Source of the DNA: Dissulfurispira thermophila
GTDB taxonomy: Bacteria > Nitrospirota > Thermodesulfovibrionia > Thermodesulfovibrionales > Dissulfurispiraceae
Assembly: GCF_014701235.1 (NCBI RefSeq)
Contig: NZ_AP022873.1
Span: 1,116,001-1,180,000 of the forward strand
DNA: 64,000 bases
Direction of reading: 5' to 3'
Each line of letters opens with the position of its first letter. Positions within the stretch are counted from its first letter, which is position 1. Under the pieces are notes generated by a model, which saw only the letters and a program-made list of their open reading frames with translations, was not told where the DNA came from and made no database searches. Positions 1 through 64,000 of the stretch are shown in pieces. A program made the position numbers and the translations under genes.

Positions 1-1
1 A

Positions 2-154
2 ATCAATGGTACATATCCTGTCAGAAGGGAATTAAATCTTGTGTACAGAAAATATGATAAAAGAATAATTAATTATTTAGGACTTTTTATGAGCATAGAT
101 GGACAGGAGATAGTTAAGGCTCAAGGATTTATTCCTGTTAGAAAAGACAGGTAA
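2..154 (+). CDS. PstS-like periplasmic binding protein, C-terminal fragment
   Basis: Partial gene cut by the left edge; 50 codons then TAA. The visible part contains the segment YPVRRELNLVYRK and ends GFIPVRKDR, which resembles the C-terminal lobe of PstS/PBP-like phosphate-type binding proteins. The histidine kinase that follows starts 3 bases after the stop, so the two are almost certainly co-transcribed. That mirrors the binding protein/kinase pair at 43450-46019 and suggests a sensory rather than a transport role. Family assignment from so short a tail is tentative. Confidence 0.55.
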   Translation: MNGTYPVRRELNLVYRKYDKRIINYLGLFMSIDGQEIVKAQGFIPVRKDR

Positions 155-157
155 AAC

Positions 158-1426
158 ATGAATTTTTCTGAAAAAACAAAGATTACTCTTCCTATTCTTT
201 TAATTGCAATTTTTGTTTTCTCATCTTTTGGCTGGATCTTTTATTTTCATAATTATCAGTTGAAACAAATAACACGGACAGTATATCTGCTGAACACAAT
301 AGATAGAGATATCAAAGAGTTCAACATGGCTGTTCAGAGCGGCATCTTAACACTCGATAACAAATATGTCATCCATGCTGACAAACATTCTCTCAGTGTT
401 TTTGACAGTCTCTCTACACTAAGAAAAAGTCATTCTTTAGAGGCAGAGAGGATAAAGAGGAAATACATGGAATATTATTCGAAACTTGTCTCGATCAATT
501 CGTTGTTTTTAGAAAAAAGGATAGCAGAAGGAAGAAAGAGATTGGGTGAACTCGAACTCATTTATTCTGAAATAAATGATGAGATATCAAAGGCAATTGC
601 CATGCATACACTTGAGCATGAAAGGGCAGTAAAGAATATAAACATTTTTATGGCTGTAACATCCTTTGTCTTTATTGTTATGGTCTCTCTTATCATAGCC
701 CTTTTCATGCATTACAGCAAAAAGAGAAAACAAGCAGAAAAGGCAATGATAGAATCCGAAAAAATGGCTTCACTGGGTGTTCTGGCAGCAGGCATTGCCC
801 ATGAAATAAGAAACCCCCTTACAATAATTTCTCTTGGCATTGAGCACTTAAAACAGATGTTTGCTGGTGATAAAGATGTGCTTTATCTGACAGGGAATAT
901 CCATAATGCAGTTGAAAGGGCAGACAAGATAATAAAAGGACTGCTTGATTATTCCCAGCAATCTGCCTTCAGATTTGAAGACTTTGATGTATCTCTGATA
1001 ATTGAGGAGTCTTTACAAATATTGGATGAGCAGATTAAAAACAGAAATATATCTGTTGTAAAGCAATTTTCTCCATTGCCTCTTCATCTTAAGTGTGACA
1101 GAGACAAGATGAGACAGGTTTTTGTGAGTATTATGCTTAATGCAATTAATGCCATGCCTGATGGTGGAACGCTCTCGATAAAACTCGAAAGAGATGAAAG
1201 AGCCGCTATGCGGATTATATTTGCAGACACTGGAAAAGGGATCTCAGAGAAAGAGATACACCGAGTATTTGACCCATTTTTCAGCGATTCTCAAGGTGCC
1301 AGCACAGGTCTTGGACTTTCTATAGCAAAAGGCATAGTTGAAAGACATGGTGGTAAAATAATAATAGAAAGTAGGAGAGGGAAGGGCACTGATGTGATAA
1401 TCACATGCCCAGCAGGCAAGGGATAA
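158..1426 (+). CDS. Membrane sensor histidine kinase
   Basis: 422 residues. A membrane segment at about 10-30, a periplasmic stretch of about 130 residues rich in charged helices, a second membrane segment at about 163-186, then HisKA with phospho-acceptor His215 in HEIRNP and a HATPase_c domain with N box (NAINAMPDGG), G1 (DTGKG) and G2 (GLGLS). It follows a PstS-like gene by 3 bases and precedes the heme chemoreceptor. No response regulator gene is next to it. The ligand is unknown; the upstream binding protein may present it. Function as a kinase is clear, the signal is not. Confidence 0.88.
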   Translation: MNFSEKTKITLPILLIAIFVFSSFGWIFYFHNYQLKQITRTVYLLNTIDRDIKEFNMAVQSGILTLDNKYVIHADKHSLSVFDSLSTLRKSHSLEAERIKRKYMEYYSKLVSINSLFLEKRIAEGRKRLGELELIYSEINDEISKAIAMHTLEHERAVKNINIFMAVTSFVFIVMVSLIIALFMHYSKKRKQAEKAMIESEKMASLGVLAAGIAHEIRNPLTIISLGIEHLKQMFAGDKDVLYLTGNIHNAVERADKIIKGLLDYSQQSAFRFEDFDVSLIIEESLQILDEQIKNRNISVVKQFSPLPLHLKCDRDKMRQVFVSIMLNAINAMPDGGTLSIKLERDERAAMRIIFADTGKGISEKEIHRVFDPFFSDSQGASTGLGLSIAKGIVERHGGKIIIESRRGKGTDVIITCPAGKG

Positions 1427-1448
1427 CAAGAAATTATAAGGGGGGAAT

Positions 1449-3047
1449 ATGAATCTGAAGGATGTATCTTTGAAAAATAAGGTAGTGGTGCCGATTGCAG
1501 TGATGGTTACCATAGGTATTATAGTAACAATCATCGTAACTACAGGCAGGACAAAAGACATTGTCATTGATGAGGCAAAGAATACGACTCTCACAGGATA
1601 TAGGGATACAGTATTGAATGCACTTACAACAATGATGATTACAGGCAATATCAAAGAGGCAAAGACACCATTCCTTGAGCAGATGTCTCATGTTGCAGAT
1701 GTGCATGTAATAAGAGCAGAAGTGCTTGACAATGACTATGGAAAAGGCAAACCCGAGGAATATCCAAAGGATACATTAGAAAGAGAGGTCATAGACAAAG
1801 GCATAGAGAAGGTCTTCCTTGATGGCGAGCATCTCAGGGGCATCTTTCCATATATTGCAAAATCAAATTATATGGGAAGAAACTGCCTTAACTGCCATAA
1901 TGTAAAAGAAGGGACAGTGCTTGGCGCAATAAGCATAAAGATACCACTTATCCGCTCTTTTGCCACGATCAGGTCAGCCCGCAACCTTTATTTTGGACTC
2001 GGATTGATAGGCATACTGTCTGTAACTGTAGCCATATTCTTTCTTGTTACCATTGCATTCAGACCATTGTCCCAATTGATTGAGAAGGTCAGACAATTAT
2101 CAGAAGGCGACCTGACAGCTACTATAGATTACGACAATAAAGATGAGATAGGTGCCCTTGCACATGATATGAACAGAATGATTAAATCTTTTAACAGCAT
2201 GATAAACAGCATACTAACAGCCTCCAACAATGTAGTATCAACAGTGGATATATTAAAGGCAATGGCTGGAAAGACAGCAGACGGCGCAAAGACCCAATCC
2301 GGGCAAGCACACCAGATAGCAACTGCAGCAGAAGAGATGAGCCAGACAATAACAGACATCGCAAAGAATGCCTCTGTGGCATCGGAGTCATCAGCAGAGG
2401 CAATGGAAATAGCTGACAGTGGCAAACAAATAACAGACACAACTGTTGAAACAATAAATGAAGTAAATATCTCAACAGCAGAGCTTTCAAAGATGGTAGA
2501 AAGGCTAAACAGCAGAGTGATCGAGATTGGAGGAATAGTAACTGTAATTAAAGACATAGCAGACCAGACAAACCTATTGGCATTAAATGCAGCAATAGAG
2601 GCAGCAAGGGCAGGAGAGCAGGGGAGGGGATTTGCAGTTGTTGCTGATGAAGTAAGGAAACTTGCAGAAAGGACAATAAAGGCAACAACAGAGATCTCAG
2701 AAAAGATAGGCGTGGTGCAGACTGAATCAGAGCAGACTGCCAAGTCCATGTCTTCCTCTACAAAGGGTATAACAAAGGCAGTGGGGCATGTGAGAAATCT
2801 AAAAAATGTTCTGGATACTATTGTGGAGTCTGTCCAGAAAGTTCGTGACCAGATAACTCAGATAGCCACTGCAGTGGATGAGCAATCAGCAGCATCAGAG
2901 GAAGTGGCAAAGAATATAGAAAAGACATCTGTTATTGCAAAAGACATGGAGAAGATGGCAGATGATGTTATGCAAGAAGTTGATGCATTAGCAAACATAG
3001 CAGATGAGTTAAAGAGTTCAACAGCAGGGTTTAAGACGAGGGAATAA
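1449..3047 (+). CDS. Methyl-accepting chemotaxis protein with periplasmic c-type heme motif
   Basis: 532 residues. N-terminal membrane helix (about 13-31), periplasmic sensor domain with one CxxCH motif (Cys146, Cys149, His150), second membrane helix (about 178-200), HAMP, and a long MCP signalling domain whose hairpin tip carries the usual [24 protein letters not shown]-type core around residues 370-395. The CxxCH implies covalent heme in the periplasmic domain, as known for heme-PAS chemoreceptors of Geobacter (GSU0582/GSU0935), so redox or oxygen/NO taxis is likely. A Shine-Dalgarno (AAGGGGG) lies just upstream of the ATG. No other chemotaxis gene is present in the window. Confidence 0.92.
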
Positions 3048-3053
3048 GGTGGG

Positions 3054-3353
3054 TTATTTCATGACACCTAAAAATTTAGCGATGAGGTCTATGGCCTTGG
3101 GGTTGAGGAGGATAATAATGCAGACTAAGATTATGAAATACATTCTGAATTCTGCAAGCAGGGCCTTTAGCTCCTCACGGAATTCGGTTTTTGTAATAAG
3201 CTCGCTTTTAAGCTCATCCTTAACTTCAAGCTTACTCTCTTTAGCTAAAGATCTTGTGACTTCCTCAAGGGCATTAACTACCTCTTTAGCCTCTTCTTTG
3301 CCGAGTTTTGCCTCGAGTATTTCATATAGCTTTATTGAAATTGTAGCTGCCAT
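3054..3353 (-). CDS. Small coiled-coil protein with C-terminal membrane anchor (DUF1640/CCDC90-like)
   Basis: 99 residues on the minus strand, starting MAATISIKLYE. Residues about 8-65 are rich in E, K, A and L with heptad spacing, including an ITKTEFREELKALLAEF segment; residues about 70-90 form one membrane helix. This layout is that of bacterial DUF1640-type proteins; their function is not known. A longer reading frame exists upstream, but its translation is a run of hydrophobic and aromatic residues and a TATATT element lies exactly 5 bases before this ATG, which supports this start. It is antisense to its neighbours and ends close to the chemoreceptor stop. Confidence 0.7.
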   Translation of the reverse strand: MAATISIKLYEILEAKLGKEEAKEVVNALEEVTRSLAKESKLEVKDELKSELITKTEFREELKALLAEFRMYFIILVCIIILLNPKAIDLIAKFLGVMK

Positions 3354-3482
3354 GAAAAAATATAACACAAAAAAGACAAAAAAAAGGAAGAAACGAAATT
3401 GTAAATAAAAATTAACATTGAACAATCCAATGGTAATGGAGAAAATAGTAAACAAGGATTAAACAAAGAAGGGAGAGGTATT

Positions 3483-4787
3483 ATGTTTTTTGAACAATCA
3501 GAAATAAAAGAAAGACTTCGATGGCTTGTCAGACTTAGATGGCTTGGTTGTGTGGCTGTATTTATAGCAGTCCATATTGTGAGGGAAGTATTCAGGCTGG
3601 ATTTTCCGATGCTTCCTGTATATGTCATTCTCCTTTCTGTGGTTGCTTATAACCTCTATTTCCAGAATAGATTGAAATTCATCTCAAAAGATTTTCTCAA
3701 AGATGCTATTACGCAGATTGGTCTCGACTATATCACCCTTGCTGCTGCAATATACTTTTCTGGCGGATGTGATAGTCCATTTCTCTACTACTACATCTTT
3801 CACATAGTGATAACAGGCATTATCCTGCCAAGGATATGGGCATTCGGATTTGCAGGTATTGCTGTAGTCCTTCCATTCATTGTATTTGGACTGAAGCACA
3901 TAGGCATTTTGCCGCATTTTGCAATATTTACAGATATGCCTGTATTTTTTGCAGACATCAAAGTAATATCCATCTACGGAGCCGTATTCATAAGCACATT
4001 GATTCTGACTGCATATTTTGTAACATATCTGTCCGATAAGCTTTATAAAAAACAAGAGGAGATAAATAGGCTTTATCTTTCACAATCCAATTTTATTGCA
4101 AACCTTGCACACGAAATAAAAACCCCTCTTAATGCTGTAGCAGGATTTACTGCCCTTGTATCTGATGAGTCTTTTTCTGAAGAAGACAGAAATAAATTCA
4201 AAGCAAAGATAAATGAGGCAGTAGAATATGTGAACTCCCTTCTCAATGATATAATGGAGCTTTCAAAGATAGAAACTGGAAAGATAATGCTTTCTATAGA
4301 GCCTTTTATGATTGCTGATACAATTAGAGAGGCAGCAGACATACTATATTTAAGAGCAAAAGAAAAAAATATAAACATATCTGTTCAGGCAGATGATATA
4401 AAGAGTGTATTTTGCTGTGGAGACGAAAGGAGGGTAAAGGAGATAATTGTCAATCTTCTGGATAATGCAGTGAAATATACACCTGACAATGGAAAAATCG
4501 GGATAGATGCACACAGGATAAATGACCATGTTGAAATTACTGTGTGGGACACAGGAAAAGGCATTCCTACTGAAAGCATTGATAAGATATTCGATGCATA
4601 TCACAGGCTTTATGAAGAAGAAAAAATCAAAGGGGCAGGTTTAGGTCTCTCTATTGTAAAGAAGTTAGTAGAACTCCACCGAGGAAACATCAGGGTGGAG
4701 AGTGAGGTTGGAAAGGGAAGTAGATTTATCTTTACAATGCCTGTAAAAAGAAAGGTCTCAGAGAGTGGTAAAAATTGTCTTGATTAA
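3483..4787 (+). CDS. Polytopic membrane sensor histidine kinase
   Basis: 434 residues. The N-terminal about 185 residues hold roughly six hydrophobic helices with short loops, so the input domain is intramembrane. A short linker is followed by HisKA with His210 in HEIKTPLN and HATPase_c with NLLDNAVKYTP, DTGKG and GAGLGLS. The HEIKTPLN version and domain order resemble kinases of the ResE/PhoR type. A good Shine-Dalgarno (GGGAGAGG) precedes the ATG. No regulator is adjacent; the stand-alone receiver protein at 10652 is a possible partner, by inference only. Confidence 0.88.
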   Translation: MFFEQSEIKERLRWLVRLRWLGCVAVFIAVHIVREVFRLDFPMLPVYVILLSVVAYNLYFQNRLKFISKDFLKDAITQIGLDYITLAAAIYFSGGCDSPFLYYYIFHIVITGIILPRIWAFGFAGIAVVLPFIVFGLKHIGILPHFAIFTDMPVFFADIKVISIYGAVFISTLILTAYFVTYLSDKLYKKQEEINRLYLSQSNFIANLAHEIKTPLNAVAGFTALVSDESFSEEDRNKFKAKINEAVEYVNSLLNDIMELSKIETGKIMLSIEPFMIADTIREAADILYLRAKEKNINISVQADDIKSVFCCGDERRVKEIIVNLLDNAVKYTPDNGKIGIDAHRINDHVEITVWDTGKGIPTESIDKIFDAYHRLYEEEKIKGAGLGLSIVKKLVELHRGNIRVESEVGKGSRFIFTMPVKRKVSESGKNCLD

Positions 4788-4823
4788 TTCCTGATATGGT
4801 GAAACACATCCTTTAAGCAAGGG

Positions 4824-4853
4824 ATTGTTTGTTACTTTAAAGTAACAAACAAT
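4824..4853. repeat. 30-bp perfect AT-rich palindrome
   Basis: Two perfect 15-base arms with no loop; the left arm reads ATTGTTTGTTACTTT. It is followed by five T residues (4853-4857 includes the last arm base), so a weak factor-independent terminator for the kinase gene is possible, but the stem has only few G/C pairs. It lies about 130 bp before a sigma-54-like element, a typical distance for an activator-binding site. Perfect symmetry favours a dimeric protein site. Confidence 0.6.
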
Positions 4854-5057
4854 TTTTGAGATAGATTATTTAAATTCTTCTGAATTTTCAAACAGTTTTC
4901 CTGTTTATTCTCTTATGTATGTTTCTTTTTTGTAACATGTTTTTATTAATAAAGTCTTTGAAATTCAAAGAGTTATATATGGCATGAAAGTTGAACTATT
5001 TATGAAGTCGAATTTGTTATTTGACAAACAAGACAAAGTAAAATAATCTTTAATTTG

Positions 5058-5147
5058 ATGCCAGAAAAGAAGGGGGTGAAAAAGAGGGAATTTCGTGATT
5101 TTCTGCAGTCAATATTCTTGTCAATTAAAAACCTGAAAAGGAGGTAA
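5058..5147 (+). CDS. Possible small leader ORF overlapping the arrA ribosome-binding site
   Basis: ATG to TAA, 29 codons, basic translation starting MPEKKGVKKREFRDFLQS. A GTG at 5076 could be an alternative start. The stop lies in the AGGAGGTAA that also serves as the arrA Shine-Dalgarno, so translation of this ORF could be coupled to arrA. No homologue is recognised, and it may be chance. Confidence 0.25.
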   Translation: MPEKKGVKKREFRDFLQSIFLSIKNLKRR

Positions 5148-5149
5148 AG

Positions 5150-7717
5150 ATGGAGATTAAAAGAAGAGATTTTCTTAAGGCAGGCGTGGCAGCCGGCGCC
5201 GCAGTGGCATTAACCGGCCCATTGCTTAATGCTTTCGCTGTCACAAAACCGCTTGCAGGCGAAAAAGTGAGCGGCAGCACAGACCCCGGCAAGTGGATAC
5301 CGTCAACCTGTCAGGGCTGTACGCAGTGGTGTCCTGTTGAGTTCTTTGTCCAGAACGGCAGGGCGGTAAAGGTTCGCGGAAACCAGCTTTCAAAGGTAAA
5401 CAACGGCTATGTATGTCCGAGAGGACATCTGATGCTTCAGGAGCTTTACGACCCTGACAGGATAAAAGTTCCAATGAAGAGGACAAACCCCAAGAAGGGA
5501 AGGGGCGTTGACCCGAAATTCGTTCCGATTTCATGGGACGAGGCTCTCGGAACTCTTGCTGACAAGCTTATTGAACTCAGAAAGAATAACGAGCCGCATA
5601 AATTCCTGTTCATCAGGGGAAGATATTCACCGAAGACATATCCTCTTGCTTACGGCACTCTTCCAAAAATAATCGGCTCACCGAATGCGATTTCTCACAG
5701 CGCTATCTGTGCAGAGGCTGAAAAGTTTGGTCCATTTGTTACAGAGGGCTACTGGGGCTACAGGGATTATGACCTTCAGAATATGAAATGTCTTGTTGTT
5801 TGGGGCTGTGACCCGTTAAGCTCAAACAGAAATGTTCCTAATACAATAAACAAGATTGGCGACCTTATTGACAGAGGCACGCTTATTACTGTTGATCCGA
5901 GATTGAGTGCAATAGCAGCAAAGTCTCATATGTGGGTGCCTGTAAAGCCGGGAGAAGACGGCGCACTCGCATTGGCAATTGCCCATGTAATCCTTACCGA
6001 AGGACTCTGGAGCAAGGAATTCATCGGAGACTTCAATGACGGCAAAAACCAGTTCAAAACAGGAAAGACGGTTGATGAGTCTGCATTTGCCGAAAAACTC
6101 TCTCACGGTCTTGTCAAATGGTGGAACATTGAGCTTAAAGACAGAACTCCTGAATGGGCAGAGAAGATCTGCGGCATTTCTAAAGACCAGATTATCAAAA
6201 TTGCAAAGACAATGGCTGCTGCTGCACCGCAATGTGCTATCTGGATGGGACCGGGCGCTGTTATGAGTCCGAGAGGCGCTGCTGCTTCACAGGCGATATA
6301 TGCCATTAATGGACTCCTCGGCTGTGTGGATGTAGAAGGCGGCGTATTAAGCCATCATCCGAAGTCGCCCTCTAATAAGCTGCCAAAGATTGATGATTTT
6401 CTTGACGATATGGCAAAGAAATACGGCAAGGAAAAGAAGATAGACCAGAGAGGATACAAACAATTCCCTGCATTGAACCCGGATCCTGATAAAAAAGGGA
6501 ATTTCAAACCAGGCACTGCCGTTATTACAAACAACGTTGCAACAGGCATTTTAAATGCCGACCCATACGAGATTAAAGTTGTTGTAAGCAACTGGGCAAA
6601 CTTCAACTTCTCATGCACAGGCGCCGAAAGATGGGACAGGGCAATGGAAAAGGTCTTTTATGTCCATATTGGAACCAACCCGTCAGAGGCTGCAATGTAT
6701 GCAGATATAGTGCTTCCGGCAGCGCACCATGCAACACAGAAACTCTCAATAATAGACAATAAAGGCAATGGATATACTCACATCTCTATTCAGCAGCCTG
6801 TTGTTGGAAGACTCTGGGAAGAAAAGGCTGATGAAACAGAGATAATGTATATGCTTGCTCAAAAGCTTGCTGAAAAAGGCTTCCCCAACATGATCAACTA
6901 CTTCAATTCATTTAAAGACCCTGAGACAGGCAAACACCCTACAGGCCCTGAGGATTTTGCAGAGATAGCTTCAAAGATTATCAGTTCGGCAGTTTGGAAA
7001 CCGAAGGAGCCGCTCAAGGGCGATAAACTCAACGGCTGGGAAGACTTCAAGGCAAAAGGAATCTATAACTCAGAGCCTTACAAATACAAGGGACTCTGGG
7101 AAAAAGGATTTCCGACACCTACTAAGAAGTTTGAATTTTACAGCGAAGGACTTAAGATTGGACTTAAAGCTCATGCCGAAAAATACAAGACAACAATTGA
7201 TGATATTGTTGAGTCGGCACAATACACAGCAAAAGGCGAAGAGGTATTTGTGCCTCATTACGAGCCGCCTAAGGTATGGGGCGATCCTGTAAAATATCCG
7301 TTTATCCTCGTTGACTTCAAGTCAAGGCTCAACAGGGAAGGAAGAAGCCAGAACACCACATGGTTCCAGGAATTCAAGAAGGTTGATGTGGGCGACGAGA
7401 GCTGGGATGATGTTGTAAGAATCAATCCTGAGGACGCCAAAAAGCTCGGCATCAAGACCGGAGATATGGTAAAGCTCACATCCCTAACGGGCAGCATTAC
7501 CGTTAAGGCAAAGCTCTTTGAAGGAGTAAGGCCCGGCACGGTTTCAAAGTGTTTTGGTCAGGGCCACTGGGCATATGGAAAGGTTGCTACCAAAGAGTTT
7601 AACAAGACACCGAGGGGCGGCAATAACAATGACCTTATGCCTTTTGATGTGGAGCGCTTTACCGGCAGCAACTGCAGAAACGGCGGCTTTACCCGCGTTA
7701 AAATCGAGAAGGTTTAA
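5150..7717 (+). CDS. arrA: Respiratory arsenate reductase, molybdopterin catalytic subunit
   Basis: 855 residues, the same length class as Shewanella ArrA. Reduces arsenate to arsenite in the periplasm with Mo-bis-MGD and one [4Fe-4S]. A twin-arginine signal starts at KRRDFLK and runs to about residue 30. The cluster motif is Cys54-x2-Cys57-x3-Cys61-x27-Cys89. Cys187 in SAICAEAEKF is the expected Mo ligand. The segments TEGYWGYRDYDL and WWNIELKDRT match the conserved blocks used for arrA primer design. From memory of the Shewanella structure, the arsenate pocket His, Ser, Lys and Tyr fall at the right spacing (His183, Ser184, Lys192, Tyr204). arrB follows after 19 bases. No ArrC-type membrane subunit is present. 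Base composition is clearly more GC-rich than most neighbours. Confidence 0.92.
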   Translation: MEIKRRDFLKAGVAAGAAVALTGPLLNAFAVTKPLAGEKVSGSTDPGKWIPSTCQGCTQWCPVEFFVQNGRAVKVRGNQLSKVNNGYVCPRGHLMLQELYDPDRIKVPMKRTNPKKGRGVDPKFVPISWDEALGTLADKLIELRKNNEPHKFLFIRGRYSPKTYPLAYGTLPKIIGSPNAISHSAICAEAEKFGPFVTEGYWGYRDYDLQNMKCLVVWGCDPLSSNRNVPNTINKIGDLIDRGTLITVDPRLSAIAAKSHMWVPVKPGEDGALALAIAHVILTEGLWSKEFIGDFNDGKNQFKTGKTVDESAFAEKLSHGLVKWWNIELKDRTPEWAEKICGISKDQIIKIAKTMAAAAPQCAIWMGPGAVMSPRGAAASQAIYAINGLLGCVDVEGGVLSHHPKSPSNKLPKIDDFLDDMAKKYGKEKKIDQRGYKQFPALNPDPDKKGNFKPGTAVITNNVATGILNADPYEIKVVVSNWANFNFSCTGAERWDRAMEKVFYVHIGTNPSEAAMYADIVLPAAHHATQKLSIIDNKGNGYTHISIQQPVVGRLWEEKADETEIMYMLAQKLAEKGFPNMINYFNSFKDPETGKHPTGPEDFAEIASKIISSAVWKPKEPLKGDKLNGWEDFKAKGIYNSEPYKYKGLWEKGFPTPTKKFEFYSEGLKIGLKAHAEKYKTTIDDIVESAQYTAKGEEVFVPHYEPPKVWGDPVKYPFILVDFKSRLNREGRSQNTTWFQEFKKVDVGDESWDDVVRINPEDAKKLGIKTGDMVKLTSLTGSITVKAKLFEGVRPGTVSKCFGQGHWAYGKVATKEFNKTPRGGNNNDLMPFDVERFTGSNCRNGGFTRVKIEKV

Positions 7718-7736
7718 GGAAAGGAGGTAAAGATAG

Positions 7737-8534
7737 ATGCCTAAATATGGAATGGTTATAGATTTACAGAAGTGCGTAGGCTGCGGCGCATGCGCAATCG
7801 CATGCAAAACAGAAAACAACACTCAGGACAGGGCGAAAGGCCAAACATTCAACTGGGCGGATTTTGTGATGAAGACAGAGGGTAAGTTTCCCGATGTGAA
7901 ATTTACTCCAATGCCTGTGCTGTGCAATCACTGCAGCGATGCCGCTTGTGTGGCAGCATGCCCGGTAACGCCAAAGGCTATGCACAAGCATGAAAACGGC
8001 ATGACGATCCACAATATGGAAAGGTGCATCGGATGCCGTCAGTGCCAGAGGGCATGTCCCTACAGTTCGGAAGATGTGGAAAAGGCTGGCACACAGTATA
8101 GTGTGATCAGCTTTAATGACTTCACCGATGAAGTGCATCCTTTCTATAAGGACACAAAGGAGGTTATCCCCGGTTGTACCTCCTCGGGTGCGGATGTCTC
8201 CAAAAGGGCTGGAGATATGCCTCCGCACCGCACGCTGTACAAGCACTCAGACTATGCCAGCGTGAGAGAAAAGGGCAAAGTCGAAAAGTGTATGTTCTGT
8301 GAACACAGGGTGCTTAACGGCGAGCAGCCTTACTGTGTAGCTTCATGCCCGGCAAAGGCCCGTATATTCGGGGACCTTTCAGACCCGAACAGCGAGCCGA
8401 GCAAGCTGCTCAAAAAACATAAGGCTGTTCAGTTAAAAAACAACAAGGGCGAGCTTTTAAAGCCGGGCGAAAAAGGAACACAGCCCAATGTATACTATAT
8501 CAGGAGCTTTAAGGCAGAAGCCAAAAAAGCGTAG
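7737..8534 (+). CDS. arrB: Respiratory arsenate reductase, iron-sulfur subunit
   Basis: 265 residues, DmsB/PsrB/ArrB family. Passes electrons to ArrA through four [4Fe-4S] clusters. Cys groups: CVGCGACAIAC near residue 15, CNHCSDAACVAACP near 62, CIGCRQCQRACP near 98, and CMFCEHR with CVASCPAKAR near 185-205. No signal peptide, consistent with co-export with ArrA by Tat. A strong Shine-Dalgarno (AAAGGAGGT) precedes the ATG. A GC-rich hairpin follows the stop, so arrAB may be separated from the downstream genes at the RNA level. GC-rich like arrA. Confidence 0.9.
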   Translation: MPKYGMVIDLQKCVGCGACAIACKTENNTQDRAKGQTFNWADFVMKTEGKFPDVKFTPMPVLCNHCSDAACVAACPVTPKAMHKHENGMTIHNMERCIGCRQCQRACPYSSEDVEKAGTQYSVISFNDFTDEVHPFYKDTKEVIPGCTSSGADVSKRAGDMPPHRTLYKHSDYASVREKGKVEKCMFCEHRVLNGEQPYCVASCPAKARIFGDLSDPNSEPSKLLKKHKAVQLKNNKGELLKPGEKGTQPNVYYIRSFKAEAKKA

Positions 8535-8545
8535 CGGGTAATTAA

Positions 8546-8576
8546 AGAGGGACGGGCAAATTTGGCCTGTCCCTTT
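8546..8576 (+). terminator. Hairpin after arrB (attenuating terminator or mRNA end)
   Basis: Arms GGGACGGGC (8549-8557) and GCCTGTCCC (8565-8573) pair with a single G-U and a 7-base loop, and A/T pairs extend the stem. Only three T residues follow, so termination may be partial, or the hairpin may protect the 3' end of arrAB mRNA. Because the stem contains the TTG at 8562, that codon is unlikely to be the start of the next gene. Confidence 0.6.
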
Positions 8577-8624
8577 GCCCCACACCTTTCCAATGCTCAA
8601 ATATTTTTAAAAAATGAGGTGAAA

Positions 8625-9293
8625 GTGCATATCAACGAATTGATACTAAATGAGAAAGTAAGAGGAGATTGTTACAGACTTTTATCAGCATGTTTTTATC
8701 AGCCTGATAAATCGCTTTTTATGCAGGAGAATCTCTTGAGAAATCTTGTAGAGGCATTGAAAAGGGTCTGTCCCCCTGCTTCTGTATTTGCAGAGAAGAT
8801 GGAAGGATCCATCGTCAGATATACTGATGAAGACCTTCTAATTGATTATGCAAAGCTTTTTGTAGGGCCAAATGAGCTTATTGCACCTCCGTACGGGTCT
8901 GTGTATCTTGATAGGGAAAGAAGAGTTATGGGCGATTCTACGCTTAAGACAATGGAACTCTATCGCGAGGCAGGACTTGTAATCAGTGATGACTTCAAGG
9001 AACTGCCTGATCACGTAGCAATTGAACTTGAATTTATGTATTATCTCGTATTTAAAGAGGTAGAGGCGCTGGAAAAATCTGATATGGATACAGCGCATAA
9101 ATTTATTAAGATGCAGCAGGAATTTTTAAATTCATTTCTCGGCCTCTGGATTAATCCTTTCTGTGAAAAAATAAAGGAGGGCACTGATAATAAATTCTAT
9201 CACTCACTTGCTGAGTGTGTTTCTGTTTTTATTATGAATTCTACTATTCCTTATGAAATTATGAATGAAAAGGCTCAAGGGGTTTTAAATTAA
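8625..9293 (+). CDS. arrD: TorD-family molybdoenzyme maturation chaperone
   Basis: 222 residues, all-helical TorD/DmsD/NarJ type. Such proteins bind the Tat signal of a molybdoenzyme and help cofactor insertion before export. Family hallmarks are YAKLFVGPNELIAPPYGSVYLD around residues 75-95 and the DHVAIELEFMYYL block around 128-140. The start is taken as GTG at 8625 behind GAGGTGA, since an upstream TTG at 8562 falls in a hairpin. AT-rich compared with arrAB. The stop TAA overlaps the ATG of the next gene by one base. The symbol follows from its position next to arrAB. Confidence 0.85.
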   Translation: MHINELILNEKVRGDCYRLLSACFYQPDKSLFMQENLLRNLVEALKRVCPPASVFAEKMEGSIVRYTDEDLLIDYAKLFVGPNELIAPPYGSVYLDRERRVMGDSTLKTMELYREAGLVISDDFKELPDHVAIELEFMYYLVFKEVEALEKSDMDTAHKFIKMQQEFLNSFLGLWINPFCEKIKEGTDNKFYHSLAECVSVFIMNSTIPYEIMNEKAQGVLN

Positions 9294-10306
9294 TGCTGCA
9301 GGGCAAAATAATCGACACTATATCGAACACATCAGATGCGATTGTTATAGACCAATCGAGGTGTTTGAGGATGCGTTTTAACAGAAGCGATTGCAGCGAG
9401 TGTATTGAACATTGCAGGTTTAATGCTGTCAGAATAGATGAAGGTGTTGACATCAAAAGGAATATATGTTCGGAATGCATGTTATGCGTATCTGTATGCC
9501 CTTCAGGGTGCTTTAATGTAAAGGCTATGGATTTTTACTCTATAATTTCAAGATTAAAAAAACTCTCTAATTCTGTTCCGGCCCCCGTACTCGGCTGTAA
9601 TGCAAGGGCGGATATAAAAGCACATGAAAAGACCGCCTGTCTCGGTTTTCTCTCAGAAGAACATATAATTGCCCTTTCGGTTTTTCTGGAGGAAAAACTT
9701 CAGGTCAACCTTACAGGATGCGCTGATTGCAGAAATGGATTTATTGCAGATAACCTGAAAAAAAGAATGGAAAGTATTGCCGAAAAGACCTCTTTGAATA
9801 TATTTGAAAAGATAAGTCTTGTGAAGGACAGATCAGAGTTGTGTTATCAGGACATTTTATTGGACCGACGGGGATTTTTTAAGGCTATTAAAAACCTTAC
9901 TTTTTTACAAGCGGTTAACTTACTTGAAAGCAGCGCTACGGCTGATAATACTCGGTCATATTCCACTAAGAGGGTTACTGTTAGAAGGGACCTGTTGAAC
10001 AGGGTGATCGGGAATTTACCTGAATGGAATTATACCGGAGTGATAGATGCTTATTACTATAATCTTCGTATTGATGAAGGCTGTGATAACTGCTTTGCCT
10101 GCGTAGGGATGTGTCCCACAGGGGCATTGAAAATCGGCACTAAAGAAGCAGGGCCGGAGCTGACTTTTAACAGTTCCCTGTGCAGCGGATGCGGATTGTG
10201 CGAGGGTTTTTGCATGAATAATGCAATCTTAATTGAAAGGGGTTTTAGAGGACATAATCCATTTGAATTTAGCAGTGTAAAAAACGGATTGCTTTGTAAT
10301 ACTTAG
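9293..10306 (+). CDS. Multi-cluster ferredoxin-like protein of the arr operon
   Basis: 337 residues, no signal peptide seen. Cys-rich groups: CSECIEHC (about 34-41), CSECMLCVSVCPSGC (about 59-73), a middle domain with single Cys pairs (CNAR, CLGF, CADC), then CDNCFACVGMCP and CSGCGLCEGFC near the C-terminus. At least three or four [4Fe-4S] clusters are likely. It overlaps arrD by one base, so it belongs to the arr operon. It is not a usual arr gene; it could supply electrons for maturation or link ArrAB to a cytoplasmic donor, but that is inference. The middle domain is not recognised. Confidence 0.75.
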   Translation: MLQGKIIDTISNTSDAIVIDQSRCLRMRFNRSDCSECIEHCRFNAVRIDEGVDIKRNICSECMLCVSVCPSGCFNVKAMDFYSIISRLKKLSNSVPAPVLGCNARADIKAHEKTACLGFLSEEHIIALSVFLEEKLQVNLTGCADCRNGFIADNLKKRMESIAEKTSLNIFEKISLVKDRSELCYQDILLDRRGFFKAIKNLTFLQAVNLLESSATADNTRSYSTKRVTVRRDLLNRVIGNLPEWNYTGVIDAYYYNLRIDEGCDNCFACVGMCPTGALKIGTKEAGPELTFNSSLCSGCGLCEGFCMNNAILIERGFRGHNPFEFSSVKNGLLCNT

Positions 10307-10315
10307 CTCTCCCAC

Positions 10316-10354
10316 GTGGATGGAGCCACCCCCTGTCCCCCGTGCTCCATCCAC
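10316..10354 (+). terminator. Terminator-like hairpin after the arr operon
   Basis: Eleven-base perfect arms, GTGGATGGAGC (10316-10326) and GCTCCATCCAC (10344-10354), enclose a C-rich 17-base loop and are followed by the AT-rich ATATTTATT. It lies 10 bases after the ferredoxin gene stop. Confidence 0.6.
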
Positions 10355-10421
10355 ATATTTATTGACAACTGAATAAAATTAATATTAAAGAGGATGTTCA
10401 ATAACAAGTAAGGTTTTAAGT

Positions 10422-10500
10422 GGTCATTCTGAAGGAGTGAAGTGACTGAAGAATCTCAAGCGGGACTACGAGATTCTTTGCTTCGGCTCAGAATGACAAA
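10422..10500. repeat. Dispersed imperfect palindromic repeat, copy 1
   Basis: Reads GGTCATTCTGAAGGAGTGAA at the left and CTTCGGCTCAGAATGACAAA at the right, with GAATCTC and GAGATTC inside. Same family as the better conserved copies at 29518-29607 and 52412-52502. This type of element is widespread in environmental bacteria and is a well-known source of spurious 'HSERSEES' peptides. Confidence 0.7.
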
Positions 10501-10651
10501 GAGTGAATGGGTGAATGGATGACAGGTTGTGGTAGGTGTAAAATTAGTAGTATATTTGCGATGTCTTGATTTTCAAGGCTTAGCGAGTTGTTGAACAGGC
10601 TCATATTAAATTTACAACCGAATTGGTTATTATTAAAAATAGATACAGGGG

Positions 10652-11011
10652 GTGAAGGAAATAAAGATACTCATAATAGACGACGAGCCAATTATAACAT
10701 ACTCGCTGCAGCGATACCTTTCCGATAAGGGATATGATGTAACTGCTGTTACCGAAGGCAATAAGGCATTGTCTTTATTAGATACTGAAGATTTTGATAT
10801 TTTGCTTACTGATTTAAAAATGCAGCCTGTAAGTGGACTTGAGATTATCAGTAACCTAAAGAAAAAGAATTTTAAAGGCAGGATAATCATAATGACAGCA
10901 TTTTGCAGAGAACATGCTGATGAGATTGAAAATTTAAAGGTTGATGCTATTTTAGAAAAGCCTTTTGAACTTCAATACCTGCTCGATAAAATTAAGGAAC
11001 TATCAAAATGA
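10652..11011 (+). CDS. Stand-alone response-regulator receiver protein
   Basis: 119 residues, a single CheY-like receiver domain: acidic pair Asp10/Asp11, phospho-acceptor Asp54 in LLTDLKM, Thr in MTAF and Lys in EKPFE. There is no output domain. It starts with GTG behind GGGG, and its stop overlaps the next gene's ATG by 4 bases (ATGA). Phosphorelay partner unknown; the kinase at 3483 lacks a cognate regulator. The neighbouring FmdE-like protein suggests it was recruited to the molybdoenzyme locus. Confidence 0.88.
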   Translation: MKEIKILIIDDEPIITYSLQRYLSDKGYDVTAVTEGNKALSLLDTEDFDILLTDLKMQPVSGLEIISNLKKKNFKGRIIIMTAFCREHADEIENLKVDAILEKPFELQYLLDKIKELSK

Positions 11012-11619
11012 ATACAGTGGGATTTGATTTTGAAAATCTTCTTGATGAATCAGTAAAGATACACGGACATCTCTGCCCCGGTCAGGTTCTTGGGGTGAAG
11101 ATGTCAATGCTTGGACTCAGAGAAATAGGTATTGACGAACCAAAAGGCAAGGACAGAAAAAACCTAATTGTCTTTGTTGAAATGGATAGATGTGCTACTG
11201 ATGCAGTGCAATCAGTCACAGGCTGCAGTCTCGGTCACAGGACAATGAAATTCATGGACTATGGCAAGATGGCTGCTACATTTGTGAATCTCAAGACAGG
11301 CAAGGCTATAAGGGTAATAGCAAAAGAAGAAGCAAGGGATAAGGCAAAAGAGCACTTCCCACAGATTGAGGATAAATATAAAGCGCAGTTAGAGGCATAC
11401 AAGGTAATGCCAGACGATGAGCTTTTTGACATAATGAATGTTAAAGTGGCAATAAGGCCTGAGGATATGCCCGGCAGACCGTTAAAGAGGGTTAAATGCG
11501 ATGTCTGTGGCGAATTCGTACAGGATATGAGAGATGTCTTGAAGGATGGCAAGACTTTATGCAAACCGTGTGCTTTTGGAGGATATTATATAATTGAAGA
11601 CAAGCCTCATGGTGAATAA
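11008..11619 (+). CDS. FmdE-family protein with C-terminal zinc ribbon
   Basis: 203 residues. The N-terminal FmdE domain shows HGHLCPGQVLGVKM (about residues 13-26) and a conserved DRCATDAVQSVTGCSLG segment (about 55-71). The C-terminus has CDVC and CKPC (about 167-190), a treble-clef type metal site. FmdE domains are found beside formylmethanofuran dehydrogenase and other molybdoenzyme genes; the activity is not established. Here it sits between the arr operon and a MoeA-like gene, so a role in Mo cofactor handling is plausible. Overlaps the receiver gene by 4 bases. Confidence 0.82.
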   Translation: MNTVGFDFENLLDESVKIHGHLCPGQVLGVKMSMLGLREIGIDEPKGKDRKNLIVFVEMDRCATDAVQSVTGCSLGHRTMKFMDYGKMAATFVNLKTGKAIRVIAKEEARDKAKEHFPQIEDKYKAQLEAYKVMPDDELFDIMNVKVAIRPEDMPGRPLKRVKCDVCGEFVQDMRDVLKDGKTLCKPCAFGGYYIIEDKPHGE

Positions 11620-11908
11620 CAATATAGTTCCATTGAATGATTTTATGCAAGATTATGTTGCAAACATTTTATGGGCAATAGTAAAATCATTTGATGTTTC
11701 TTGCAGTAATGTGACAATATGTGCAGATGCTGATGAATTTCATATTTATACGGATAAAGGTGAAATAGATATCTCAAAAAAAGATTTTGCAAGGCAATTG
11801 ATAGAAAGTACGGTTAAAGGCATGCTGTCTCCATTAAAAGGAATATTCTGGTTTCAAAAGATTACTATTACTGCAAAAATAGAGCAAAAAATAACAGTAC
11901 AAGGATAG
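11609..11908 (+). CDS. Small conserved-context protein of unknown function
   Basis: 99 residues starting at the ATG that overlaps the fmdE-like stop by 11 bases; a TTG at 11594 is an alternative. Mixed alpha/beta composition, no Cys motif, no signal peptide. A C-terminal part rich in I, T and K (ITITAKIEQKITVQG) predicts beta strands. It lies between the FmdE-like and MoeA-like genes in the same transcription unit. Not recognised. Confidence 0.55.
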   Translation: MVNNNIVPLNDFMQDYVANILWAIVKSFDVSCSNVTICADADEFHIYTDKGEIDISKKDFARQLIESTVKGMLSPLKGIFWFQKITITAKIEQKITVQG

Positions 11909-11919
11909 GAAGGGATTTT

Positions 11920-13098
11920 ATGTGCGATATACAGGATTCTGATATAAAAAATAGAATTGGCGTAAAGACAGTTCCTGTGAAGGAAGCCGTAGGAATGGTG
12001 CTTGCACATGATATTACAGAAATAAGGCAGGATGACTTTAAAGGTAGGGCATTCAAAAAAGGGCACATCGTCAGGGAGGAAGACATAAATCACCTCCAGA
12101 GACTTGGAAAAGAGAACCTTTTTGTCTTAAATATTGCAGATGACGAGATGCATGAAGACGATGCTGCATATGCGCTTGCAAGTGCCTTAATGGGTGAAGG
12201 TGTTGTAATGGAAGGAGAGCCTAAGGAGGGAAAGATAAATATTATTGCCGATAGAAATGGATTGCTAAAGATTAATAGAGAAGCACTTTTTAGGTTTAAC
12301 ATGCTGGGTGATGTAATGTGTGCAACACTTCATAATAATACAGTAGTAAAGAAAGGTCAACTCGTTGCTGGCACAAGGGCGATACCACTGGTGGTTAAAA
12401 AGAGGATTGTTGAAGAGGCTGTAGCAGTCTGTAAAGTTCAAAACCCTTCAGCCTTCAGCCTTCAGCCTTCAGCCTCTTCAGGTGTTATTGAGGTGAAGGA
12501 ATTAAGGAGACCAAAGGTGGGAATAGTTATCACAGGCAATGAGGTCTATTATGGGAGGATAAAGGATGCCTTTGCACCTATAATCTCTAAAAAGATTGAA
12601 GAATTTGATGGAGAAATTGTGGGCATATATTATGCACCTGATGATGTTGATTTTATTGAGGCGAGATTAAAGGAATTGCTTGAGGCAGGTGCAGATTTAC
12701 TCATTACAACAGGAGGCATGTCTGTTGACCCTGATGATGTTACGAGATTTGCCATAAGAAAACTCGGTGCAACTGACATCACCTACGGCTCATCAGTTTT
12801 GCCTGGCGCAATGTTTCTGATTGCCTACATTAGTGCGACAGAGCGCCCTTCGACAAGCTCAGGACATGACAGTGCAACAGCCCCTTCACCCCTTCACCCC
12901 TTCACCCCTTCACCGATTCCAATTCTCGGCATCCCTGCCTGCGGCATGTATCACAAGACAACCATATTTGATTTAATATTCCCGAGGGTGCTTGCAGGAG
13001 AAAAAATAGGCAGAGAGGAGCTTGCTGAACTTGGTTATGGAGGACTTTGCCTTAATTGTAAGGAATGCAGATACCCTGTGTGCCCATTTGGAAAATAG
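11920..13098 (+). CDS. MoeA/MoCF-type molybdopterin-binding protein with Cys-rich tail
   Basis: 392 residues. Residues about 10-60 resemble the MoeA N-terminal region (VPVKEAVGMVLAHDI). Residues about 190-345 are a MoCF-biosynthesis domain with VGIVITGNEV and LLITTGGMSVDPDD, the molybdopterin-binding signature. The end carries CLNCKECRYPVCPFG, a possible metal site not found in ordinary MoeA. Two in-frame low-complexity inserts are present: four 7-base TTCAGCC units at 12447-12474, and CCTTCGACAAGCTCAGG plus four 8-base CCCCTTCA units at 12845-12912. Probably inserts Mo into molybdopterin or binds Mo cofactor for ArrA; a divergent paralogue rather than the housekeeping MoeA. Confidence 0.8.
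   Translation: MCDIQDSDIKNRIGVKTVPVKEAVGMVLAHDITEIRQDDFKGRAFKKGHIVREEDINHLQRLGKENLFVLNIADDEMHEDDAAYALASALMGEGVVMEGEPKEGKINIIADRNGLLKINREALFRFNMLGDVMCATLHNNTVVKKGQLVAGTRAIPLVVKKRIVEEAVAVCKVQNPSAFSLQPSASSGVIEVKELRRPKVGIVITGNEVYYGRIKDAFAPIISKKIEEFDGEIVGIYYAPDDVDFIEARLKELLEAGADLLITTGGMSVDPDDVTRFAIRKLGATDITYGSSVLPGAMFLIAYISATERPSTSSGHDSATAPSPLHPFTPSPIPILGIPACGMYHKTTIFDLIFPRVLAGEKIGREELAELGYGGLCLNCKECRYPVCPFGK
12447..12474. repeat. In-frame tandem repeat, four units of TTCAGCC
   Basis: Exact 7-base units inside the MoeA-like gene, translating to SAFSLQPSA-like sequence between the two folded parts of the protein. Similar strings occur as intergenic repeats in other bacteria. The reading frame is kept. 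Confidence 0.85.
12881..12912. repeat. In-frame tandem repeat, four units of CCCCTTCA
   Basis: Exact 8-base units in the MoeA-like gene, preceded at 12847-12863 by CCTTCGACAAGCTCAGG, a string common in intergenic repeats. It translates to a Ser/Pro/Thr-rich loop inserted in the MoCF domain between ITYGSSVLPGAM and ILGIPACG, without breaking the frame. Confidence 0.85.
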
Positions 13099-13123
13099 CA
13101 AGGTAAAAATGTATCATATATAG

Positions 13124-14038
13124 ATGACCTATCTGAAAGTTTTTTTATTTATCGTTATTATCCTGTCTTTTGGTTGTAGAGAAAAGGAGATACCTAAAAA
13201 AGTAAGCCTTACTAAACGCACTGTTGCAAAAGAAAATCACATTAAATCATCTGATACAGGGGCATTGAAATTTGGCTTTGACTTGAGACTTGGTCCACGG
13301 GAAGATGTAAAGATATATCTCCCTTTTATGCGCTATCTTGAGCAGAATACAGGGAACAGATTTTCTCTCAGATTCACAGAAAAATACGAAGATACTGTGG
13401 AGAATTTAGGCAAGGGGATCACCCACTTTGCAGCATTAGGTCCTGTAAATTGCATCATAGCCAACAAAAAATATGGCACAGGCTGTCTTGTAATGGGGCT
13501 TAATTCAGAAGGCAGACCTGAATATCGTGCTGTTGTCTTCACAAGAATAGACAGTCCTGTGAAGAGTCTTGGTGATCTGAAGGGCAAGACCTTTGCATTT
13601 GGTGATAAATACTCCACGCAGGGGCATATCATCCCCCGTAAGATGCTTGAAGATGCTGGAATAAGATTAAATGACCTGAAGGGTTATGTATTTACAGGTT
13701 CCCACGCAAATACAGCAAGGGCTGTTTTAAATGGTGAATATGATGCTGGTGGCATTCAGGATAACCTTGCAAAGAGATTGCTGTCAGAGGGAAAGATAAA
13801 GATACTTGCTACATCAAAACCATATCCGAGCAGCCTTATCTGTTACAACAAAAATGTTGACCCAATCATTCTTAAGGCTGTTAAGGCAGCACTCCTTTCA
13901 TTCGACCCGAAGAAAAAAAATGCCGACAGACTCGTAGATTGGGATAAGACAGAAATGCCTAATGGATTTACCACATATAGAGAATCCTCTATGCGCGAGA
14001 TAAAAGACCTTGCGCTCAGATATGACCTGCTCAGATGA
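13124..14038 (+). CDS. PhnD-like periplasmic binding lipoprotein, probable arsenic-sensing partner of the kinase
   Basis: 304 residues. The signal ends in a lipobox LSFGC with lipid-anchor Cys18. The mature part is a phosphate/phosphonate (PhnD-type) binding fold with LGPREDVKIYLPFMRYLE, a LGDLKGKTFAFGD motif and ARAVLNGEYDAGGI. Cys110 and Cys121 lie close together in the mature protein. The stop overlaps the kinase ATG (ATGA). PhnD-like AioX binds arsenite and works with kinase AioS and sigma-54 activator AioR; the same three-gene arrangement follows the arr genes here. A role in sensing arsenate or arsenite is inferred from this context. Confidence 0.8.
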   Translation: MTYLKVFLFIVIILSFGCREKEIPKKVSLTKRTVAKENHIKSSDTGALKFGFDLRLGPREDVKIYLPFMRYLEQNTGNRFSLRFTEKYEDTVENLGKGITHFAALGPVNCIIANKKYGTGCLVMGLNSEGRPEYRAVVFTRIDSPVKSLGDLKGKTFAFGDKYSTQGHIIPRKMLEDAGIRLNDLKGYVFTGSHANTARAVLNGEYDAGGIQDNLAKRLLSEGKIKILATSKPYPSSLICYNKNVDPIILKAVKAALLSFDPKKKNADRLVDWDKTEMPNGFTTYRESSMREIKDLALRYDLLR

Positions 14039-15423
14039 AACTCTGGTTTAAGATAGTCCTTCTTAATGTGCTTATTGTTATAAGTTTGGGCATGCTGATA
14101 GGCATCGCAGTGAGAGGTGCTGTTTCAGATGCTATGAGGGCTGAATTATCAAGAGAAGGTGAGTCCATTGCAAAGAATCTCTCAAACAGGATTGCTGATT
14201 ATATCCTGATAGATGATGTTTATAAAGTAGAGGAGGCGATTGAGGATGTAGTCAAGACAGAGAAAGATATTGAATACATATTTGTCACAAACAAAGATGG
14301 GTATCTTTTTGCACATACATTTAAAAATGGCCATCCCTCTGATATCTTAAACTGGAATCCCCTGATGAATAAACAAATATCCATGCAATTGCTTGATACA
14401 GAGGTTGGTTTTATAAGGGATGTTGGAATAAGGATATTTGAAGGGATGAGGCCTGAACTCCATATTGGAATAAAAGAAGAGAGGATTGCCCAGACATTAG
14501 GCAGGATTAGAAACCTTGTCATACTGCTGACTGCTGTGGTTATGTTCATTGGTTCTGTGCTTTCATGTTTTATGAGCAGACTCATAACAAAGCCTCTTAA
14601 CAGGCTTGTTGAATTTACGCATGACTTATCAAAGGGAGATTTTGGTAAGAGCATAGAGATAAGGTCTAAAGATGAGGTTGGAGAACTCTCTACGACATTC
14701 AACATACTTTCACAGGAGCTTGATGCATACAGAAAGAAGATGGAGGAATCTTACAAGCAGATGCTCAGGACAGAGAAACTTACTGCACTTGGAAGGCTCT
14801 CTGCAGGGCTTGCCCATGAGATAAGAAATCCGCTGACCTCCATAAAGGTGTTGTTTCAGACATTCAGGGATAACCCTTCTCTCACAAAAGAGGATATGGA
14901 GGTTGTGCTTTCAGCAGCAGAGCAGATGGATGACCTTTTGACGAGGTTTCTCAGGTTTGCAAGGAGTGATGAGTTCAGTCTGTCAGATGTCTATATTAAT
15001 TCCATAATAAAACACATCATCAAGCTCACAGAGTTTCAGATAAAGGAAAGGTCTATTGATCTATCCATCAAACTATCTAAGATACCACCCATAAAGGCTG
15101 ACAGGGCAATGCTCCAACAGGCGATTCTAAATCTTGTGCTTAATGCAATAGAGGCAATGCCGGATGGAGGCACACTCAGCATATCGAGTAAGATAGAAAA
15201 TGGCAACGCTGCCATCAACATTGCAGATACTGGCAAAGGCATACCCGAAGGAATAAGAGATAAAATCTTTGATCCCTTTTTCACAACAAAGGCAGATGGC
15301 ACAGGGCTTGGCCTTTCTATAGTGTATAATATTGTAAATCTCCACAATGGAGATATTAATTTTGAGAGTAATGGAGAAGGGACCGTCTTTACTCTAAAGG
15401 TACCTATAAAAACCCATGAATAA
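14035..15423 (+). CDS. Sensor histidine kinase of the binding-protein/kinase/regulator trio
   Basis: 462 residues. Membrane helix at about 7-27, periplasmic domain of about 130 residues, second helix at about 160-180, HAMP with PLNRLVEFTHDLSKGD, HisKA with His261 in HEIRNPLT, and HATPase_c with NLVLNAIEAMPDGG, DTGKG and GTGLGLS. It overlaps the binding-protein gene by 4 bases and the regulator gene by 8, so the three are one operon. By analogy with AioS it probably receives its signal from the ligand-loaded lipoprotein at the membrane surface. Confidence 0.9.
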   Translation: MKLWFKIVLLNVLIVISLGMLIGIAVRGAVSDAMRAELSREGESIAKNLSNRIADYILIDDVYKVEEAIEDVVKTEKDIEYIFVTNKDGYLFAHTFKNGHPSDILNWNPLMNKQISMQLLDTEVGFIRDVGIRIFEGMRPELHIGIKEERIAQTLGRIRNLVILLTAVVMFIGSVLSCFMSRLITKPLNRLVEFTHDLSKGDFGKSIEIRSKDEVGELSTTFNILSQELDAYRKKMEESYKQMLRTEKLTALGRLSAGLAHEIRNPLTSIKVLFQTFRDNPSLTKEDMEVVLSAAEQMDDLLTRFLRFARSDEFSLSDVYINSIIKHIIKLTEFQIKERSIDLSIKLSKIPPIKADRAMLQQAILNLVLNAIEAMPDGGTLSISSKIENGNAAINIADTGKGIPEGIRDKIFDPFFTTKADGTGLGLSIVYNIVNLHNGDINFESNGEGTVFTLKVPIKTHE

Positions 15424-16825
15424 GATACTCGTTGTTGATGACCAAAAAACAGTATGCTACTCCATACAGAGGCTCCTTCAATCAGAAGGATACGATGTTA
15501 TCACCACAACAAGCGGTATAGAGGCCATTAAAATCGTGGAAAACATATCTCCAGAGCTCGTAATAATGGATGTGAGGATGCCAGAGATAGACGGGCTTGA
15601 GGTATTAAAAAAGATAAAGGAGAAATATCCAAAGGTGCAGGTAATAATGATGACAGCCTTTAGCACCACAGAAAAAGCCATACAGGCTATAAAATCAGGC
15701 GCATATGATTATCTCACAAAGCCCTTTGACAATGACGAATTACTTGCACGGGTAAGAGACGCTATTAAAACAAAAAGATTAATAGAAGAGGTTGTTACCT
15801 TTGATGAGGTTAAGGACTATACAGTCGGTGAAAGGATTATAGGTAAAAGCCCTGCAATGCTCGAGATTTATAAACAGATAGGAAGGATAGCACCAACAGA
15901 CACAACTGTTCTTATAAAGGGAGAAAACGGCACTGGAAAAGAACTTGTTGCAAGGGCAATATATCATTACAGCAATAGATCAACAAAACCATTTTTAGCA
16001 ATAAACTGTGCAGCAATTCCAGAACAACTCCTTGAAAGCGAGCTTTTTGGATATGAACGCGGTGCATTTACAGGCGCAGACTTTAAAAGAATAGGGAAAT
16101 TTGAGCAATGCAGCGAAGGCACGATTTTTCTTGATGAAATAGGAGATATGCCTATTGGTCTTCAGGCAAAACTCTTGAGAGTGCTTCAGGACGGGAAATT
16201 CCAGAGGCTCGGCGGCACAGAGACTATCGAGACAAATGTAAGGATAATCGCTGCAACAAATAAAGATATAGAAGACATGGTAAAAAAAGGCACTTTCAGG
16301 GAAGACCTCTATTATCGTATAAATGTAGTTACAATCAATGTGCCACCGTTGAGAGAAAGAAAAGAAGACATCAAAGAACTCATCCATTACTTCATACAAA
16401 AATACAATAAAAAGCTTGGAAAGACAATAAAAGGCATTACAGCAGATGCCCTGAAAAGGCTTGAAGAACATCAATGGCCTGGCAATGTCAGGGAACTTGA
16501 GAATGCTATTCAGAAGGCAATGGTTTTCTGTGGCAGCGAATATCTATCCATGGAATGCTGTGAGGGTCTGCATATGCAGAACTTATTGCGAGGCAGTTGT
16601 GTTTCTTTAGAAAAGGCTATTGAAAATCTCGTTGAACTTGCATTTAAAGATGGCTGTCATGAAAGGTTTCAGGATATGATGAATATGATAGAAAAATCCA
16701 TGGTAAAAAGGGCTATGGAGCTTACAAGGGGAAATCAAGTGCAAGCAGCAAGATTGCTAGGAATATCAAGGAATACATTGAGGAAAAAACTGGGAGAAGG
16801 GCAGGTCGTCTTTCCTCAAAAATAA
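15416..16825 (+). CDS. NtrC-family sigma-54-dependent response regulator
   Basis: 469 residues. Receiver domain with phospho-acceptor Asp52 (MDVRMPE), AAA+ domain with Walker A GENGTGKE, the sigma-54 contact loop GAFTGA at 216-221 and Walker B GTIFLDEI, then a Fis-type helix-turn-helix at the C-terminus (QAARLLGISRNTLRKKL). The translation start overlaps the kinase end. It must activate sigma-54 promoters. Candidates in the window are 4980-4995 before arrA and 22785-22800 before the second molybdoenzyme operon. By position the arr genes are the most likely target, as for AioR. Confidence 0.92.
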   Translation: MNKILVVDDQKTVCYSIQRLLQSEGYDVITTTSGIEAIKIVENISPELVIMDVRMPEIDGLEVLKKIKEKYPKVQVIMMTAFSTTEKAIQAIKSGAYDYLTKPFDNDELLARVRDAIKTKRLIEEVVTFDEVKDYTVGERIIGKSPAMLEIYKQIGRIAPTDTTVLIKGENGTGKELVARAIYHYSNRSTKPFLAINCAAIPEQLLESELFGYERGAFTGADFKRIGKFEQCSEGTIFLDEIGDMPIGLQAKLLRVLQDGKFQRLGGTETIETNVRIIAATNKDIEDMVKKGTFREDLYYRINVVTINVPPLRERKEDIKELIHYFIQKYNKKLGKTIKGITADALKRLEEHQWPGNVRELENAIQKAMVFCGSEYLSMECCEGLHMQNLLRGSCVSLEKAIENLVELAFKDGCHERFQDMMNMIEKSMVKRAMELTRGNQVQAARLLGISRNTLRKKLGEGQVVFPQK

Positions 16826-16848
16826 ATCTACTTGAAACATAAGATGTG

Positions 16849-16917
16849 TTAGACATGATTTTTCCTCCTTTTGAGTTTCTTTTCATAAGCTTCTGAGAGT
16901 TCTTCTGTGGCAACCAT
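16849..16917 (-). CDS. Possible 22-codon peptide ORF
   Basis: Minus strand, starting MVATEELSEAYEKKLKRRKN. An AGGAGG lies 8 bases upstream of its ATG (plus-strand 16926-16931) and a second GGAGG lies near its end. Highly charged, helical. It could be a remnant of a longer gene such as an antitoxin, or a leader peptide. No homologue is recognised. Confidence 0.3.
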   Translation of the reverse strand: MVATEELSEAYEKKLKRRKNHV

Positions 16918-16979
16918 CCTGCAAACCTCCTTTCTTGGATTTTCAATACTAAATCCTTAAGGTTTAATGGATGGTTGCC
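16909..16979. repeat. 11-bp inverted repeat, 49 bases apart
   Basis: GGCAACCATCC at 16909-16919 and GGATGGTTGCC at 16969-16979 are perfect complements, in the 250-base gap between the sigma-54 regulator and the restriction-modification genes. The left arm overlaps the start of the small minus-strand ORF. It could mark an element boundary or form a long hairpin. No transposase is nearby. Confidence 0.5.
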
Positions 16980-17077
16980 TTCTTTGTCAATTATGAGTAA
17001 ACAATACCCTTTCAGGTAGATTATTTTTGAGGAATGCCGATATATTCAAAAATATATTGTTTTCAGTATAATAGTGC

Positions 17078-17722
17078 ATGACCAACCGATTAATAGAAAT
17101 CTTTGAAGATGAAAAACTGGTAGCACGAATCCAAAAGCGACTACCGCATCTATTTCAACTCGCAGAATTTGAAAGCTCCAGGGCAGGGAAAATTGGAATG
17201 GAAATCGGTTCTGTTCGTGAGAGAATAATTGTTGCGTTACTCATCTATAAGTTCGGTGAAGCTAATGTAGAGTCAGAAATTCCTATCACAGAATCAGAAG
17301 TGGATGTAAAACTATTTGGTGAGCCTATATCTGTAAAAACAATAACAGGAAATAGCTTCGGTGGAGTTAAGTTGATATGGACAGTAGATGCTGAAAAGGC
17401 AAGACAATTTAGTGAAGAATATCAGCCCAGGTGTGATATGCTGTTTGTTCAAATAAACTGGGGAAAAGAAGGGGGGCTTTACTACATACCTATAAAAGTT
17501 CAGAGAAGACTTTTTGATAAAATAGGAAAAAAGGAGTATATAAAACTTCCAAAAGCAGGAACAAACCCGAGAGGTGTTGAGATTACGAAAGAAGCATTGA
17601 CGAGTTTGGTTGAAGATACCGAGACAAAGGTCATTAAAATAAATTGGCAACGCAGCGAAATAAAATTTAATCCTTACAAAAGATGGGTTGACCTTTGGAA
17701 GGAGGACAGAAATGAGCTCTAA
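17078..17722 (+). CDS. Type II restriction endonuclease, ThaI-like family
   Basis: 214 residues. Resembles the ThaI family (ThaI cuts CGCG), with the conserved block SRAGKIGMEIGSVRERIIVALLIYKF-type segment at about 34-60 and a probable PD-(D/E)xK core in EVDVKLFGEPISVKT (about 75-90), then VKLIWTVDAEKA and CDMLFVQINWG. The methyltransferase gene overlaps its 3' end. There is no Shine-Dalgarno; TATAAT lies 5 bases before the ATG, suggesting a leaderless transcript. Family recall is from sequence memory; the recognition site is not proven. Confidence 0.75.
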   Translation: MTNRLIEIFEDEKLVARIQKRLPHLFQLAEFESSRAGKIGMEIGSVRERIIVALLIYKFGEANVESEIPITESEVDVKLFGEPISVKTITGNSFGGVKLIWTVDAEKARQFSEEYQPRCDMLFVQINWGKEGGLYYIPIKVQRRLFDKIGKKEYIKLPKAGTNPRGVEITKEALTSLVEDTETKVIKINWQRSEIKFNPYKRWVDLWKEDRNEL

Positions 17723-18665
17723 TCATAGAAATAAAAGAAATGGCACAAAAACAAGTGCCTTTGGTTCTCCGGGACGAATTGGTCATGATTCAAGTTCTTT
17801 TTATGCCAGCAGATTATACGAGGGTTTACCAAAGGAAAATAAAGTTAAGTATTTGGAAAACCCTGTACCAGCAAATTGTTTAGATAAAATCTTTTGCAAG
17901 ACAAGTGAAAACATGGAGGAATTGCCGGACAATAGTATTCACCTCATGGTTACATCACCACCTTATAACGTAGGGAAGGTGTACGATGAAAACCTTACTA
18001 TGAATGAATATAGAGCATTTCTAAAACGCGTGTGGTCAGAAACAAAAAGGGTTTTGGTCCCTGGAGGTAGAGCTTGTATTAATATCGCCAATCTCGGAAG
18101 AAAACCTTACATTCCCCTTCATACTTTTATTATTGAAGACATGCTTGATCTGGGTTTTTTGATGAGAGGTGAAGTGATTTGGAATAAAGCATCCAGTAGC
18201 AGCCCATCAACTGCATGGGGTAGTTGGCTTTCTGCACAGAATCCAACCCTTAGAGATATTCATGAATACATCTTAATTTTTTCAAAAGATATCTTTTCAA
18301 GAGGTAACCAGCATCATAAAAAAAGCACAATCACACGTGACGAATTTTTAGAGTTTACAAAAAGTGTCTGGACATTTTCAGCAGAGTCAGCAAGAAAAGT
18401 TGGCCATCCCGCTCCTTTCCCTGTGGAGCTTCCATACCGATTAATTCAACTTTATACATTCAAAGAAGACATTGTCTTAGACCCTTTTGTTGGAAGTGGA
18501 CAGACAGCAATTGCAGCAATAAAAACAGGGAGACACTATGTCGGATACGATACAAACGAAGAATATGTAAAGCTCGCAGAGAGACGGATTGAAGGATTCT
18601 CCAGAGCCTTTAAATCTCTTAAATTGTTTAAACCAGAAAAGCAAGCCTTATTAAGCAATAAGTAA
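17712..18665 (+). CDS. DNA methyltransferase of the restriction-modification pair
   Basis: 317 residues. Motif IV TSPPYNVG comes before motif I DPFVGSGQT, the beta-class order. The SPPY form usually means N4-cytosine methylation, which fits a CGCG-type partner. The start is taken as ATG at 17712 behind GGAAGGAGG, overlapping the endonuclease gene by 11 bases; a TTG at 17688 is less likely. Overlap with the endonuclease suggests coupled expression. A good terminator follows. Confidence 0.88.
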   Translation: MSSNHRNKRNGTKTSAFGSPGRIGHDSSSFYASRLYEGLPKENKVKYLENPVPANCLDKIFCKTSENMEELPDNSIHLMVTSPPYNVGKVYDENLTMNEYRAFLKRVWSETKRVLVPGGRACINIANLGRKPYIPLHTFIIEDMLDLGFLMRGEVIWNKASSSSPSTAWGSWLSAQNPTLRDIHEYILIFSKDIFSRGNQHHKKSTITRDEFLEFTKSVWTFSAESARKVGHPAPFPVELPYRLIQLYTFKEDIVLDPFVGSGQTAIAAIKTGRHYVGYDTNEEYVKLAERRIEGFSRAFKSLKLFKPEKQALLSNK

Positions 18666-18691
18666 AAAAGAGTTACATAACACTTAAATCC

Positions 18692-18724
18692 AGCGGACGG
18701 CGTGAAAGGCCGCCGCTTATTTTT
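18692..18724 (+). terminator. Factor-independent terminator after the methyltransferase gene
   Basis: AGCGG-A-CGGC pairs with GCCGCCGCT (one bulged A), with loop GTGAAAG, followed by TATTTTTA. GC-rich stem with T-rich tail. Confidence 0.8.
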
Positions 18725-18761
18725 ATGTTATCGCTCATTGCGGGCAGGGAAGGAAGAAAAA

Positions 18762-18941
18762 ATGAATAAACAAACTATGTTTGCAAGATTAATTATTTTT
18801 AGATATGGGGTAATCCTCTTATCAAGTATTTTTGTTACAATCCATTTAGTCGGATGCATGACCCCCTGGCGAGGTAGGTACTTCTTCGTGGCAAGCCCGA
18901 CTGAATTACCAGAAAAAGACCAAAAACCTGATAGTATCTAA
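18762..18941 (+). CDS. Small putative lipoprotein
   Basis: 59 residues from the ATG behind GGGAAGGAAG. A hydrophobic segment (about 10-30) ends in LVGC, an acceptable lipobox with Cys at about 31, leaving a mature part of about 28 residues rich in P, E and K. No family recognised. It lies between the restriction-modification pair and the ATPase. It could be a real small lipoprotein or a decayed gene. Confidence 0.45.
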   Translation: MNKQTMFARLIIFRYGVILLSSIFVTIHLVGCMTPWRGRYFFVASPTELPEKDQKPDSI

Positions 18942-18970
18942 ATCTTGAAACCTCTATCGGCAAATTTGGG

Positions 18971-18994
18971 AAGGAAAAGCCTTTTATACTGATA
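18971..18994 (+). repeat. 24-bp direct repeat, left copy
   Basis: Starts AAGGAAAAGCC and ends TACTGATA; identical to 20492-20515, which lies in codons 9-16 of the ACR3 gene. The two copies bracket the DUF4143 ATPase gene. A 24-base exact match is far beyond chance in a 64-kb window, so it is either a target duplication or a leftover of the ACR3 gene start. Confidence 0.85.
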
Positions 18995-19022
18995 AGTGAT
19001 TCATCAAAGTTGTAAACTCAAA

Positions 19023-19051
19023 TTGACAATAATAAAGTATTATTGTAAACT
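19023..19051 (+). promoter_or_regulatory. Promoter with internal palindrome for the ATPase gene
   Basis: TTGACA at 19023-19028, 17-base spacer, TAAACT at 19046-19051. A perfect inverted repeat, ACAATAATA-AAG-TATTATTGT (19026-19046), fills the spacer, so a repressor bound there would block the promoter. The ATG at 19057 is 5 bases past the -10 element, predicting a leaderless message. Confidence 0.6.
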
Positions 19052-19056
19052 TGAAC

Positions 19057-20421
19057 ATGCAAAAATCTGCCATTACAGATCTTACAGAAAGTCTTTATTT
19101 TTATAATCCATGGTGGGAAACAGGCAGTGTCCCCTCCTATCTCACACAGCAGTATCATCGGCCTGTTGTAAAAGACATCATTTCTTATCTGTCACTTGAC
19201 AGGGTCATTATCCTTAAAGGTCCCCGCAGGACAGGCAAGACAACTATTTTTTATCAGATTATAGACAATCTTATCAAAAGTGGCATTTCTGCTAAGGATA
19301 TACTTTTTGTTACTTTTGACGACATTAGATTGAGGGTTGATTTTGATGAGGTCATTAAGGCATATGAACTGATACGTAGAGGGGAGATAAAAGATGCAAG
19401 CCGAATATATGTATTCATGGACGAGGTGCATTTTCTTGAAAACTGGCAGTTTTTTGTAAAAAAGTATTTTGACAGAAAATATCCTATAAAATTCCTTATT
19501 TCTGGCTCTGCTGCCTCACTGATAAAGAAGGGTTCTGAGTCTCTGGCAGGAAGGACTATTGATGAAATAATACTCCCATTCAGTTTTTATGAGTTTTTAA
19601 GCCTTCAGTCAAGAGATCATAGGATGATGAAAGTGATTGCAGATTTAAGAGAGGGTTTCAGGTATTTTGAACCTATAGACACTATAGATTTAATCCCTTA
19701 CCTTACAGAAATAAAGATGAAATTTGAGGAGTATATAGAAAAAGGAGGGTTCCCTAATCTCTTTGCTATTAAAGAGCCCCTGCTATGGAAGAGGCTTGTA
19801 AGGGAAGATATTATTGAAAAGGTCATATACAGAGATATGGTTGAACTATATGATATAAAAAAACCAGAGGCACTTGAGAAACTCTTCTTATACCTGACAG
19901 GCATCACCTCTGAAATCCTGAGCGTGACGAATATAGCAAACTCTCTTGGATTGAGCAGGGAATACACGGAGAAATATCTCTATTATCTTGAACAGTCGCT
20001 TCTTATCAAAAGATTGCGGAAATATGCCAGATCTATTGAAAAGAGCATCAGAAGTTTAGAAAAGCTGCATATCCTTGACAGCGGACTGATAAATGCATTT
20101 TCAAGGGTTGATATTAGCAAGACAATAGAGACCATCATTGTCAGCCATCTCATAAGGCTGAAAGGGGCAGATGTCTTTTATTTTAGAGAAGGCTATGAGA
20201 TGGATGCAATTATAGAATTAGACAAAAAGGTCTATCCCGTAGAGGTTAAATACAAGGATGACATATCTAAGAAGGAATTAAGAGGCATTGAAGGTTTTTA
20301 CAAGAAATTTAAGTCAGACAGGGCAATAATAGTAAGTAGAGATAATTTAAAAGAAGAGCATATAAACGGCTGCAATGTGTTGTTTATCCCTGCATGGCTT
20401 TTTACCCTGCTTGTAGGATGA
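19057..20421 (+). CDS. AAA_14/DUF4143-family ATPase
   Basis: 454 residues. Walker A GPRRTGKT at 55-62, Walker B-like IYVFMDEVHFLENW near 123-136, sensor ISGSAAS near 153, then a C-terminal DUF4143 domain that ends in a nuclease-like fold (AIIELDKKVYPVEVKYKDD). This family is common, patchy and spread by transfer in bacteria and archaea; function unknown. It is flanked by the 24-bp direct repeat, the right copy of which is inside the next gene. The start follows from the promoter position; a TTG at 19051 would fall in the -10 element. Confidence 0.85.
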   Translation: MQKSAITDLTESLYFYNPWWETGSVPSYLTQQYHRPVVKDIISYLSLDRVIILKGPRRTGKTTIFYQIIDNLIKSGISAKDILFVTFDDIRLRVDFDEVIKAYELIRRGEIKDASRIYVFMDEVHFLENWQFFVKKYFDRKYPIKFLISGSAASLIKKGSESLAGRTIDEIILPFSFYEFLSLQSRDHRMMKVIADLREGFRYFEPIDTIDLIPYLTEIKMKFEEYIEKGGFPNLFAIKEPLLWKRLVREDIIEKVIYRDMVELYDIKKPEALEKLFLYLTGITSEILSVTNIANSLGLSREYTEKYLYYLEQSLLIKRLRKYARSIEKSIRSLEKLHILDSGLINAFSRVDISKTIETIIVSHLIRLKGADVFYFREGYEMDAIIELDKKVYPVEVKYKDDISKKELRGIEGFYKKFKSDRAIIVSRDNLKEEHINGCNVLFIPAWLFTLLVG

Positions 20422-20467
20422 TAATGATGTGTTCAAAGTTATATAATCCATTCTCGGAGGAATAAAA

Positions 20468-21448
20468 ATGGCGAGACTTTCAACAAAGGATAAGGAAAAG
20501 CCTTTTATACTGATAGGCGCTGTTATTTTAGGGATAATTATTCAGAGGATTATCGGAAGAGAGATCCCACAATTGATCTATCTTACAGAGATAGGTGTAT
20601 TCTTCGTCATCTTTGCAGTGATGCTTCCTGTTGAGATAAAGGATGTTGGAAAGGCATTTAAAAAGATTAAACCCACAGCAATAGTTCTTTTTGTCAACTT
20701 TATCTTCATTCCAGCATTTGCGTGGACAATGGGATGGCTGATCCTCAAAAACTATCCTGACTTCTGGGTGGGCGCAATCCTTTATACCCTCACGCCATGC
20801 ATTGGCTGGTATCTTATATTTACCGACATTGCAAAGGGTGATGTCCCATGGGGAATAGCGCTTTTGCCATGGAACATAACACTTCAGGTGGCATTGATGC
20901 CCCTTTATCTATATATCCTCGTTGGAAAGATCATACCTGTTGATATCATGACCCTTGCAAGGAGCGTTGGATTGTTCCTTGTTGCGCCCTTTGCCCTGAG
21001 TTATCTCATTCAGAAGATATTGATCAAAACAAAGGGAAGGGATTATTTTTTCGGACCATTTAAATCCGCCATGGGAGAGGTGAAGCTCTGGGCTCTGGTA
21101 ATAGTTATAATGAGCATGTTTATATCTCAGAGGTCCCTTGATGTCTCTGATATTAACAAGGTAGGACTCCTCATCATTTTCCTTATAGCCTTTTTCTTTG
21201 TCTTATTCATTCTTGCCGTAATAATCGGCAAGCTATTCAATCTCGGCTATGAGGACACTGTTACAATGGCATTCACAACAACAGCAAGAAACTCCGAGGC
21301 AGTAATAGGAGTGGCAGTGGCAGCATTCCCCGGACATCCGCTCGTCTATCTTGCCATCATCCTCGGGCCTGTTGTAGAACTGCCTATGCTTTTGCTTTTA
21401 GCAAGGATATTGTTAGGATTGAAGGAGCATCTCGCTATCTGGAGGTAA
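20468..21448 (+). CDS. ACR3-type arsenite efflux permease
   Basis: 326 residues, about ten membrane helices, BASS/ACR3 fold. The signature [17 protein letters not shown] (about 108-125) holds the conserved Cys of helix 4, and [21 protein letters not shown] (about 275-295) the conserved Glu of helix 9, both features of ACR3. Exports arsenite, the product of ArrAB, across the inner membrane. Good Shine-Dalgarno (CGGAGGAAT). Codons 9-16 carry the right copy of the 24-bp repeat. Divergent from classic ACR3 in the helix 4 motif, so specificity for another oxyanion or antimonite remains possible. Confidence 0.8.
20492..20515 (+). repeat. 24-bp direct repeat, right copy
   Basis: Second copy of the sequence at 18971-18994, inside the 5' coding part of the ACR3-like gene (KEKPFILIG region). 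Confidence 0.85.
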
Positions 21449-21452
21449 TATT

Positions 21453-21782
21453 ATGCTCATCGCAAAATCAATGCTGCTATTCATACTCGCAGGTCTCTGC
21501 GAGATTGGCGGAGGCTATCTTGTCTGGCTGTGGCTGAGGGAGGGCAGGGGCATATGGGTCGCATTAATTGGTGCGATAGTGCTTATTCTATATGGCGTGA
21601 TCCCTACACTTCAGCCAGCAAATTTCGGAAGGGTCTATGCAGCATATGGCGGAGTATTTGTTGTGCTCTCAATACTCTGGGGATGGAAGATTGACGGGAT
21701 TTCTCCTGACAGATATGACCTTATCGGAGGATTGATATGCCTCATCGGCGTCTTTGTAATCATGTACTGGCCGAGGGGCTGA
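21453..21782 (+). CDS. YnfA/UPF0060 family small membrane protein
   Basis: 109 residues, four membrane helices. Family hallmarks are [38 protein letters not shown] and [15 protein letters not shown]. It is related in fold to small multidrug resistance exporters; function not settled. It starts 4 bases after the ACR3 stop with its own GGAGGT, so the two form an operon. Confidence 0.92.
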
Positions 21783-21823
21783 GGTAGGAGGAATAACAAA
21801 GACGACAAGGTTATTGGCAAAAG

Positions 21824-22261
21824 TTAAGGATTTTCTATCAACCTCTTCACAACCTTCAGAAAGTCCTCTATAACACTAATGTCTTCTTTCAGATGCTTGA
21901 CTACCCTTCTGTCATCTACTTCATGATAAAGATGTATAAGGATATTTCTGAAACCAGCCATTGATTTAAGTCTCACAGCATACTGAGCATCTATATAACC
22001 CATATCCTTTAATATCAAAAAGCACTCTCCATATTCATCAGGAACTTTTCCAGCAAGTCTTGCAACAATATGATGGCATATATCGATCACAGCCTGAATA
22101 GCTACGATGAAATTGTATTTTATTGCATTGAGGACTGTTTTATTAGAAATGATTTCCGTTTCTGAAAGATCTGCATATCCAGTAAGTGCATCAACCGCCT
22201 TTCTAACCTCTTCTGAAAGTGCCTTTAACCTCTCAATGTTAAGTTCCCTGTATTTACTCAT
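21824..22261 (-). CDS. hepT: HepT-like HEPN toxin
   Basis: 145 residues, all helical, HEPN/DUF86. The ribonuclease motif Rx4HxY is present as RNILIHLY at about 106-113. HepT RNases are silenced by the partner nucleotidyltransferase, which adds AMP to the motif Tyr. The partner gene lies directly upstream and overlaps by 4 bases. Convergent with the YnfA gene. Confidence 0.9.
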   Translation of the reverse strand: MSKYRELNIERLKALSEEVRKAVDALTGYADLSETEIISNKTVLNAIKYNFIVAIQAVIDICHHIVARLAGKVPDEYGECFLILKDMGYIDAQYAVRLKSMAGFRNILIHLYHEVDDRRVVKHLKEDISVIEDFLKVVKRLIENP

Positions 22262-22656
22262 GGCGATACCAGATCAAGGAGTATCTGCCTCCTCTTTGGC
22301 AGGAGGTCAAAATACCTCTTCCAGCTCTCTTCAAGAAAATCACATCTTATATCATCATCTTTTGAAAAGAGCAATATACCTTTTGTAGCAAAGTATTTAA
22401 GACCTACAGGTGCATAATTTATTACCCTAATATCCAAAGGAGAGATGCCCGTCTCTACCTCAGTAATTGCAGAGATTTCCAATCCATAATCAAGGGCATC
22501 CTCCTTTGTCACAGCCTTCTCATCAACAAAAACAGCCACATCAATATCCCTGAATGACAATCCTTCTGCAAAAGAGCCATAAATATAGGCAAATATTATC
22601 TCCTGCCTTTTTTCGAGGAATTCCCTGAGAATCCTAATTATCTCTCCCTTATTCAT
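22258..22656 (-). CDS. mntA: MntA-like nucleotidyltransferase antitoxin
   Basis: 132 residues, minimal nucleotidyltransferase fold with GSFAEGLSFRDIDVAVF: GS followed by eight residues and DxD, two shorter than the common GSx10DxD. Forms a toxin-antitoxin pair with HepT (4-base overlap). Promoter TTGAGA, 16 bases, TATAAT on the minus strand (plus-strand 22663-22690); the -10 ends 6 bases before the ATG with no Shine-Dalgarno, so a leaderless message is likely. Confidence 0.88.
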   Translation of the reverse strand: MNKGEIIRILREFLEKRQEIIFAYIYGSFAEGLSFRDIDVAVFVDEKAVTKEDALDYGLEISAITEVETGISPLDIRVINYAPVGLKYFATKGILLFSKDDDIRCDFLEESWKRYFDLLPKRRQILLDLVSP

Positions 22657-22706
22657 ACCCCTATTATACCACTAAATAAAACCTTCTCAAAATAGCATAG
22701 CATTTC

Positions 22707-22742
22707 TGTTCAACCCCTGCACAACTGCCCTATTTTTGAACA
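22707..22742. promoter_or_regulatory. Possible activator-binding inverted repeat
   Basis: TGTTCAA (22707-22713) and TTGAACA (22736-22742) are perfect complements separated by 22 bases, 43-78 bp upstream of the sigma-54 -24 element. The position is compatible with an enhancer-type site, but short arms make chance possible. Confidence 0.35.
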
Positions 22743-22784
22743 CCATTTCAAAATAAATATCCTTAATTATCAATTAGTTTTTAG

Positions 22785-22800
22785 TGGCATAAGGATTGCT
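22785..22800 (+). promoter_or_regulatory. Sigma-54 promoter of the second molybdoenzyme operon
   Basis: TGGCAT, five bases, TTGCT; GG and GC are exactly ten bases apart, as needed for -24/-12 recognition. It lies 40 bp before the FeS-subunit ATG. The gene behind has a strong GGAGG. Confidence 0.75.
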
Positions 22801-22839
22801 TGAACACTACTTAAATTCTTTTTGAAAGGAGGATGAACT

Positions 22840-23505
22840 ATGTCAAAAAAGTATGCGTTGCTTGTTGACCTGAGAAAGTGCGTTGGCTGCACATCCTGTC
22901 AGGTATCCTGCAAGATGGAAAATGCAGCACCAATGGGACACTTCAGGTCAAGGGTGGATATTGCCGATTCGGGTGAATATCCAAAGGCAAAAAGGTATTT
23001 CTTCCCGAAGATCTGCAATCAGTGTGATGAGCCGCCGTGCATCCTTCCATGTCCTGTGAAAGGCGCCACTTACAAGAGGGAAGACGGCGTTGTAATGGTA
23101 AACAGGGATCTATGCATCGGCTGTGGAAGGTGTGTAGGTGCATGTCCTTATGGTGCGAGATTCATGCATCCGCATATCCCTGTGAAGAATGATCCATCAA
23201 AGTATGCCAAAGATGTGCCTGAGGTTAAGGGCAAAAAGGCAAAGGATTTGAGGGTTGTTGACAAATGTGATTACTGTAGCCACAGGCTTGCAGAGGGTAT
23301 TGAAGAGCCTGCATGTGTAAGAAACTGCGTGGGCAAGGCAAGATTCTTTGGCGACACGAGCGATTCTCAGAGCGATGTCTCAAAACTAATGGCGTCTGTA
23401 AAGACAGAAAAATGGCATCCTGAATACGGCACAAAGCCGAGGACAACCTTTATCGCACCTGATAAAGCGGTCTTTGAAGCGGCTGACGGCCAGATAAACA
23501 GGTAG
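22840..23505 (+). CDS. Iron-sulfur subunit of the second molybdoenzyme
   Basis: 221 residues, DmsB/PsrB family. Four cluster sets: CVGCTSCQVSC (about 13-23), CNQCDEPPCILPCP (about 62-75), CIGCGRCVGACP (about 93-104), and CDYCSHR with CVRNCVGKARFFGD (about 142-170). No signal peptide. Electron-transfer partner of the catalytic subunit encoded 12 bases later. Strong Shine-Dalgarno AAAGGAGG and a sigma-54 promoter upstream. No NrfD/PsrC-type quinol-oxidising subunit is encoded nearby. Confidence 0.9.
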   Translation: MSKKYALLVDLRKCVGCTSCQVSCKMENAAPMGHFRSRVDIADSGEYPKAKRYFFPKICNQCDEPPCILPCPVKGATYKREDGVVMVNRDLCIGCGRCVGACPYGARFMHPHIPVKNDPSKYAKDVPEVKGKKAKDLRVVDKCDYCSHRLAEGIEEPACVRNCVGKARFFGDTSDSQSDVSKLMASVKTEKWHPEYGTKPRTTFIAPDKAVFEAADGQINR

Positions 23506-23517
23506 GAGGTGAAAAAT

Positions 23518-26358
23518 ATGCAGGTATCAAGAAGGGTATTTTTAAAATATGCAGGGGCATTAGGGGGCCTGGCAGCTTTGAACAAATCAGGGCTCCTCAC
23601 ACTAAAAACACTCTCTCCGTCAGAGGCAGAGGCAATGCAGGCTTCAATGGGTAAGTATGAGGTTAAATATACTGCTGATGCTATGTGTCCTGCTGAATGC
23701 GGACTTGAGATGTGGATTAAAGATGGCAAGATTGCAAAGATTTATGGTAATAAGGCTGTGCCCATGAATGATGGAACAGCCTGCGCAAAAGGTGCATCAG
23801 GCCAGCAACTTGTTTATTCCCCTTACAGATTGAAATATCCAATGATAAGGGTTGGTGAGAGAGGTTCAGGGAAATTCAAGAGAGTTACATGGGATGAGGC
23901 AATTGATTACATAGGCAGGAAACTGACAGATATAAAGAAAAAATATGGTGCAGAATCAGTCATCATGGACTGTGGCGATGTTACAGATAGAGACCAGTAC
24001 TGGAGGCTCTTCTTTGCCTTTGGCACTCCTAACTGCACAGAGCATGGTGCAATCTGTGATACTCCAAGAAGGCATGGCCCAAAACTTATTGTCGGCGGTA
24101 AGAGATGGGAGCCTGATATTATGAGACCCCAGCTCGTAAGACAGCCTGATGGCTCACTGAAAAAAGACTATACCTACAAGACAAAGCTTATCATCTACAA
24201 TGGCTGGAATCCCTTTGTAGCAACAAGGATATTCTATGAGCAGAGAGGAACCGTAGGAGCTAAGGTTGAAAACGGATGTAAGGTGGTGGTTATAGATCCA
24301 GCATACTCAAATACCGCAACAGCCGCAGATATGTGGCTTGCACCAAGGGCTGGAACAGATGGAGACCTCTTCGGCGCGATGTTAAGATATATCCTTGAAA
24401 ATGACGATCAGAGCAACCCTAACAAAAAATATATTGACTGGAGCTTTAAGAAATACTCCACAGGATGGGATGAATTTGAGGCAGCCTTCAAGTCGTGGTG
24501 GTCAAAGAAAGACCCTATTAATGGATTGAATTACTTCAGCCTTGACTGGGCTGCTGACAGGACAGGGCTTTCAAAGGCACAGATAGAGGAACTCTCTCAT
24601 CTCTTTGGAATAACAAAGCCAGCAGCATTGGTATGGGGCATGCAGTCTCCCGGTCATCACTACAATGGCTACTGTGCTTCAATACTTGGATGTGCATTGA
24701 ATATCATAACAGGAAACTTTGATGTTCCAGGCGGTGTAATAGACACAGAGCTTGTGAAGTCAGACAAAGGAGGCTCTGCAACAGGAAAGCAGTTCAAAAA
24801 GAAGAAGGTAAAACGTATGATTGATGGAAAAGAGGTTGAAGGTGAGGTGGAACACCTACATATGGACCTCTTTGGAAGCAAATATCCTGCTGCATGGGAT
24901 GATGCTGTTGCAGATTATCCCAATGCCTTTAAAGAGGGTGTTGACATAAGGTATGGTCCTTTCAGGGGACACCACTATCCAATAAAGGCATATATCTTAA
25001 GGACAGGTAATTCCTTGCTCACAGGCTCTGCCCCATGGAAGTGGAAGGAGGCAGTTACTGCAAAGGATTCTAAGGGTAATTATAAGCTTGAGCTCTTTGT
25101 CTTTATTGACACCCTGAATCTTGAAAGCGCCCTTTATGCCGATGTTATCCTTCCCGAGGCAAGCTATGCAGAAAGGATGAGCCTGAGCGATATCTATCCA
25201 TCACATCAGGTTATATACAACAGGGACGCAGTAATCAAGCCTCTCCATGAATCCAGGAAGCCCACAGAGATAATGAATATGCTTGCAAAGAAACTTCATG
25301 AGCTTGGCGATCCAGACATAAAGCCTGAGGATTTCTGGGAGAAGTATAAGACAGAAGAGGACTTTGTAAATGAGATGCTCGCAGTAGCACCTGGCAGGGT
25401 CAATGTTGGAACACCCCTTCCTTATCCACAGTATCCTGAGGGCTACAAGCTCATTGGCACTCCTGATTCCCTTGAAAAAGGAGAGGTAACCATTGACCAC
25501 GCTAAAAAAGTAGTAAAAGGCAAGCCTGTAACAGTGGAGTGGCTCAGAAATAATCATGGTGTTGCCATCTGGCCCATGAGCTGGTATAGGTATAAAAAGC
25601 ATAATGCTGATGAGCCTAACAAGGCATTCCCTAAGACTTCAACAAAGCTCATAGAGTTCAAATGGGACTGGAAAGAGGGTGATAAGCGCTATGGCCAGTA
25701 TAAATCTCACAATGAAAAAATAGAGAAGGCTGGTGGTGAAGTGCCAAAGGGATTAAAAGAGATTGGCTTTGATAAATTCCCTTCAACATTCTACTGGTTT
25801 GAGACAAAGTGGAATCCTTACACAAATCCTGAATATAAAAAATATGCAAAGGATTATCCCTTCCAGCTTATCTGCGGCCGTGTGCATCATGCCATGAGCG
25901 GCACACAGATGATTCCATGGCTCGGTGAAATTAAGGCGGAGGGAACATGGCAGCCTATGAACAAGGAATTTGAGGCAGAAGTTCCAGAGGCTATGGGTAA
26001 TGGTGATATGAAAGACATGAAGATGAAATTCAAGGCAAACACCTATTCTGTCGGCACAGTATGGATGAATACAGAGGATGCAAAGAAGATGGGGCTTAAG
26101 AATGGAGACATGGTCGTTCTTGAAAATCCTCTCGGCAAGAGCACAAAAGGAAAGGTATTCGTATCCGGCGGCATGAGGCCTGGTGTTATTAAGCTCGGTT
26201 TTGCCACAGGCGGCAGGTTTAGCCCAGGCCTTGGTCCTGCGTATAAGTCAAAAGACTACACGCCGAGCCATAGCGATCTTGTTGACCCATCAGTATTGAG
26301 CCCAATAATGGGATTTCCGGGATATGCGGATATGATTGTGAGGGTTAAGAAGGCGTAA
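23518..26358 (+). CDS. Molybdopterin oxidoreductase catalytic subunit with Asp at the first cluster position
   Basis: 946 residues, DMSO-reductase superfamily, Tat signal SRRVFLKYAGALGG. The N-terminal cluster motif reads Asp54-x2-Cys57-x3-Cys61-x27-Cys89, where the family normally has Cys first. Cys180 in HGAICDTPRRHG is the likely Mo ligand. Blocks for MGD binding follow (NPFVATRIFYEQRG, VVIDPAYSNTATAADMWL, ADVILPEASYAER) and the C-terminal barrel has NTEDAKKMGLKNGDMVVLENPLG. Start chosen as ATG 23518 behind GGAGGT; a GTG at 23509 lies in the Shine-Dalgarno. Substrate unknown: thiosulfate/polysulfide, selenate, antimonate or another oxyanion are open. A strong terminator follows. Confidence 0.85.
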   Translation: MQVSRRVFLKYAGALGGLAALNKSGLLTLKTLSPSEAEAMQASMGKYEVKYTADAMCPAECGLEMWIKDGKIAKIYGNKAVPMNDGTACAKGASGQQLVYSPYRLKYPMIRVGERGSGKFKRVTWDEAIDYIGRKLTDIKKKYGAESVIMDCGDVTDRDQYWRLFFAFGTPNCTEHGAICDTPRRHGPKLIVGGKRWEPDIMRPQLVRQPDGSLKKDYTYKTKLIIYNGWNPFVATRIFYEQRGTVGAKVENGCKVVVIDPAYSNTATAADMWLAPRAGTDGDLFGAMLRYILENDDQSNPNKKYIDWSFKKYSTGWDEFEAAFKSWWSKKDPINGLNYFSLDWAADRTGLSKAQIEELSHLFGITKPAALVWGMQSPGHHYNGYCASILGCALNIITGNFDVPGGVIDTELVKSDKGGSATGKQFKKKKVKRMIDGKEVEGEVEHLHMDLFGSKYPAAWDDAVADYPNAFKEGVDIRYGPFRGHHYPIKAYILRTGNSLLTGSAPWKWKEAVTAKDSKGNYKLELFVFIDTLNLESALYADVILPEASYAERMSLSDIYPSHQVIYNRDAVIKPLHESRKPTEIMNMLAKKLHELGDPDIKPEDFWEKYKTEEDFVNEMLAVAPGRVNVGTPLPYPQYPEGYKLIGTPDSLEKGEVTIDHAKKVVKGKPVTVEWLRNNHGVAIWPMSWYRYKKHNADEPNKAFPKTSTKLIEFKWDWKEGDKRYGQYKSHNEKIEKAGGEVPKGLKEIGFDKFPSTFYWFETKWNPYTNPEYKKYAKDYPFQLICGRVHHAMSGTQMIPWLGEIKAEGTWQPMNKEFEAEVPEAMGNGDMKDMKMKFKANTYSVGTVWMNTEDAKKMGLKNGDMVVLENPLGKSTKGKVFVSGGMRPGVIKLGFATGGRFSPGLGPAYKSKDYTPSHSDLVDPSVLSPIMGFPGYADMIVRVKKA

Positions 26359-26363
26359 AGAGC

Positions 26364-26389
26364 AAAAGGGGGACATAAGTCCCCCTTTT
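26364..26389 (+). terminator. Terminator-like hairpin after the catalytic subunit gene
   Basis: Perfect 11-bp stem AAAAGGGGGAC / GTCCCCCTTTT with loop ATAA, six bases after the stop. The 3' arm ends in TTTT. It would reduce read-through into the TorD gene. Confidence 0.8.
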
Positions 26390-26456
26390 GAAATCCCATA
26401 GATAATAATGAGGTGACAATACCAAAATTGCCTCTTCACCATTTAAAGGAGTGACA

Positions 26457-27074
26457 ATGATAGATGAATTAAGAGAAGAGCTTTATTTATACAACCTTTT
26501 GAGACAGGTATTTTTAAGAGAGCCAACAAAAGAACTCGTTACAGATATATCAAATATTTCTCTATCCGAGGAGGAGGAAGAAGCTGATGATGAGATAAAT
26601 CATGGTCTGAAAATAATGATTGACTCAGCAAAGAACAATCTGCATAGGCTCGATGAGTGGCTCGAGGAACTTGCACTCGAATATGCCCGTTTATTCATAG
26701 GGCCTAAAAATCCTCCAGCAGTGCCCTATGCCTCTTTTTATTTATCAGAGTCTCATTCATTGATGACAGAGGAGACTATAGATGTCAGAAAAAGATACCT
26801 TGAAGCTAACATGGCTGTGAAGAACCTTTACAGCATTCCTGATGACCATATTGGCATAGAGCTTGAGTTTATCTATTACCTGACGCAAAAAATAATAGAA
26901 CTCTTTGAGCAGGGACAGCGTGAAGATGCATCAAGGCTCTTTGAGATAAGAAGTAATTTTCTAAGCGAGCATGTGTCTCAGTGGGTACCTTTTTTTTCGG
27001 ATAAAGTATTAGATTCCACACAAGAAGATTTCTACAAAGGTGCCGCCCTTATCCTCAGATTTTTAATCTATTAG
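26457..27074 (+). CDS. TorD-family chaperone of the second molybdoenzyme
   Basis: 205 residues, helical. Family signatures are LEYARLFIGPKNPPAVPYASFYLSE (about 69-93) and DDHIGIELEFIYYLTQK (about 120-136), matching the arrD product in layout but clearly diverged. Start ATG 26457 is placed 5 bases after AAAGGAG; GTG 26451 overlaps that site. Presumably dedicated to the Tat-exported catalytic subunit upstream, from which it is separated by a hairpin and 98 bases. Confidence 0.87.
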   Translation: MIDELREELYLYNLLRQVFLREPTKELVTDISNISLSEEEEEADDEINHGLKIMIDSAKNNLHRLDEWLEELALEYARLFIGPKNPPAVPYASFYLSESHSLMTEETIDVRKRYLEANMAVKNLYSIPDDHIGIELEFIYYLTQKIIELFEQGQREDASRLFEIRSNFLSEHVSQWVPFFSDKVLDSTQEDFYKGAALILRFLIY

Positions 27075-27154
27075 CCTCTTCACATATTTACCGATGTTAG
27101 AGTTGGATTATAGGATTTGACAGAAAATGGTGTTTTTGATATTCTCATTACACG

Positions 27155-28000
27155 ATGAAAGAAATTATGAGAGTAAAAGTACAAAAGTGCAGAGAAACAG
27201 GAAAACAGAAGAAAAAAACTCTCTGTTGGCTGCTATTATCTTCTGCTTTACTGTTCTGCTTCTCTGCTTCTGCTCATGCCTTTGATGTAAAGGGTTTACA
27301 GCCTCTTCCACCTTATGGGATATTTTCTACATTCAGTGCTGATAGCCTCAAGCAGAACAAGGTAGGATTTGCTCTGAATATTGAAAAATCATATGACCCA
27401 GATTTTTATCGAACAGTCTTTCAGTTTGCATATGGACTTCATGACAGATTTGAATTTGATATTACATTACCTTATGTAATGGAATGGCAAAATAGAGTTG
27501 CTGGTTATGAAGATGTTAGCTTTGGTATTAAACATAGGGTTATGAATGAAGGAGAATATTTGCCTGCAATTGCCTATGTATTGTCTGTATCTCCACCATC
27601 AGGCAAAGATGATTTTACTACTGAAGGGAAAACAGGAGGCGGATTGATTCTAACAAAAAAGGTTGGACCTTTTAAAGGGCATTTTAATGTCTTTTATTCA
27701 GAGCCGGGAAAAAGGGATTTAAAAAATGAATATTCTATTAATCTTGGCGCAGAATTGGCTGTAACACACGACTCGAGAGTTCTTGCTGAGATTATTGGCA
27801 GAAAAAATTACTTTAAGAATAAAATAGACATGCTTGAATGGAGACTCGGATACAGAATTGCAACTACAGAATATTTATATACCACTGTTGGAGCAGGGTT
27901 TGATATAAAAAATAGAACACCTGACTGTAGATTAATGTTTTCAGTAAGTGTAATCCTGCCTTCTGAAAAGAAAAAAATTCAAAAAATATACGAAGAATAA
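27155..28000 (+). CDS. Putative outer-membrane beta-barrel protein (Phenol_MetA_deg-like)
   Basis: 281 residues. Signal peptide with a long basic n-region and hydrophobic core around residues 26-40, cleaved near SAHA-FDV. The rest shows alternating hydrophobic/polar strands and turns such as FAYGLHDRFEFDITLPYVMEW and SPPSGKDDFTTEGKTGGG, typical of the MetA-pathway/DUF family of outer-membrane porin-like proteins. Start could also be ATG 27167. No Shine-Dalgarno seen. Context between molybdoenzyme and Tat genes gives no firm function. Confidence 0.7.
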   Translation: MKEIMRVKVQKCRETGKQKKKTLCWLLLSSALLFCFSASAHAFDVKGLQPLPPYGIFSTFSADSLKQNKVGFALNIEKSYDPDFYRTVFQFAYGLHDRFEFDITLPYVMEWQNRVAGYEDVSFGIKHRVMNEGEYLPAIAYVLSVSPPSGKDDFTTEGKTGGGLILTKKVGPFKGHFNVFYSEPGKRDLKNEYSINLGAELAVTHDSRVLAEIIGRKNYFKNKIDMLEWRLGYRIATTEYLYTTVGAGFDIKNRTPDCRLMFSVSVILPSEKKKIQKIYEE

Positions 28001-28051
28001 CAGCTAAATTAGCTTGCAACTTGTGATATTAAATATGTATTATAATTAACT

Positions 28052-28327
28052 ATGTTTGATTTAGGCATACAGGAACTTATAGTAATTTTTGTTGTTGCAC
28101 TTCTTGTCTTTGGCCCAAAGAAACTGCCCGAGCTTGGAAGAAGTCTTGGAAAGGGTATTGCAGAACTCAAAAAGGCAATGCATGGAGTAAAAGAGCAGAT
28201 GGATGCCGAACTTCATGAAATAAAAGAGCCTATATCATTAGATGAAGATGTTCATAAATCAGGGCAAAAGACAGAAGACAAGATAGCTGATTCAGCAGAG
28301 ACAGAGAAGAATACTAAGAATGTCTGA
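28052..28327 (+). CDS. tatA: Twin-arginine translocase subunit TatA/TatB
   Basis: 91 residues. N-terminal membrane helix ELIVIFVVALLVF, hinge GPKKLPELGRSLGKGI, amphipathic helix and acidic tail: the TatA/E type. Exports the folded molybdoenzymes ArrA and the 23518 product, which carry Tat signals. tatC follows. TATAAT at 28041-28046 ends 5 bases before the ATG and there is no Shine-Dalgarno, so the mRNA may be leaderless. Confidence 0.93.
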   Translation: MFDLGIQELIVIFVVALLVFGPKKLPELGRSLGKGIAELKKAMHGVKEQMDAELHEIKEPISLDEDVHKSGQKTEDKIADSAETEKNTKNV

Positions 28328-28392
28328 AAATAAATCTTATAAAATAATTTCATTATTCATCAATTCATCACTATCTTTTCGGAGTAGGTTAA

Positions 28393-29184
28393 ATGGAAAA
28401 TGAAAAGATGCCCCTTACAGAACACCTGAGTGACCTTAGAAAAAGAATTCTGGTATCATTAGTAGCTTTATTGATTACTTTTGTAATTGCATTTAGTTAT
28501 TCTGAAGAGATTTTTAAATTCATAATGTTTCCTCTGCGATATAATCTGAATTTCTCTGTGAAGAATATGTATGTACACTTTGTTCCACAGGATAAACTCC
28601 AGACCACGAAACTCGTATTCCTCGCACCTGCTGAGGCATTCTGGATGAACCTAAAGGTTGCCTTCGTTGCTGGTCTTATGCTTGCTTTGCCTGTAATTTT
28701 TCATCAATTGTGGAGATTCATCTCACCGGGACTCTTACCAAAAGAGAAGAAATATGTAATTCCATTTATATTTTCTGCAACTGGTCTGTTCTTATTTGGT
28801 GCCGCATTCTGTTTTTTTATAGTTCTCCCTTTTGCAATGGAATTTCTTCTTACCTATAAAGTCGGAGATTTTTTAATGCCAATGTTATCTGTAGGACAAT
28901 ATGTTGATTTTTGTCTTAAGTTTATCCTCGCTTTTGGTGCAATATTTGAACTCCCTATATTTATTATTTTTCTTACAAAGATGGGAATTGTTACTCCCAA
29001 GACACTTGCCAAAAATAGAAAATATGCTATTTTAATCGCATTTGTTGTTGCTGCAATTCTGACCCCAACCCCTGATGCATTTAATCAGACATTAATGGCT
29101 GTTCCTATGATACTTCTTTATGAGATTGGCATCTGGATTTCGCCCTTGTTTGCTAAAAAGGAGACAAAAACAGAGAGCAATTGA
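28393..29184 (+). CDS. tatC: Twin-arginine translocase subunit TatC
   Basis: 263 residues, six membrane helices. Conserved N-terminal MPLTEHLSDLRKRILVS and the cytoplasmic loop with FWMNLKVAFVAGLMLALPVIFHQLWRFISPGL, then YAILIAFVVAAILTPTPDAFNQ. This subunit recognises the twin-arginine signal. Usual length. It follows tatA by 65 bases; a weak GGAG precedes the ATG. Confidence 0.95.
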   Translation: MENEKMPLTEHLSDLRKRILVSLVALLITFVIAFSYSEEIFKFIMFPLRYNLNFSVKNMYVHFVPQDKLQTTKLVFLAPAEAFWMNLKVAFVAGLMLALPVIFHQLWRFISPGLLPKEKKYVIPFIFSATGLFLFGAAFCFFIVLPFAMEFLLTYKVGDFLMPMLSVGQYVDFCLKFILAFGAIFELPIFIIFLTKMGIVTPKTLAKNRKYAILIAFVVAAILTPTPDAFNQTLMAVPMILLYEIGIWISPLFAKKETKTESN

Positions 29185-29200
29185 TTCTGATACAGACAAA

Positions 29201-29482
29201 ATGGCTGAACAGACTAAAAGGAATCTCAGGGCTATAGTTTCGGATATATCAGAGGGGTTTATTACTGTGAATCCTATTTATTTGAAACCATTTGATGAAA
29301 ATGACCTTAAATCTCTCTGTAAAGCCATAGAGCGTAAACAGACCGAGATAAGAACAGAGCCTTTTCCATATGATGATGTTTATTTAATACGAAAAAGGAA
29401 TATAAGACTTCAGAGACTTTATACGGCACTGATGGTAATAAAAAACTTTGCCCGTGAAAAAAAGTTTAGGATAAGTTATTAA
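29201..29482 (+). CDS. Small hypothetical protein after tatC
   Basis: 93 residues from ATG 29201. Basic, mostly helical, with a segment LKPFDENDLKSLCKAIERKQTEIRTEPFPYD and no Cys motif or membrane helix. No Shine-Dalgarno is obvious, but it is only 16 bases behind tatC and could be translated by coupling. No family recognised. Confidence 0.55.
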   Translation: MAEQTKRNLRAIVSDISEGFITVNPIYLKPFDENDLKSLCKAIERKQTEIRTEPFPYDDVYLIRKRNIRLQRLYTALMVIKNFAREKKFRISY

Positions 29483-29517
29483 GTAATGAGGAAGATTATT
29501 GGGATTAAGCTAAGAAT

Positions 29518-29607
29518 TGTCATTCCGAGCTTGTCCCATCTGTCATTCTGAGCGGAGCGAAGAATCTCGTTTTTTGAGATTGCTTCGGCTCCGCCTCGCA
29601 ATGACAG
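29518..29607. repeat. Dispersed imperfect palindromic repeat, copy 2
   Basis: About 90 bases from TGTCATTCCGAGCTTGTCCC to CCGCCTCGCAATGACAG. It is nearly the reverse complement of 52412-52502 (about 6 differences by eye) and contains GAATCTC/GAGATT arms. It lies between a hypothetical gene and ychF. Confidence 0.85.
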
Positions 29608-29626
29608 AGGAAAGAATGGAGGAGAT

Positions 29627-30736
29627 GTGAGATTAGCTATTATTGGACTTTCGAATTCTGGCAAAACAACTGTATTTAATGCGCTTACGAGACAGAATAT
29701 AGAGACGACCATTTATCCTACTGTAACTGGGGAACCAAATTACGGCATTGTAAAAGTTCCTGATTATAGAGTTGATAAACTTGCTGAAATCTATAAGCCC
29801 AAAAAAGTTACTTATGCAACTGTTGAATATGTGGATTACATAGGGCTTACAAAGGGAGATATTACACAGAACAGAAAGGTCTTTGATTTAATAAAGGATG
29901 TTGATGCTATTGTTCATGTAATAAGGGCATTTGAGGATGATGCAGTTTTACATCCAATGAATGAAGTTAACCCTATGAGAGATATAGAGATATTAGAACT
30001 TGAGTTGATATTTGGAGATCTGGAACTTGCTGAAAAAAGACTTGCGAGAATGGAGGAAGGTGCAAAGAAAGGTAAGAAACCTAATGAGGCAGAGAAAAGA
30101 TTACTCCTTAAATGCAAGGATGCCCTTGAAAAAGAGATCCCTCTCAGAAATGTGAGTTTTGACAATGAAGAACAGAAGGTCATGAAACACCTTCAGTTTG
30201 TATCCATAAAGCCGGAAGTGGTTGTACTCAATGTCGGTGAGAAAGACCTTAATACTGAGAAAGAAAAGAAACTGCTGAGCGATGTTGATGCTTATTTTAG
30301 GGCTAAAAATCAAGACCCCTCACTCATCACCCGCCATGCGTCACTGTCTTTATGTGGAAAGGTAGAGATGGAGATTGCGCAATTAAATCCTGATGAGGCG
30401 AGGGCTTTTCTCGATGACCTCGGAATACAAGAGCCAGCCCTGAATAAGTTGATTCAAGTAAGTTATGACCTTCTTGGCCTCATATCATTTTTAACATGCG
30501 GTGAGGACGAGGTAAGGGCATGGACTATTAAAAAGGGCATAAATGCACAGCAGGCAGCAGGAAAGATACATTCTGATATTGAAAGGGGATTTATCAGGGC
30601 AGAGGTCATTAATTTTGATGACTTTATTTCTGTAGGCAGCATGTCTTTAGCACGCGACAAAGGACTTTTGAGGCTTGAAGGAAAGACTTACGAAGTAAAA
30701 GACGGCGATATAATCAATTTCAGATTCAATGTGTGA
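29627..30736 (+). CDS. ychF: YchF/Obg-family ATPase
   Basis: 369 residues. P-loop GLSNSGKTT at about 7-15, the G3-like region EYVDYIGLTKGD, and a C-terminal TGS-type domain. YchF binds ribosomes and prefers ATP. Starts with GTG at 29627 behind GGAGGAG. Its last codons overlap the convergent prmA gene by 11 bases. A dispersed repeat lies just upstream, outside the Shine-Dalgarno. Confidence 0.9.
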   Translation: MRLAIIGLSNSGKTTVFNALTRQNIETTIYPTVTGEPNYGIVKVPDYRVDKLAEIYKPKKVTYATVEYVDYIGLTKGDITQNRKVFDLIKDVDAIVHVIRAFEDDAVLHPMNEVNPMRDIEILELELIFGDLELAEKRLARMEEGAKKGKKPNEAEKRLLLKCKDALEKEIPLRNVSFDNEEQKVMKHLQFVSIKPEVVVLNVGEKDLNTEKEKKLLSDVDAYFRAKNQDPSLITRHASLSLCGKVEMEIAQLNPDEARAFLDDLGIQEPALNKLIQVSYDLLGLISFLTCGEDEVRAWTIKKGINAQQAAGKIHSDIERGFIRAEVINFDDFISVGSMSLARDKGLLRLEGKTYEVKDGDIINFRFNV

Positions 30737-31571
30737 GTATAGTTGTTACCCATCTGCTGTCATAGAATTTCTCCAATACATAGAGGCCTTCTTTTTTCAT
30801 TGATGTAATAACATCATTTTCTTGTCCGGTGATCATTCCAGAAAGGAGGACAATTCCTGATTTATTCAAGCGTGATGCTATTTCATGGGCATTCTGTATT
30901 AGTACTTCTGACATCAAATTGGCAGCTATAAAATCAAATTTCCCATTCACCAGAGCTATGCTGCCCTGTCTTATCTCTATGTTTTTTATGTTGTTGAGTC
31001 TTACATTTCTCTGTGCTGCATCGATTGCAAGCAAATCTATATCTATGCAAACCGCATGTTTAAATCCCAGTTTCAAGGCTGCTATAGCAAGGATTCCAGT
31101 GCCTGTGCCGAAATCTAAAAAACTGTTCTTCTCATTTTTTTCTTTAGATAATTTCTCTATAATCATTAAGCATGTCTTTGTTGTTTCATGATGTCCTGTG
31201 CCAAATGCCATGCCCGGGTCTATTATCAGACCTATTCTGCCATTATTGTTTTCTTCCCACGGTGGGACAATAGTGAGGTTTTCTCCGATATTGATAGGCT
31301 TGAATTTCTTTTTCCATGACTCATTCCAATCCCTTTCGCTAATGAATACATAATCATAAGATAGGTTGTTGTTAAGCCCTGATTCTCTGAGTAAATGCCT
31401 TGCTGATTGCATGAAGTCAGTTATTTTATCGATGCCAATAGTGTCTAAAAAATAAGCGGTAATATTACTACTGCCTTCAATAATTCCGAGACAGCCATTA
31501 CTATATAGATACTCGATTAATGCATCCTTTGATTCATCTGATATGCTGATTTTGAATTCGTAATATCCCAT
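30726..31571 (-). CDS. prmA: Ribosomal protein L11 methyltransferase
   Basis: 281 residues from ATG at 31571 (a GTG at 31577 directly after the upstream stop is an alternative). N-terminal substrate-recognition part, then a SAM-binding Rossmann fold with FLDFGTGTGILAIAALKLG and AANLMSEVLIQNA, plus GMAFGTGHHETTKTCL, the PrmA signature. Convergent overlap of 11 bases with ychF. Confidence 0.93.
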   Translation of the reverse strand: MGYYEFKISISDESKDALIEYLYSNGCLGIIEGSSNITAYFLDTIGIDKITDFMQSARHLLRESGLNNNLSYDYVFISERDWNESWKKKFKPINIGENLTIVPPWEENNNGRIGLIIDPGMAFGTGHHETTKTCLMIIEKLSKEKNEKNSFLDFGTGTGILAIAALKLGFKHAVCIDIDLLAIDAAQRNVRLNNIKNIEIRQGSIALVNGKFDFIAANLMSEVLIQNAHEIASRLNKSGIVLLSGMITGQENDVITSMKKEGLYVLEKFYDSRWVTTILTH

Positions 31572-31577
31572 ATGCAC

Positions 31578-32607
31578 TTATGTAGTTGAAAAAATTCTTT
31601 CTAACTCTTGCCTTTCTTGTGGTGTAGACATAAAGATTAATACATTTTCGGGTTTTATAAGATAATCTTCTGGCGGATTAAAAATCCAATTGTCTTTTGT
31701 CCTAACAGCCAGCAGAAGCACATTTGGATATTTATCTAACTGTAAATTAGCAATGGTCTTTCCTATAATTGATTCAGGCACCGGGATTTCTTCTACTCTC
31801 AGGTTTTTTTCTTTATCACGGAGCATTATATCTAAAAATGAGACAACCGTTGGTCTTACCATCTCAGATGCCATTCTGAGACCGCCTATGAATGTGGGAG
31901 ACACTACTGCATCTGCGCCTGCCTTTTTCATCTTTTCCATATTTTTCAAGTCATGACATCTTGCAACAACCCTTATGTTAGGATTTAATTGTTTAGCGGT
32001 TAGGCTTATAACGAGATTTTGATTATCATCACCTGATACTGCAAATAATCCTTTAGCTTCCATGATTCCTGCCTTTAATAAGGTATCACTATCTGTGGCA
32101 TCACCTTCTATGTAAACCTTCTCATGAAAGATTTCGAGAATCTTTTCTATTTTTTTTTCTGTCTATGTCAACTATTACATGAGGTCTTTTTGTTTCAGAG
32201 AGTTCATTCACAATATGAAACCCTACGCCTTCAATACCGCATACTATGTAATGGTCTTTGAATTTTTTAATTACTTTTTCCATTTTCCTCCTCCGAAATG
32301 TTTCATTAAGTTCTCCTTCTACAACAAATGCAGTAAAGTTTGAGAGAATATATGTTAGTGTTCCTATGCCGAAAAGGGCTATAAACATCGTAAACACCCG
32401 TCCACCTGAATTGCCTGACATGTCTATTATTTCACCGTATCCAATTGTTGCTATGGTAATTACGGTCATGTAAAGACAGTCTATGAGAGCATATTGCCCT
32501 TTCCCAATAAACCAGTAACCCATTGTCCCAATAACTAAAACTAATAGCAAGGACAGCCCAGCCCAGATAAACCTTCTATAAATCTGTGATGATATGTTGT
32601 CTGACAT
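31578..32607 (-). pseudogene. K+ channel with RCK (TrkA) domains, frameshifted at a run of nine A
   Basis: Two pieces in different frames. The 5' piece (32607 to 32122) has two membrane helices, pore loop with filter TIGYG (Thr54-Gly58) and the start of a TrkA-N Rossmann domain (YIVCGIEGVGFHIV). The 3' piece (from 32063 or earlier to 31578) continues the TrkA-N domain (AVSGDDNQNLVISLTAKQLNP) and a TrkA-C domain. Removing one base from the nine T residues at 32150-32158 (A on the coding strand) restores a 342-residue protein of normal layout. This may be a sequencing error, a real lesion or slippage-based control. Confidence 0.85.
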
Positions 32608-32727
32608 AATTGCTACCTGTTATTCTTAATATAACCTTTAAGCCTGAATTACGCAATGTATGACAGCAGGTGCGGGTGTGCATCAAATACTTGTGCAATT
32701 TGGGCAAGAAAAAACTTACAATTATTT

Positions 32728-34026
32728 ATGAAGCTGAATGTGCTTCTCATAAATCCTTGGATATATGACTTTGCTGCCTATAACATGTGGTCAAGACCGT
32801 TAGGACTGCTGAAGGTTGCAGAGCATCTGAGCCAGTTTGATGTTGAGGTTAAACTAATAGATTGCACTGATTCATTTACAATAAAAAAATATGGGTCAGG
32901 GAAATTTAAAGCAGAGATTATTGAAAAACCTGAATTGCTGAAAGACATACCTCTTTTTTACAAGCGATATGGAATCAGCATCGATGAATTTGTAAATAGG
33001 ATAAAATTATCTACTCCCTTTGACATTGTAGTCATAACCTCAATAATGGGTTATTGGTACCCCGGTATCCAGAAGGCTATTGAGATTATTAGGGATATAG
33101 CAGGTGATGTTCCAATTATTCTCGGAGGTATATATGCAACCATTTACCATGAACATGCTGTAAATAATTCTAATGCTGATTTTATTTACAAAGGACACAT
33201 GAATGAGAGTTTTAATTTCGCACTATATACATTTGGTTTTAAATTGAAAAAAAAGAGAGAGCAAATCCCTTATTATAAACTCGGACTTTATAGGGAATAT
33301 CCATTTGCACCTCTTTTAACAGCAACAGGATGTCCATTCAGATGCTCATATTGTGCATCAAACCTTTTGTATGGCAAATATCAAAGGCATTCTGTTGAAA
33401 GCGTTTTAAAAGATATAACAGAACTATATAGCATTGGAGTAAGGGATTTTGCTTTTTATGATGATGCGCTTCTATTTGATGCTGACAATCATATAAAGCC
33501 GATACTTAAAGAGATTATAAAATCTGGGCTGGATATAAGACTCCATACGCCTAATGGGCTTCATGCTCGTTTTTTGGATGAAGAGTTGGCGGCTTTAATG
33601 AAAAGAGCTGGGTTTAAGACAATTCGCCTGAGCCTTGAAACTATTAATGCTGATAGACAAGACAAAACAGGAGGAAAAGTGAGCAACGAAGATTTAAAAA
33701 AGGCTGTTAAATTTCTAAAACAACAGGGTTTTACAAAACAGGATATCGGAGTTTATCTCATGTATGGATTACCAGGACAGGAATTAGAAGAGGTAAGAGC
33801 AGGTGCAGAACTTTTAAAGACTCTCGATGTGAAAATAAATCTTACGGAATTTTCACCAATTAAAGGGACCGAAGCATTCGAAGAACTTGTAAATAGGGGG
33901 ATAATAAATAATGACATAGACCCACTTCTTACAAATAATACGGTCTTTTCGTATCTTTATTCTAACTATGATATGGATGAGCTAAGAAATATAAAACTTG
34001 ATGTTAAACAATATAATTCAGCATAA
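32728..34026 (+). CDS. B12-binding-type radical SAM protein
   Basis: 432 residues from ATG 32728, chosen because TACAAT ends 5 bases upstream and homologues usually begin near MKLNVLLINPW; ATG 32656 is an alternative. N-terminal B12-binding-like Rossmann domain (VLLINPW, VVITSIMGYWYPG, ILGGIYATI), then a radical SAM core with CPFRCSYC (Cys202, Cys206, Cys209). Resembles COG1032-type enzymes; reaction unknown. Divergent from the K+ channel gene. Confidence 0.85.
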   Translation: MKLNVLLINPWIYDFAAYNMWSRPLGLLKVAEHLSQFDVEVKLIDCTDSFTIKKYGSGKFKAEIIEKPELLKDIPLFYKRYGISIDEFVNRIKLSTPFDIVVITSIMGYWYPGIQKAIEIIRDIAGDVPIILGGIYATIYHEHAVNNSNADFIYKGHMNESFNFALYTFGFKLKKKREQIPYYKLGLYREYPFAPLLTATGCPFRCSYCASNLLYGKYQRHSVESVLKDITELYSIGVRDFAFYDDALLFDADNHIKPILKEIIKSGLDIRLHTPNGLHARFLDEELAALMKRAGFKTIRLSLETINADRQDKTGGKVSNEDLKKAVKFLKQQGFTKQDIGVYLMYGLPGQELEEVRAGAELLKTLDVKINLTEFSPIKGTEAFEELVNRGIINNDIDPLLTNNTVFSYLYSNYDMDELRNIKLDVKQYNSA

Positions 34027-34036
34027 TAGGGAGCAA

Positions 34037-34408
34037 ATGAATTATCTCATAGTAGGTATAGGTGGTTTTTTAGGGGCAATAAGCAGATATGGCCTTGCAT
34101 TATGGATTGGCCAGAAATGGGGAAGGAGTTTTCCTTTCGGCACATTTGTTATCAATGTTAGTGGAAGCTTTTTCATAGGACTCCTCATGTATCTGTTTAC
34201 TGAGAAATTCATGGTAAACCCTCAATGGAGGCTTTTGTTGGTAGTAGGATTCCTCGGTGCATACACAACCTTTTCGACTTTTGAATATGAAACAGGCAGG
34301 TTAGTGAAAGATGGTGAGTGGTTGATTGCATTAATGAATGTGATTTTCAGCGTTTTTGCTGGATTTGTTGCATTGAAGATCGGTGAATTAATTGCAAAAA
34401 GTATATAG
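34037..34408 (+). CDS. crcB: Fluoride channel CrcB/Fluc
   Basis: 123 residues, four membrane helices. Hallmarks: GGFLGAISRYGL, GTFVINVSGSFFIG and GFLGAYTTFSTFEYE. Forms dimeric fluoride-selective channels that let fluoride leave the cell. Start at ATG 34037 behind AGGGAG, 11 bases after the radical SAM gene. A fluoride riboswitch lies 730 bases downstream and controls another transporter. Confidence 0.95.
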   Translation: MNYLIVGIGGFLGAISRYGLALWIGQKWGRSFPFGTFVINVSGSFFIGLLMYLFTEKFMVNPQWRLLLVVGFLGAYTTFSTFEYETGRLVKDGEWLIALMNVIFSVFAGFVALKIGELIAKSI

Positions 34409-34417
34409 GAGATAGGC

Positions 34418-35134
34418 ATGGTAAGACAGGGACCTGCAAAAAAACTCACGATTTATATTGATGAGACTGACAGGTTTGGCGGTAAGCCTGTTTATGAAGT
34501 ATTGATGAATATCTTTTACAAAAAGAAGATAGCGGGCGTCAGCGTCTTCAGGGGAGTGGCAGGTTACGGCACTGATGGTGTCTTTCATACATCAAAGATG
34601 CTTGAACTTTCCTCGAGCATGCCGGTGAAGATAGAGGTTGTGGACTCAGAGGAGATGATAAATAAGGTTTTGCCTGATGTTTATCATGTTGTTGAAAAGG
34701 GGCTGGTGGAGATTTCAGATACAAATGTTGTCAAGTGCTGTCCGAAGGCAGCAGAAAGTAAAGAGGAGGTGCAGAAGAGGATGAAACTTGAGGGTAAGGC
34801 AAAGATGCTCAGGGTTATAGTGAGCGAGGATGATAAATGGGAAGGTGAACCTCTTTATGAGGCTATTGTAAAGAGATTCATCATGATGGACATTGCAGGT
34901 GCAACTGTGTACAAGGCGATTGCAGGCTATGGCCCTCACAGGAGGTTTCATAAAAAGAGGACCCTCACAAGCACAGGTGAATTGCCGATGCTTATTACGG
35001 TTATTGATTCAGAGGAGAATATAAATAAAGTCCTGCCGATACTTGATGATATGGTAAAAGAGGGGATTGTTATACTTTCTGATGTCAATGTGATAAAATA
35101 TACACACAGGGATATAAATCCTGAGATGTTATAA
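34418..35134 (+). CDS. Tandem DUF190 protein
   Basis: 238 residues with two copies of the DUF190 fold (about 8-110 and 128-235). Each has a YE(V/A)-type helix, AG(V/A)(S/T)V(F/Y)(R/K)(G/A)(V/I)AGYG and a VIDSEE-type segment. DUF190 proteins are PII-like and are often next to crcB; function in fluoride response is not established. Most family members have one copy, so this is an in-frame duplication. Its 3' end touches the fluoride riboswitch. Confidence 0.88.
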   Translation: MVRQGPAKKLTIYIDETDRFGGKPVYEVLMNIFYKKKIAGVSVFRGVAGYGTDGVFHTSKMLELSSSMPVKIEVVDSEEMINKVLPDVYHVVEKGLVEISDTNVVKCCPKAAESKEEVQKRMKLEGKAKMLRVIVSEDDKWEGEPLYEAIVKRFIMMDIAGATVYKAIAGYGPHRRFHKKRTLTSTGELPMLITVIDSEENINKVLPILDDMVKEGIVILSDVNVIKYTHRDINPEML

Positions 35135-35136
35135 TA

Positions 35137-35197
35137 CAGGCGATGGAGTTCGCCTTTAACTGCTGAGCTATAAAAGCTTGGCTGATGACTCCTACTC
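35137..35197 (+). promoter_or_regulatory. Fluoride riboswitch (crcB motif) aptamer
   Basis: Matches the crcB motif: GGCGATGGAGTTCGCC at 35139-35154, then ACTGCTGAGC, a short hairpin AGC..GCT, and GCTGATGACTCCTAC to 35195. The pattern GGCGATGG / CGCC / CTGCTGA / GCTGATG-CTCCTAC fits the known pseudoknotted fold. Fluoride binding would stabilise the aptamer and prevent the overlapping terminator from forming, turning on the antiporter gene. Confidence 0.93.
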
Positions 35198-35225
35198 TCA
35201 ATCAAATGAGGGTAGGAGTTTTTTT
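35188..35225 (+). terminator. Riboswitch expression platform terminator
   Basis: Thirteen base pairs from 35188-35200 with 35207-35219 (one G-U), loop ATCAAA, then a run of T to 35225. Its 5' arm uses the CTCCTAC of the aptamer, so the two structures exclude each other, as in transcriptional fluoride switches. Confidence 0.92.
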
Positions 35226-35250
35226 ATACCTGCCCGGAAGGAGGCTGATT

Positions 35251-36420
35251 ATGCAAGATGTATGGGGATTGGCAGCATTATGGATTGGTCTTGCATTAAT
35301 AGCAACACTACTTTCCATATGGCTCCGTATTGCAACAGCACTTTCAGAAATAATTGTGGGTACTGTTGCACAGCTGCTAATCGGCGCATTAATAGGAACA
35401 ACATTAGGTTCTGATACGCCGTGGATTAAGTTTTTATCAGGTACAGGTGCCATTGTTCTTACATTTCTTGCTGGTGCTGAATTAGACCCTGATGTCTTTA
35501 AGGTAAAATGGAAAGAGGCTACTGTCATCGGGCTCATTGCCTTTTTTGCGCCATTTTTAGGATGCACTGCCTTTGCATATTATCTCATCGGATGGACAGT
35601 TAAATCGAGCTGGCTTGCGGGTGTTGCCCTTTCAACCACATCTGTTGCAGTGGTATATGCAGTTATGCTTGAGTTGGGCCTGAACAAAACCGAATTTGGA
35701 AAGGCTATCCTTGCTGCCTGTTTTGTAAATGACCTCGGAACTGTTATCGCCCTCGGCATGATATTTTCGCCATTTACAATAAAGACGCTTATTTTTGTTA
35801 TTGTAAGCGTTATTGTATTTTTTGTCTTGCCTTACCTTACTCCCCGTTTTTTCAAAAAATACGGTGGCAGACCCTCTGAACTTGAGGCCAAATACCTTTT
35901 GCTTTTCTTGTTCGGCATGGGCTATCTTGCTGTATGGTCTGGAAGCGAGGCAGTACTGCCGGCATATATTGTGGGAATGGTGCTTGCCGGGACAGTGGGT
36001 AAGGACCATGTTCTGATCAGGAGGCTGAGGACACTGACATTTGGCATGCTCACTCCATTTTACTTTATCAGGGCAGGCTCTTATGTATCAATTCCAATGC
36101 TTGTTGCTGCACCTTTAGCGCTTCTGATTCTTTTCATGGGAAAGATGATAACCAAATATCTGGGAGTATATCCTGTGACAAAGGCATTTAGATATGCCAA
36201 TAAGGAAGGAATGTATACAACACTTCTTATGTCCACTGGTCTTACATTTGGGTCTATATCTGCCCTGTTTGGTTTTTCTCATGGAATAATAGACCAGCAG
36301 CAATATTCTCTGCTGATCGCTGCAGTGATCGGAAGCGCTGTAATACCAACGCTTATTGCAAATACATTCTATCTGCCAAAATATTTATTGCCAAAAAAGG
36401 AGGAAGAAAAAGATGCTTAA
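35251..36420 (+). CDS. CPA2-type cation/proton antiporter under fluoride riboswitch control
   Basis: 389 residues, about 12 membrane helices, Na+/H+ exchanger (KefB/NapA-like) fold with VNDLGTVIALG (about 166-176; the ND pair usual in antiporters) and GAELDPDVFKVKWKEATVIG. No RCK domain. Start at ATG 35251 behind GGAAGGAGG. The fluoride riboswitch upstream implies a role in fluoride resistance, as for the CPA antiporter families found behind crcB RNAs in other bacteria. The UspA gene overlaps its end. Confidence 0.88.
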   Translation: MQDVWGLAALWIGLALIATLLSIWLRIATALSEIIVGTVAQLLIGALIGTTLGSDTPWIKFLSGTGAIVLTFLAGAELDPDVFKVKWKEATVIGLIAFFAPFLGCTAFAYYLIGWTVKSSWLAGVALSTTSVAVVYAVMLELGLNKTEFGKAILAACFVNDLGTVIALGMIFSPFTIKTLIFVIVSVIVFFVLPYLTPRFFKKYGGRPSELEAKYLLLFLFGMGYLAVWSGSEAVLPAYIVGMVLAGTVGKDHVLIRRLRTLTFGMLTPFYFIRAGSYVSIPMLVAAPLALLILFMGKMITKYLGVYPVTKAFRYANKEGMYTTLLMSTGLTFGSISALFGFSHGIIDQQQYSLLIAAVIGSAVIPTLIANTFYLPKYLLPKKEEEKDA

Positions 36421-36841
36421 AAGAATACTTGTAGCCTTTGACGGCTCATCACAATCCTATCAGGCCTTTGACTTTGCCCTTGAGATGTCAAAATTGTGTC
36501 CTGGTGCAGCACCCGAGATATTTGTGGTCTCTGTTGCACAGCCTCCTGAGCCCGCTGATATAGTTGAGGTTGATGCCATAATTGATAGTGCTACTGAACA
36601 TTACGAAGAACTCTTTAAGAAATTGAGGGAGAGGGCAAAGGAACGGAATCTGGAGATAAAGACAGAGGTGGTTGTCGGCCATCCTGCAGACCAGATAGTT
36701 AAATATGCAAAAGATAAGAATTGTGATATGGTTGTCCTTGGTCAGAGGGGAAAGTCAAAGATAGAAAGCTATCTTCTCGGTTCTGTATCAAAGAGGGTTG
36801 CAACCTATGCACCATGCACAGTGACGATAGTGAAGAAGTAG
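36413..36841 (+). CDS. Universal stress protein UspA family
   Basis: 142 residues, single Usp domain: ILVAFDGSSQSYQAFDFA at the start and the ATP-binding GQRGKSKIESYLLGSVSKRVATYAPCTVTIV at the end (GxRG-x9-GS). Start at ATG 36413 behind AGGAGG; overlaps the antiporter gene by 8 bases, so it also falls under the fluoride riboswitch. Confidence 0.92.
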   Translation: MLKRILVAFDGSSQSYQAFDFALEMSKLCPGAAPEIFVVSVAQPPEPADIVEVDAIIDSATEHYEELFKKLRERAKERNLEIKTEVVVGHPADQIVKYAKDKNCDMVVLGQRGKSKIESYLLGSVSKRVATYAPCTVTIVKK

Positions 36842-36843
36842 GG

Positions 36844-36928
36844 GCAGACCTGTGTGTCTGCCCTGATAAAGCAGACCTGTGTGTCTGCCCTAATAAAATG
36901 GGCAAACACAGGTTCGCCCCTACGGCTG
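36844..36928. repeat. Short tandem and inverted repeats
   Basis: Two copies of a 27-base unit, GCAGACCTGTGTGTCTGCCC plus T and a GATAAA/AATAAA spacer, at 36844-36870 and 36871-36897. Each can form a GGCAGAC/GTCTGCC hairpin. They are followed by GGGCAAACACAGGTTCGCCC, a related hairpin. Such strings are common as intergenic repeats in environmental genomes. Confidence 0.75.
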
Positions 36929-36941
36929 GAGGTGTAATAAT

Positions 36942-38696
36942 ATGTCGGTCTCAACATACTCTTACTTAAAGAATGAACTTTTAAGTTGCATTGATGAGAT
37001 GCTCACCATTGAGGCAATCCGCGGCTGTCCATGTGAGGAATTAAGGGAAAAGATAGAGAAGAACACCTTTAATCTCGTTGTTGTAGGGCAGTTCAAGAGG
37101 GGAAAGACGAGCCTCATTAATGCCCTCCTTGGTGCAGATATACTGCCTGTTGCAGTTGTGCCTCTGACATCTATTGTTACGATCATGACCTATGGTGAGG
37201 CATTGAGGATAAAGGTCTATTTCAATGATGGAAGGGTTTCTGAGATAAAACCTGAGAGTCTGCCGGAATATGTTACAGAAAAGGGCAATCCAAAGAATAT
37301 AAAGGATGTCAGCGAGGTCATAATCACCTATCCTTCGCCTTATCTTAAAGATGGTGTAAGGCTCATAGACACACCAGGTGTTGGCTCAATTTATCAGCAC
37401 AATACAGATGTGGCATACCAGTACCTGCCAAAGTCTGATGCTGCTTTATTTCTTCTTTCTGTTGACCAGCCCATGAGCAAGGCAGAACTGGATTTCCTTA
37501 ATGATGTAAAGGAATACTCAAACAAGATATTCTTTTTGCTGAACAAGGCAGACTATTTGAATGAGAAGGACCTTCAGGAATCCATTGAATTCTCAAAGGG
37601 TGTGCTCAGGGATGTGATGGGAGTGGATGTAAAGATCTTTCCCGTATCTGCAAGGCTTGCCCTTGAGGCAAAGCAATCTAACTCTCAAGAAATGCTTCAG
37701 AAGAGCAGACTCCCTGAATTTTCAGATGTCCTTAATAGATTTCTCATGGAGGAGAAGGGAAAGATACTCATACTCTCAGTGACCAATAATCTCCTGAGAA
37801 TCATATCCCAGGCAAGGTTTGAGATAGAACTGGAATTAAAATCCCTGACAGCGCCTCTTGATGAACTACAAAAAAAAGTCAGTGTATTTGAAACCAAAAA
37901 ACAGGAGGTACTCCTTGAGAAACAGGACTTTGACATACTCCTTGACGGAGAGACAAAGAGGCTTCTGAAGAATATCCTTGATGAAGATATTGAAAAATTT
38001 AAGAAGGAACTGATGCCACAGGTCATGGCAAATCTTGAAAACTACTATAATGAAAATAAAGGCATGAGTTTAAAGGAACTCCACAAGGCACTGGAACAGC
38101 AGGTCATAACAGAGGTAAAACAGGCATTCAGCGGCTGGCGTGTTATTGAAGATGAAAAATTAGCAAAGGCATTTGAATCAATATGCAAGAGGTTCATACT
38201 GAAGATTAATGACACGGTTGATGAACTCCTTAAATTTTCATCTGAACTCTTCCAGATACCCTTCGATGCAATTAAGGCGGAGGCATTATGGACTGTGAAG
38301 TCGGGATTTTATTACAAATTCAAGGACGAGCCTGTGGGGCTTGAGATGCTTGCTGGAACTCTTACACTCGCCCTTCCAAAGTTCATTGGTGAAAGGATTA
38401 TCTTAAAGAAGATGAAGGAATACCTCCATCAGGTCATTGATATACAGTCAGGAAGGGTGAGGTATGACTTTGCAGAAAGGCTTGACAAGAGCAAGCTTGA
38501 CTTCAGATGGGAGATGCTCCAGAGGATTGATGCAACCATTGAGGGCATCAGTGCTGCAATAAAAAAGGGGATGACCCAGAGACAGAGGGGAGAGAAAGAG
38601 GTTAAGGAAAGGGAACAGGTGTTGATAGAAATGTCAGAGAAGCTGAATGAGATAAATGATAAACTATTAGAAATAAGAGGAGATGTTTATGTTTGA
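36942..38696 (+). CDS. Bacterial dynamin-like GTPase
   Basis: 584 residues. G1 GQFKRGKTS at 49-57, switch Thr in VPLTSIVT, G3 DTPG near 143, G4 LNKAD near 198, then about 350 residues of helices with coiled-coil stretches. Such proteins bind or remodel membranes. Strong Shine-Dalgarno (GGAGGTG). The next gene overlaps its end, and the MFS gene overlaps that, so this is a three-gene operon. Confidence 0.88.
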   Translation: MSVSTYSYLKNELLSCIDEMLTIEAIRGCPCEELREKIEKNTFNLVVVGQFKRGKTSLINALLGADILPVAVVPLTSIVTIMTYGEALRIKVYFNDGRVSEIKPESLPEYVTEKGNPKNIKDVSEVIITYPSPYLKDGVRLIDTPGVGSIYQHNTDVAYQYLPKSDAALFLLSVDQPMSKAELDFLNDVKEYSNKIFFLLNKADYLNEKDLQESIEFSKGVLRDVMGVDVKIFPVSARLALEAKQSNSQEMLQKSRLPEFSDVLNRFLMEEKGKILILSVTNNLLRIISQARFEIELELKSLTAPLDELQKKVSVFETKKQEVLLEKQDFDILLDGETKRLLKNILDEDIEKFKKELMPQVMANLENYYNENKGMSLKELHKALEQQVITEVKQAFSGWRVIEDEKLAKAFESICKRFILKINDTVDELLKFSSELFQIPFDAIKAEALWTVKSGFYYKFKDEPVGLEMLAGTLTLALPKFIGERIILKKMKEYLHQVIDIQSGRVRYDFAERLDKSKLDFRWEMLQRIDATIEGISAAIKKGMTQRQRGEKEVKEREQVLIEMSEKLNEINDKLLEIRGDVYV

Positions 38697-39159
38697 GCTT
38701 GATATCCCAGGATTTGGTTTTGTTAGACTTGAACACCTTGTCTCTGACTTTACAGGCACTCTCTCTGTTGATGGAAGGCTTGTGATAGGGGTGAGGGAAA
38801 GGTTAAACAGAATCTCAGAGTTTCTCAAAATCCACATACTTACAGCAGATACCTTTGGAAGGGCAAAGGAGGAACTCAAGGGCATAAACTGTGAGGTTCA
38901 CATCCTTGGAGGTGAAGACCATGATATACAAAAAGAGGAATATGTAAAAAATCTCGGTGCAGAGAATGTTATCGCCCTCGGTAACGGGAATAACGATAGG
39001 AGAATGCTTCAGGCTGCAAAGATTGGCATTACGGTTTGTCTTAATGAAGGGTGCTCAATAGATGCCATAAAATCAGCGGATATTTTTGTAAATTCACCTA
39101 TTGACGCCCTTGAATTACTACTGAATTTCAAAAGACTAAAAGCAACCTTGAGGTCTTAG
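38689..39159 (+). CDS. HAD-like soluble P-type-ATPase-domain protein
   Basis: 156 residues. HAD motif I appears as DFTGTLSVDG (Asp nucleophile with xxGTL), motif III region and motif IV ALGNGNNDRRML, as in the P-domain of P-type ATPases. No membrane part. Likely a phosphatase or regulator, substrate unknown. ATG 38689 gives better spacing from AGGAG than ATG 38683. Overlaps both neighbours. Confidence 0.82.
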   Translation: MFELDIPGFGFVRLEHLVSDFTGTLSVDGRLVIGVRERLNRISEFLKIHILTADTFGRAKEELKGINCEVHILGGEDHDIQKEEYVKNLGAENVIALGNGNNDRRMLQAAKIGITVCLNEGCSIDAIKSADIFVNSPIDALELLLNFKRLKATLRS

Positions 39160-40352
39160 TGAAAGAAAATAAAAAGTTCTTTGGTTTTGGCCGCAATGTG
39201 TTTGTAAGCGGACTGGTGAGTTTTTTCATGGATATAAGTTCGGAGATGATATATCCCCTTGTCCCGCTATTTCTGGCAAATGTCATTGGTGTAAACAAAT
39301 CAATTATCGGCCTTATAGAAGGTATTGCGGAGTCAACTGCAAGTTTGCTTAAGGTATTTTCAGGGTGGTTTTCTGACAGGATAGGGAACAGAAAATGGCT
39401 GATGGTCGTTGGATACGGGATTTCTACTTTAAGCAGACCAATTGTTGCCCTTGCTGCAACATGGCATTATGTCATGGGATTCCGATTTATGGATAGGTTT
39501 GGCAAAGGCATTCGCACTGCACCTCGCGATGCGATTATTGCAGAATCAACAGAAAAGCAATATCTCGGAAGGGCATTCAGTTTTCACCGTTCTCTGGATA
39601 CAATGGGCGCAGTAATCGGTCCTGCAATTGCCTTCTCCCTCCTTGGGCTTTTTCCTGACGATTACCGCAAGGTCTTCTGGCTCTCCATGATACCAGGAAT
39701 TATCGCGGTGCTATTGATAATACTCTTTATCACAGAAAAGAAAAGGACATCCGCCAGCCATACAGATAAACCAAAACTGACCATGAAACACTTCGACTGG
39801 AGATTTAGATTTTTTATTGTCATCACCGGTATTTTTGCATTCGGCAATTCAAGCGATGTATTCCTTATATTGAGGGCGCAGCAGATAGGAGTCCCAACGG
39901 TTATGATCCCTGTTGTTTATCTCTTATTTAATCTCATTTATTTATTATCAGCTATCCCTGCGGGTATTGCAGCAGACAGGTTTGGAAAGAAAAGAATTAT
40001 ACTTTTTGGGTTTATTTTGTTTGCAATACTTTATGGCGGATTTGCGGTCGCAGGAAGCACAACCACTATCTGGCTACTGTTCGCCTTTTATGGTCTCTTC
40101 ATGGGGCTTACAGAGGGCATACAAAAGGCATTTCTTGCAACCATAATACCGCAGGATTTTAAGGCAACAGCCTTTGGGATTTACAATACAGTTGTCGGAA
40201 TTGCAATGTTTCCTGCAAGTCTTATAGGCGGATGGCTATGGGATAATATTTCTCCATCCGCAACATTTTATTTTGGTTCAATCACAGCAATTCTATCAGC
40301 AGCACTGTTTGTCATTTATATATACATATTCCTGAAACGCCCATGTCAGTGA
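39159..40352 (+). CDS. MFS transporter
   Basis: 397 residues, 12 membrane helices. Contains the MFS loop 2-3 motif as GWFSDRIGNRKWLM and a central loop rich in charged residues (TEKKRTSASHTDKPK). Starts with GTG that overlaps the HAD stop. Similar in outline to DHA1-type exporters; substrate unknown. Right after its TGA comes the TATAAT that serves the next gene. Confidence 0.87.
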   Translation: MKENKKFFGFGRNVFVSGLVSFFMDISSEMIYPLVPLFLANVIGVNKSIIGLIEGIAESTASLLKVFSGWFSDRIGNRKWLMVVGYGISTLSRPIVALAATWHYVMGFRFMDRFGKGIRTAPRDAIIAESTEKQYLGRAFSFHRSLDTMGAVIGPAIAFSLLGLFPDDYRKVFWLSMIPGIIAVLLIILFITEKKRTSASHTDKPKLTMKHFDWRFRFFIVITGIFAFGNSSDVFLILRAQQIGVPTVMIPVVYLLFNLIYLLSAIPAGIAADRFGKKRIILFGFILFAILYGGFAVAGSTTTIWLLFAFYGLFMGLTEGIQKAFLATIIPQDFKATAFGIYNTVVGIAMFPASLIGGWLWDNISPSATFYFGSITAILSAALFVIYIYIFLKRPCQ

Positions 40353-40363
40353 TATAATATTAG
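40353..40363 (+). promoter_or_regulatory. -10 element for the ABC permease gene, part of a duplicated start module
   Basis: TATAAT at 40353-40358, then ATTAG and the ATG. The stretch TGATATAATATTA, the ATGC start and CAAGATACC recur at 43437-43464 before the PstS-like gene with only two differences. No Shine-Dalgarno; probably leaderless. Confidence 0.55.
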
Positions 40364-42076
40364 ATGCTCAAGATACCCATTTCGATACCTGCTTTGCCAT
40401 TCAGGTTTAAGCTGATTGATGCGATAGTTCTAATATTTATCATTAGCATCCTCTCGCTTATTATTTATGTAGCATCAGGCTGGCGTTATGAGATGCAGCC
40501 CTCTGTTGAAATCAGCCTTGATCCTGCAAATATTCCCATTTATTCTATGAATTCACTCCTCAGGATATTTCTTGCCTATATCCTTTCCCTTGTTTTCTCC
40601 ATTTGGTATGGATATACTGCAAACAGGAGCAGGCTCCACGAAAAGGTTATGATTCCGCTTTTAGATATTCTCCAATCTATACCTGTGTTGTCTTTTCTTC
40701 CCGGAGTAGTTCTGGCCATGATAGCTATCTTTCCACATCGAAGGCTCAGTATAGAGCTTGCTTCTATTTTGCTCATCTTTACAGGACAAGTCTGGAACAT
40801 GGCCTTCAGCTACTACAACTCGATCAATACAATACCAAAGGAACTTATAGAAGTAACAAAGGTGTTCAGGCTCAGCAGGTTTGTGAAGTTCTTTAGACTC
40901 GATCTTCCATTCAGTGCTATTGGGCTTGTATGGAATAGTATGATGTCAGTGGCAGGAGGGTGGTTTTTTCTCATGGCATGTGAGATGTTTGTGCTTAAAG
41001 ATAGGGATTTCCGGTTGCCGGGCATAGGGTCTTACATACAGACCGCTGCAAATCATGGGGATATGATGCATGTCCTATACGGAATTGGAACCATGATATT
41101 TCTTATCATTATTTTAGATATATTGATATGGCGTCCTTTAGTGGCATGGTCGCAAAAATTCAGGATGGAAACTGTTCAGGCAGAAGATGAGAGGGAGTCA
41201 TTCGTGCTCAATGTTATCAGAAAATCTTCATTTGTCGAAAAAATAAACTGTCTTTTTGTTCGCATAACAAAAAAGTTCGAGGTATTCTATGATAGAATTA
41301 GCAGTAATTCAAAGACGCCTTTAGCATGGCTGCGTAAGGTGATAAAGATTATTTTATTTATTGCAACTATTGTTGCGATCTCTTGGGCAGGTCTCAGGGC
41401 TATAAAGTTATTTTTAAGTCTCAGTGTGGAAGCCTATCTTTCTGTGTTCACTGCCGCCGGATTTTCAATACTCAGGACATCAGCGGCATTATTAATTGCA
41501 ACTCTGTGGACAGTGCCATTAGGAGTATATATAGGCATGAATCCAAAGGCAGCGCGGATACTCCAGCCTATCGTGCAAGTAGTTGCCTCGATACCTGCTA
41601 CTGCTGTGTTTCCTGTAATCCTGCTTTTTCTTATAAAACTCGGAGGAGGTCTTGCAATGGGATCGATATTCTTGATGCTGCTTGGCACGCAATGGTACAT
41701 CCTTTTCAATGTCATTGCTGGTGCATCTGCTATCCCTCAGGACCTGAAAGAAACAGCGCAACTCTACGGATTAAAAGGAATAAGGAAGTGGAAGGTGCTG
41801 ATTCTTCCCGGCATATTTCCATATCTTGTGACAGGCCTTATCACAGCTACCGGGGGAGCATGGAATGCGAGCATTGTGTCAGAATATGTGACTTTCGGAG
41901 GCGAGACCATGAAGACAAGAGGGCTTGGCAGCCTAATAAGTGAGTCAACTGTATCTGGAGATTTTGGTCTGCTCCTTGTGAGTACAGTTGTAATGGCATT
42001 CATTGTGGTATGTGTGAATAGATTAGCATGGAAGAGAATGTTTGCGATTGCGCAGGAGAAATACAGGCTTGAATGA
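40364..42076 (+). CDS. Two-domain ABC transporter permease (NitT/TauT-like)
   Basis: 570 residues with two binding-protein-dependent permease domains in tandem (about 60-260 and 365-560), about 12 membrane helices. EAA loops: ELIEVTKVFRLSRFVKFFRLDLP and DLKETAQLYGLKGIRKWKVLILPG. Resembles permeases that pair with an ATPase carrying an AAA-associated domain, as the next gene does. No classical NitT binding protein is encoded here; the PstS-like protein at 43450 is the only candidate. Substrate unknown, probably an anion. Confidence 0.87.
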   Translation: MLKIPISIPALPFRFKLIDAIVLIFIISILSLIIYVASGWRYEMQPSVEISLDPANIPIYSMNSLLRIFLAYILSLVFSIWYGYTANRSRLHEKVMIPLLDILQSIPVLSFLPGVVLAMIAIFPHRRLSIELASILLIFTGQVWNMAFSYYNSINTIPKELIEVTKVFRLSRFVKFFRLDLPFSAIGLVWNSMMSVAGGWFFLMACEMFVLKDRDFRLPGIGSYIQTAANHGDMMHVLYGIGTMIFLIIILDILIWRPLVAWSQKFRMETVQAEDERESFVLNVIRKSSFVEKINCLFVRITKKFEVFYDRISSNSKTPLAWLRKVIKIILFIATIVAISWAGLRAIKLFLSLSVEAYLSVFTAAGFSILRTSAALLIATLWTVPLGVYIGMNPKAARILQPIVQVVASIPATAVFPVILLFLIKLGGGLAMGSIFLMLLGTQWYILFNVIAGASAIPQDLKETAQLYGLKGIRKWKVLILPGIFPYLVTGLITATGGAWNASIVSEYVTFGGETMKTRGLGSLISESTVSGDFGLLLVSTVVMAFIVVCVNRLAWKRMFAIAQEKYRLE

Positions 42077-42088
42077 GTGGAGAAAAAA

Positions 42089-43378
42089 ATGCCAGAGATA
42101 ATTTTAGAGACAAAGGGTCTTACAAAATCCTATCCTATGAGCGGAGGTAAAGAACTTTCCGTGCTTGAGGATATCAATATTCAGGTAAGAGAAGGTGAAT
42201 TCGTCTCAATTCTCGGACCTTCGGGAGCTGGTAAATCTACTCTCCTAAGAATACTCGTGGGTTTGACAACTCCTTCTAAAGGAGAAGTCCTCTATCATGG
42301 CATTCCCTTGCCAAAGGCTTATCCGAAGATTGCTATGGTATTTCAGAGTTTTGCGCTGTTTCCTTGGCTTACAGTTCTTGAGAATGTCGAACTTGGTTTA
42401 AAGTCTCAGGGTCTTTCTGATGATGTAGCAAGAGAGAAATCTGTAAGGATGCTCGACATTGTCGGACTGGATGGATTTGAAGATGCTTATCCAAGAGAAC
42501 TCTCAGGGGGCATGAGGCAAAGAGTTGGTATAGCCCGTGCTATTGTTGTGGAGCCAGAGATTCTTTTTATGGATGAGCCGTTTTCAGCCCTTGATATTCT
42601 TACTGCAGATAATCTGAGAGGTGAGCTGTTAGATTTGTGGATCAAGAAAAAAATGCCTATCAAATCTATTATATTTGTAACTCATAACATTGAAGAGGCT
42701 GCGTTTCTTTCTGACAGGGCAATTGTTTTAAGTCATAATCCCGGGAGGGTTAAAGCAGACTTTTTTATTGACCTTCCACATGAGAGGGACAAAAACTCAA
42801 GAGAATTCAAGCATACTGTGGACAGGATTTTCACCATCCTCACGAGACCAACAAAGGAAGTGTCTTTTTTGCTCGAAAAGGAGAGGTACCAATTCTTGCC
42901 TCATGTGAAGATCGGAGCTATTGCTGGCTTAATAGAGATGGTGCATGACAAAGGAGACAGAGTTGATATTTCAATCCTTGCATCTGACCTTAGTATGGAG
43001 GTTGATGACATATTCCCGCTCATTGAGGCTTCGGTTTTTCTTGGATTTGGAGAGATTAGAGAAGGAGATTTTATTATCACCGACATGGGCAGGCAATTCT
43101 CAGAGGCTGATACCCTGAAAAAGAAGGAGCTATTCAGAACTACTGCTCTGAACAACATACAATTGCTGAAACAGATCATGCATGTTTTACAGACAACTTC
43201 AAAACACAGGATGTCAGAAGATTTCTTTTTGGAAATCCTCGGAAACCATTTCACTCCAGATGAGGCATGGAACCAGCTTGAGACTGCCATTGACTGGGGT
43301 AGATATGCAGAACTTTTTGCATATGATTACGATAGTGGAGAATTATATCTTGAAGAAGAAGAAGTAGTAGAAAAATAA
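42089..43378 (+). CDS. ABC transporter ATPase with C-terminal AAA-associated domain
   Basis: 429 residues. ABC domain with Walker A GPSGAGKS (about 44), Q-loop FQSFALFPW, signature LSGGMRQR and Walker B ILFMDEPFSALD, then about 170 residues of the AAA-associated C-terminal domain (PF09821 type), likely a regulatory winged-helix-like part. Start at ATG 42089 behind GTGGAG. Energises the permease encoded 12 bases upstream. Confidence 0.9.
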   Translation: MPEIILETKGLTKSYPMSGGKELSVLEDINIQVREGEFVSILGPSGAGKSTLLRILVGLTTPSKGEVLYHGIPLPKAYPKIAMVFQSFALFPWLTVLENVELGLKSQGLSDDVAREKSVRMLDIVGLDGFEDAYPRELSGGMRQRVGIARAIVVEPEILFMDEPFSALDILTADNLRGELLDLWIKKKMPIKSIIFVTHNIEEAAFLSDRAIVLSHNPGRVKADFFIDLPHERDKNSREFKHTVDRIFTILTRPTKEVSFLLEKERYQFLPHVKIGAIAGLIEMVHDKGDRVDISILASDLSMEVDDIFPLIEASVFLGFGEIREGDFIITDMGRQFSEADTLKKKELFRTTALNNIQLLKQIMHVLQTTSKHRMSEDFFLEILGNHFTPDEAWNQLETAIDWGRYAELFAYDYDSGELYLEEEEVVEK

Positions 43379-43449
43379 AGGAAAAAGGCTTAAGGTAACT
43401 TCATTTGTTATCACTGGCTATCAGCCTCTATCTGCTGATATAATATTAC

Positions 43450-44280
43450 ATGCCCAAGATACCTTTCGTCAAACCCGCTACATCTTCTATATTCAGGTTT
43501 ATTGATATAGTCATATTGCTTCTATCCTATACTCTTTCGAGTTTTTGCTATGCCTATGATATCGGTTATCAGGGCACCCATATACTCACACATGGCGCGC
43601 TGGAAGAGCTTGCAAAGGTATTCGAAAAAAAATACGGCAAGAGCATTTTTGTTAAGGGAGGCGGTTGCGCTGACGGGATAGCAGTTGTTGCAAATAATAG
43701 ACTCGAAATGGGAGGTATATGCTGCCCATTGAATAATGATGTAGCAAAAAAGAATAATCTGATTGCTCATGAGGTTGCATCAGATATCAAAGTGGTAATC
43801 GTTAATCCTAAAAATCCTTTGACAAATCTTTCATTAAAACAGGTATCAGACATTCACAAGGGGCATATAAAAAAATGGAAAGAGGTTGGTGGATATAATA
43901 AACCAATAGCTGTTATTTTCAGACAGCACTGCCAGGACAAGGAAGAACCTGTCAGGGAACTACTCGGCATAGATAAAATTTCAGAAAAGGCTATTGTAGT
44001 CAATACTGATAAAGAGGTTATCGAATATGTTGAAAAATTTCCTGCTGCTATAGGTATAACAAGCAGGGTTTTTGCTAAAAAGGCAAGGGTGAAGATGATT
44101 AATATAGATGGAATCTCTCCAACACCTGAAAATACAGAAAAGGGCATTTATAAATTAAAAGGAGGGCTTTATGTTATTACAAAAGGACAGCCATCAGGCG
44201 ATGTGAAGAAATTCATAGATTTTATTCTAAGTAGAGAAGGACAATCTATAATAGGTAAGGAATTTGCAAAGGTGAAATGA
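43450..44280 (+). CDS. PstS-like periplasmic binding protein paired with a histidine kinase
   Basis: 276 residues. N-terminal hydrophobic segment (about 17-35) as signal peptide, then a PBP-like phosphate-type fold: a HTLxxxALEELA-like start (THILTHGALEELAKVFEKKYG), GGGCADGIAVVANNRLEMG, IVNPKNPLTNLSLKQVSDIHKGHIKKW and VTKGQPSGDVKKFIDFILSREGQ. CADG and GGICCPL contain extra Cys. The stop overlaps the kinase ATG (ATGA), so a sensory role with the kinase is likely; it may also feed the ABC transporter upstream. Same start module as the ABC permease gene. Confidence 0.82.
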   Translation: MPKIPFVKPATSSIFRFIDIVILLLSYTLSSFCYAYDIGYQGTHILTHGALEELAKVFEKKYGKSIFVKGGGCADGIAVVANNRLEMGGICCPLNNDVAKKNNLIAHEVASDIKVVIVNPKNPLTNLSLKQVSDIHKGHIKKWKEVGGYNKPIAVIFRQHCQDKEEPVRELLGIDKISEKAIVVNTDKEVIEYVEKFPAAIGITSRVFAKKARVKMINIDGISPTPENTEKGIYKLKGGLYVITKGQPSGDVKKFIDFILSREGQSIIGKEFAKVK

Positions 44281-46019
44281 AAAATATCTGGCTGAGCCTT
44301 TCTATCAGACATAAGCTTGCATCCATTATCTTTCTGATTGTAATCGCTTTAATAATAATAATATTTCCTGTGACTTCTCGTATTATTAAGCTCTCTCTTT
44401 TAAGACAACAGCACGAACACCTTACAAGCATAAAAAATCTCGTTATAAAGCTTTTCGAGGATTATCAGAGTAAGGTTACTAATTATACAAGATTGTTCAG
44501 CAATGACAGGGAACTAAAAGATACACTCTTTTATCACACTGAACTTGCAGGTGAAAGGGAACATCCATTAAGAGCAGTAGAGAGATTATTCAGTTCATTT
44601 GATATAAGTTCTATAGAACTGATTGACAGCAAAGGCGATGTGGTAGCTATTGCAGAAAAACCTGCTGTTTTTGGTCAGAACAGGCTATCTGACTCATTGA
44701 TTAGAAGGGCATTAAAAGGTAATGTGGCATCAGGTATAGAGCTTACTGATAAAGGGTTTTTGATAAAGGCATCTGCTCCTGTTTATTATAACGAAAATCA
44801 GATTATAGGAGTCATTACATCAGGGATACTCCTGGATAACATCTTGCTGTCAAGAATAAAACAGTTGAGTAACACAGATATAGTTGTTGTAGATAGCAAA
44901 GAGACAATAATATCTTCTACAAATGCTGACAAAACTGAAATCAGAAATTTCTCTGAACTCCTGAAAGATAATGCACAGGAATATATTATTGTTGAGTTTC
45001 CACTCGTAGATATGTCAGGTTATACAATTGGTGCCATCAAGATTCTACAGGAAAATAAACTTCCCGAAATTATTGCAAGGGCTCATTTTGTATTTTTTGT
45101 ATTACTTGTCATTATATCTTTCGTATCTATTTCTATTCTATTTATTGCCTTAAAAAAAATGATGTCACCAATTGTGAAACTAAAGGAAGGCGCAGCAATA
45201 ATAGGGAAGGGAGAGTTTGGTTATAGAATACCTGTAACAACACAGGATGAGTTTGGCGAACTGTCAAAAAGTTTCAACAGCATGGCGCAAAGCCTTGAAA
45301 ATCTCCATATAATGGAAGAAAGACTTCGCCAGTCAGAGCGATTTGCTGCTGTGGGAAGATTTGCAGCAGGCATTGCCCATGAAATAAATAATCCAATAGG
45401 AAATATTATAGGTATATCAAAATTAATGCTCAAGGGAGAATTGAAAGACAGAGACAAAGATGACATTGAAACAATTATAAAGAATGCTGACAGATGCGCA
45501 AGGATAACAAGAGATCTACTTATGTATTCACGACAGTCTTTACCTAACAAGGAGATAATATCTGTAAAGGAACTTGTTAATGATTCTATTAATGCAGTCA
45601 GGCAAAAAATCAATTCAAAGGATATAGAGATTAAGACAGAGATAGCCGATGGTTTGACAGATATATATGCAGATCCGCTACAGATAAGCCAAGTATTAAA
45701 TAATATCCTGATGAACGCTGTGCAATCAATAGAATATTCAGGCAATATTACTATTGAGGTTATGCCTTTAGGCAAAGACATGGTTGATATAGTAGTTACA
45801 GATACAGGATGCGGCATGGATGAAGATGTCAGACGAAGGGTATTTGATCCATTTTTTACAACAAAGGCAGTTGGCGAAGGCACTGGCCTAGGTCTTGCTA
45901 TAAGTTATAGTATAGTGCAGAATCACGGAGGGGAATTATTAGTGGAAAGCATAAAAGGACAGGGAAGCACATTTGTAGTGAGGCTTCCTTTAAGAGGCGT
46001 GGATGGACAGACAGTTTAG
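44277..46019 (+). CDS. Sensor histidine kinase with double-Cache-like sensor
   Basis: 580 residues. Membrane helix at about 12-34, periplasmic region of about 230 residues of the dCache/sCache type (SIELIDSKGDVVAIAEKP, GVITSGILLDNI), second helix about 263-288, HAMP, HisKA with His368 in HEINNPIG, HATPase_c with NNILMNAVQSIEYSG, DTGCGM and GTGLGLA. It overlaps the binding-protein gene by 4 bases and the regulator gene by 17. Probably receives its signal directly or through the PstS-like protein. Confidence 0.9.
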   Translation: MKNIWLSLSIRHKLASIIFLIVIALIIIIFPVTSRIIKLSLLRQQHEHLTSIKNLVIKLFEDYQSKVTNYTRLFSNDRELKDTLFYHTELAGEREHPLRAVERLFSSFDISSIELIDSKGDVVAIAEKPAVFGQNRLSDSLIRRALKGNVASGIELTDKGFLIKASAPVYYNENQIIGVITSGILLDNILLSRIKQLSNTDIVVVDSKETIISSTNADKTEIRNFSELLKDNAQEYIIVEFPLVDMSGYTIGAIKILQENKLPEIIARAHFVFFVLLVIISFVSISILFIALKKMMSPIVKLKEGAAIIGKGEFGYRIPVTTQDEFGELSKSFNSMAQSLENLHIMEERLRQSERFAAVGRFAAGIAHEINNPIGNIIGISKLMLKGELKDRDKDDIETIIKNADRCARITRDLLMYSRQSLPNKEIISVKELVNDSINAVRQKINSKDIEIKTEIADGLTDIYADPLQISQVLNNILMNAVQSIEYSGNITIEVMPLGKDMVDIVVTDTGCGMDEDVRRRVFDPFFTTKAVGEGTGLGLAISYSIVQNHGGELLVESIKGQGSTFVVRLPLRGVDGQTV

Positions 46020-47370
46020 GATTTTAGTAATAGATGATGAAGAGACCATGCTCAGGATAATCAGCAGATCTCTTGAACAGGACAATTATATTGTCGAGAC
46101 CTTCAGAACTGGCACTGATGCTATATCCCGACTCCATAATGGCGATGTAGATATTGTTATTACAGACCTTATGTTGCCTGATAGAGATGGCTTTGATGTG
46201 ATTAAAGAGACGCATGCTATTGATGAAAACATACCCGTAGTGGTAATTACAGCTTATTCGAGTATTGAGTCTGCAGTGAAGGCAATAAAATCAGGGGCTT
46301 ATGATTTTATTCCAAAACCTTTTGATCCTGAACATATCTCTATCGTTGTCAAAAGGGCTGTTGAGACAAGAAACCTGAAGCTCGAAAATATTGGCCTTAA
46401 GATGAAATTGAAAGACCTGCCTGACTCTAGCGAGATTATTGGCACAAGCCATGCAATGCAGCAGGTATTCGATATGATAGAAAAGGTAAAAAATACAGAT
46501 GGAACCGTACTCCTTATTGGCGAAAGCGGAGTTGGTAAAGAGCTTGTTGCACGTGCAATTCATTACAAGAGCAAAAGATCAGAAAAGCCTTTTATAGCTA
46601 TAAATTGCGGGGCACTGCCTGATGAACTTCTGGAATCAGAATTATTCGGTTATGAAAAGGGTGCATTTACAGGTGCCATAAACAGAAAGATAGGACTGTT
46701 TGAGGCTGCTAATGGTGGCACGGTTTTTTTAGATGAGGTCAGCAGTATAAGCCAGATGATGCAGGTAAAGCTTCTCAGATTTCTCCAGGAGAGAAGCTTT
46801 ATGAGACTTGGCGGTAAAGAGACTATATCTGTTGATGTAAGAATTATAGCTGCAACCAATGAATATCTCAGGGATGCGGTTAACAAAGGTGTATTCAGAA
46901 AAGACCTTTATTATCGGTTGAATGTTATTCCCATTGAGATACCCCCTTTGAGAGAAAGGAGAGAGGACATACCACTCCTCATAAGGCATTTTATCAGGAA
47001 ATTCTCTCTCAAAATCAGTAAAGATATTAAAGGCATTGACAGACAAGCAGAAGAACTGCTTAAAAATTATAAGTGGGAAGGTAATGTGAGGGAATTAGAA
47101 AATGTGATAGAAAGAGCTATTACTATAACAAACGATGCATTTATAGGTGTCAATGACATGCCTGATGAGATTAAAAATAACAAGGGGTCATTATTATTGG
47201 AAGAGACCGCGGATTATCCAACAACCCTCTCGCTTTTTGATATTGAACGGATTCATATCTCTAAGGTTCTTAAGTCAGTCAATAACAACAAGAGTAAGGC
47301 TGCCAGAATACTGGGTATTGATTACAGCACCCTCCTTAGAAAGTTGAAATCAATGGAAATAGATATATAG
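46003..47370 (+). CDS. NtrC-family sigma-54-dependent response regulator
   Basis: 455 residues. Receiver with Asp55 (ITDLMLPD), AAA+ domain with Walker A GESGVGKE, GAFTGA at 220-225 and FLDEV, then a Fis-type helix-turn-helix (KAARILGIDYSTLLRKL). The gene ends inside a 12-bp inverted repeat, and a consensus sigma-54 promoter lies 107 bp after its stop, in front of the beta-propeller gene, which is the likely target. Confidence 0.92.
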   Translation: MDRQFRILVIDDEETMLRIISRSLEQDNYIVETFRTGTDAISRLHNGDVDIVITDLMLPDRDGFDVIKETHAIDENIPVVVITAYSSIESAVKAIKSGAYDFIPKPFDPEHISIVVKRAVETRNLKLENIGLKMKLKDLPDSSEIIGTSHAMQQVFDMIEKVKNTDGTVLLIGESGVGKELVARAIHYKSKRSEKPFIAINCGALPDELLESELFGYEKGAFTGAINRKIGLFEAANGGTVFLDEVSSISQMMQVKLLRFLQERSFMRLGGKETISVDVRIIAATNEYLRDAVNKGVFRKDLYYRLNVIPIEIPPLRERREDIPLLIRHFIRKFSLKISKDIKGIDRQAEELLKNYKWEGNVRELENVIERAITITNDAFIGVNDMPDEIKNNKGSLLLEETADYPTTLSLFDIERIHISKVLKSVNNNKSKAARILGIDYSTLLRKLKSMEIDI

Positions 47371-47401
47371 CAAAATGCAATAATTGCCTCATTTTGCTAT
47401 A
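47366..47401. promoter_or_regulatory. 12-bp inverted repeat, possible activator-binding site
   Basis: TATAGCAAAATG (47366-47377) and CATTTTGCTATA (47390-47401) are perfect complements with a 12-base spacer. It sits 76-111 bp upstream of the -24 element, the usual range for NtrC-type enhancer sites. No T run follows, so a terminator is less likely. Confidence 0.55.
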
Positions 47402-47476
47402 GTATTTTGCCATATCTGTCCCAAATAACCTATTTATCTATTCACCTATTCACGCCTTGCTGATTGCACTAATGAT

Positions 47477-47492
47477 TGGCATATTTGTTGCT
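47477..47492 (+). promoter_or_regulatory. Sigma-54 promoter of the beta-propeller gene
   Basis: TGGCAT, five bases, TTGCT, with GG and GC ten bases apart; the same six and five bases as the element at 22785-22800. A leader of about 115 bases would follow. Confidence 0.8.
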
Positions 47493-47528
47493 GTTTAAAA
47501 GATAACAACAAATTCAAGGAGGTGATAG

Positions 47529-47537
47529 ATGAACTAA
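47529..47537 (+). other. Two-codon minigene behind a perfect Shine-Dalgarno
   Basis: AAGGAGGTGATAG is followed at once by ATG AAC TAA, in the leader of the beta-propeller mRNA. The site is a near-complete match to the 3' end of 16S rRNA. It may be a start-stop regulatory element, or the leftover of a lost gene. The real gene has its own GGGGAGG 84 bases later. Confidence 0.45.
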
Positions 47538-47620
47538 ATTTATAAAAAGAGGAAACAGGAAGTAATAAATATTATGACTCTTTGACACTATTATCTATCC
47601 ATAACAAGGGGAGGAAACAA

Positions 47621-48664
47621 ATGAAACTATTAAAGACTAAAAGTTTTAAGGTTGTATTGATTTTACTCGCAATTGCTCTAATTGCTGCAGGGTATCTTTC
47701 ATTTGGAGCAAAGGATACATCTGCACAGGAGAAAAAGATTTACAAAGGCACTGTATATTCTGCCACAAGGGGCGGCCATCTGGTATTTACTACTATTACC
47801 ATTGACTCAAATAGAGAAATGATATCGGGAAGTGTTGCGGGAAGAATGCCTATACCTAATCACGAACAAGCAGATGCTATCGAGATGTCACCAGATCAGA
47901 AGTATATTTATTATCCGACATGGGATACGAGCACGCTTTATGTCATTGATATAACAAATAGAACAAATCCAAAAGTAGTAACAGAAAAAAAGATTTTTGA
48001 CAAACCAACAAGACACTGTGGAAGCCATTGGGGACCTGATGGAAAACTTTATTTCAGTTCAATGTCACAGGGAGATGTGCATGTCTTTGATATAAAAAAT
48101 CCGATAGATCCTAAACTCATGGACAGGCTTTACAAGACTACATATCTCTGTGGTGTTCAGGTGCTGGAAAATGGCAAGTATGTCTGGACATCGGATATGA
48201 AGGACCATAAGATTTATGTTTATGATGCAAAGACAGGCAATAGAATAAAAGAGATAGGGACAGGCAGAAAGGAATTTTTGCACAGGGCAAGATTAAGCCC
48301 TGATGGGAAATTGCTTTATCAGGCATCAACAGGAGCGGTGGCAGGTCAGCCTGCTGATGGCAGATTTTATATTGTAGATACAAAGGCAATGAAGATTAAA
48401 GACACAGTTGTATTTGGAGAAGATTACGATGTTCATGATGTGGCTACCACTCCTGATGGAAAGTATGCAATTGCAGCAGTAAGACGCGTGCCTCCAACTG
48501 AATACAAAGACTCTGAGTATATTGTTGTAAATCTTCAGACCAAGAAGGTACTCGGCAGCATCTCAATGTGTAAATCATGCCATGCATCATATGGTGTTAA
48601 TCCAGAGGCTAAATCAGGAAGAGAGGTATTTATTTGCGGCATTCAGATTGCATGGGAAAAGTAG
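47621..48664 (+). CDS. Exported beta-propeller protein with C-terminal heme c motif
   Basis: 347 residues from ATG 47621. Signal peptide or anchor at about 9-30 (VVLILLAIALIAAGYL), then repeated blades with DGK(L/Y) turns: ADAIEMSPDQKYIYYPTWD, GSHWGPDGKLYFSS, VLENGKYVWTSD, RLSPDGKLLYQAST, ATTPDGKYAIAAV. Near the C-terminus is CKSCH (Cys317, Cys320, His321). A periplasmic redox role is implied by heme and export; similar in fold to YVTN/cytochrome-d1 propellers, but no enzyme family is recognised. Controlled by a sigma-54 promoter and followed by a strong terminator. Confidence 0.75.
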   Translation: MKLLKTKSFKVVLILLAIALIAAGYLSFGAKDTSAQEKKIYKGTVYSATRGGHLVFTTITIDSNREMISGSVAGRMPIPNHEQADAIEMSPDQKYIYYPTWDTSTLYVIDITNRTNPKVVTEKKIFDKPTRHCGSHWGPDGKLYFSSMSQGDVHVFDIKNPIDPKLMDRLYKTTYLCGVQVLENGKYVWTSDMKDHKIYVYDAKTGNRIKEIGTGRKEFLHRARLSPDGKLLYQASTGAVAGQPADGRFYIVDTKAMKIKDTVVFGEDYDVHDVATTPDGKYAIAAVRRVPPTEYKDSEYIVVNLQTKKVLGSISMCKSCHASYGVNPEAKSGREVFICGIQIAWEK

Positions 48665-48686
48665 TCTCATAAAACCCTCCCTGTGC

Positions 48687-48717
48687 AAGACAGCCCGCCC
48701 TCAGGCGGGCTGTCTTT
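48687..48717 (+). terminator. Strong factor-independent terminator
   Basis: Thirteen GC-rich base pairs, AAGACAGCCCGCC to GGCGGGCTGTCTT, with loop CTCA, 22 bases after the beta-propeller stop. Confidence 0.88.
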
Positions 48718-48793
48718 AAAATAAATTTTATGTTATTATTCTAAAAAAGAAAAATGGGCACAGAAAAGTTTCTGACTTTTTGGGATAAAGGTA

Positions 48794-49990
48794 ATGAACA
48801 TATTTTATCTCGCATTTAAGAATATAAGAAGAAAGACATTCAGAAGTATTGCCCTTATTCTCTGTGTTGCAATTGTTTCCGGGCTGCTTTTTGCTGGCTC
48901 TATAAGTATGAAAGGTATTTTGACAAGTGTAAGCCTTGGAGCAAAAAGACTCGGTGCAGATCTTATGGTCGTACCAAAAGGTTATGAGGAAAATATCCGT
49001 TCTACTATTATCGCAGGCAAGCCTTCTACACTTTATATGTCGTATGATGTAGTAAATAAAATCAAAAATATTAAAGGCGTAAAACAGGTATCACCGCAGT
49101 TGTTTTTGAAGTCAACCACATATCCTTGTTGTACAGATGTTGATGTAATGCTTATAGCATTTGATCCAATGTCTGATTTCACTATAGGGCCATGGCTCAA
49201 ACAGGCAATCAGCAGACAACTTAGAAAAGATGAGATTATCATCGGCAGATCTATTCCTGTTGCAATAGGTGATAAGATGACATTTTACGGCAAACAACTT
49301 ACTGTCGTAGGAGATCTTTCTGAGACAGGATTTGATTATATTGATAGAGGGGTCTTTATGACATTTGAGACCGCCCGTGATATGATAGTACATTCAAAAG
49401 AAAAGGCAGTAGAACCTTTAAAAATTGCTGAAGACTCTATTTCAACAGTCTTGGTTCAACTCGACCCATCCATATCTGCTGAAAGGGCTACAATCTATGT
49501 AGAGTATGAAGTGCCTGATGTCAAGGCAATTGCCTCAGAAGATGTTGTTGGAACTGTAAAAAGACAGTTGCTTGTGCTTTTGAAGGTGCTTGTCGGAGCA
49601 GGCATTGTTTTATGGGCAATTACTGTTGTTATGATTACAGTTGTATTTTCGATGATTGTTAATGAGAGGCAGAGAGAACTGGGTATCCTTCGTTCGTTAG
49701 GTGCAGAGAGCATGTCGATTTTTTCCTTGATAACACTGGAGGCCATCATAATTTCAGTAATCGGAGGAATCACAGGTATTGCAGCAGGGGGTGGCATCCT
49801 TTATTTATTGAAAAAACCTGTCATGACTGCTTTTAAACTTCCTTATTTATGGCCGGGCAGTGAATTTGTTATCTTTGCAGCAATAGCAACGATACTGATT
49901 TCAACAATAACAGGAATGGTTGCTGTATTTTATCCTGCCTTTAGATGCAGCCGCATGGAACCATACGAGGCAATAAGAAAAGGCGAATAG
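48794..49990 (+). CDS. FtsX/MacB-like ABC permease without adjacent ATPase
   Basis: 398 residues. N-terminal membrane helix (about 18-38), a large periplasmic domain (about 40-255; includes a CC pair in TYPCCTDVDVML), then three helices near the C-terminus with the ERQRELGILRSLGA loop that contacts the ATPase. This is the FtsX-like/MacB/DevC layout. No ATP-binding gene lies within reach on either side. Function unknown; such permeases move lipids, peptides or transmit force. Confidence 0.87.
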   Translation: MNIFYLAFKNIRRKTFRSIALILCVAIVSGLLFAGSISMKGILTSVSLGAKRLGADLMVVPKGYEENIRSTIIAGKPSTLYMSYDVVNKIKNIKGVKQVSPQLFLKSTTYPCCTDVDVMLIAFDPMSDFTIGPWLKQAISRQLRKDEIIIGRSIPVAIGDKMTFYGKQLTVVGDLSETGFDYIDRGVFMTFETARDMIVHSKEKAVEPLKIAEDSISTVLVQLDPSISAERATIYVEYEVPDVKAIASEDVVGTVKRQLLVLLKVLVGAGIVLWAITVVMITVVFSMIVNERQRELGILRSLGAESMSIFSLITLEAIIISVIGGITGIAAGGGILYLLKKPVMTAFKLPYLWPGSEFVIFAAIATILISTITGMVAVFYPAFRCSRMEPYEAIRKGE

Positions 49991-50041
49991 CCCTTTACCC
50001 TTGAACTCATTTTATGATATTCTAATTAACTCATTGCAGTA

Positions 50042-50090
50042 ATGCCTTCGGCGAAAACGCCTTCGGCGATTCAAAGTTCAAAGTTCAAAG
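50042..50090. repeat. Short repeats before ilvB
   Basis: Direct repeat GCCTTCGGCGA (two copies, 50044-50069 region) followed by three copies of TTCAAAG (50070-50089). Non-coding, between the FtsX-like gene and ilvB. Confidence 0.6.
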
Positions 50091-50104
50091 TGAGGAACAA
50101 AATT

Positions 50105-51844
50105 ATGAAAATGACAGGTGCTGAGATAATAATTGAGTCATTAAAGAGAGAAGGTGTCAAATATATTTTTGGATACCCCGGTGGTGTTATCCTCAACATT
50201 TTTGATCTCCTTTATGATGATAAGGACTTGAAACTGATCCTCACAAGACATGAACAAGGTGCTGTACATGCAGCAGATGGCTATGCGAGATCAACAGGAA
50301 AGCCGGGTGTTGTGCTTGTAACATCAGGTCCAGGCGCTACAAATACTGTTACAGGTATAGCAACTGCTTCTATGGATTCAGTTCCGCTTGTTGTATTGAC
50401 AGGACAGGTGCCGACAATGCTTATTGGTAACGATGCCTTTCAAGAGGCAGATATTGTTGGTATAACCAGGCCTTGCACAAAATATAATATACTTGCAAAA
50501 GATGTTAACGAGCTTGCCAGACAGATTCGTGAGGCATTTCATATAGCTACAACAGGAAGACCGGGACCTGTGTTAATTGATTTACCAAAGGATGTGACAT
50601 CTGGCAAGGCAGAGTTTATATGGCCCGAAAAGATTGACATCAGAAGTTATAACCCGAAATATGAAGGCAATAGATGGATGATAGAAAAGGCAGCCCATGA
50701 AATTTCAAAGGCAAAGAAGCCAGTAATTATTGCAGGAGGCGGCTGCATAATCTCAGGCGCATCTAAAGAATTAAAAGAGCTTGCAGAAATTACCAGCATA
50801 CCTGTAACAATGACACTTATGGGACTTGGAAGTTTTCCGGGTACACATGAGCTTTCATTGGGGATGCTTGGTATGCACGGCACATACTATGCAAATAAGA
50901 GCGTTCAAGAGTCTGATTTATTGATAGCTATAGGAATGCGATTTGATGACAGGGTTACAGGAAAGATAGAGGGTTTTGCTCCTCATGCAAAAATAGTTCA
51001 TATAGATATTGATCCAACTTCCATAAGAAAGAATGTCAGGGTTGATGTCCCGATTGTAGGAGATGTTAAAAAAGTGCTTACAGTAATGAACAAGATCTTA
51101 AAAGAAGACATAAAGGAGCAGTGGAAAGAAGTAAGAAAGGCGTGGCTAAAACAGATAGCGGAATGGAAAAAAGAAAAACCATTAACTTACACATACAGCC
51201 CTGATGTGATTAAACCACAATTTGTCGTGGAAAAGATATATGAGGTTACAAAGGGTGATGCTATTATAACCACAGAGGTAGGACAAAATCAGATGTGGGC
51301 AGCCCAGTTTTATAAATTCGATAAACCAAGAAGACTCTTGACATCAGGAGGACTTGGAACAATGGGATATGGTTTTCCAGCAGCTATAGGAGCACAGCTT
51401 GCGCATCCTGATAAGCTTGTAATCGATATAGCAGGTGACGGAAGCATACAAATGAATATACAGGAACTTGCCACAGCAGTTATTTATAAGCTGCCTGTTA
51501 AGGTTGCAATACTCAACAACAGGTATCTTGGTATGGTAAGGCAGTGGCAGGAACTCTTCTATCAGGAAAGATATTCTCATGTACATCTTGAAACAGAGAC
51601 TGTTCCTGATTTTGTTGAACTTGCACATGCTTATGGAGCAGTTGGTTTAAGGGCAACAAAACCAAGTGAGGTAGAGCCTGTATTGAAAGAGGCCATTAAA
51701 ATAAAGAAACCTGTATTTATGGACTTTGTCTGCGATTGGAAAGAAAAGGTATATCCAATGGTCCCAGCAGGTGCAACACTGGATTGTATGCTCTTTGAGG
51801 AGAAAGAAAAAAGGGTTGAAAAGAAATTAAGGGCAGTAAAGTAA
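50105..51844 (+). CDS. ilvB: Acetolactate synthase large subunit
   Basis: 579 residues. Thiamine-diphosphate enzyme: catalytic Glu in [19 protein letters not shown]/central domain, and the ThDP motif [29 protein letters not shown]. First step of branched-chain amino acid synthesis. Start at ATG 50105 behind GAGG, after repeats that extend the frame upstream. ilvN follows after 14 bases. Confidence 0.95.
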
Positions 51845-51858
51845 TCGGAGGTCATGAA

Positions 51859-52347
51859 ATGAGACATACCATTTCTGTACTTGTGGAAAATAAATTTGGA
51901 GTTCTTTCGAGGATTTCAGGACTTTTCAGTGGCAGGGGATATAACATCGAGAGCCTTTCTGTTGGTGAAACAATAGACCCAAATATCTCAATTATGACTA
52001 TCGTTACTACAGGAGATGACTGGGTTATAGAACAGATTACCAAACAACTCAATAAACTAATAGATGTAATTAAGGTTGTAGACCTTACTGAACTTGATCA
52101 TGTAGAAAGGGAGATGGTGCTTATTAAAGTTGCTCCGAAACAAGAAAATAAGGCAGAAGTATTGAGGATTGCAGAAATATTTAGGGGAAGGGTTGTGGAT
52201 TCTTCTCCAAATACATACACTATAGAAATAACAGGCGATGAAAAAAAAATCGAGGCATTTATTGAGTTAATGAAGCCAATGGGAATAAAAGAGTTTGTAA
52301 GGACAGGAAAAGTAGCTATTGCAAGAGAAATCATTAAAAAGAAATGA
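51859..52347 (+). CDS. ilvN: Acetolactate synthase regulatory small subunit
   Basis: 162 residues. N-terminal ACT domain ([32 protein letters not shown]) binds valine for feedback control; the C-terminal half activates the large subunit. Good Shine-Dalgarno (CGGAGG). Forms an operon with ilvB. Confidence 0.95.
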
Positions 52348-52668
52348 GTCCATTAAGTACCCGAGAGCCAGAGATTTTGAACTATTTGAACAATGTTGAA
52401 CCATCTTTCATCTGTCATTACGAGGCGAAGCCGAAGCAATCTCAAAAAATGAGATTCCTCGCTCCGCTCGGAATGACAGATGGGACAAGCTCGGAATGAC
52501 AGACATTGTTGAACAAAATCAAAGTTGTTCAACATGTGGTACCGTAGAGACCCATTCTTATCGCTGGATTTGGGTAAGGAAATAACTTAATAATTTAAAT
52601 AGGGTTTCACAAAATTAAAAAATTCCCTCTCCCTTTTGGGGAGAGGAATAGGGTGAGGGGTAAGGAAT
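52348..52668. other. Repeat-rich intergenic region
   Basis: 321 bases without a gene. Contains the dispersed repeat at 52412-52502, TTGAACAA/TTGTTCAA-type motifs on both sides, and at 52623-52660 a CCCTCTCCC ... GGGGAGAGG ... GGGTGAGGGG repeat that is common in environmental genomes. The Shine-Dalgarno of the next gene follows directly. Confidence 0.6.
52412..52502. repeat. Dispersed imperfect palindromic repeat, copy 3
   Basis: From CTGTCATTACGAGGCGAAGC to CAAGCTCGGAATGACAG, inverted relative to copy 2 and about 93% identical by eye. A small minus-strand ORF over it reads CHSERSEES, the well-known spurious peptide. Confidence 0.85.
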
Positions 52669-53904
52669 ATGAATAATAAAGTATATCTTATTGATGTTAC
52701 CAATAGAGACGGTGTTCAGACATCGAGGATTTTGCTACCAAAGCTCTCAAAGACCATGCTTAACATATATCTTGATGAGATGGGAATCTATCAGAGTGAA
52801 GTAGGTTTCCCAACTCTAAAACATGAGATTAATTACATTAATGCCAACATTGAGCTTGCCAAGGCAGGTGCAATGAAGAGGATACATCTCGAAGGTTGGT
52901 GTAGGGCTGTTCCTGAAGATGTAAAGTTGTCATTCAAAAATTGCCCGAATTTAAAACATCTAAATATTTCCATGTCAACATCAGAAATAATGCTGCGTGC
53001 AAAATTCATGGGTAAAAAATCATGGAAGGACATATTGGATACTGTTAGGGAATCAGTAAAACTGGCTAAGGAACTTGGTGCAGAAACAGTAGGCGTTAAT
53101 GCAGAGGATGCATCAAGGACAGAACTTGACAGGCTTATTGAGTTTGCACTTGTAGGCAAAGAGGCAGGAGCAGACAGATTTAGATATTGTGATACACTTG
53201 GAGCTGATGATCCGATAACAATTTATGAAAGGATAAAGGCACTATCATTTGCAACAAAATTTCCTATTGAGATGCATTGTCACAATGACCTTGGTATGGC
53301 AGAGGCAGTATCTGTGGCAGGAGCTCAAGGAGCTATAGAGGCTGGTGTTGATGCCTATATAAACACTACCATTAATGGTTACGGGGAAAGAGCAGGTAAC
53401 TGTGATCTTGTCTCTACAATATTGGCACTAAAATTTTCTCATGGTATTAAAGATAAGGTTCCATTAGATGAATATGTTGATCTCACAAAGGCATGGAAAA
53501 TAGCAAAATATGCATCATATGCATTTAATCTTCCTATCCCTATTAATCAGCCTGGTGTCGGTGCTAATGCCTTTGCACATGAATCAGGAATACACGCTGA
53601 TGGTGCATTAAAAGATAGGAGAAACTATGAACTATATGACCCTGAAGATGTAGGAAGAGGAGAGCATGAATTAGTTGAAACAGGCCGTATAATAACAACA
53701 GGAGAATATGGTGGTATAAAAGGCTTTAGGCATGTGTATAGCAAACTCGGTATAGAGTTTCATGATGACGGAGAAGCAAGGAAGATACTTGATCTTGTGC
53801 AGTATGCAAACTTGCATACACAAAAACCCCTTACTGATGACGAACTGATACTCATAGCACATTATCCAGAGATAGTAAGGAGAATACTTACGGTTAATCC
53901 GTAA
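52669..53904 (+). CDS. Homocitrate/isopropylmalate synthase family enzyme
   Basis: 411 residues. DRE-TIM metallolyase: VTNRDGVQTSR in place of DGEQ-x-xG, EVGFP, metal-binding HCHNDLGMA and NTTINGYGERAGN. Condenses acetyl-CoA with a 2-oxo acid. The HCHND and GERAGN blocks and 411-residue length fit homocitrate synthase (NifV/AksA/LysS-like); the C-terminal LeuA regulatory domain is absent. Substrate cannot be fixed by eye. It lies after ilvBN. Confidence 0.82.
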   Translation: MNNKVYLIDVTNRDGVQTSRILLPKLSKTMLNIYLDEMGIYQSEVGFPTLKHEINYINANIELAKAGAMKRIHLEGWCRAVPEDVKLSFKNCPNLKHLNISMSTSEIMLRAKFMGKKSWKDILDTVRESVKLAKELGAETVGVNAEDASRTELDRLIEFALVGKEAGADRFRYCDTLGADDPITIYERIKALSFATKFPIEMHCHNDLGMAEAVSVAGAQGAIEAGVDAYINTTINGYGERAGNCDLVSTILALKFSHGIKDKVPLDEYVDLTKAWKIAKYASYAFNLPIPINQPGVGANAFAHESGIHADGALKDRRNYELYDPEDVGRGEHELVETGRIITTGEYGGIKGFRHVYSKLGIEFHDDGEARKILDLVQYANLHTQKPLTDDELILIAHYPEIVRRILTVNP

Positions 53905-53909
53905 TTAGA

Positions 53910-55202
53910 ATGTGGTCTAATATATTATTTATATTAATATTTATCTTTATAAACGGTTTCTTTGCAGCCTCTGAGATAGCTGTTGTTACAATTAGAAGAT
54001 CCCGCATAAAACAACTTGTAGAAGAGGGGAAAAAAAATGCTGAGATTTTAAATAAACTAAAAGAATCCCCTGACAGATTCCTTGCTACAATTCAAATAGG
54101 TGTTACGTTGGCAGGTGCACTTGCATCTGCTATAGGTGGAGCTGCTGCTGTAGAGGTTATCAAGCCTATTCTGAAGACTATCCCGATACCGTTTATAGCT
54201 GTATCCAGCGAGGCAATAGCTATAGGTGTTGTAGTTATATGTATAACTTATTTTTCATTAATATTTGGAGAACTTATCCCTAAATCTATAGCACTATCAA
54301 ATCCAGAAGGTGTAGGTCTCTTTACTGCACCTGTAATAAACCGAATTTCAAATCTGGCAAACATATTAGTAACTATTCTTACATCAAGCACAGATATGTT
54401 ATTGAAGCCATTTGGCAAAAAGGCATTTACAGAAAGAGGTTATATCACAGAAGAAGAAGTGAAAATGCTAATAGAAGAGGGTGGGGAGAGAGGGGTCTTT
54501 GAGTTAGAGGAAAAAGAACTTATACATAGTGTCTTTGAATTTACTGATACATTTGCAAAAGAGGTTATGAAACCGGTCACTCAGATGGTGGTTATAAACA
54601 TTAATATGCCAATTGACGAGATTAAGACTATCATAGCTGAGGAAAAATTCTCACGCTATCCAGTTATAGGGAAAGATATAAATGATATCAGAGGTATTTT
54701 GTATGCAAAGGATTTTTATAACATACTCTCAAAAACAGGTAGTGTGGATATTCATAAGATTATAAAACCACCAATGTTTATTCCAGAGACAATGAAGATA
54801 AGTATTCTTTTAAGAGAAATGCAGAAAAAAAGGATTCATATGGCAATAGTTATAGACGAATATGGTGCTGTTTCTGGTCTTGTGACTATGGAGGACCTGC
54901 TTGAAGAAATCGTTGGAGAAATTAGAGATGAATATGATATAGAGAGTCCTGTTATTAGACTCAGCGATGGCTCTATAATAATAGATGCATCTATAAGTGT
55001 GAGTGACCTATCAGAAGACTATAATATAGAAATACCATCATCGCCAGAATATGAGACTCTTGGGGGGTTTATTATTACATATCTTCAAAGGATACCACAG
55101 ACCGGTGACATGATCGAAATCAATGATAAGAGATTAAAGGTTGTTGAAATGGTTGGTCAGAGGATAGCAAAGGTAAAGATGGAAAAAATTGACAAAGGAT
55201 AA
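53910..55202 (+). CDS. CNNM/CorC (hemolysin-type) membrane protein
   Basis: 430 residues. DUF21 membrane domain with about four helices (residues 1-180), CBS-domain pair (about 205-330; SRYPVIGKDINDIRGIL, MAIVIDEYGAVSGLVTMEDLLEEIVGEI) and a CorC_HlyC C-terminal domain. Family members take part in Mg2+/Co2+ transport. Begins 5 bases after the previous stop. Confidence 0.92.
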   Translation: MWSNILFILIFIFINGFFAASEIAVVTIRRSRIKQLVEEGKKNAEILNKLKESPDRFLATIQIGVTLAGALASAIGGAAAVEVIKPILKTIPIPFIAVSSEAIAIGVVVICITYFSLIFGELIPKSIALSNPEGVGLFTAPVINRISNLANILVTILTSSTDMLLKPFGKKAFTERGYITEEEVKMLIEEGGERGVFELEEKELIHSVFEFTDTFAKEVMKPVTQMVVININMPIDEIKTIIAEEKFSRYPVIGKDINDIRGILYAKDFYNILSKTGSVDIHKIIKPPMFIPETMKISILLREMQKKRIHMAIVIDEYGAVSGLVTMEDLLEEIVGEIRDEYDIESPVIRLSDGSIIIDASISVSDLSEDYNIEIPSSPEYETLGGFIITYLQRIPQTGDMIEINDKRLKVVEMVGQRIAKVKMEKIDKG

Positions 55203-55243
55203 ATTTTTTTATAGCATTTAAATAAAAGATTATTGGAGGATTT

Positions 55244-55402
55244 ATGGAAAAATGGAAATGCAGTGTATGTGGTTATGTATATGATCCTGAATATGGAGAC
55301 CCTGACTCAGGTGTTGCGGCAGGTACACCTTTTGAAAAACTTTCAGATGACTGGGTATGCCCTGTTTGCGGTGCAGCAAAGGATATGTTCGAGAAGGTTT
55401 AA
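55244..55402 (+). CDS. Rubredoxin
   Basis: 52 residues, begins [19 protein letters not shown]. Two metal loops, CSVCGY and CPVCGA, hold one Fe(Cys)4; the middle [15 protein letters not shown] is typical. Good Shine-Dalgarno (TGGAGGA). Its stop TAA overlaps the ATG at 55402. Supplies electrons to oxygen- or peroxide-reducing proteins such as the rubrerythrin-like protein next door. Confidence 0.97.
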
Positions 55403-55416
55403 TGGAGGAGGAAATC

Positions 55417-55917
55417 ATGAATGCAGTTGAAATAGCCATAAAGATGGAGACAGACGCAATAAGGTTTTATAGAGAGGCATCAGATAAATGCAATCATATT
55501 GTAGGCAAAAAAATGTTTTTGTCTATATCAGAGGACGAAAAAAGACACCTTGATATGCTCTCTGAGTTATTTAAAGGTCTTGATTTCAAGATCCATGAGG
55601 CATCTCCAATGAAGGTTGTAAAAACCATCTTTGAAGAAATGAGACACGAGATGATGGAAAGGGTCAAGGCTACCAAAGATGAACTTGAAGCATTTAAAAT
55701 AGCTGCAGATATGGAAAAACATGGTATCGAGTTTTATAAAAAGGCTGCTGTAGAAGCTATAACAGAGAAAGAAAAGAAACTCTTTGAAAGACTTGCATAT
55801 GAAGAAGAACAGCACTATGCAATCTTTTCAAATACCTACTTCTTTATGTCAGATACAGGAAGCTGGTATATGTGGGAAGAACACAGCATTGTAGATGGCG
55901 GAACACCATGGGCATAA
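55417..55917 (+). CDS. Rubrerythrin-like ferritin-fold diiron protein
   Basis: 166 residues. Four-helix bundle with Glu/His ligands in VEIAIKMETDAIRFY, SEDEKRHLDML, DMEKHGIEFYKKA and YEEEQHYAIF. It lacks a C-terminal rubredoxin domain, which the separate rubredoxin upstream can replace. ATG 55417 lies behind GGAGGAAAT; ATG 55402 is an alternative. Likely peroxide defence. Confidence 0.9.
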   Translation: MNAVEIAIKMETDAIRFYREASDKCNHIVGKKMFLSISEDEKRHLDMLSELFKGLDFKIHEASPMKVVKTIFEEMRHEMMERVKATKDELEAFKIAADMEKHGIEFYKKAAVEAITEKEKKLFERLAYEEEQHYAIFSNTYFFMSDTGSWYMWEEHSIVDGGTPWA

Positions 55918-55922
55918 CTGTC

Positions 55923-56726
55923 CTATTTCAGTCCAAGCACATCTTGCATGTCATAAAGTCCAGATGTCCTACCTGAAACCCAAAGTGCTGCCTTTAACGC
56001 CCCTCGTGCAAAGGTATCTCTGCTTGATGCCTTGTGTGTGATTTCTATTCTCTCTCCAAGTCCAAAGAAAAATACTGTATGCTCCCCTACAACATCTCCT
56101 CCCCTTATTGTCTGTATGCCGATCTCTTTTTTTGTCCTCTCTCCTATTAATCCTTTTCTCGTATAAACTGCAACTTCATCAAGATCTCTATTTACTGCAT
56201 TTGAAATCACATGAGCCATCTTCATTGCAGTTCCGCTTGGAGCATCTTTTTTAAGCCTGTGATGTGCCTCTACTATCTCTATATCATATTCATCACCCAA
56301 TACCTTTGCAATGTCTTGTAAAACCTTAAGAAGTAGGTTTACTCCCACGCTCATATTTGGAGCGATCACTATAGGGATATTTTTAGATGCCTCTTCAATA
56401 TGTCCAATTTCTTCCTTTGAGAATCCTGTTGTGCCAATTACCATTGCCTTTTTTCTTTCATGAGCTAACTTCATGTGCTGTAGTGTTGAATTTATGGATG
56501 TAAAATCAATTATGACATCACAATTGTCGATAATATCTTCAAGCCTGTCAGTGAGTTTTACATTTGTTTCACCAATTCCAACAATCGTGCCAATGTCTCT
56601 ACCTATCGCATCATGCCCCTTTCTCTCGGTTGCTCCCACAAGTTTTAAATCATGATAATCCTTTGAGAGTGCAGTAATCCTACTGCCCATCCTTCCAGTT
56701 GCACCTACTACAATAATCTTTGTCAT
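55923..56726 (-). CDS. dapB: 4-hydroxy-tetrahydrodipicolinate reductase
   Basis: 267 residues. NAD(P)-binding VVGATGRMGSR at the start, the signature EAHHRLKKDAPSGTAMK (about 155-171) and GERIEITHKASSRDTFARGAL at the end. Lysine and diaminopimelate synthesis. Good Shine-Dalgarno (TAGGAGGAC on the minus strand). Convergent with the rubrerythrin gene, 5 bases apart. Confidence 0.96.
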   Translation of the reverse strand: MTKIIVVGATGRMGSRITALSKDYHDLKLVGATERKGHDAIGRDIGTIVGIGETNVKLTDRLEDIIDNCDVIIDFTSINSTLQHMKLAHERKKAMVIGTTGFSKEEIGHIEEASKNIPIVIAPNMSVGVNLLLKVLQDIAKVLGDEYDIEIVEAHHRLKKDAPSGTAMKMAHVISNAVNRDLDEVAVYTRKGLIGERTKKEIGIQTIRGGDVVGEHTVFFFGLGERIEITHKASSRDTFARGALKAALWVSGRTSGLYDMQDVLGLK

Positions 56727-56748
56727 TTACAAGTCCTCCTATTTATTT

Positions 56749-56946
56749 TTATATTTCAGAATACCTACTATCCATAATCTTCTTTTCCTTTTCTTCCCGT
56801 TCTTCTTTATCTCCCACATGAATTTTATACTCCTCAGATGCCCATTTACCAAGATCTATTAGCTTACACCTTTCGGAGCAGAAGGGTCTCCACGGATTTT
56901 CCTCCCATGTTGTCTTTTTTTTACAAACAGGACATATTATCTGCAT
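56749..56946 (-). CDS. yacG: YacG-type zinc protein
   Basis: 65 residues. Cys4 zinc site, CPVC and CSERC, with [22 protein letters not shown], the YacG hallmark. E. coli YacG inhibits DNA gyrase. The charged tail is a run of E and K. Lies 4 bases downstream of apbE. Confidence 0.9.
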
Positions 56947-56949
56947 AAT

Positions 56950-57975
56950 TCAATTACTCCACTTTAGATTTTTTTTTATCCCTTCGGTGACATATATTTT
57001 ACCATCTTTATCAATTATAACGCCGTCAAATCCCAATCTCTTTAAAGCATCCATTCCTTTCTGAGGACCTAAAATAAATATACCTGTTGCAAATGCATCT
57101 GTAAGTGCAGCCTCTTTTGTTATTACAGTTGCGCTTTGACATCCATAGGCAGGATAGCCTGTTTTAGGATTTAAGAGGTGATGGTATCTTTTGCCATCCT
57201 TAATAAAAAATCTTTCGTAATCCCCTGATGTTGATATGCCTGTATCCGAAAGACCGATGGTAGCAATAATTTCATCTCTGTCGCTTTTCTGTCTCGGATT
57301 TTGTATACCAATATTCCAAAATCCTCCGTCAGGCTTTTTGCCAAAGACCTTTATGTCTCCAGCAATAGCCACAATGCCTGATTGTATCCCATTTTTTCTT
57401 AATACATCCACTGCTTTGTCTGCTGCATAACCTTTTATAATACCCCCTAAGTCTATCTGTGATCCTTTTGTCTTAAGGAATATCATTGATTTTTCTTTAT
57501 CAACAACTATATTTTTGTATCCAACTAATTTAAGTTTTGCTTTAATTAATTTTTCATCAGGCATCGCCTTATTTTTAAAGTCCCAGAGCTTTACGACAGG
57601 GCCAACCGTAATATCAAATGCACCTTCTGTATTTTGCGATGTATAAATCGCCTTATCTATTATCTCCAATGTCTCTGGAGATACCTTTACAGGTTTGTTG
57701 CCAGCGTTTCTATTAATCATGGATATTTCACTGTCTTCAGAATAAAAGTTTAAAAGCCTTGCAAGTCTGTCCATTTCATTAAATGCCTTATTAATTGCCT
57801 CTTTTGCTTTTTCTTCAGAGTTTGAAGATACAGTAATCGAGACAATAGTGTACATAGATGTGCGGGTCTCTTTGTAAAGCCTTTCTTGATTAGGGCTACA
57901 TGAAAATGACAACAAAAGACAGAAGGTAGTTATCAGTGCCCAGCAGGGCTGTTCTTTTGCCTTTGCCATAATCAT
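56950..57975 (-). CDS. apbE: FAD:protein FMN transferase (ApbE), lipoprotein
   Basis: 341 residues. Lipoprotein signal with LSFSCS (Cys at about 26). ApbE core: SQIDLGGIIKGYAADKAVD, GDIKVFGKKPDGGFW, RYHHLLNPKTGYPA and TDAFATGIFILG. It attaches FMN to exported flavoproteins. The ATG overlaps the uvrA stop by 4 bases; ATG 57969 is also possible. Confidence 0.94.
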   Translation of the reverse strand: MIMAKAKEQPCWALITTFCLLLSFSCSPNQERLYKETRTSMYTIVSITVSSNSEEKAKEAINKAFNEMDRLARLLNFYSEDSEISMINRNAGNKPVKVSPETLEIIDKAIYTSQNTEGAFDITVGPVVKLWDFKNKAMPDEKLIKAKLKLVGYKNIVVDKEKSMIFLKTKGSQIDLGGIIKGYAADKAVDVLRKNGIQSGIVAIAGDIKVFGKKPDGGFWNIGIQNPRQKSDRDEIIATIGLSDTGISTSGDYERFFIKDGKRYHHLLNPKTGYPAYGCQSATVITKEAALTDAFATGIFILGPQKGMDALKRLGFDGVIIDKDGKIYVTEGIKKNLKWSN

Positions 57976-60500
57976 AGTTTCTTATCCAAATACCTTCCAG
58001 TATAAGACTCTTTGTTTTTTGCCACATCTTCTGGTGTTCCTGTTGCCACTATTTTCCCACCATTGTCTCCACCTTCGGGTCCAAGGTCAATAATATAATC
58101 AGCAGACTTTATTATGTCAAGGTCATGTTCAATAATTATAACACTGTTACCCATGTCAACAAGTTTATTTATAACATTCAGAAGCCTTTGAATGTCAACA
58201 AAGTGCAGCCCTGTTGTTGGCTCATCAAGGATATATAAGGTATTACCAGTGGCTTTTTTACCCAATTCCTTAGAAAGCCTTAATCTTTGTGCCTCTCCGC
58301 CTGAAAGGGTTGTAGCAGACTGACCTAATTTTAGATAGCCCATTCCTATGTCTTCTAAAATATCGAGGCGCTGTTTTAGAGGAGGGATTGCAGAGAAGAA
58401 TTCAAGTGCCTCTGATATTGGCATTTCAAGGACATCTGATATATTTTTCCCCTTGTAATAAATATCAAGGGTTTCTTTATTATATCTTTTACCCTTGCAC
58501 ACATCGCATGTTACATATGCATCAGGCAGAAAATGCATCTCTATTTTTTTCAACCCATCTCCTTGACATGCCTCACATCTTCCACCAGCCACATTAAAGC
58601 TAAACCTTGACGGCTTATATCCCCTTATCCTCGAATCTGGCAGTTGTGAGAAAAGCTCTCTTATAATTCCAAGTATCCCCGTATATGTAGCCGGGTTTGA
58701 CCTGGGAGTTCTTCCGAGCGGGGATTGATCAATGCATATGACTTTGTCGATATTTTCTATACCTTCTATTTTTTTGTATCTGCCTGGAATCAGTTTGCTC
58801 TTATAGATGTGCCTTGATATTGCTTTGTAGAGAATCTCAAAAATCAAAGTGCTCTTGCCTGACCCTGAAACTCCAGTAACACAAACAAATACACCGAGGG
58901 GAATTGATACACTGATATTTTTTAGATTAAATTCAGAAGCCCCTATTATTTTAAGAAACTTTTCTGGTTTGCGACGTTTTTTTGGCACTGGTATGGTGAG
59001 ATAACCACCAAGGTATTTCCCTGTTATTGAAGCTGTGTTATTTATTATATCAACAGGTGCGCTTGCAGATATAATCCATCCCCCATTCTTGCCAGCACCC
59101 GGCCCCATATCTATAATATAGTCTGCATTTCTTATGGTCTCTTCATCGTGCTCAACAATTATTACTGTATTCCCAGCGTCTCTGATATGAGTTAGGCTTT
59201 TAAAAAGTTTTTCACAATCTCTTGGATGCAATCCAATGCTCGGTTCATCAAGCACATAAAGGACGCCTGTAAGAGATGAGCCTATTTGTGTTGCAAGCCT
59301 TATTCTCTGGGCCTCCCCTCCAGAAAGGGTTAAGGAAGGCCTATTAAGTGTTAAATAGCCTAAACCAACCTTATCAAGAAAAGAAAGTCTATCTTTCACT
59401 TCTTTAATGATTCTTTTGGAAATTATCATCTCCCTTTCAGAAAACTTCAGGTCATGAATGAATTTTTCTGCATCCCTAACAGACATTGCAGCAAACTCTC
59501 CGATGCTCACATTGTGCAGTTTGATGCTTAATGCTTCTTTTCTCAATCTCATGCCATTACATTCTTTACAAGGTGTCATATGAGTCAATTCCTCTTCGAT
59601 AATTGACGGTTGAGGACTAAAAAATAAGTGCCCTTTTTCAATCAAGTTTTCAAATCCTATCCCATTGCATCTCGGACATGCACCATATTTGCTGTTAAAA
59701 GAAAAGAGCATCGGTTCTATTTCAGGATAACTTATCCCACATTTAGAACATGCCAGTGTTCTGCTAAACAAAATGTCTCTGTTTTCATCTAATAGATTAA
59801 TTACAACTGTATCTGCATATTTCAGAGATGTGTCTATTGCCTGTTTTATTTGTCTCTCAATGGAGTGTTTAATTATAAATCTATCTATTACAATTTCAAT
59901 GGTATGTCTTTGCTGTTTTTTTAAAGATATGTCTTGCGTTAAATCTATCATTTCTCCATCAATTCGTGCCCTTACAAAGCCGTCCATCCTCATTTGCTGG
60001 AGTTCTTTTTTGTATTCACCTTTCCTTCCCTTTACAATTGGTGCGAGTACCTGAACTCTTGTTCCTGATGGTAAAGAAAGTATTGCCCTTATAATGTTGT
60101 GCAAATCCTGTGTAGTAATAATTGAACCGCATTGATAACAATAGGGAATGCCTATCCTCGTGTAAAGCACCCTCATATAATTGTATATTTCTGTAATCGT
60201 TCCTACCGTGGATCTGGGGCTTCTGGTTACTGTTTTTTGGTCAATAGCAATTGCAGGGGATAGTCCTTCTATATAATCAACTTCTGGTTTCTGCATCTGT
60301 TCGAGGAATTGCCTTGCATATGCAGAGAGACTCTCGACATACCTCCTCTGTCCTTCTGCATAAATGGTATCCATAGCAAGAGATGACTTGCCGGAGCCAG
60401 AAGGACCTGTAATGACGGTTATCTTATCCCTCGGAATCGTTGCATCTATGTTTTTGAGATTATGTTCCCGAGCGCCTTTTATAACTATGTATTCTTGCAT
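57972..60500 (-). CDS. uvrA: UvrA, excinuclease ABC ATPase, short form
   Basis: 842 residues from ATG 60500; the frame extends upstream through a GACAGAAGACA-type repeat that is unlikely to be coding. Two ABC modules (GPSGSGKSS near the start; GVSGSGKST in the second), signature LSGGEAQR twice, DEPSIGLHPRD and DEPTTGLH, zinc sites CEAC/CDVC and CSKC/CPRC. UvrB-binding region present. About 100 residues are missing, compared with the 940-residue norm, between CPRCNGIG and CKECNGMRL, where the insertion domain should be. Confidence 0.93.
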   Translation of the reverse strand: MQEYIVIKGAREHNLKNIDATIPRDKITVITGPSGSGKSSLAMDTIYAEGQRRYVESLSAYARQFLEQMQKPEVDYIEGLSPAIAIDQKTVTRSPRSTVGTITEIYNYMRVLYTRIGIPYCYQCGSIITTQDLHNIIRAILSLPSGTRVQVLAPIVKGRKGEYKKELQQMRMDGFVRARIDGEMIDLTQDISLKKQQRHTIEIVIDRFIIKHSIERQIKQAIDTSLKYADTVVINLLDENRDILFSRTLACSKCGISYPEIEPMLFSFNSKYGACPRCNGIGFENLIEKGHLFFSPQPSIIEEELTHMTPCKECNGMRLRKEALSIKLHNVSIGEFAAMSVRDAEKFIHDLKFSEREMIISKRIIKEVKDRLSFLDKVGLGYLTLNRPSLTLSGGEAQRIRLATQIGSSLTGVLYVLDEPSIGLHPRDCEKLFKSLTHIRDAGNTVIIVEHDEETIRNADYIIDMGPGAGKNGGWIISASAPVDIINNTASITGKYLGGYLTIPVPKKRRKPEKFLKIIGASEFNLKNISVSIPLGVFVCVTGVSGSGKSTLIFEILYKAISRHIYKSKLIPGRYKKIEGIENIDKVICIDQSPLGRTPRSNPATYTGILGIIRELFSQLPDSRIRGYKPSRFSFNVAGGRCEACQGDGLKKIEMHFLPDAYVTCDVCKGKRYNKETLDIYYKGKNISDVLEMPISEALEFFSAIPPLKQRLDILEDIGMGYLKLGQSATTLSGGEAQRLRLSKELGKKATGNTLYILDEPTTGLHFVDIQRLLNVINKLVDMGNSVIIIEHDLDIIKSADYIIDLGPEGGDNGGKIVATGTPEDVAKNKESYTGRYLDKKL

Positions 60501-60551
60501 TCTGTCTTCTGTGTTCTGTCCCTTGTCTTCTGTCCTCAATAGAGGGCAAGC

Positions 60552-61670
60552 TTACTTCTCTGTCTCTGTCTCAATCTCTGTCTCAATCGCTTTTAACTTT
60601 GCAATGACATTTCCAATTGACACCTCGGTCTCGACTTTAAGAGGTATTTTTAAATCGTCATCAGAGAGCCAGACATATATATCCCCTTTATTTTCGAATA
60701 ATCCCTCTGATTTAAGCATGGGTTTTACTACTACTGCATCTACTTCTTTTTCATCAGGCATTATTACTTTGTCTTTTCTTAATACTTCAATCTCAGCTTT
60801 ATAAAATTTATTACTGTCAAAGATATTAATATGAATAGTTTCACCTACATTAAGTTTCTGTGTCCTTAAATAATAAAAACCTGACATTACATCCCATAAA
60901 TGTTCAGTATTGATGATGTGTTCATCCCTTGTCCCTTTTATATGATTTATGTGTATAATTTTTTTGTTTGTTATATCAAAAAATGTCTCTTTGTCTCCCC
61001 TTTTTCTTCCTTCTCGCTGTTTTATCTTGAAAAATGATGGAGTGCCATTTATTACATAGCTTTCTGCGTGGTCATCTACTTTATAGAATGTAGAAATAAA
61101 TGGTGTAGAGTGAACACTGGATATTATTTTTATATTGCCATTGTCATTTGTAGCTTCAAGAAATGCCTTGCCAACATAAATACCAAGCCAGTAAATATCA
61201 AAATAGAGTTTTTCCTTTGCGAATTTTAATATAGGGATAGTATTTTTAGATTCAGGCAGTTCTACTGGTTTTTCTCTCTCAGGTAAGGCTGCTATCCGCT
61301 GCGACTCATTTTTGTTGTCATGGATTTGTCCATTATCCATAGAAGTATTTTCTTGTATTTGTTCTGTTTTGATTGTATTTTCTTTAAAGGAGTCCTCATG
61401 CAGTTGTTTGTCTTCTATCTCTTGTCCTTTATCATCTACTTGGGGAATAATATCAGGTTGAATAGAAGGCTGTTTTTTACTTGATTTAATAAGGTTAGTT
61501 TTTTTAGGCAACTCTGATACGATTTTCGCTTCAAATGGTTTTGTAGTAAATAATTCTCCAAAATTAAACAAGTCTATTCCTGAAATGCTTGCAATAACTA
61601 TAATATGTAGCATTATTGAAAGAATAATCGCAATTATTAATGAGAGTGTGCCTTTTTTGATTATTCCCAT
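60552..61670 (-). CDS. DUF3108 protein with membrane anchor and acidic linker
   Basis: 372 residues. Membrane helix at about 9-31, a low-complexity linker rich in Q, E, K and N (about 55-140), then a DUF3108 domain (FDIYWLGIYVGKAFLEATND ... WLSDDDLKIPLKVETEV). The C-terminus is a repetitive IETEIETETEK from imperfect TCTGTCTC repeats. Function unknown; DUF3108 proteins sit in the envelope. TATAAT on the minus strand ends 6 bases before the ATG and there is no Shine-Dalgarno. Confidence 0.8.
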   Translation of the reverse strand: MGIIKKGTLSLIIAIILSIMLHIIVIASISGIDLFNFGELFTTKPFEAKIVSELPKKTNLIKSSKKQPSIQPDIIPQVDDKGQEIEDKQLHEDSFKENTIKTEQIQENTSMDNGQIHDNKNESQRIAALPEREKPVELPESKNTIPILKFAKEKLYFDIYWLGIYVGKAFLEATNDNGNIKIISSVHSTPFISTFYKVDDHAESYVINGTPSFFKIKQREGRKRGDKETFFDITNKKIIHINHIKGTRDEHIINTEHLWDVMSGFYYLRTQKLNVGETIHINIFDSNKFYKAEIEVLRKDKVIMPDEKEVDAVVVKPMLKSEGLFENKGDIYVWLSDDDLKIPLKVETEVSIGNVIAKLKAIETEIETETEK

Positions 61671-61691
61671 AAGTATATTATACCTGAAAAC

Positions 61692-61721
61692 AAAAAGCCC
61701 CCAGAATATATTTCTGGAGGC
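61692..61721 (-). terminator. Terminator of fhs (minus strand)
   Basis: On the minus strand GCCTCCAGAA and TTCTGGGGGC pair with one mismatch around ATATA, followed by TTTTTG. It lies about 26 bases after the fhs stop. Confidence 0.75.
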
Positions 61722-61747
61722 ATGTTAAAACATCTTGAATGTTAGAC

Positions 61748-63511
61748 TTAAAACAGACCCTTTACCCTTCCTGTCTCTGTATCCACATCTATTCTCCTAT
61801 ATGCAGGGTCTGATGCGGTACCTGGCATCAATGTAATAGCACCTGCAACAGGAACAACAAATCCCGCACCCTTGTATGTCAAAATATCACGCACAAAGAG
61901 TTTCCATCCTTTAGGAACTCCTTTAAGATTTGGATTATCAGAAAGGCTCAAGTGTGTCTTGACCATACATGTTCCCAATTTTGCCATTTCAGGGTCTGCC
62001 TCTATTTTCTTTGCCTTTGCAAGTGCATCAGGTGAGTATTCAACCCCATCTGCACCATAGACTTGTTCTGCTATGAGTTCAATCCTTGTTCTTAATGGGG
62101 TGTCAAGTTCATAGAGGAATTTAAAGTGGTTTTCTTCGTTACAGGCATCAATTACAGCATCAGCAAGTTCAAGTGCACCTTCGCCACCATACTGCCAGTG
62201 CTTTGAAACAGCAACTCTTGCACCTGCTGATTCACATATTCTTTTTACTGCCTTTATCTCATTATCTGTATCTGTATAGAATGCGTTGATACATACAACA
62301 GGTGGAATTCCAGCCTTTTTCACAATATTTATGCAGTGAAGAAGATTTTCCGTGCCTTTTTCTACCCACCCAACATTTTCTGTTTTGTAATCTTCTGGTA
62401 TTGGTCTTCCTGGAACTGGAATTGGAGCTCCTCCATGACATTTCAGTGCCCTTATTGTTGCTACTATTACTACTGCATTTGGTTTGAGTCCTGAATATCT
62501 GCACTTGAGATTCCAGAATTTTTCAAATCCTATATCAGCAGCAAATCCTGATTCTGTGACATTGTAGTCTGCGAGTTTAAGTGCAACTTTATCTGCTATT
62601 ATTGATGACTGCCCTATAGCTATATTAGCAAATGGCCCCGCATGAACAAAGACAGGCTGCCCTTCTATTGTCTGCATGAGATTTGGATTGAGTGCCTCAA
62701 GCATCCATGCTGTCATTGCACCGGCTACTTCTAAGTCTTCAGTTGTTACAGGATTGCCATTTTTGTCATATGCAACGACGATCTTTCCCATCCTCTCTCT
62801 AAAGTCCTTGAGGTCTTTTGCAACAGCAAGTATAGCCATTACCTCTGATGATACTGCAATTGCAAACCCTGAGTTCATCATAAAACCGTCTGTTTTACCA
62901 CCGAGTCCAATAATAATATTTCTTAATGACTGGGCGCAAAAATCTATTATCCATTTCATTTCGACATTACGGGGATCTATATTGAGTCTTTTTAAATTTC
63001 GTTTTGCGAGTTGTTCATCTGTATAGTTGAATTCATGCTGCATGCGCGAGGTGAGGGCAACCATTGCTAAATTATGTGCATTCATGATTGCATTTATATC
63101 TCCCGTAAGTCCTAATGAAAATGGTGTAAGTGGAATGCACTGTGATAATCCCCCACCTGCTGCTGATCCCTTTATATTCATTGTTGGTCCACCAGATGGC
63201 TGCCTTATAGCAGCAGTTACTTTTTTCCCTCTTTTGCCAATACCCTGAACTAATCCAATAGTTGTCGTTGATTTTCCTTCACCAAGAGGGGTAGGGGTAA
63301 TTGCAGTCACATCAATATATTTTCCATCGGGTTTGTTCTTGAGTCTCTCAAGAACTTTTGCATAATCTACTTTTCCATAATAATGACCATATGGAAGCAG
63401 TTCTTCTTTTTGAAGACCTAATTCATCTGCAATCTGATAAATAGTCTTCATGTTTTTTTCTGCTGCCTCGGCAATCTGCCAATCTGCATACTTCGTTGGA
63501 TCAAGTGGCAT
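61748..63511 (-). CDS. fhs: Formate-tetrahydrofolate ligase
   Basis: 587 residues. P-loop [14 protein letters not shown] near residue 72, [19 protein letters not shown], and the conserved EVMAILAV block. Activates formate to 10-formyl-THF in the methyl branch of the Wood-Ljungdahl pathway or C1 assimilation. Strong Shine-Dalgarno (AGGAGG). No other pathway gene is nearby, so a role in acetogenesis cannot be claimed. Confidence 0.97.
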
Positions 63512-63531
63512 AGATACCTCCTTCTTTTTTG

Positions 63532-63987
63532 TTAGTAATTTATGAGCACATTTAGAAACTTATCGTTCATATGCCTCAGATTTTTGCTCAACACAAAAGC
63601 TAATTTCTTCAGAATGACATTTGCAAGGACCAAATCTTCATTCTCTATTTTCTCGAATTCATCCTTTGAAAGCAGGAATATCGTGGTATTCTCAAGGGCA
63701 ATAGCATTTGCCTCGTGGTGCCTCTTTTCAAGGATAGACAACTCTCCACAAAAATGACCTTTGCCGAGGACTGCGAGGGTCTGTTTCCAGCCATCAGGTG
63801 TTGTTTTAGAAATTTCGAGTTTCCCCGAGTGAATAAGATAAATGCCTTTTGCCTCTTCTTTTTCTTTGAATACAAAATTATCTTTTTTTATAGACAATTC
63901 TTGAAGTTTCCCCGCAATCTTTTCGAGATGTTTATCGTCTATATCTTCAAATAAGACTTGTTTTTTGAGATCAGTTATTGCTATCAT
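63532..63987 (-). CDS. Stand-alone cyclic-nucleotide-binding-domain protein
   Basis: 151 residues. One CRP-type cNMP fold: [49 protein letters not shown] (phosphate-binding cassette with GELS, but the usual Arg-Ala pair is EANA). No DNA-binding domain follows. Ligand may not be cAMP. Strong Shine-Dalgarno (GAGGAGGGA). It may form an operon with fhs, 20 bases downstream. Confidence 0.87.
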
Positions 63988-64000
63988 AATTCCCTCCTCA

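What the first reader, a model, noticed from the sequence alone, without database searches (positions are those of the whole stretch)
18971..20515. 24-bp direct repeat bracketing the DUF4143 ATPase
An exact 24-base copy of ACR3 codons 9-16 lies 1.5 kb upstream. Between them sits one ATPase gene with its own repressible-looking promoter. This looks like insertion of the ATPase at the ACR3 gene start with duplication or restoration of the target.
Basis: partly seen in the sequence, partly recalled or inferred. Interest (0 to 1): 0.55.

Follow-up and report, generated by a model that had tools for sequence, protein, structure and literature searches.

The report
IS-flanked relic of arsenite-pump gene start
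The repeated 24 bases are real, but the extra copy looks like a scrap of an arsenite-pump gene left beside the end of a jumping element, rather than a footprint of the neighbouring ATPase gene inserting itself; this is ordinary genome debris.

Summary
The exact 24-bp direct repeat (18971-18994, 20492-20515) is real. It occurs nowhere else in the 2.37-Mb genome at up to 3 mismatches and is not chance. The right copy is native: acr3 codons 9-16 inside an intact gene whose codons 1-8 are conserved in relatives. The left copy lacks codons 1-8 and 17 onward. A plain target-site duplication by the ATPase predicts acr3 codons 1-8 before the LEFT copy; only 5 of 24 bases match there. Instead the left copy starts at the first base outside an IS1380-family right terminal repeat (18930-18970; 34 of 40 bases identical to IS ends in a same-family genome; transposase family). 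None of 38 other acr3 loci carries the ATPase. None of 19 other DUF4143 loci has a flanking direct repeat above 13 bp. Best reading: an IS1380 element once sat in an acr3 copy after codon 8, and a later rearrangement (inferred; no empty site found) put the ATPase and an intact acr3 behind that junction. In passing, DUF4143 genes often start with an operator-like dyad.

The parts
18930..18970 (+). Right terminal end of an IS1380-family element (interior to the left, outside to the right), ending ...CTATCGGCAAATTTGGG
   Evidence: same end in same-family genomes G027 and G030, in G030:C278 beside a transposase hit by NF033539 IS1380; 34 of 40 identity to the G027 right end, 1 of 20000 shuffles outside the 17-mer
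18971..18994 (+). Left repeat copy: relic of acr3 codons 9-16, directly outside the IS terminus
18995..19008 (+). Short junction between the acr3 relic and the ATPase promoter region
   Evidence: Sequence; promoter resemblance to the G013 homologue starts about 19009 (by eye)
19018..19054 (.). Operator-like dyad overlapping the ATPase promoter (TTGACA-17-TAAACT, 19023-19051)
19051..20421 (+). AAA_14-DUF4143 ATPase, 456 aa (PADLOC PDC-S01); TTG start at 19051, alternative ATG at 19057
20468..21448 (+). Intact ACR3-like arsenite transporter gene
   Evidence: relatives up to 90% identical over the full length
20492..20515 (+). Right repeat copy, native acr3 codons 9-16
18762..18941 (+). 59-aa lipoprotein-like ORF; its stop codon lies inside the IS-end similarity

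Best explanation
The left 24-bp copy is a relic of an earlier acr3 copy that an IS1380-family insertion sequence had entered between codons 8 and 9. Shown: the IS right terminus ends at 18970, and the acr3 sequence starts at 18971 exactly as at an insertion junction. Inferred: the body and left end of the IS were lost. A later deletion, tandem-duplication collapse or replacement event placed the ATPase (with its own promoter) and an intact acr3 immediately behind the junction, leaving 24 bp (at most 28) of the old copy. The ATPase need not be mobile, and the repeat needs no present function.
For: The 17-mer CTATCGGCAAATTTGGG at 18954-18970 is found 44 times in same-family genome G027, and in 5 of 395 phylum genomes overall, with 0 hits for the backwards control in the rows shown. 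Several G027 copies lie at contig ends, as multi-copy IS ends do. In G030 it lies about 200 bp after an IS1380 transposase ORF. In same-genus G003 a 1623-bp element has a 439-aa ORF (73% identical to that transposase) and near-identical inverted ends. In the window's own genome two MITE-like elements with this terminus show direct flank repeats (GTCAA, TTTTC, read), so it is a true mobile-element end. Similarity continues 23 nt inward to the G027 right end (17 of 23; 1 of 20000 shuffles), not the left end (7 of 23). The acr3 N-terminus upstream of the right copy is conserved in relatives. The 24 of 24 identity, when the nearest sampled acr3 is 82% identical at DNA level, points to a source in the same lineage.
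Against: No left IS end at up to 5 mismatches lies near the site and no transposase remains there (ORF list). The G003 element shows no evident target duplication. The step joining acr3 codon 16 to the ATPase promoter region is not documented by any relative. Only one genome per species is held, so no same-species empty site could be examined. Other acr3 loci are in different surroundings.
Confidence: 0.5

Rival explanations
1. Sloppy transposition by the IS1380-family element: while seated in acr3 at codon 9 it used a surrogate right end 24-28 bp beyond its own, carried that acr3 stub with it, and landed upstream of the ATPase; the acr3 copy was later healed by excision or recombination.
For: ISEcp1, an IS1380-family element, is described as moving adjacent DNA by one-ended transposition with 5-bp target duplications and imperfect right ends (PMC12589106, passages seen). 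The stub sits immediately outside the right end.
Against: By eye the stub end shows no clear resemblance to the terminal repeat (about 7 of 17; not computed in a call); the left end is missing, so no target duplication can be tested; acr3 must also be healed.
Confidence: 0.15
2. Restoration: the resident acr3 had lost its head to the IS (IS end joined to codon 9 onward). Incoming DNA with the ATPase plus ribosome-binding site and acr3 head recombined in the acr3 sequence and rebuilt a working pump gene.
For: It gives exactly the observed order. The ATPase occurs at no other acr3 locus (0 of 38).
Against: It requires the incoming left edge to join right after codon 16; no relative has ATPase-acr3 as a donor; codons 1-8 are too short to test for a foreign origin.
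Confidence: 0.12
3. Simple insertion of the ATPase gene as a mobile unit with a 24-bp target-site duplication at the acr3 start.
For: One gene between exact direct repeats; repeat and ATPase co-occur.
Against: The left copy is preceded by an IS end, not acr3 codons 1-8 (5 of 24); the right copy has its head. 19 of 19 other DUF4143 loci lack flanking repeats above 13 bp.
Confidence: 0.04
4. Templated filler: repair of a break at the IS terminus copied 24 nt from acr3 1.5 kb away.
For: Clean boundaries on both sides; template on the same molecule.
Against: No clear microhomology at the left junction (by eye); nothing specific supports it.
Confidence: 0.12
5. The left copy has a function, for example an antisense RNA read leftward that would pair with the acr3 message over 24 nt.
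For: Perfect 24-nt complementarity of such an RNA.
Against: No minus-strand promoter-like site just right of the copy; no Rfam family over it; no conservation.
Confidence: 0.03

Closest known systems
IS1380-family insertion sequences (ISEcp1 type)
   Same: Terminal repeat and right-end sequence shared with elements whose transposase hits NF033539 and PF13701
   Different: Here only about 41 bp of the right end remain; no transposase, no left end, no testable target duplication
AAA_14-DUF4143 ATPases, PADLOC phage defence candidate PDC-S01
   Same: Pfam AAA_14 and DUF4143 above cut-off; PDC-S01 profile E 1.1e-69 over residues 33-451
   Different: Nothing shows that this family moves itself; defence role untested here and described as awaiting validation for most PDCs (PMC12988326, passages seen)
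ACR3 arsenite efflux transporters
   Same: SBF Pfam domain above cut-off; TIGR00832 acr3 hit E 1.1e-37
   Different: 130 bits is below the TIGR00832 curated cut-off of 282.8, so it belongs to a divergent ACR3-like branch

Membership tests
Target-site duplication made by insertion of the ATPase | Left copy preceded by the interrupted gene's own upstream part | tested here: not met
   5 of 24 positions match; IS end found instead
Target-site duplication made by insertion of the ATPase | Empty sites carry a single copy | tested here: inconclusive
   No second copy found in the other acr3 loci by BLAST at E<=0.01, but none is syntenic, so none is a true empty site
Target-site duplication made by insertion of the ATPase | Similar repeats around other members of the gene family | tested here: not met
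   19 of 19 DUF4143 loci: longest shared flank word 7-13 bp
IS1380-family element end | Terminal inverted repeat shared with IS1380 transposase-bearing elements | tested here: met
   transposase (159.6 bits on a 5'-truncated ORF, cut-off 180)
IS1380-family element end | Transposase gene and both ends in one element | tested here: not met
   Window holds one end only
IS1380-family element end | Target duplication of about 5 bp on both sides | not testable with these tools
   The left end is gone
PADLOC PDC-S01 / DUF4143 ATPase | AAA_14 plus DUF4143 domains | tested here: met
PADLOC PDC-S01 / DUF4143 ATPase | Protects against phage | not testable with these tools
   No assay

The most novel reading that the evidence does not exclude
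The arrangement records a repair: an IS1380 element beheaded the arsenite pump gene, and DNA carrying a phage-defence-candidate ATPase together with the missing gene head recombined in and restored the pump, so that a defence gene hitchhiked on selection for arsenic resistance.
Probability: 0.12. Interest if true: 0.4.

Novelty: new member of a known kind. Interest (0 to 1): 0.2.

Why it matters
It removes a tempting but wrong lead (a self-inserting DUF4143 ATPase with a 24-bp target site) and replaces it with a mobile-element relic, in a stretch that also holds a restriction-modification pair ending in an attC-like integron site. The side observation may matter more: genes for DUF4143 ATPases, a very common but unvalidated defence candidate, often start with an operator-like dyad, which suggests regulated or self-regulated expression and can be tested.

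Tried and rejected
Regulatory or antisense role for the left copy: no support. A CRISPR-repeat idea for the sequence left of the copy, raised by its CTTGAAAC: dropped when the relatives showed IS ends at contig ends. MITE identity of the end: the own-genome MITE-like elements share the terminus but not the 23 nt inside (8-9 of 23), so an IS right end fits better. Left terminus of the same element within the window: none at up to 5 mismatches near the site. tRNA target: no tRNA in the window. Plasmid searches gave only matches under 60% identity for the ATPase and acr3. The literature search for DUF4143 returned one paper in the held library (listing only); the integron search and the Dissulfurispira search were seen as listings only. 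The latter was made because I recall that genome as similar in size; it did not establish the organism's name.

Limits: the IS families were compared only in the genomes held, one per species. Six of the 38 acr3 loci (L008, L009, L013, L019, L034, L035) have less than 1.6 kb upstream and could not have shown the whole ATPase. L042 and L043 appear to be the same records as L003 and L004 and were not counted again. In the dyad tests start codons were assigned by simple rules, some homologues share related dyads, and the controls come from the window and the acr3 loci rather than from the same genomes, so the counts are not independent or perfectly matched; 3 of 30 loci had no complete ORF and were dropped.

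Full report
Observation. The window holds AAGGAAAAGCCTTTTATACTGATA at 18971-18994 and 20492-20515, exact and in direct orientation. No other place in the window or the genome comes within 3 mismatches. Chance is excluded for practical purposes: 0 matches in 100 shuffles, and among 5000 random gap placements only those that I take to hit this same repeat reach 23-24 bp.

Which copy is native. acr3 (20468-21448) is intact, and its start, [19 protein letters not shown], is conserved with little change in the closer relatives, including codons 1-8. The nearest relatives are 89-90% identical over the whole protein. The right copy is therefore the native one. The left copy carries codons 9-16 only; its flanks match acr3 at 5 of 24 positions on the left and 7 of 24 on the right. 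An insertion with target duplication would leave the gene's own head in front of the left copy; the reverse is seen.

What lies left of the left copy. A search of 176 genomes of the order with 18640-19060 showed that 18930-18971 recurs in same-family genomes, three times in G027 and also in G030. The G027 copies lie at contig ends, and in G030:C278 the sequence follows an ORF that hits the IS1380 transposase model NF033539 (E 8.9e-47; 159.6 bits, under the 180-bit cut-off, on an ORF that runs off the contig) and PF13701. In G003, of the same genus, a 1623-bp element has near-identical inverted ends and a 439-aa ORF, 73% identical to that transposase. The exact 17-mer occurs in 5 of 395 phylum genomes, 44 times in G027 and three times in the window's own genome. 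Two of the own-genome copies end MITE-like elements of 163 and 340 bp with short direct flank repeats. The 23 nt inside the terminus match the G027 right end at 17 positions (1 of 20000 shuffles) but not the left end (7 of 23). The terminus GGG at 18970 abuts the first base of the repeat. The terminus may include one further base (GGGN), which would move the junction by one.

None of 38 acr3 loci from other genomes has a match to the ATPase (32 with at least 1.6 kb upstream), a second repeat copy (E<=0.01) or an IS terminus at up to 3 mismatches. These loci are not syntenic with the window, so they are not true empty sites. Around 19 other DUF4143 genes from 60 relatives, the longest direct word shared by the two flanks is 7-13 bp.

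Mechanism. The best-supported reading is that an IS1380-family element had entered an acr3 copy after codon 8, and that a later deletion, duplication collapse or replacement left the IS end plus 24 bp of that copy in front of the ATPase and an intact acr3. The insertion junction is read directly from the sequence; the later event is inferred. The perfect identity of the relic, when the nearest sampled acr3 is only 82% identical at DNA level, argues that the relic came from the same lineage. One-ended transposition of the ISEcp1 type (PMC12589106, passages seen) could also carry a short stub of neighbouring DNA, and remains a rival. A restoration event, in which incoming DNA with the ATPase supplied the missing acr3 head, also fits the order and is kept as the most novel reading.

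The ATPase and its promoter. The ATPase matches AAA_14 and DUF4143 and the PADLOC phage defence candidate PDC-S01, which a recent survey calls the fourth most common across prokaryotes, with validation pending for most such candidates (PMC12988326, passages seen). Its promoter-overlapping dyad is reached by 1 of 200 shuffles. Dyads this strong (at most 1 of 200 shuffles) lie at the start of 8 of 20 DUF4143 genes including this one and 9 of 27 in a second set of loci, against 0 of 42 and 7 of 238 control ORFs.

Verdict. Observation confirmed. The interpretation survives only in that ATPase and repeat co-occur at this locus alone and that a restoration variant is not excluded. The repeat itself is most likely mobile-element debris.

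Noticed in passing
window 19018-19054; L064, L065, L067, L068, L070, L075, L078; L162, L164, L165, L166, L168, L169, L171, L180, L182: Operator-like dyads near the start of AAA_14-DUF4143 (PDC-S01) genes: 8 of 20 and 9 of 27 at no more than 1 of 200 shuffles, against 0 of 42 and 7 of 238 control ORFs. Sequence differs among members; placement is similar in most but not all.
   Followed up: partly
window 18677-18731: attC-like integron site (bottom strand folds, z -3.59) right after the ThaI-type restriction (17078-17722) and methyltransferase (17688-18665) pair; related sites in G134, G142, G047 and others. The pair looks like an integron cassette.
   Followed up: partly
window 18727-18774: The leader before the 59-aa lipoprotein-like ORF (TTATCGCTCATTGCGGGCAGGGAAGG...ATG) recurs at 24-50 bp in about ten genomes of the order, perhaps a cassette start.
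   Followed up: no
L040 3120-3176: Nitrospiraceae Ngb-4 contig keeps only the first 19 codons of an acr3 of this branch inside what looks like an arsenic operon: another headpiece relic.
   Followed up: no
L146 2321-2483 and L145 2208-2547 (own genome): MITE-like elements of 163 and 340 bp with IS1380-type ends and short flank repeats GTCAA and TTTTC.
   Followed up: partly
window 21824-22656: HepT-like ribonuclease and Polbeta nucleotidyltransferase pair on the minus strand, a toxin-antitoxin-like pair beside the arsenic genes.
   Followed up: no
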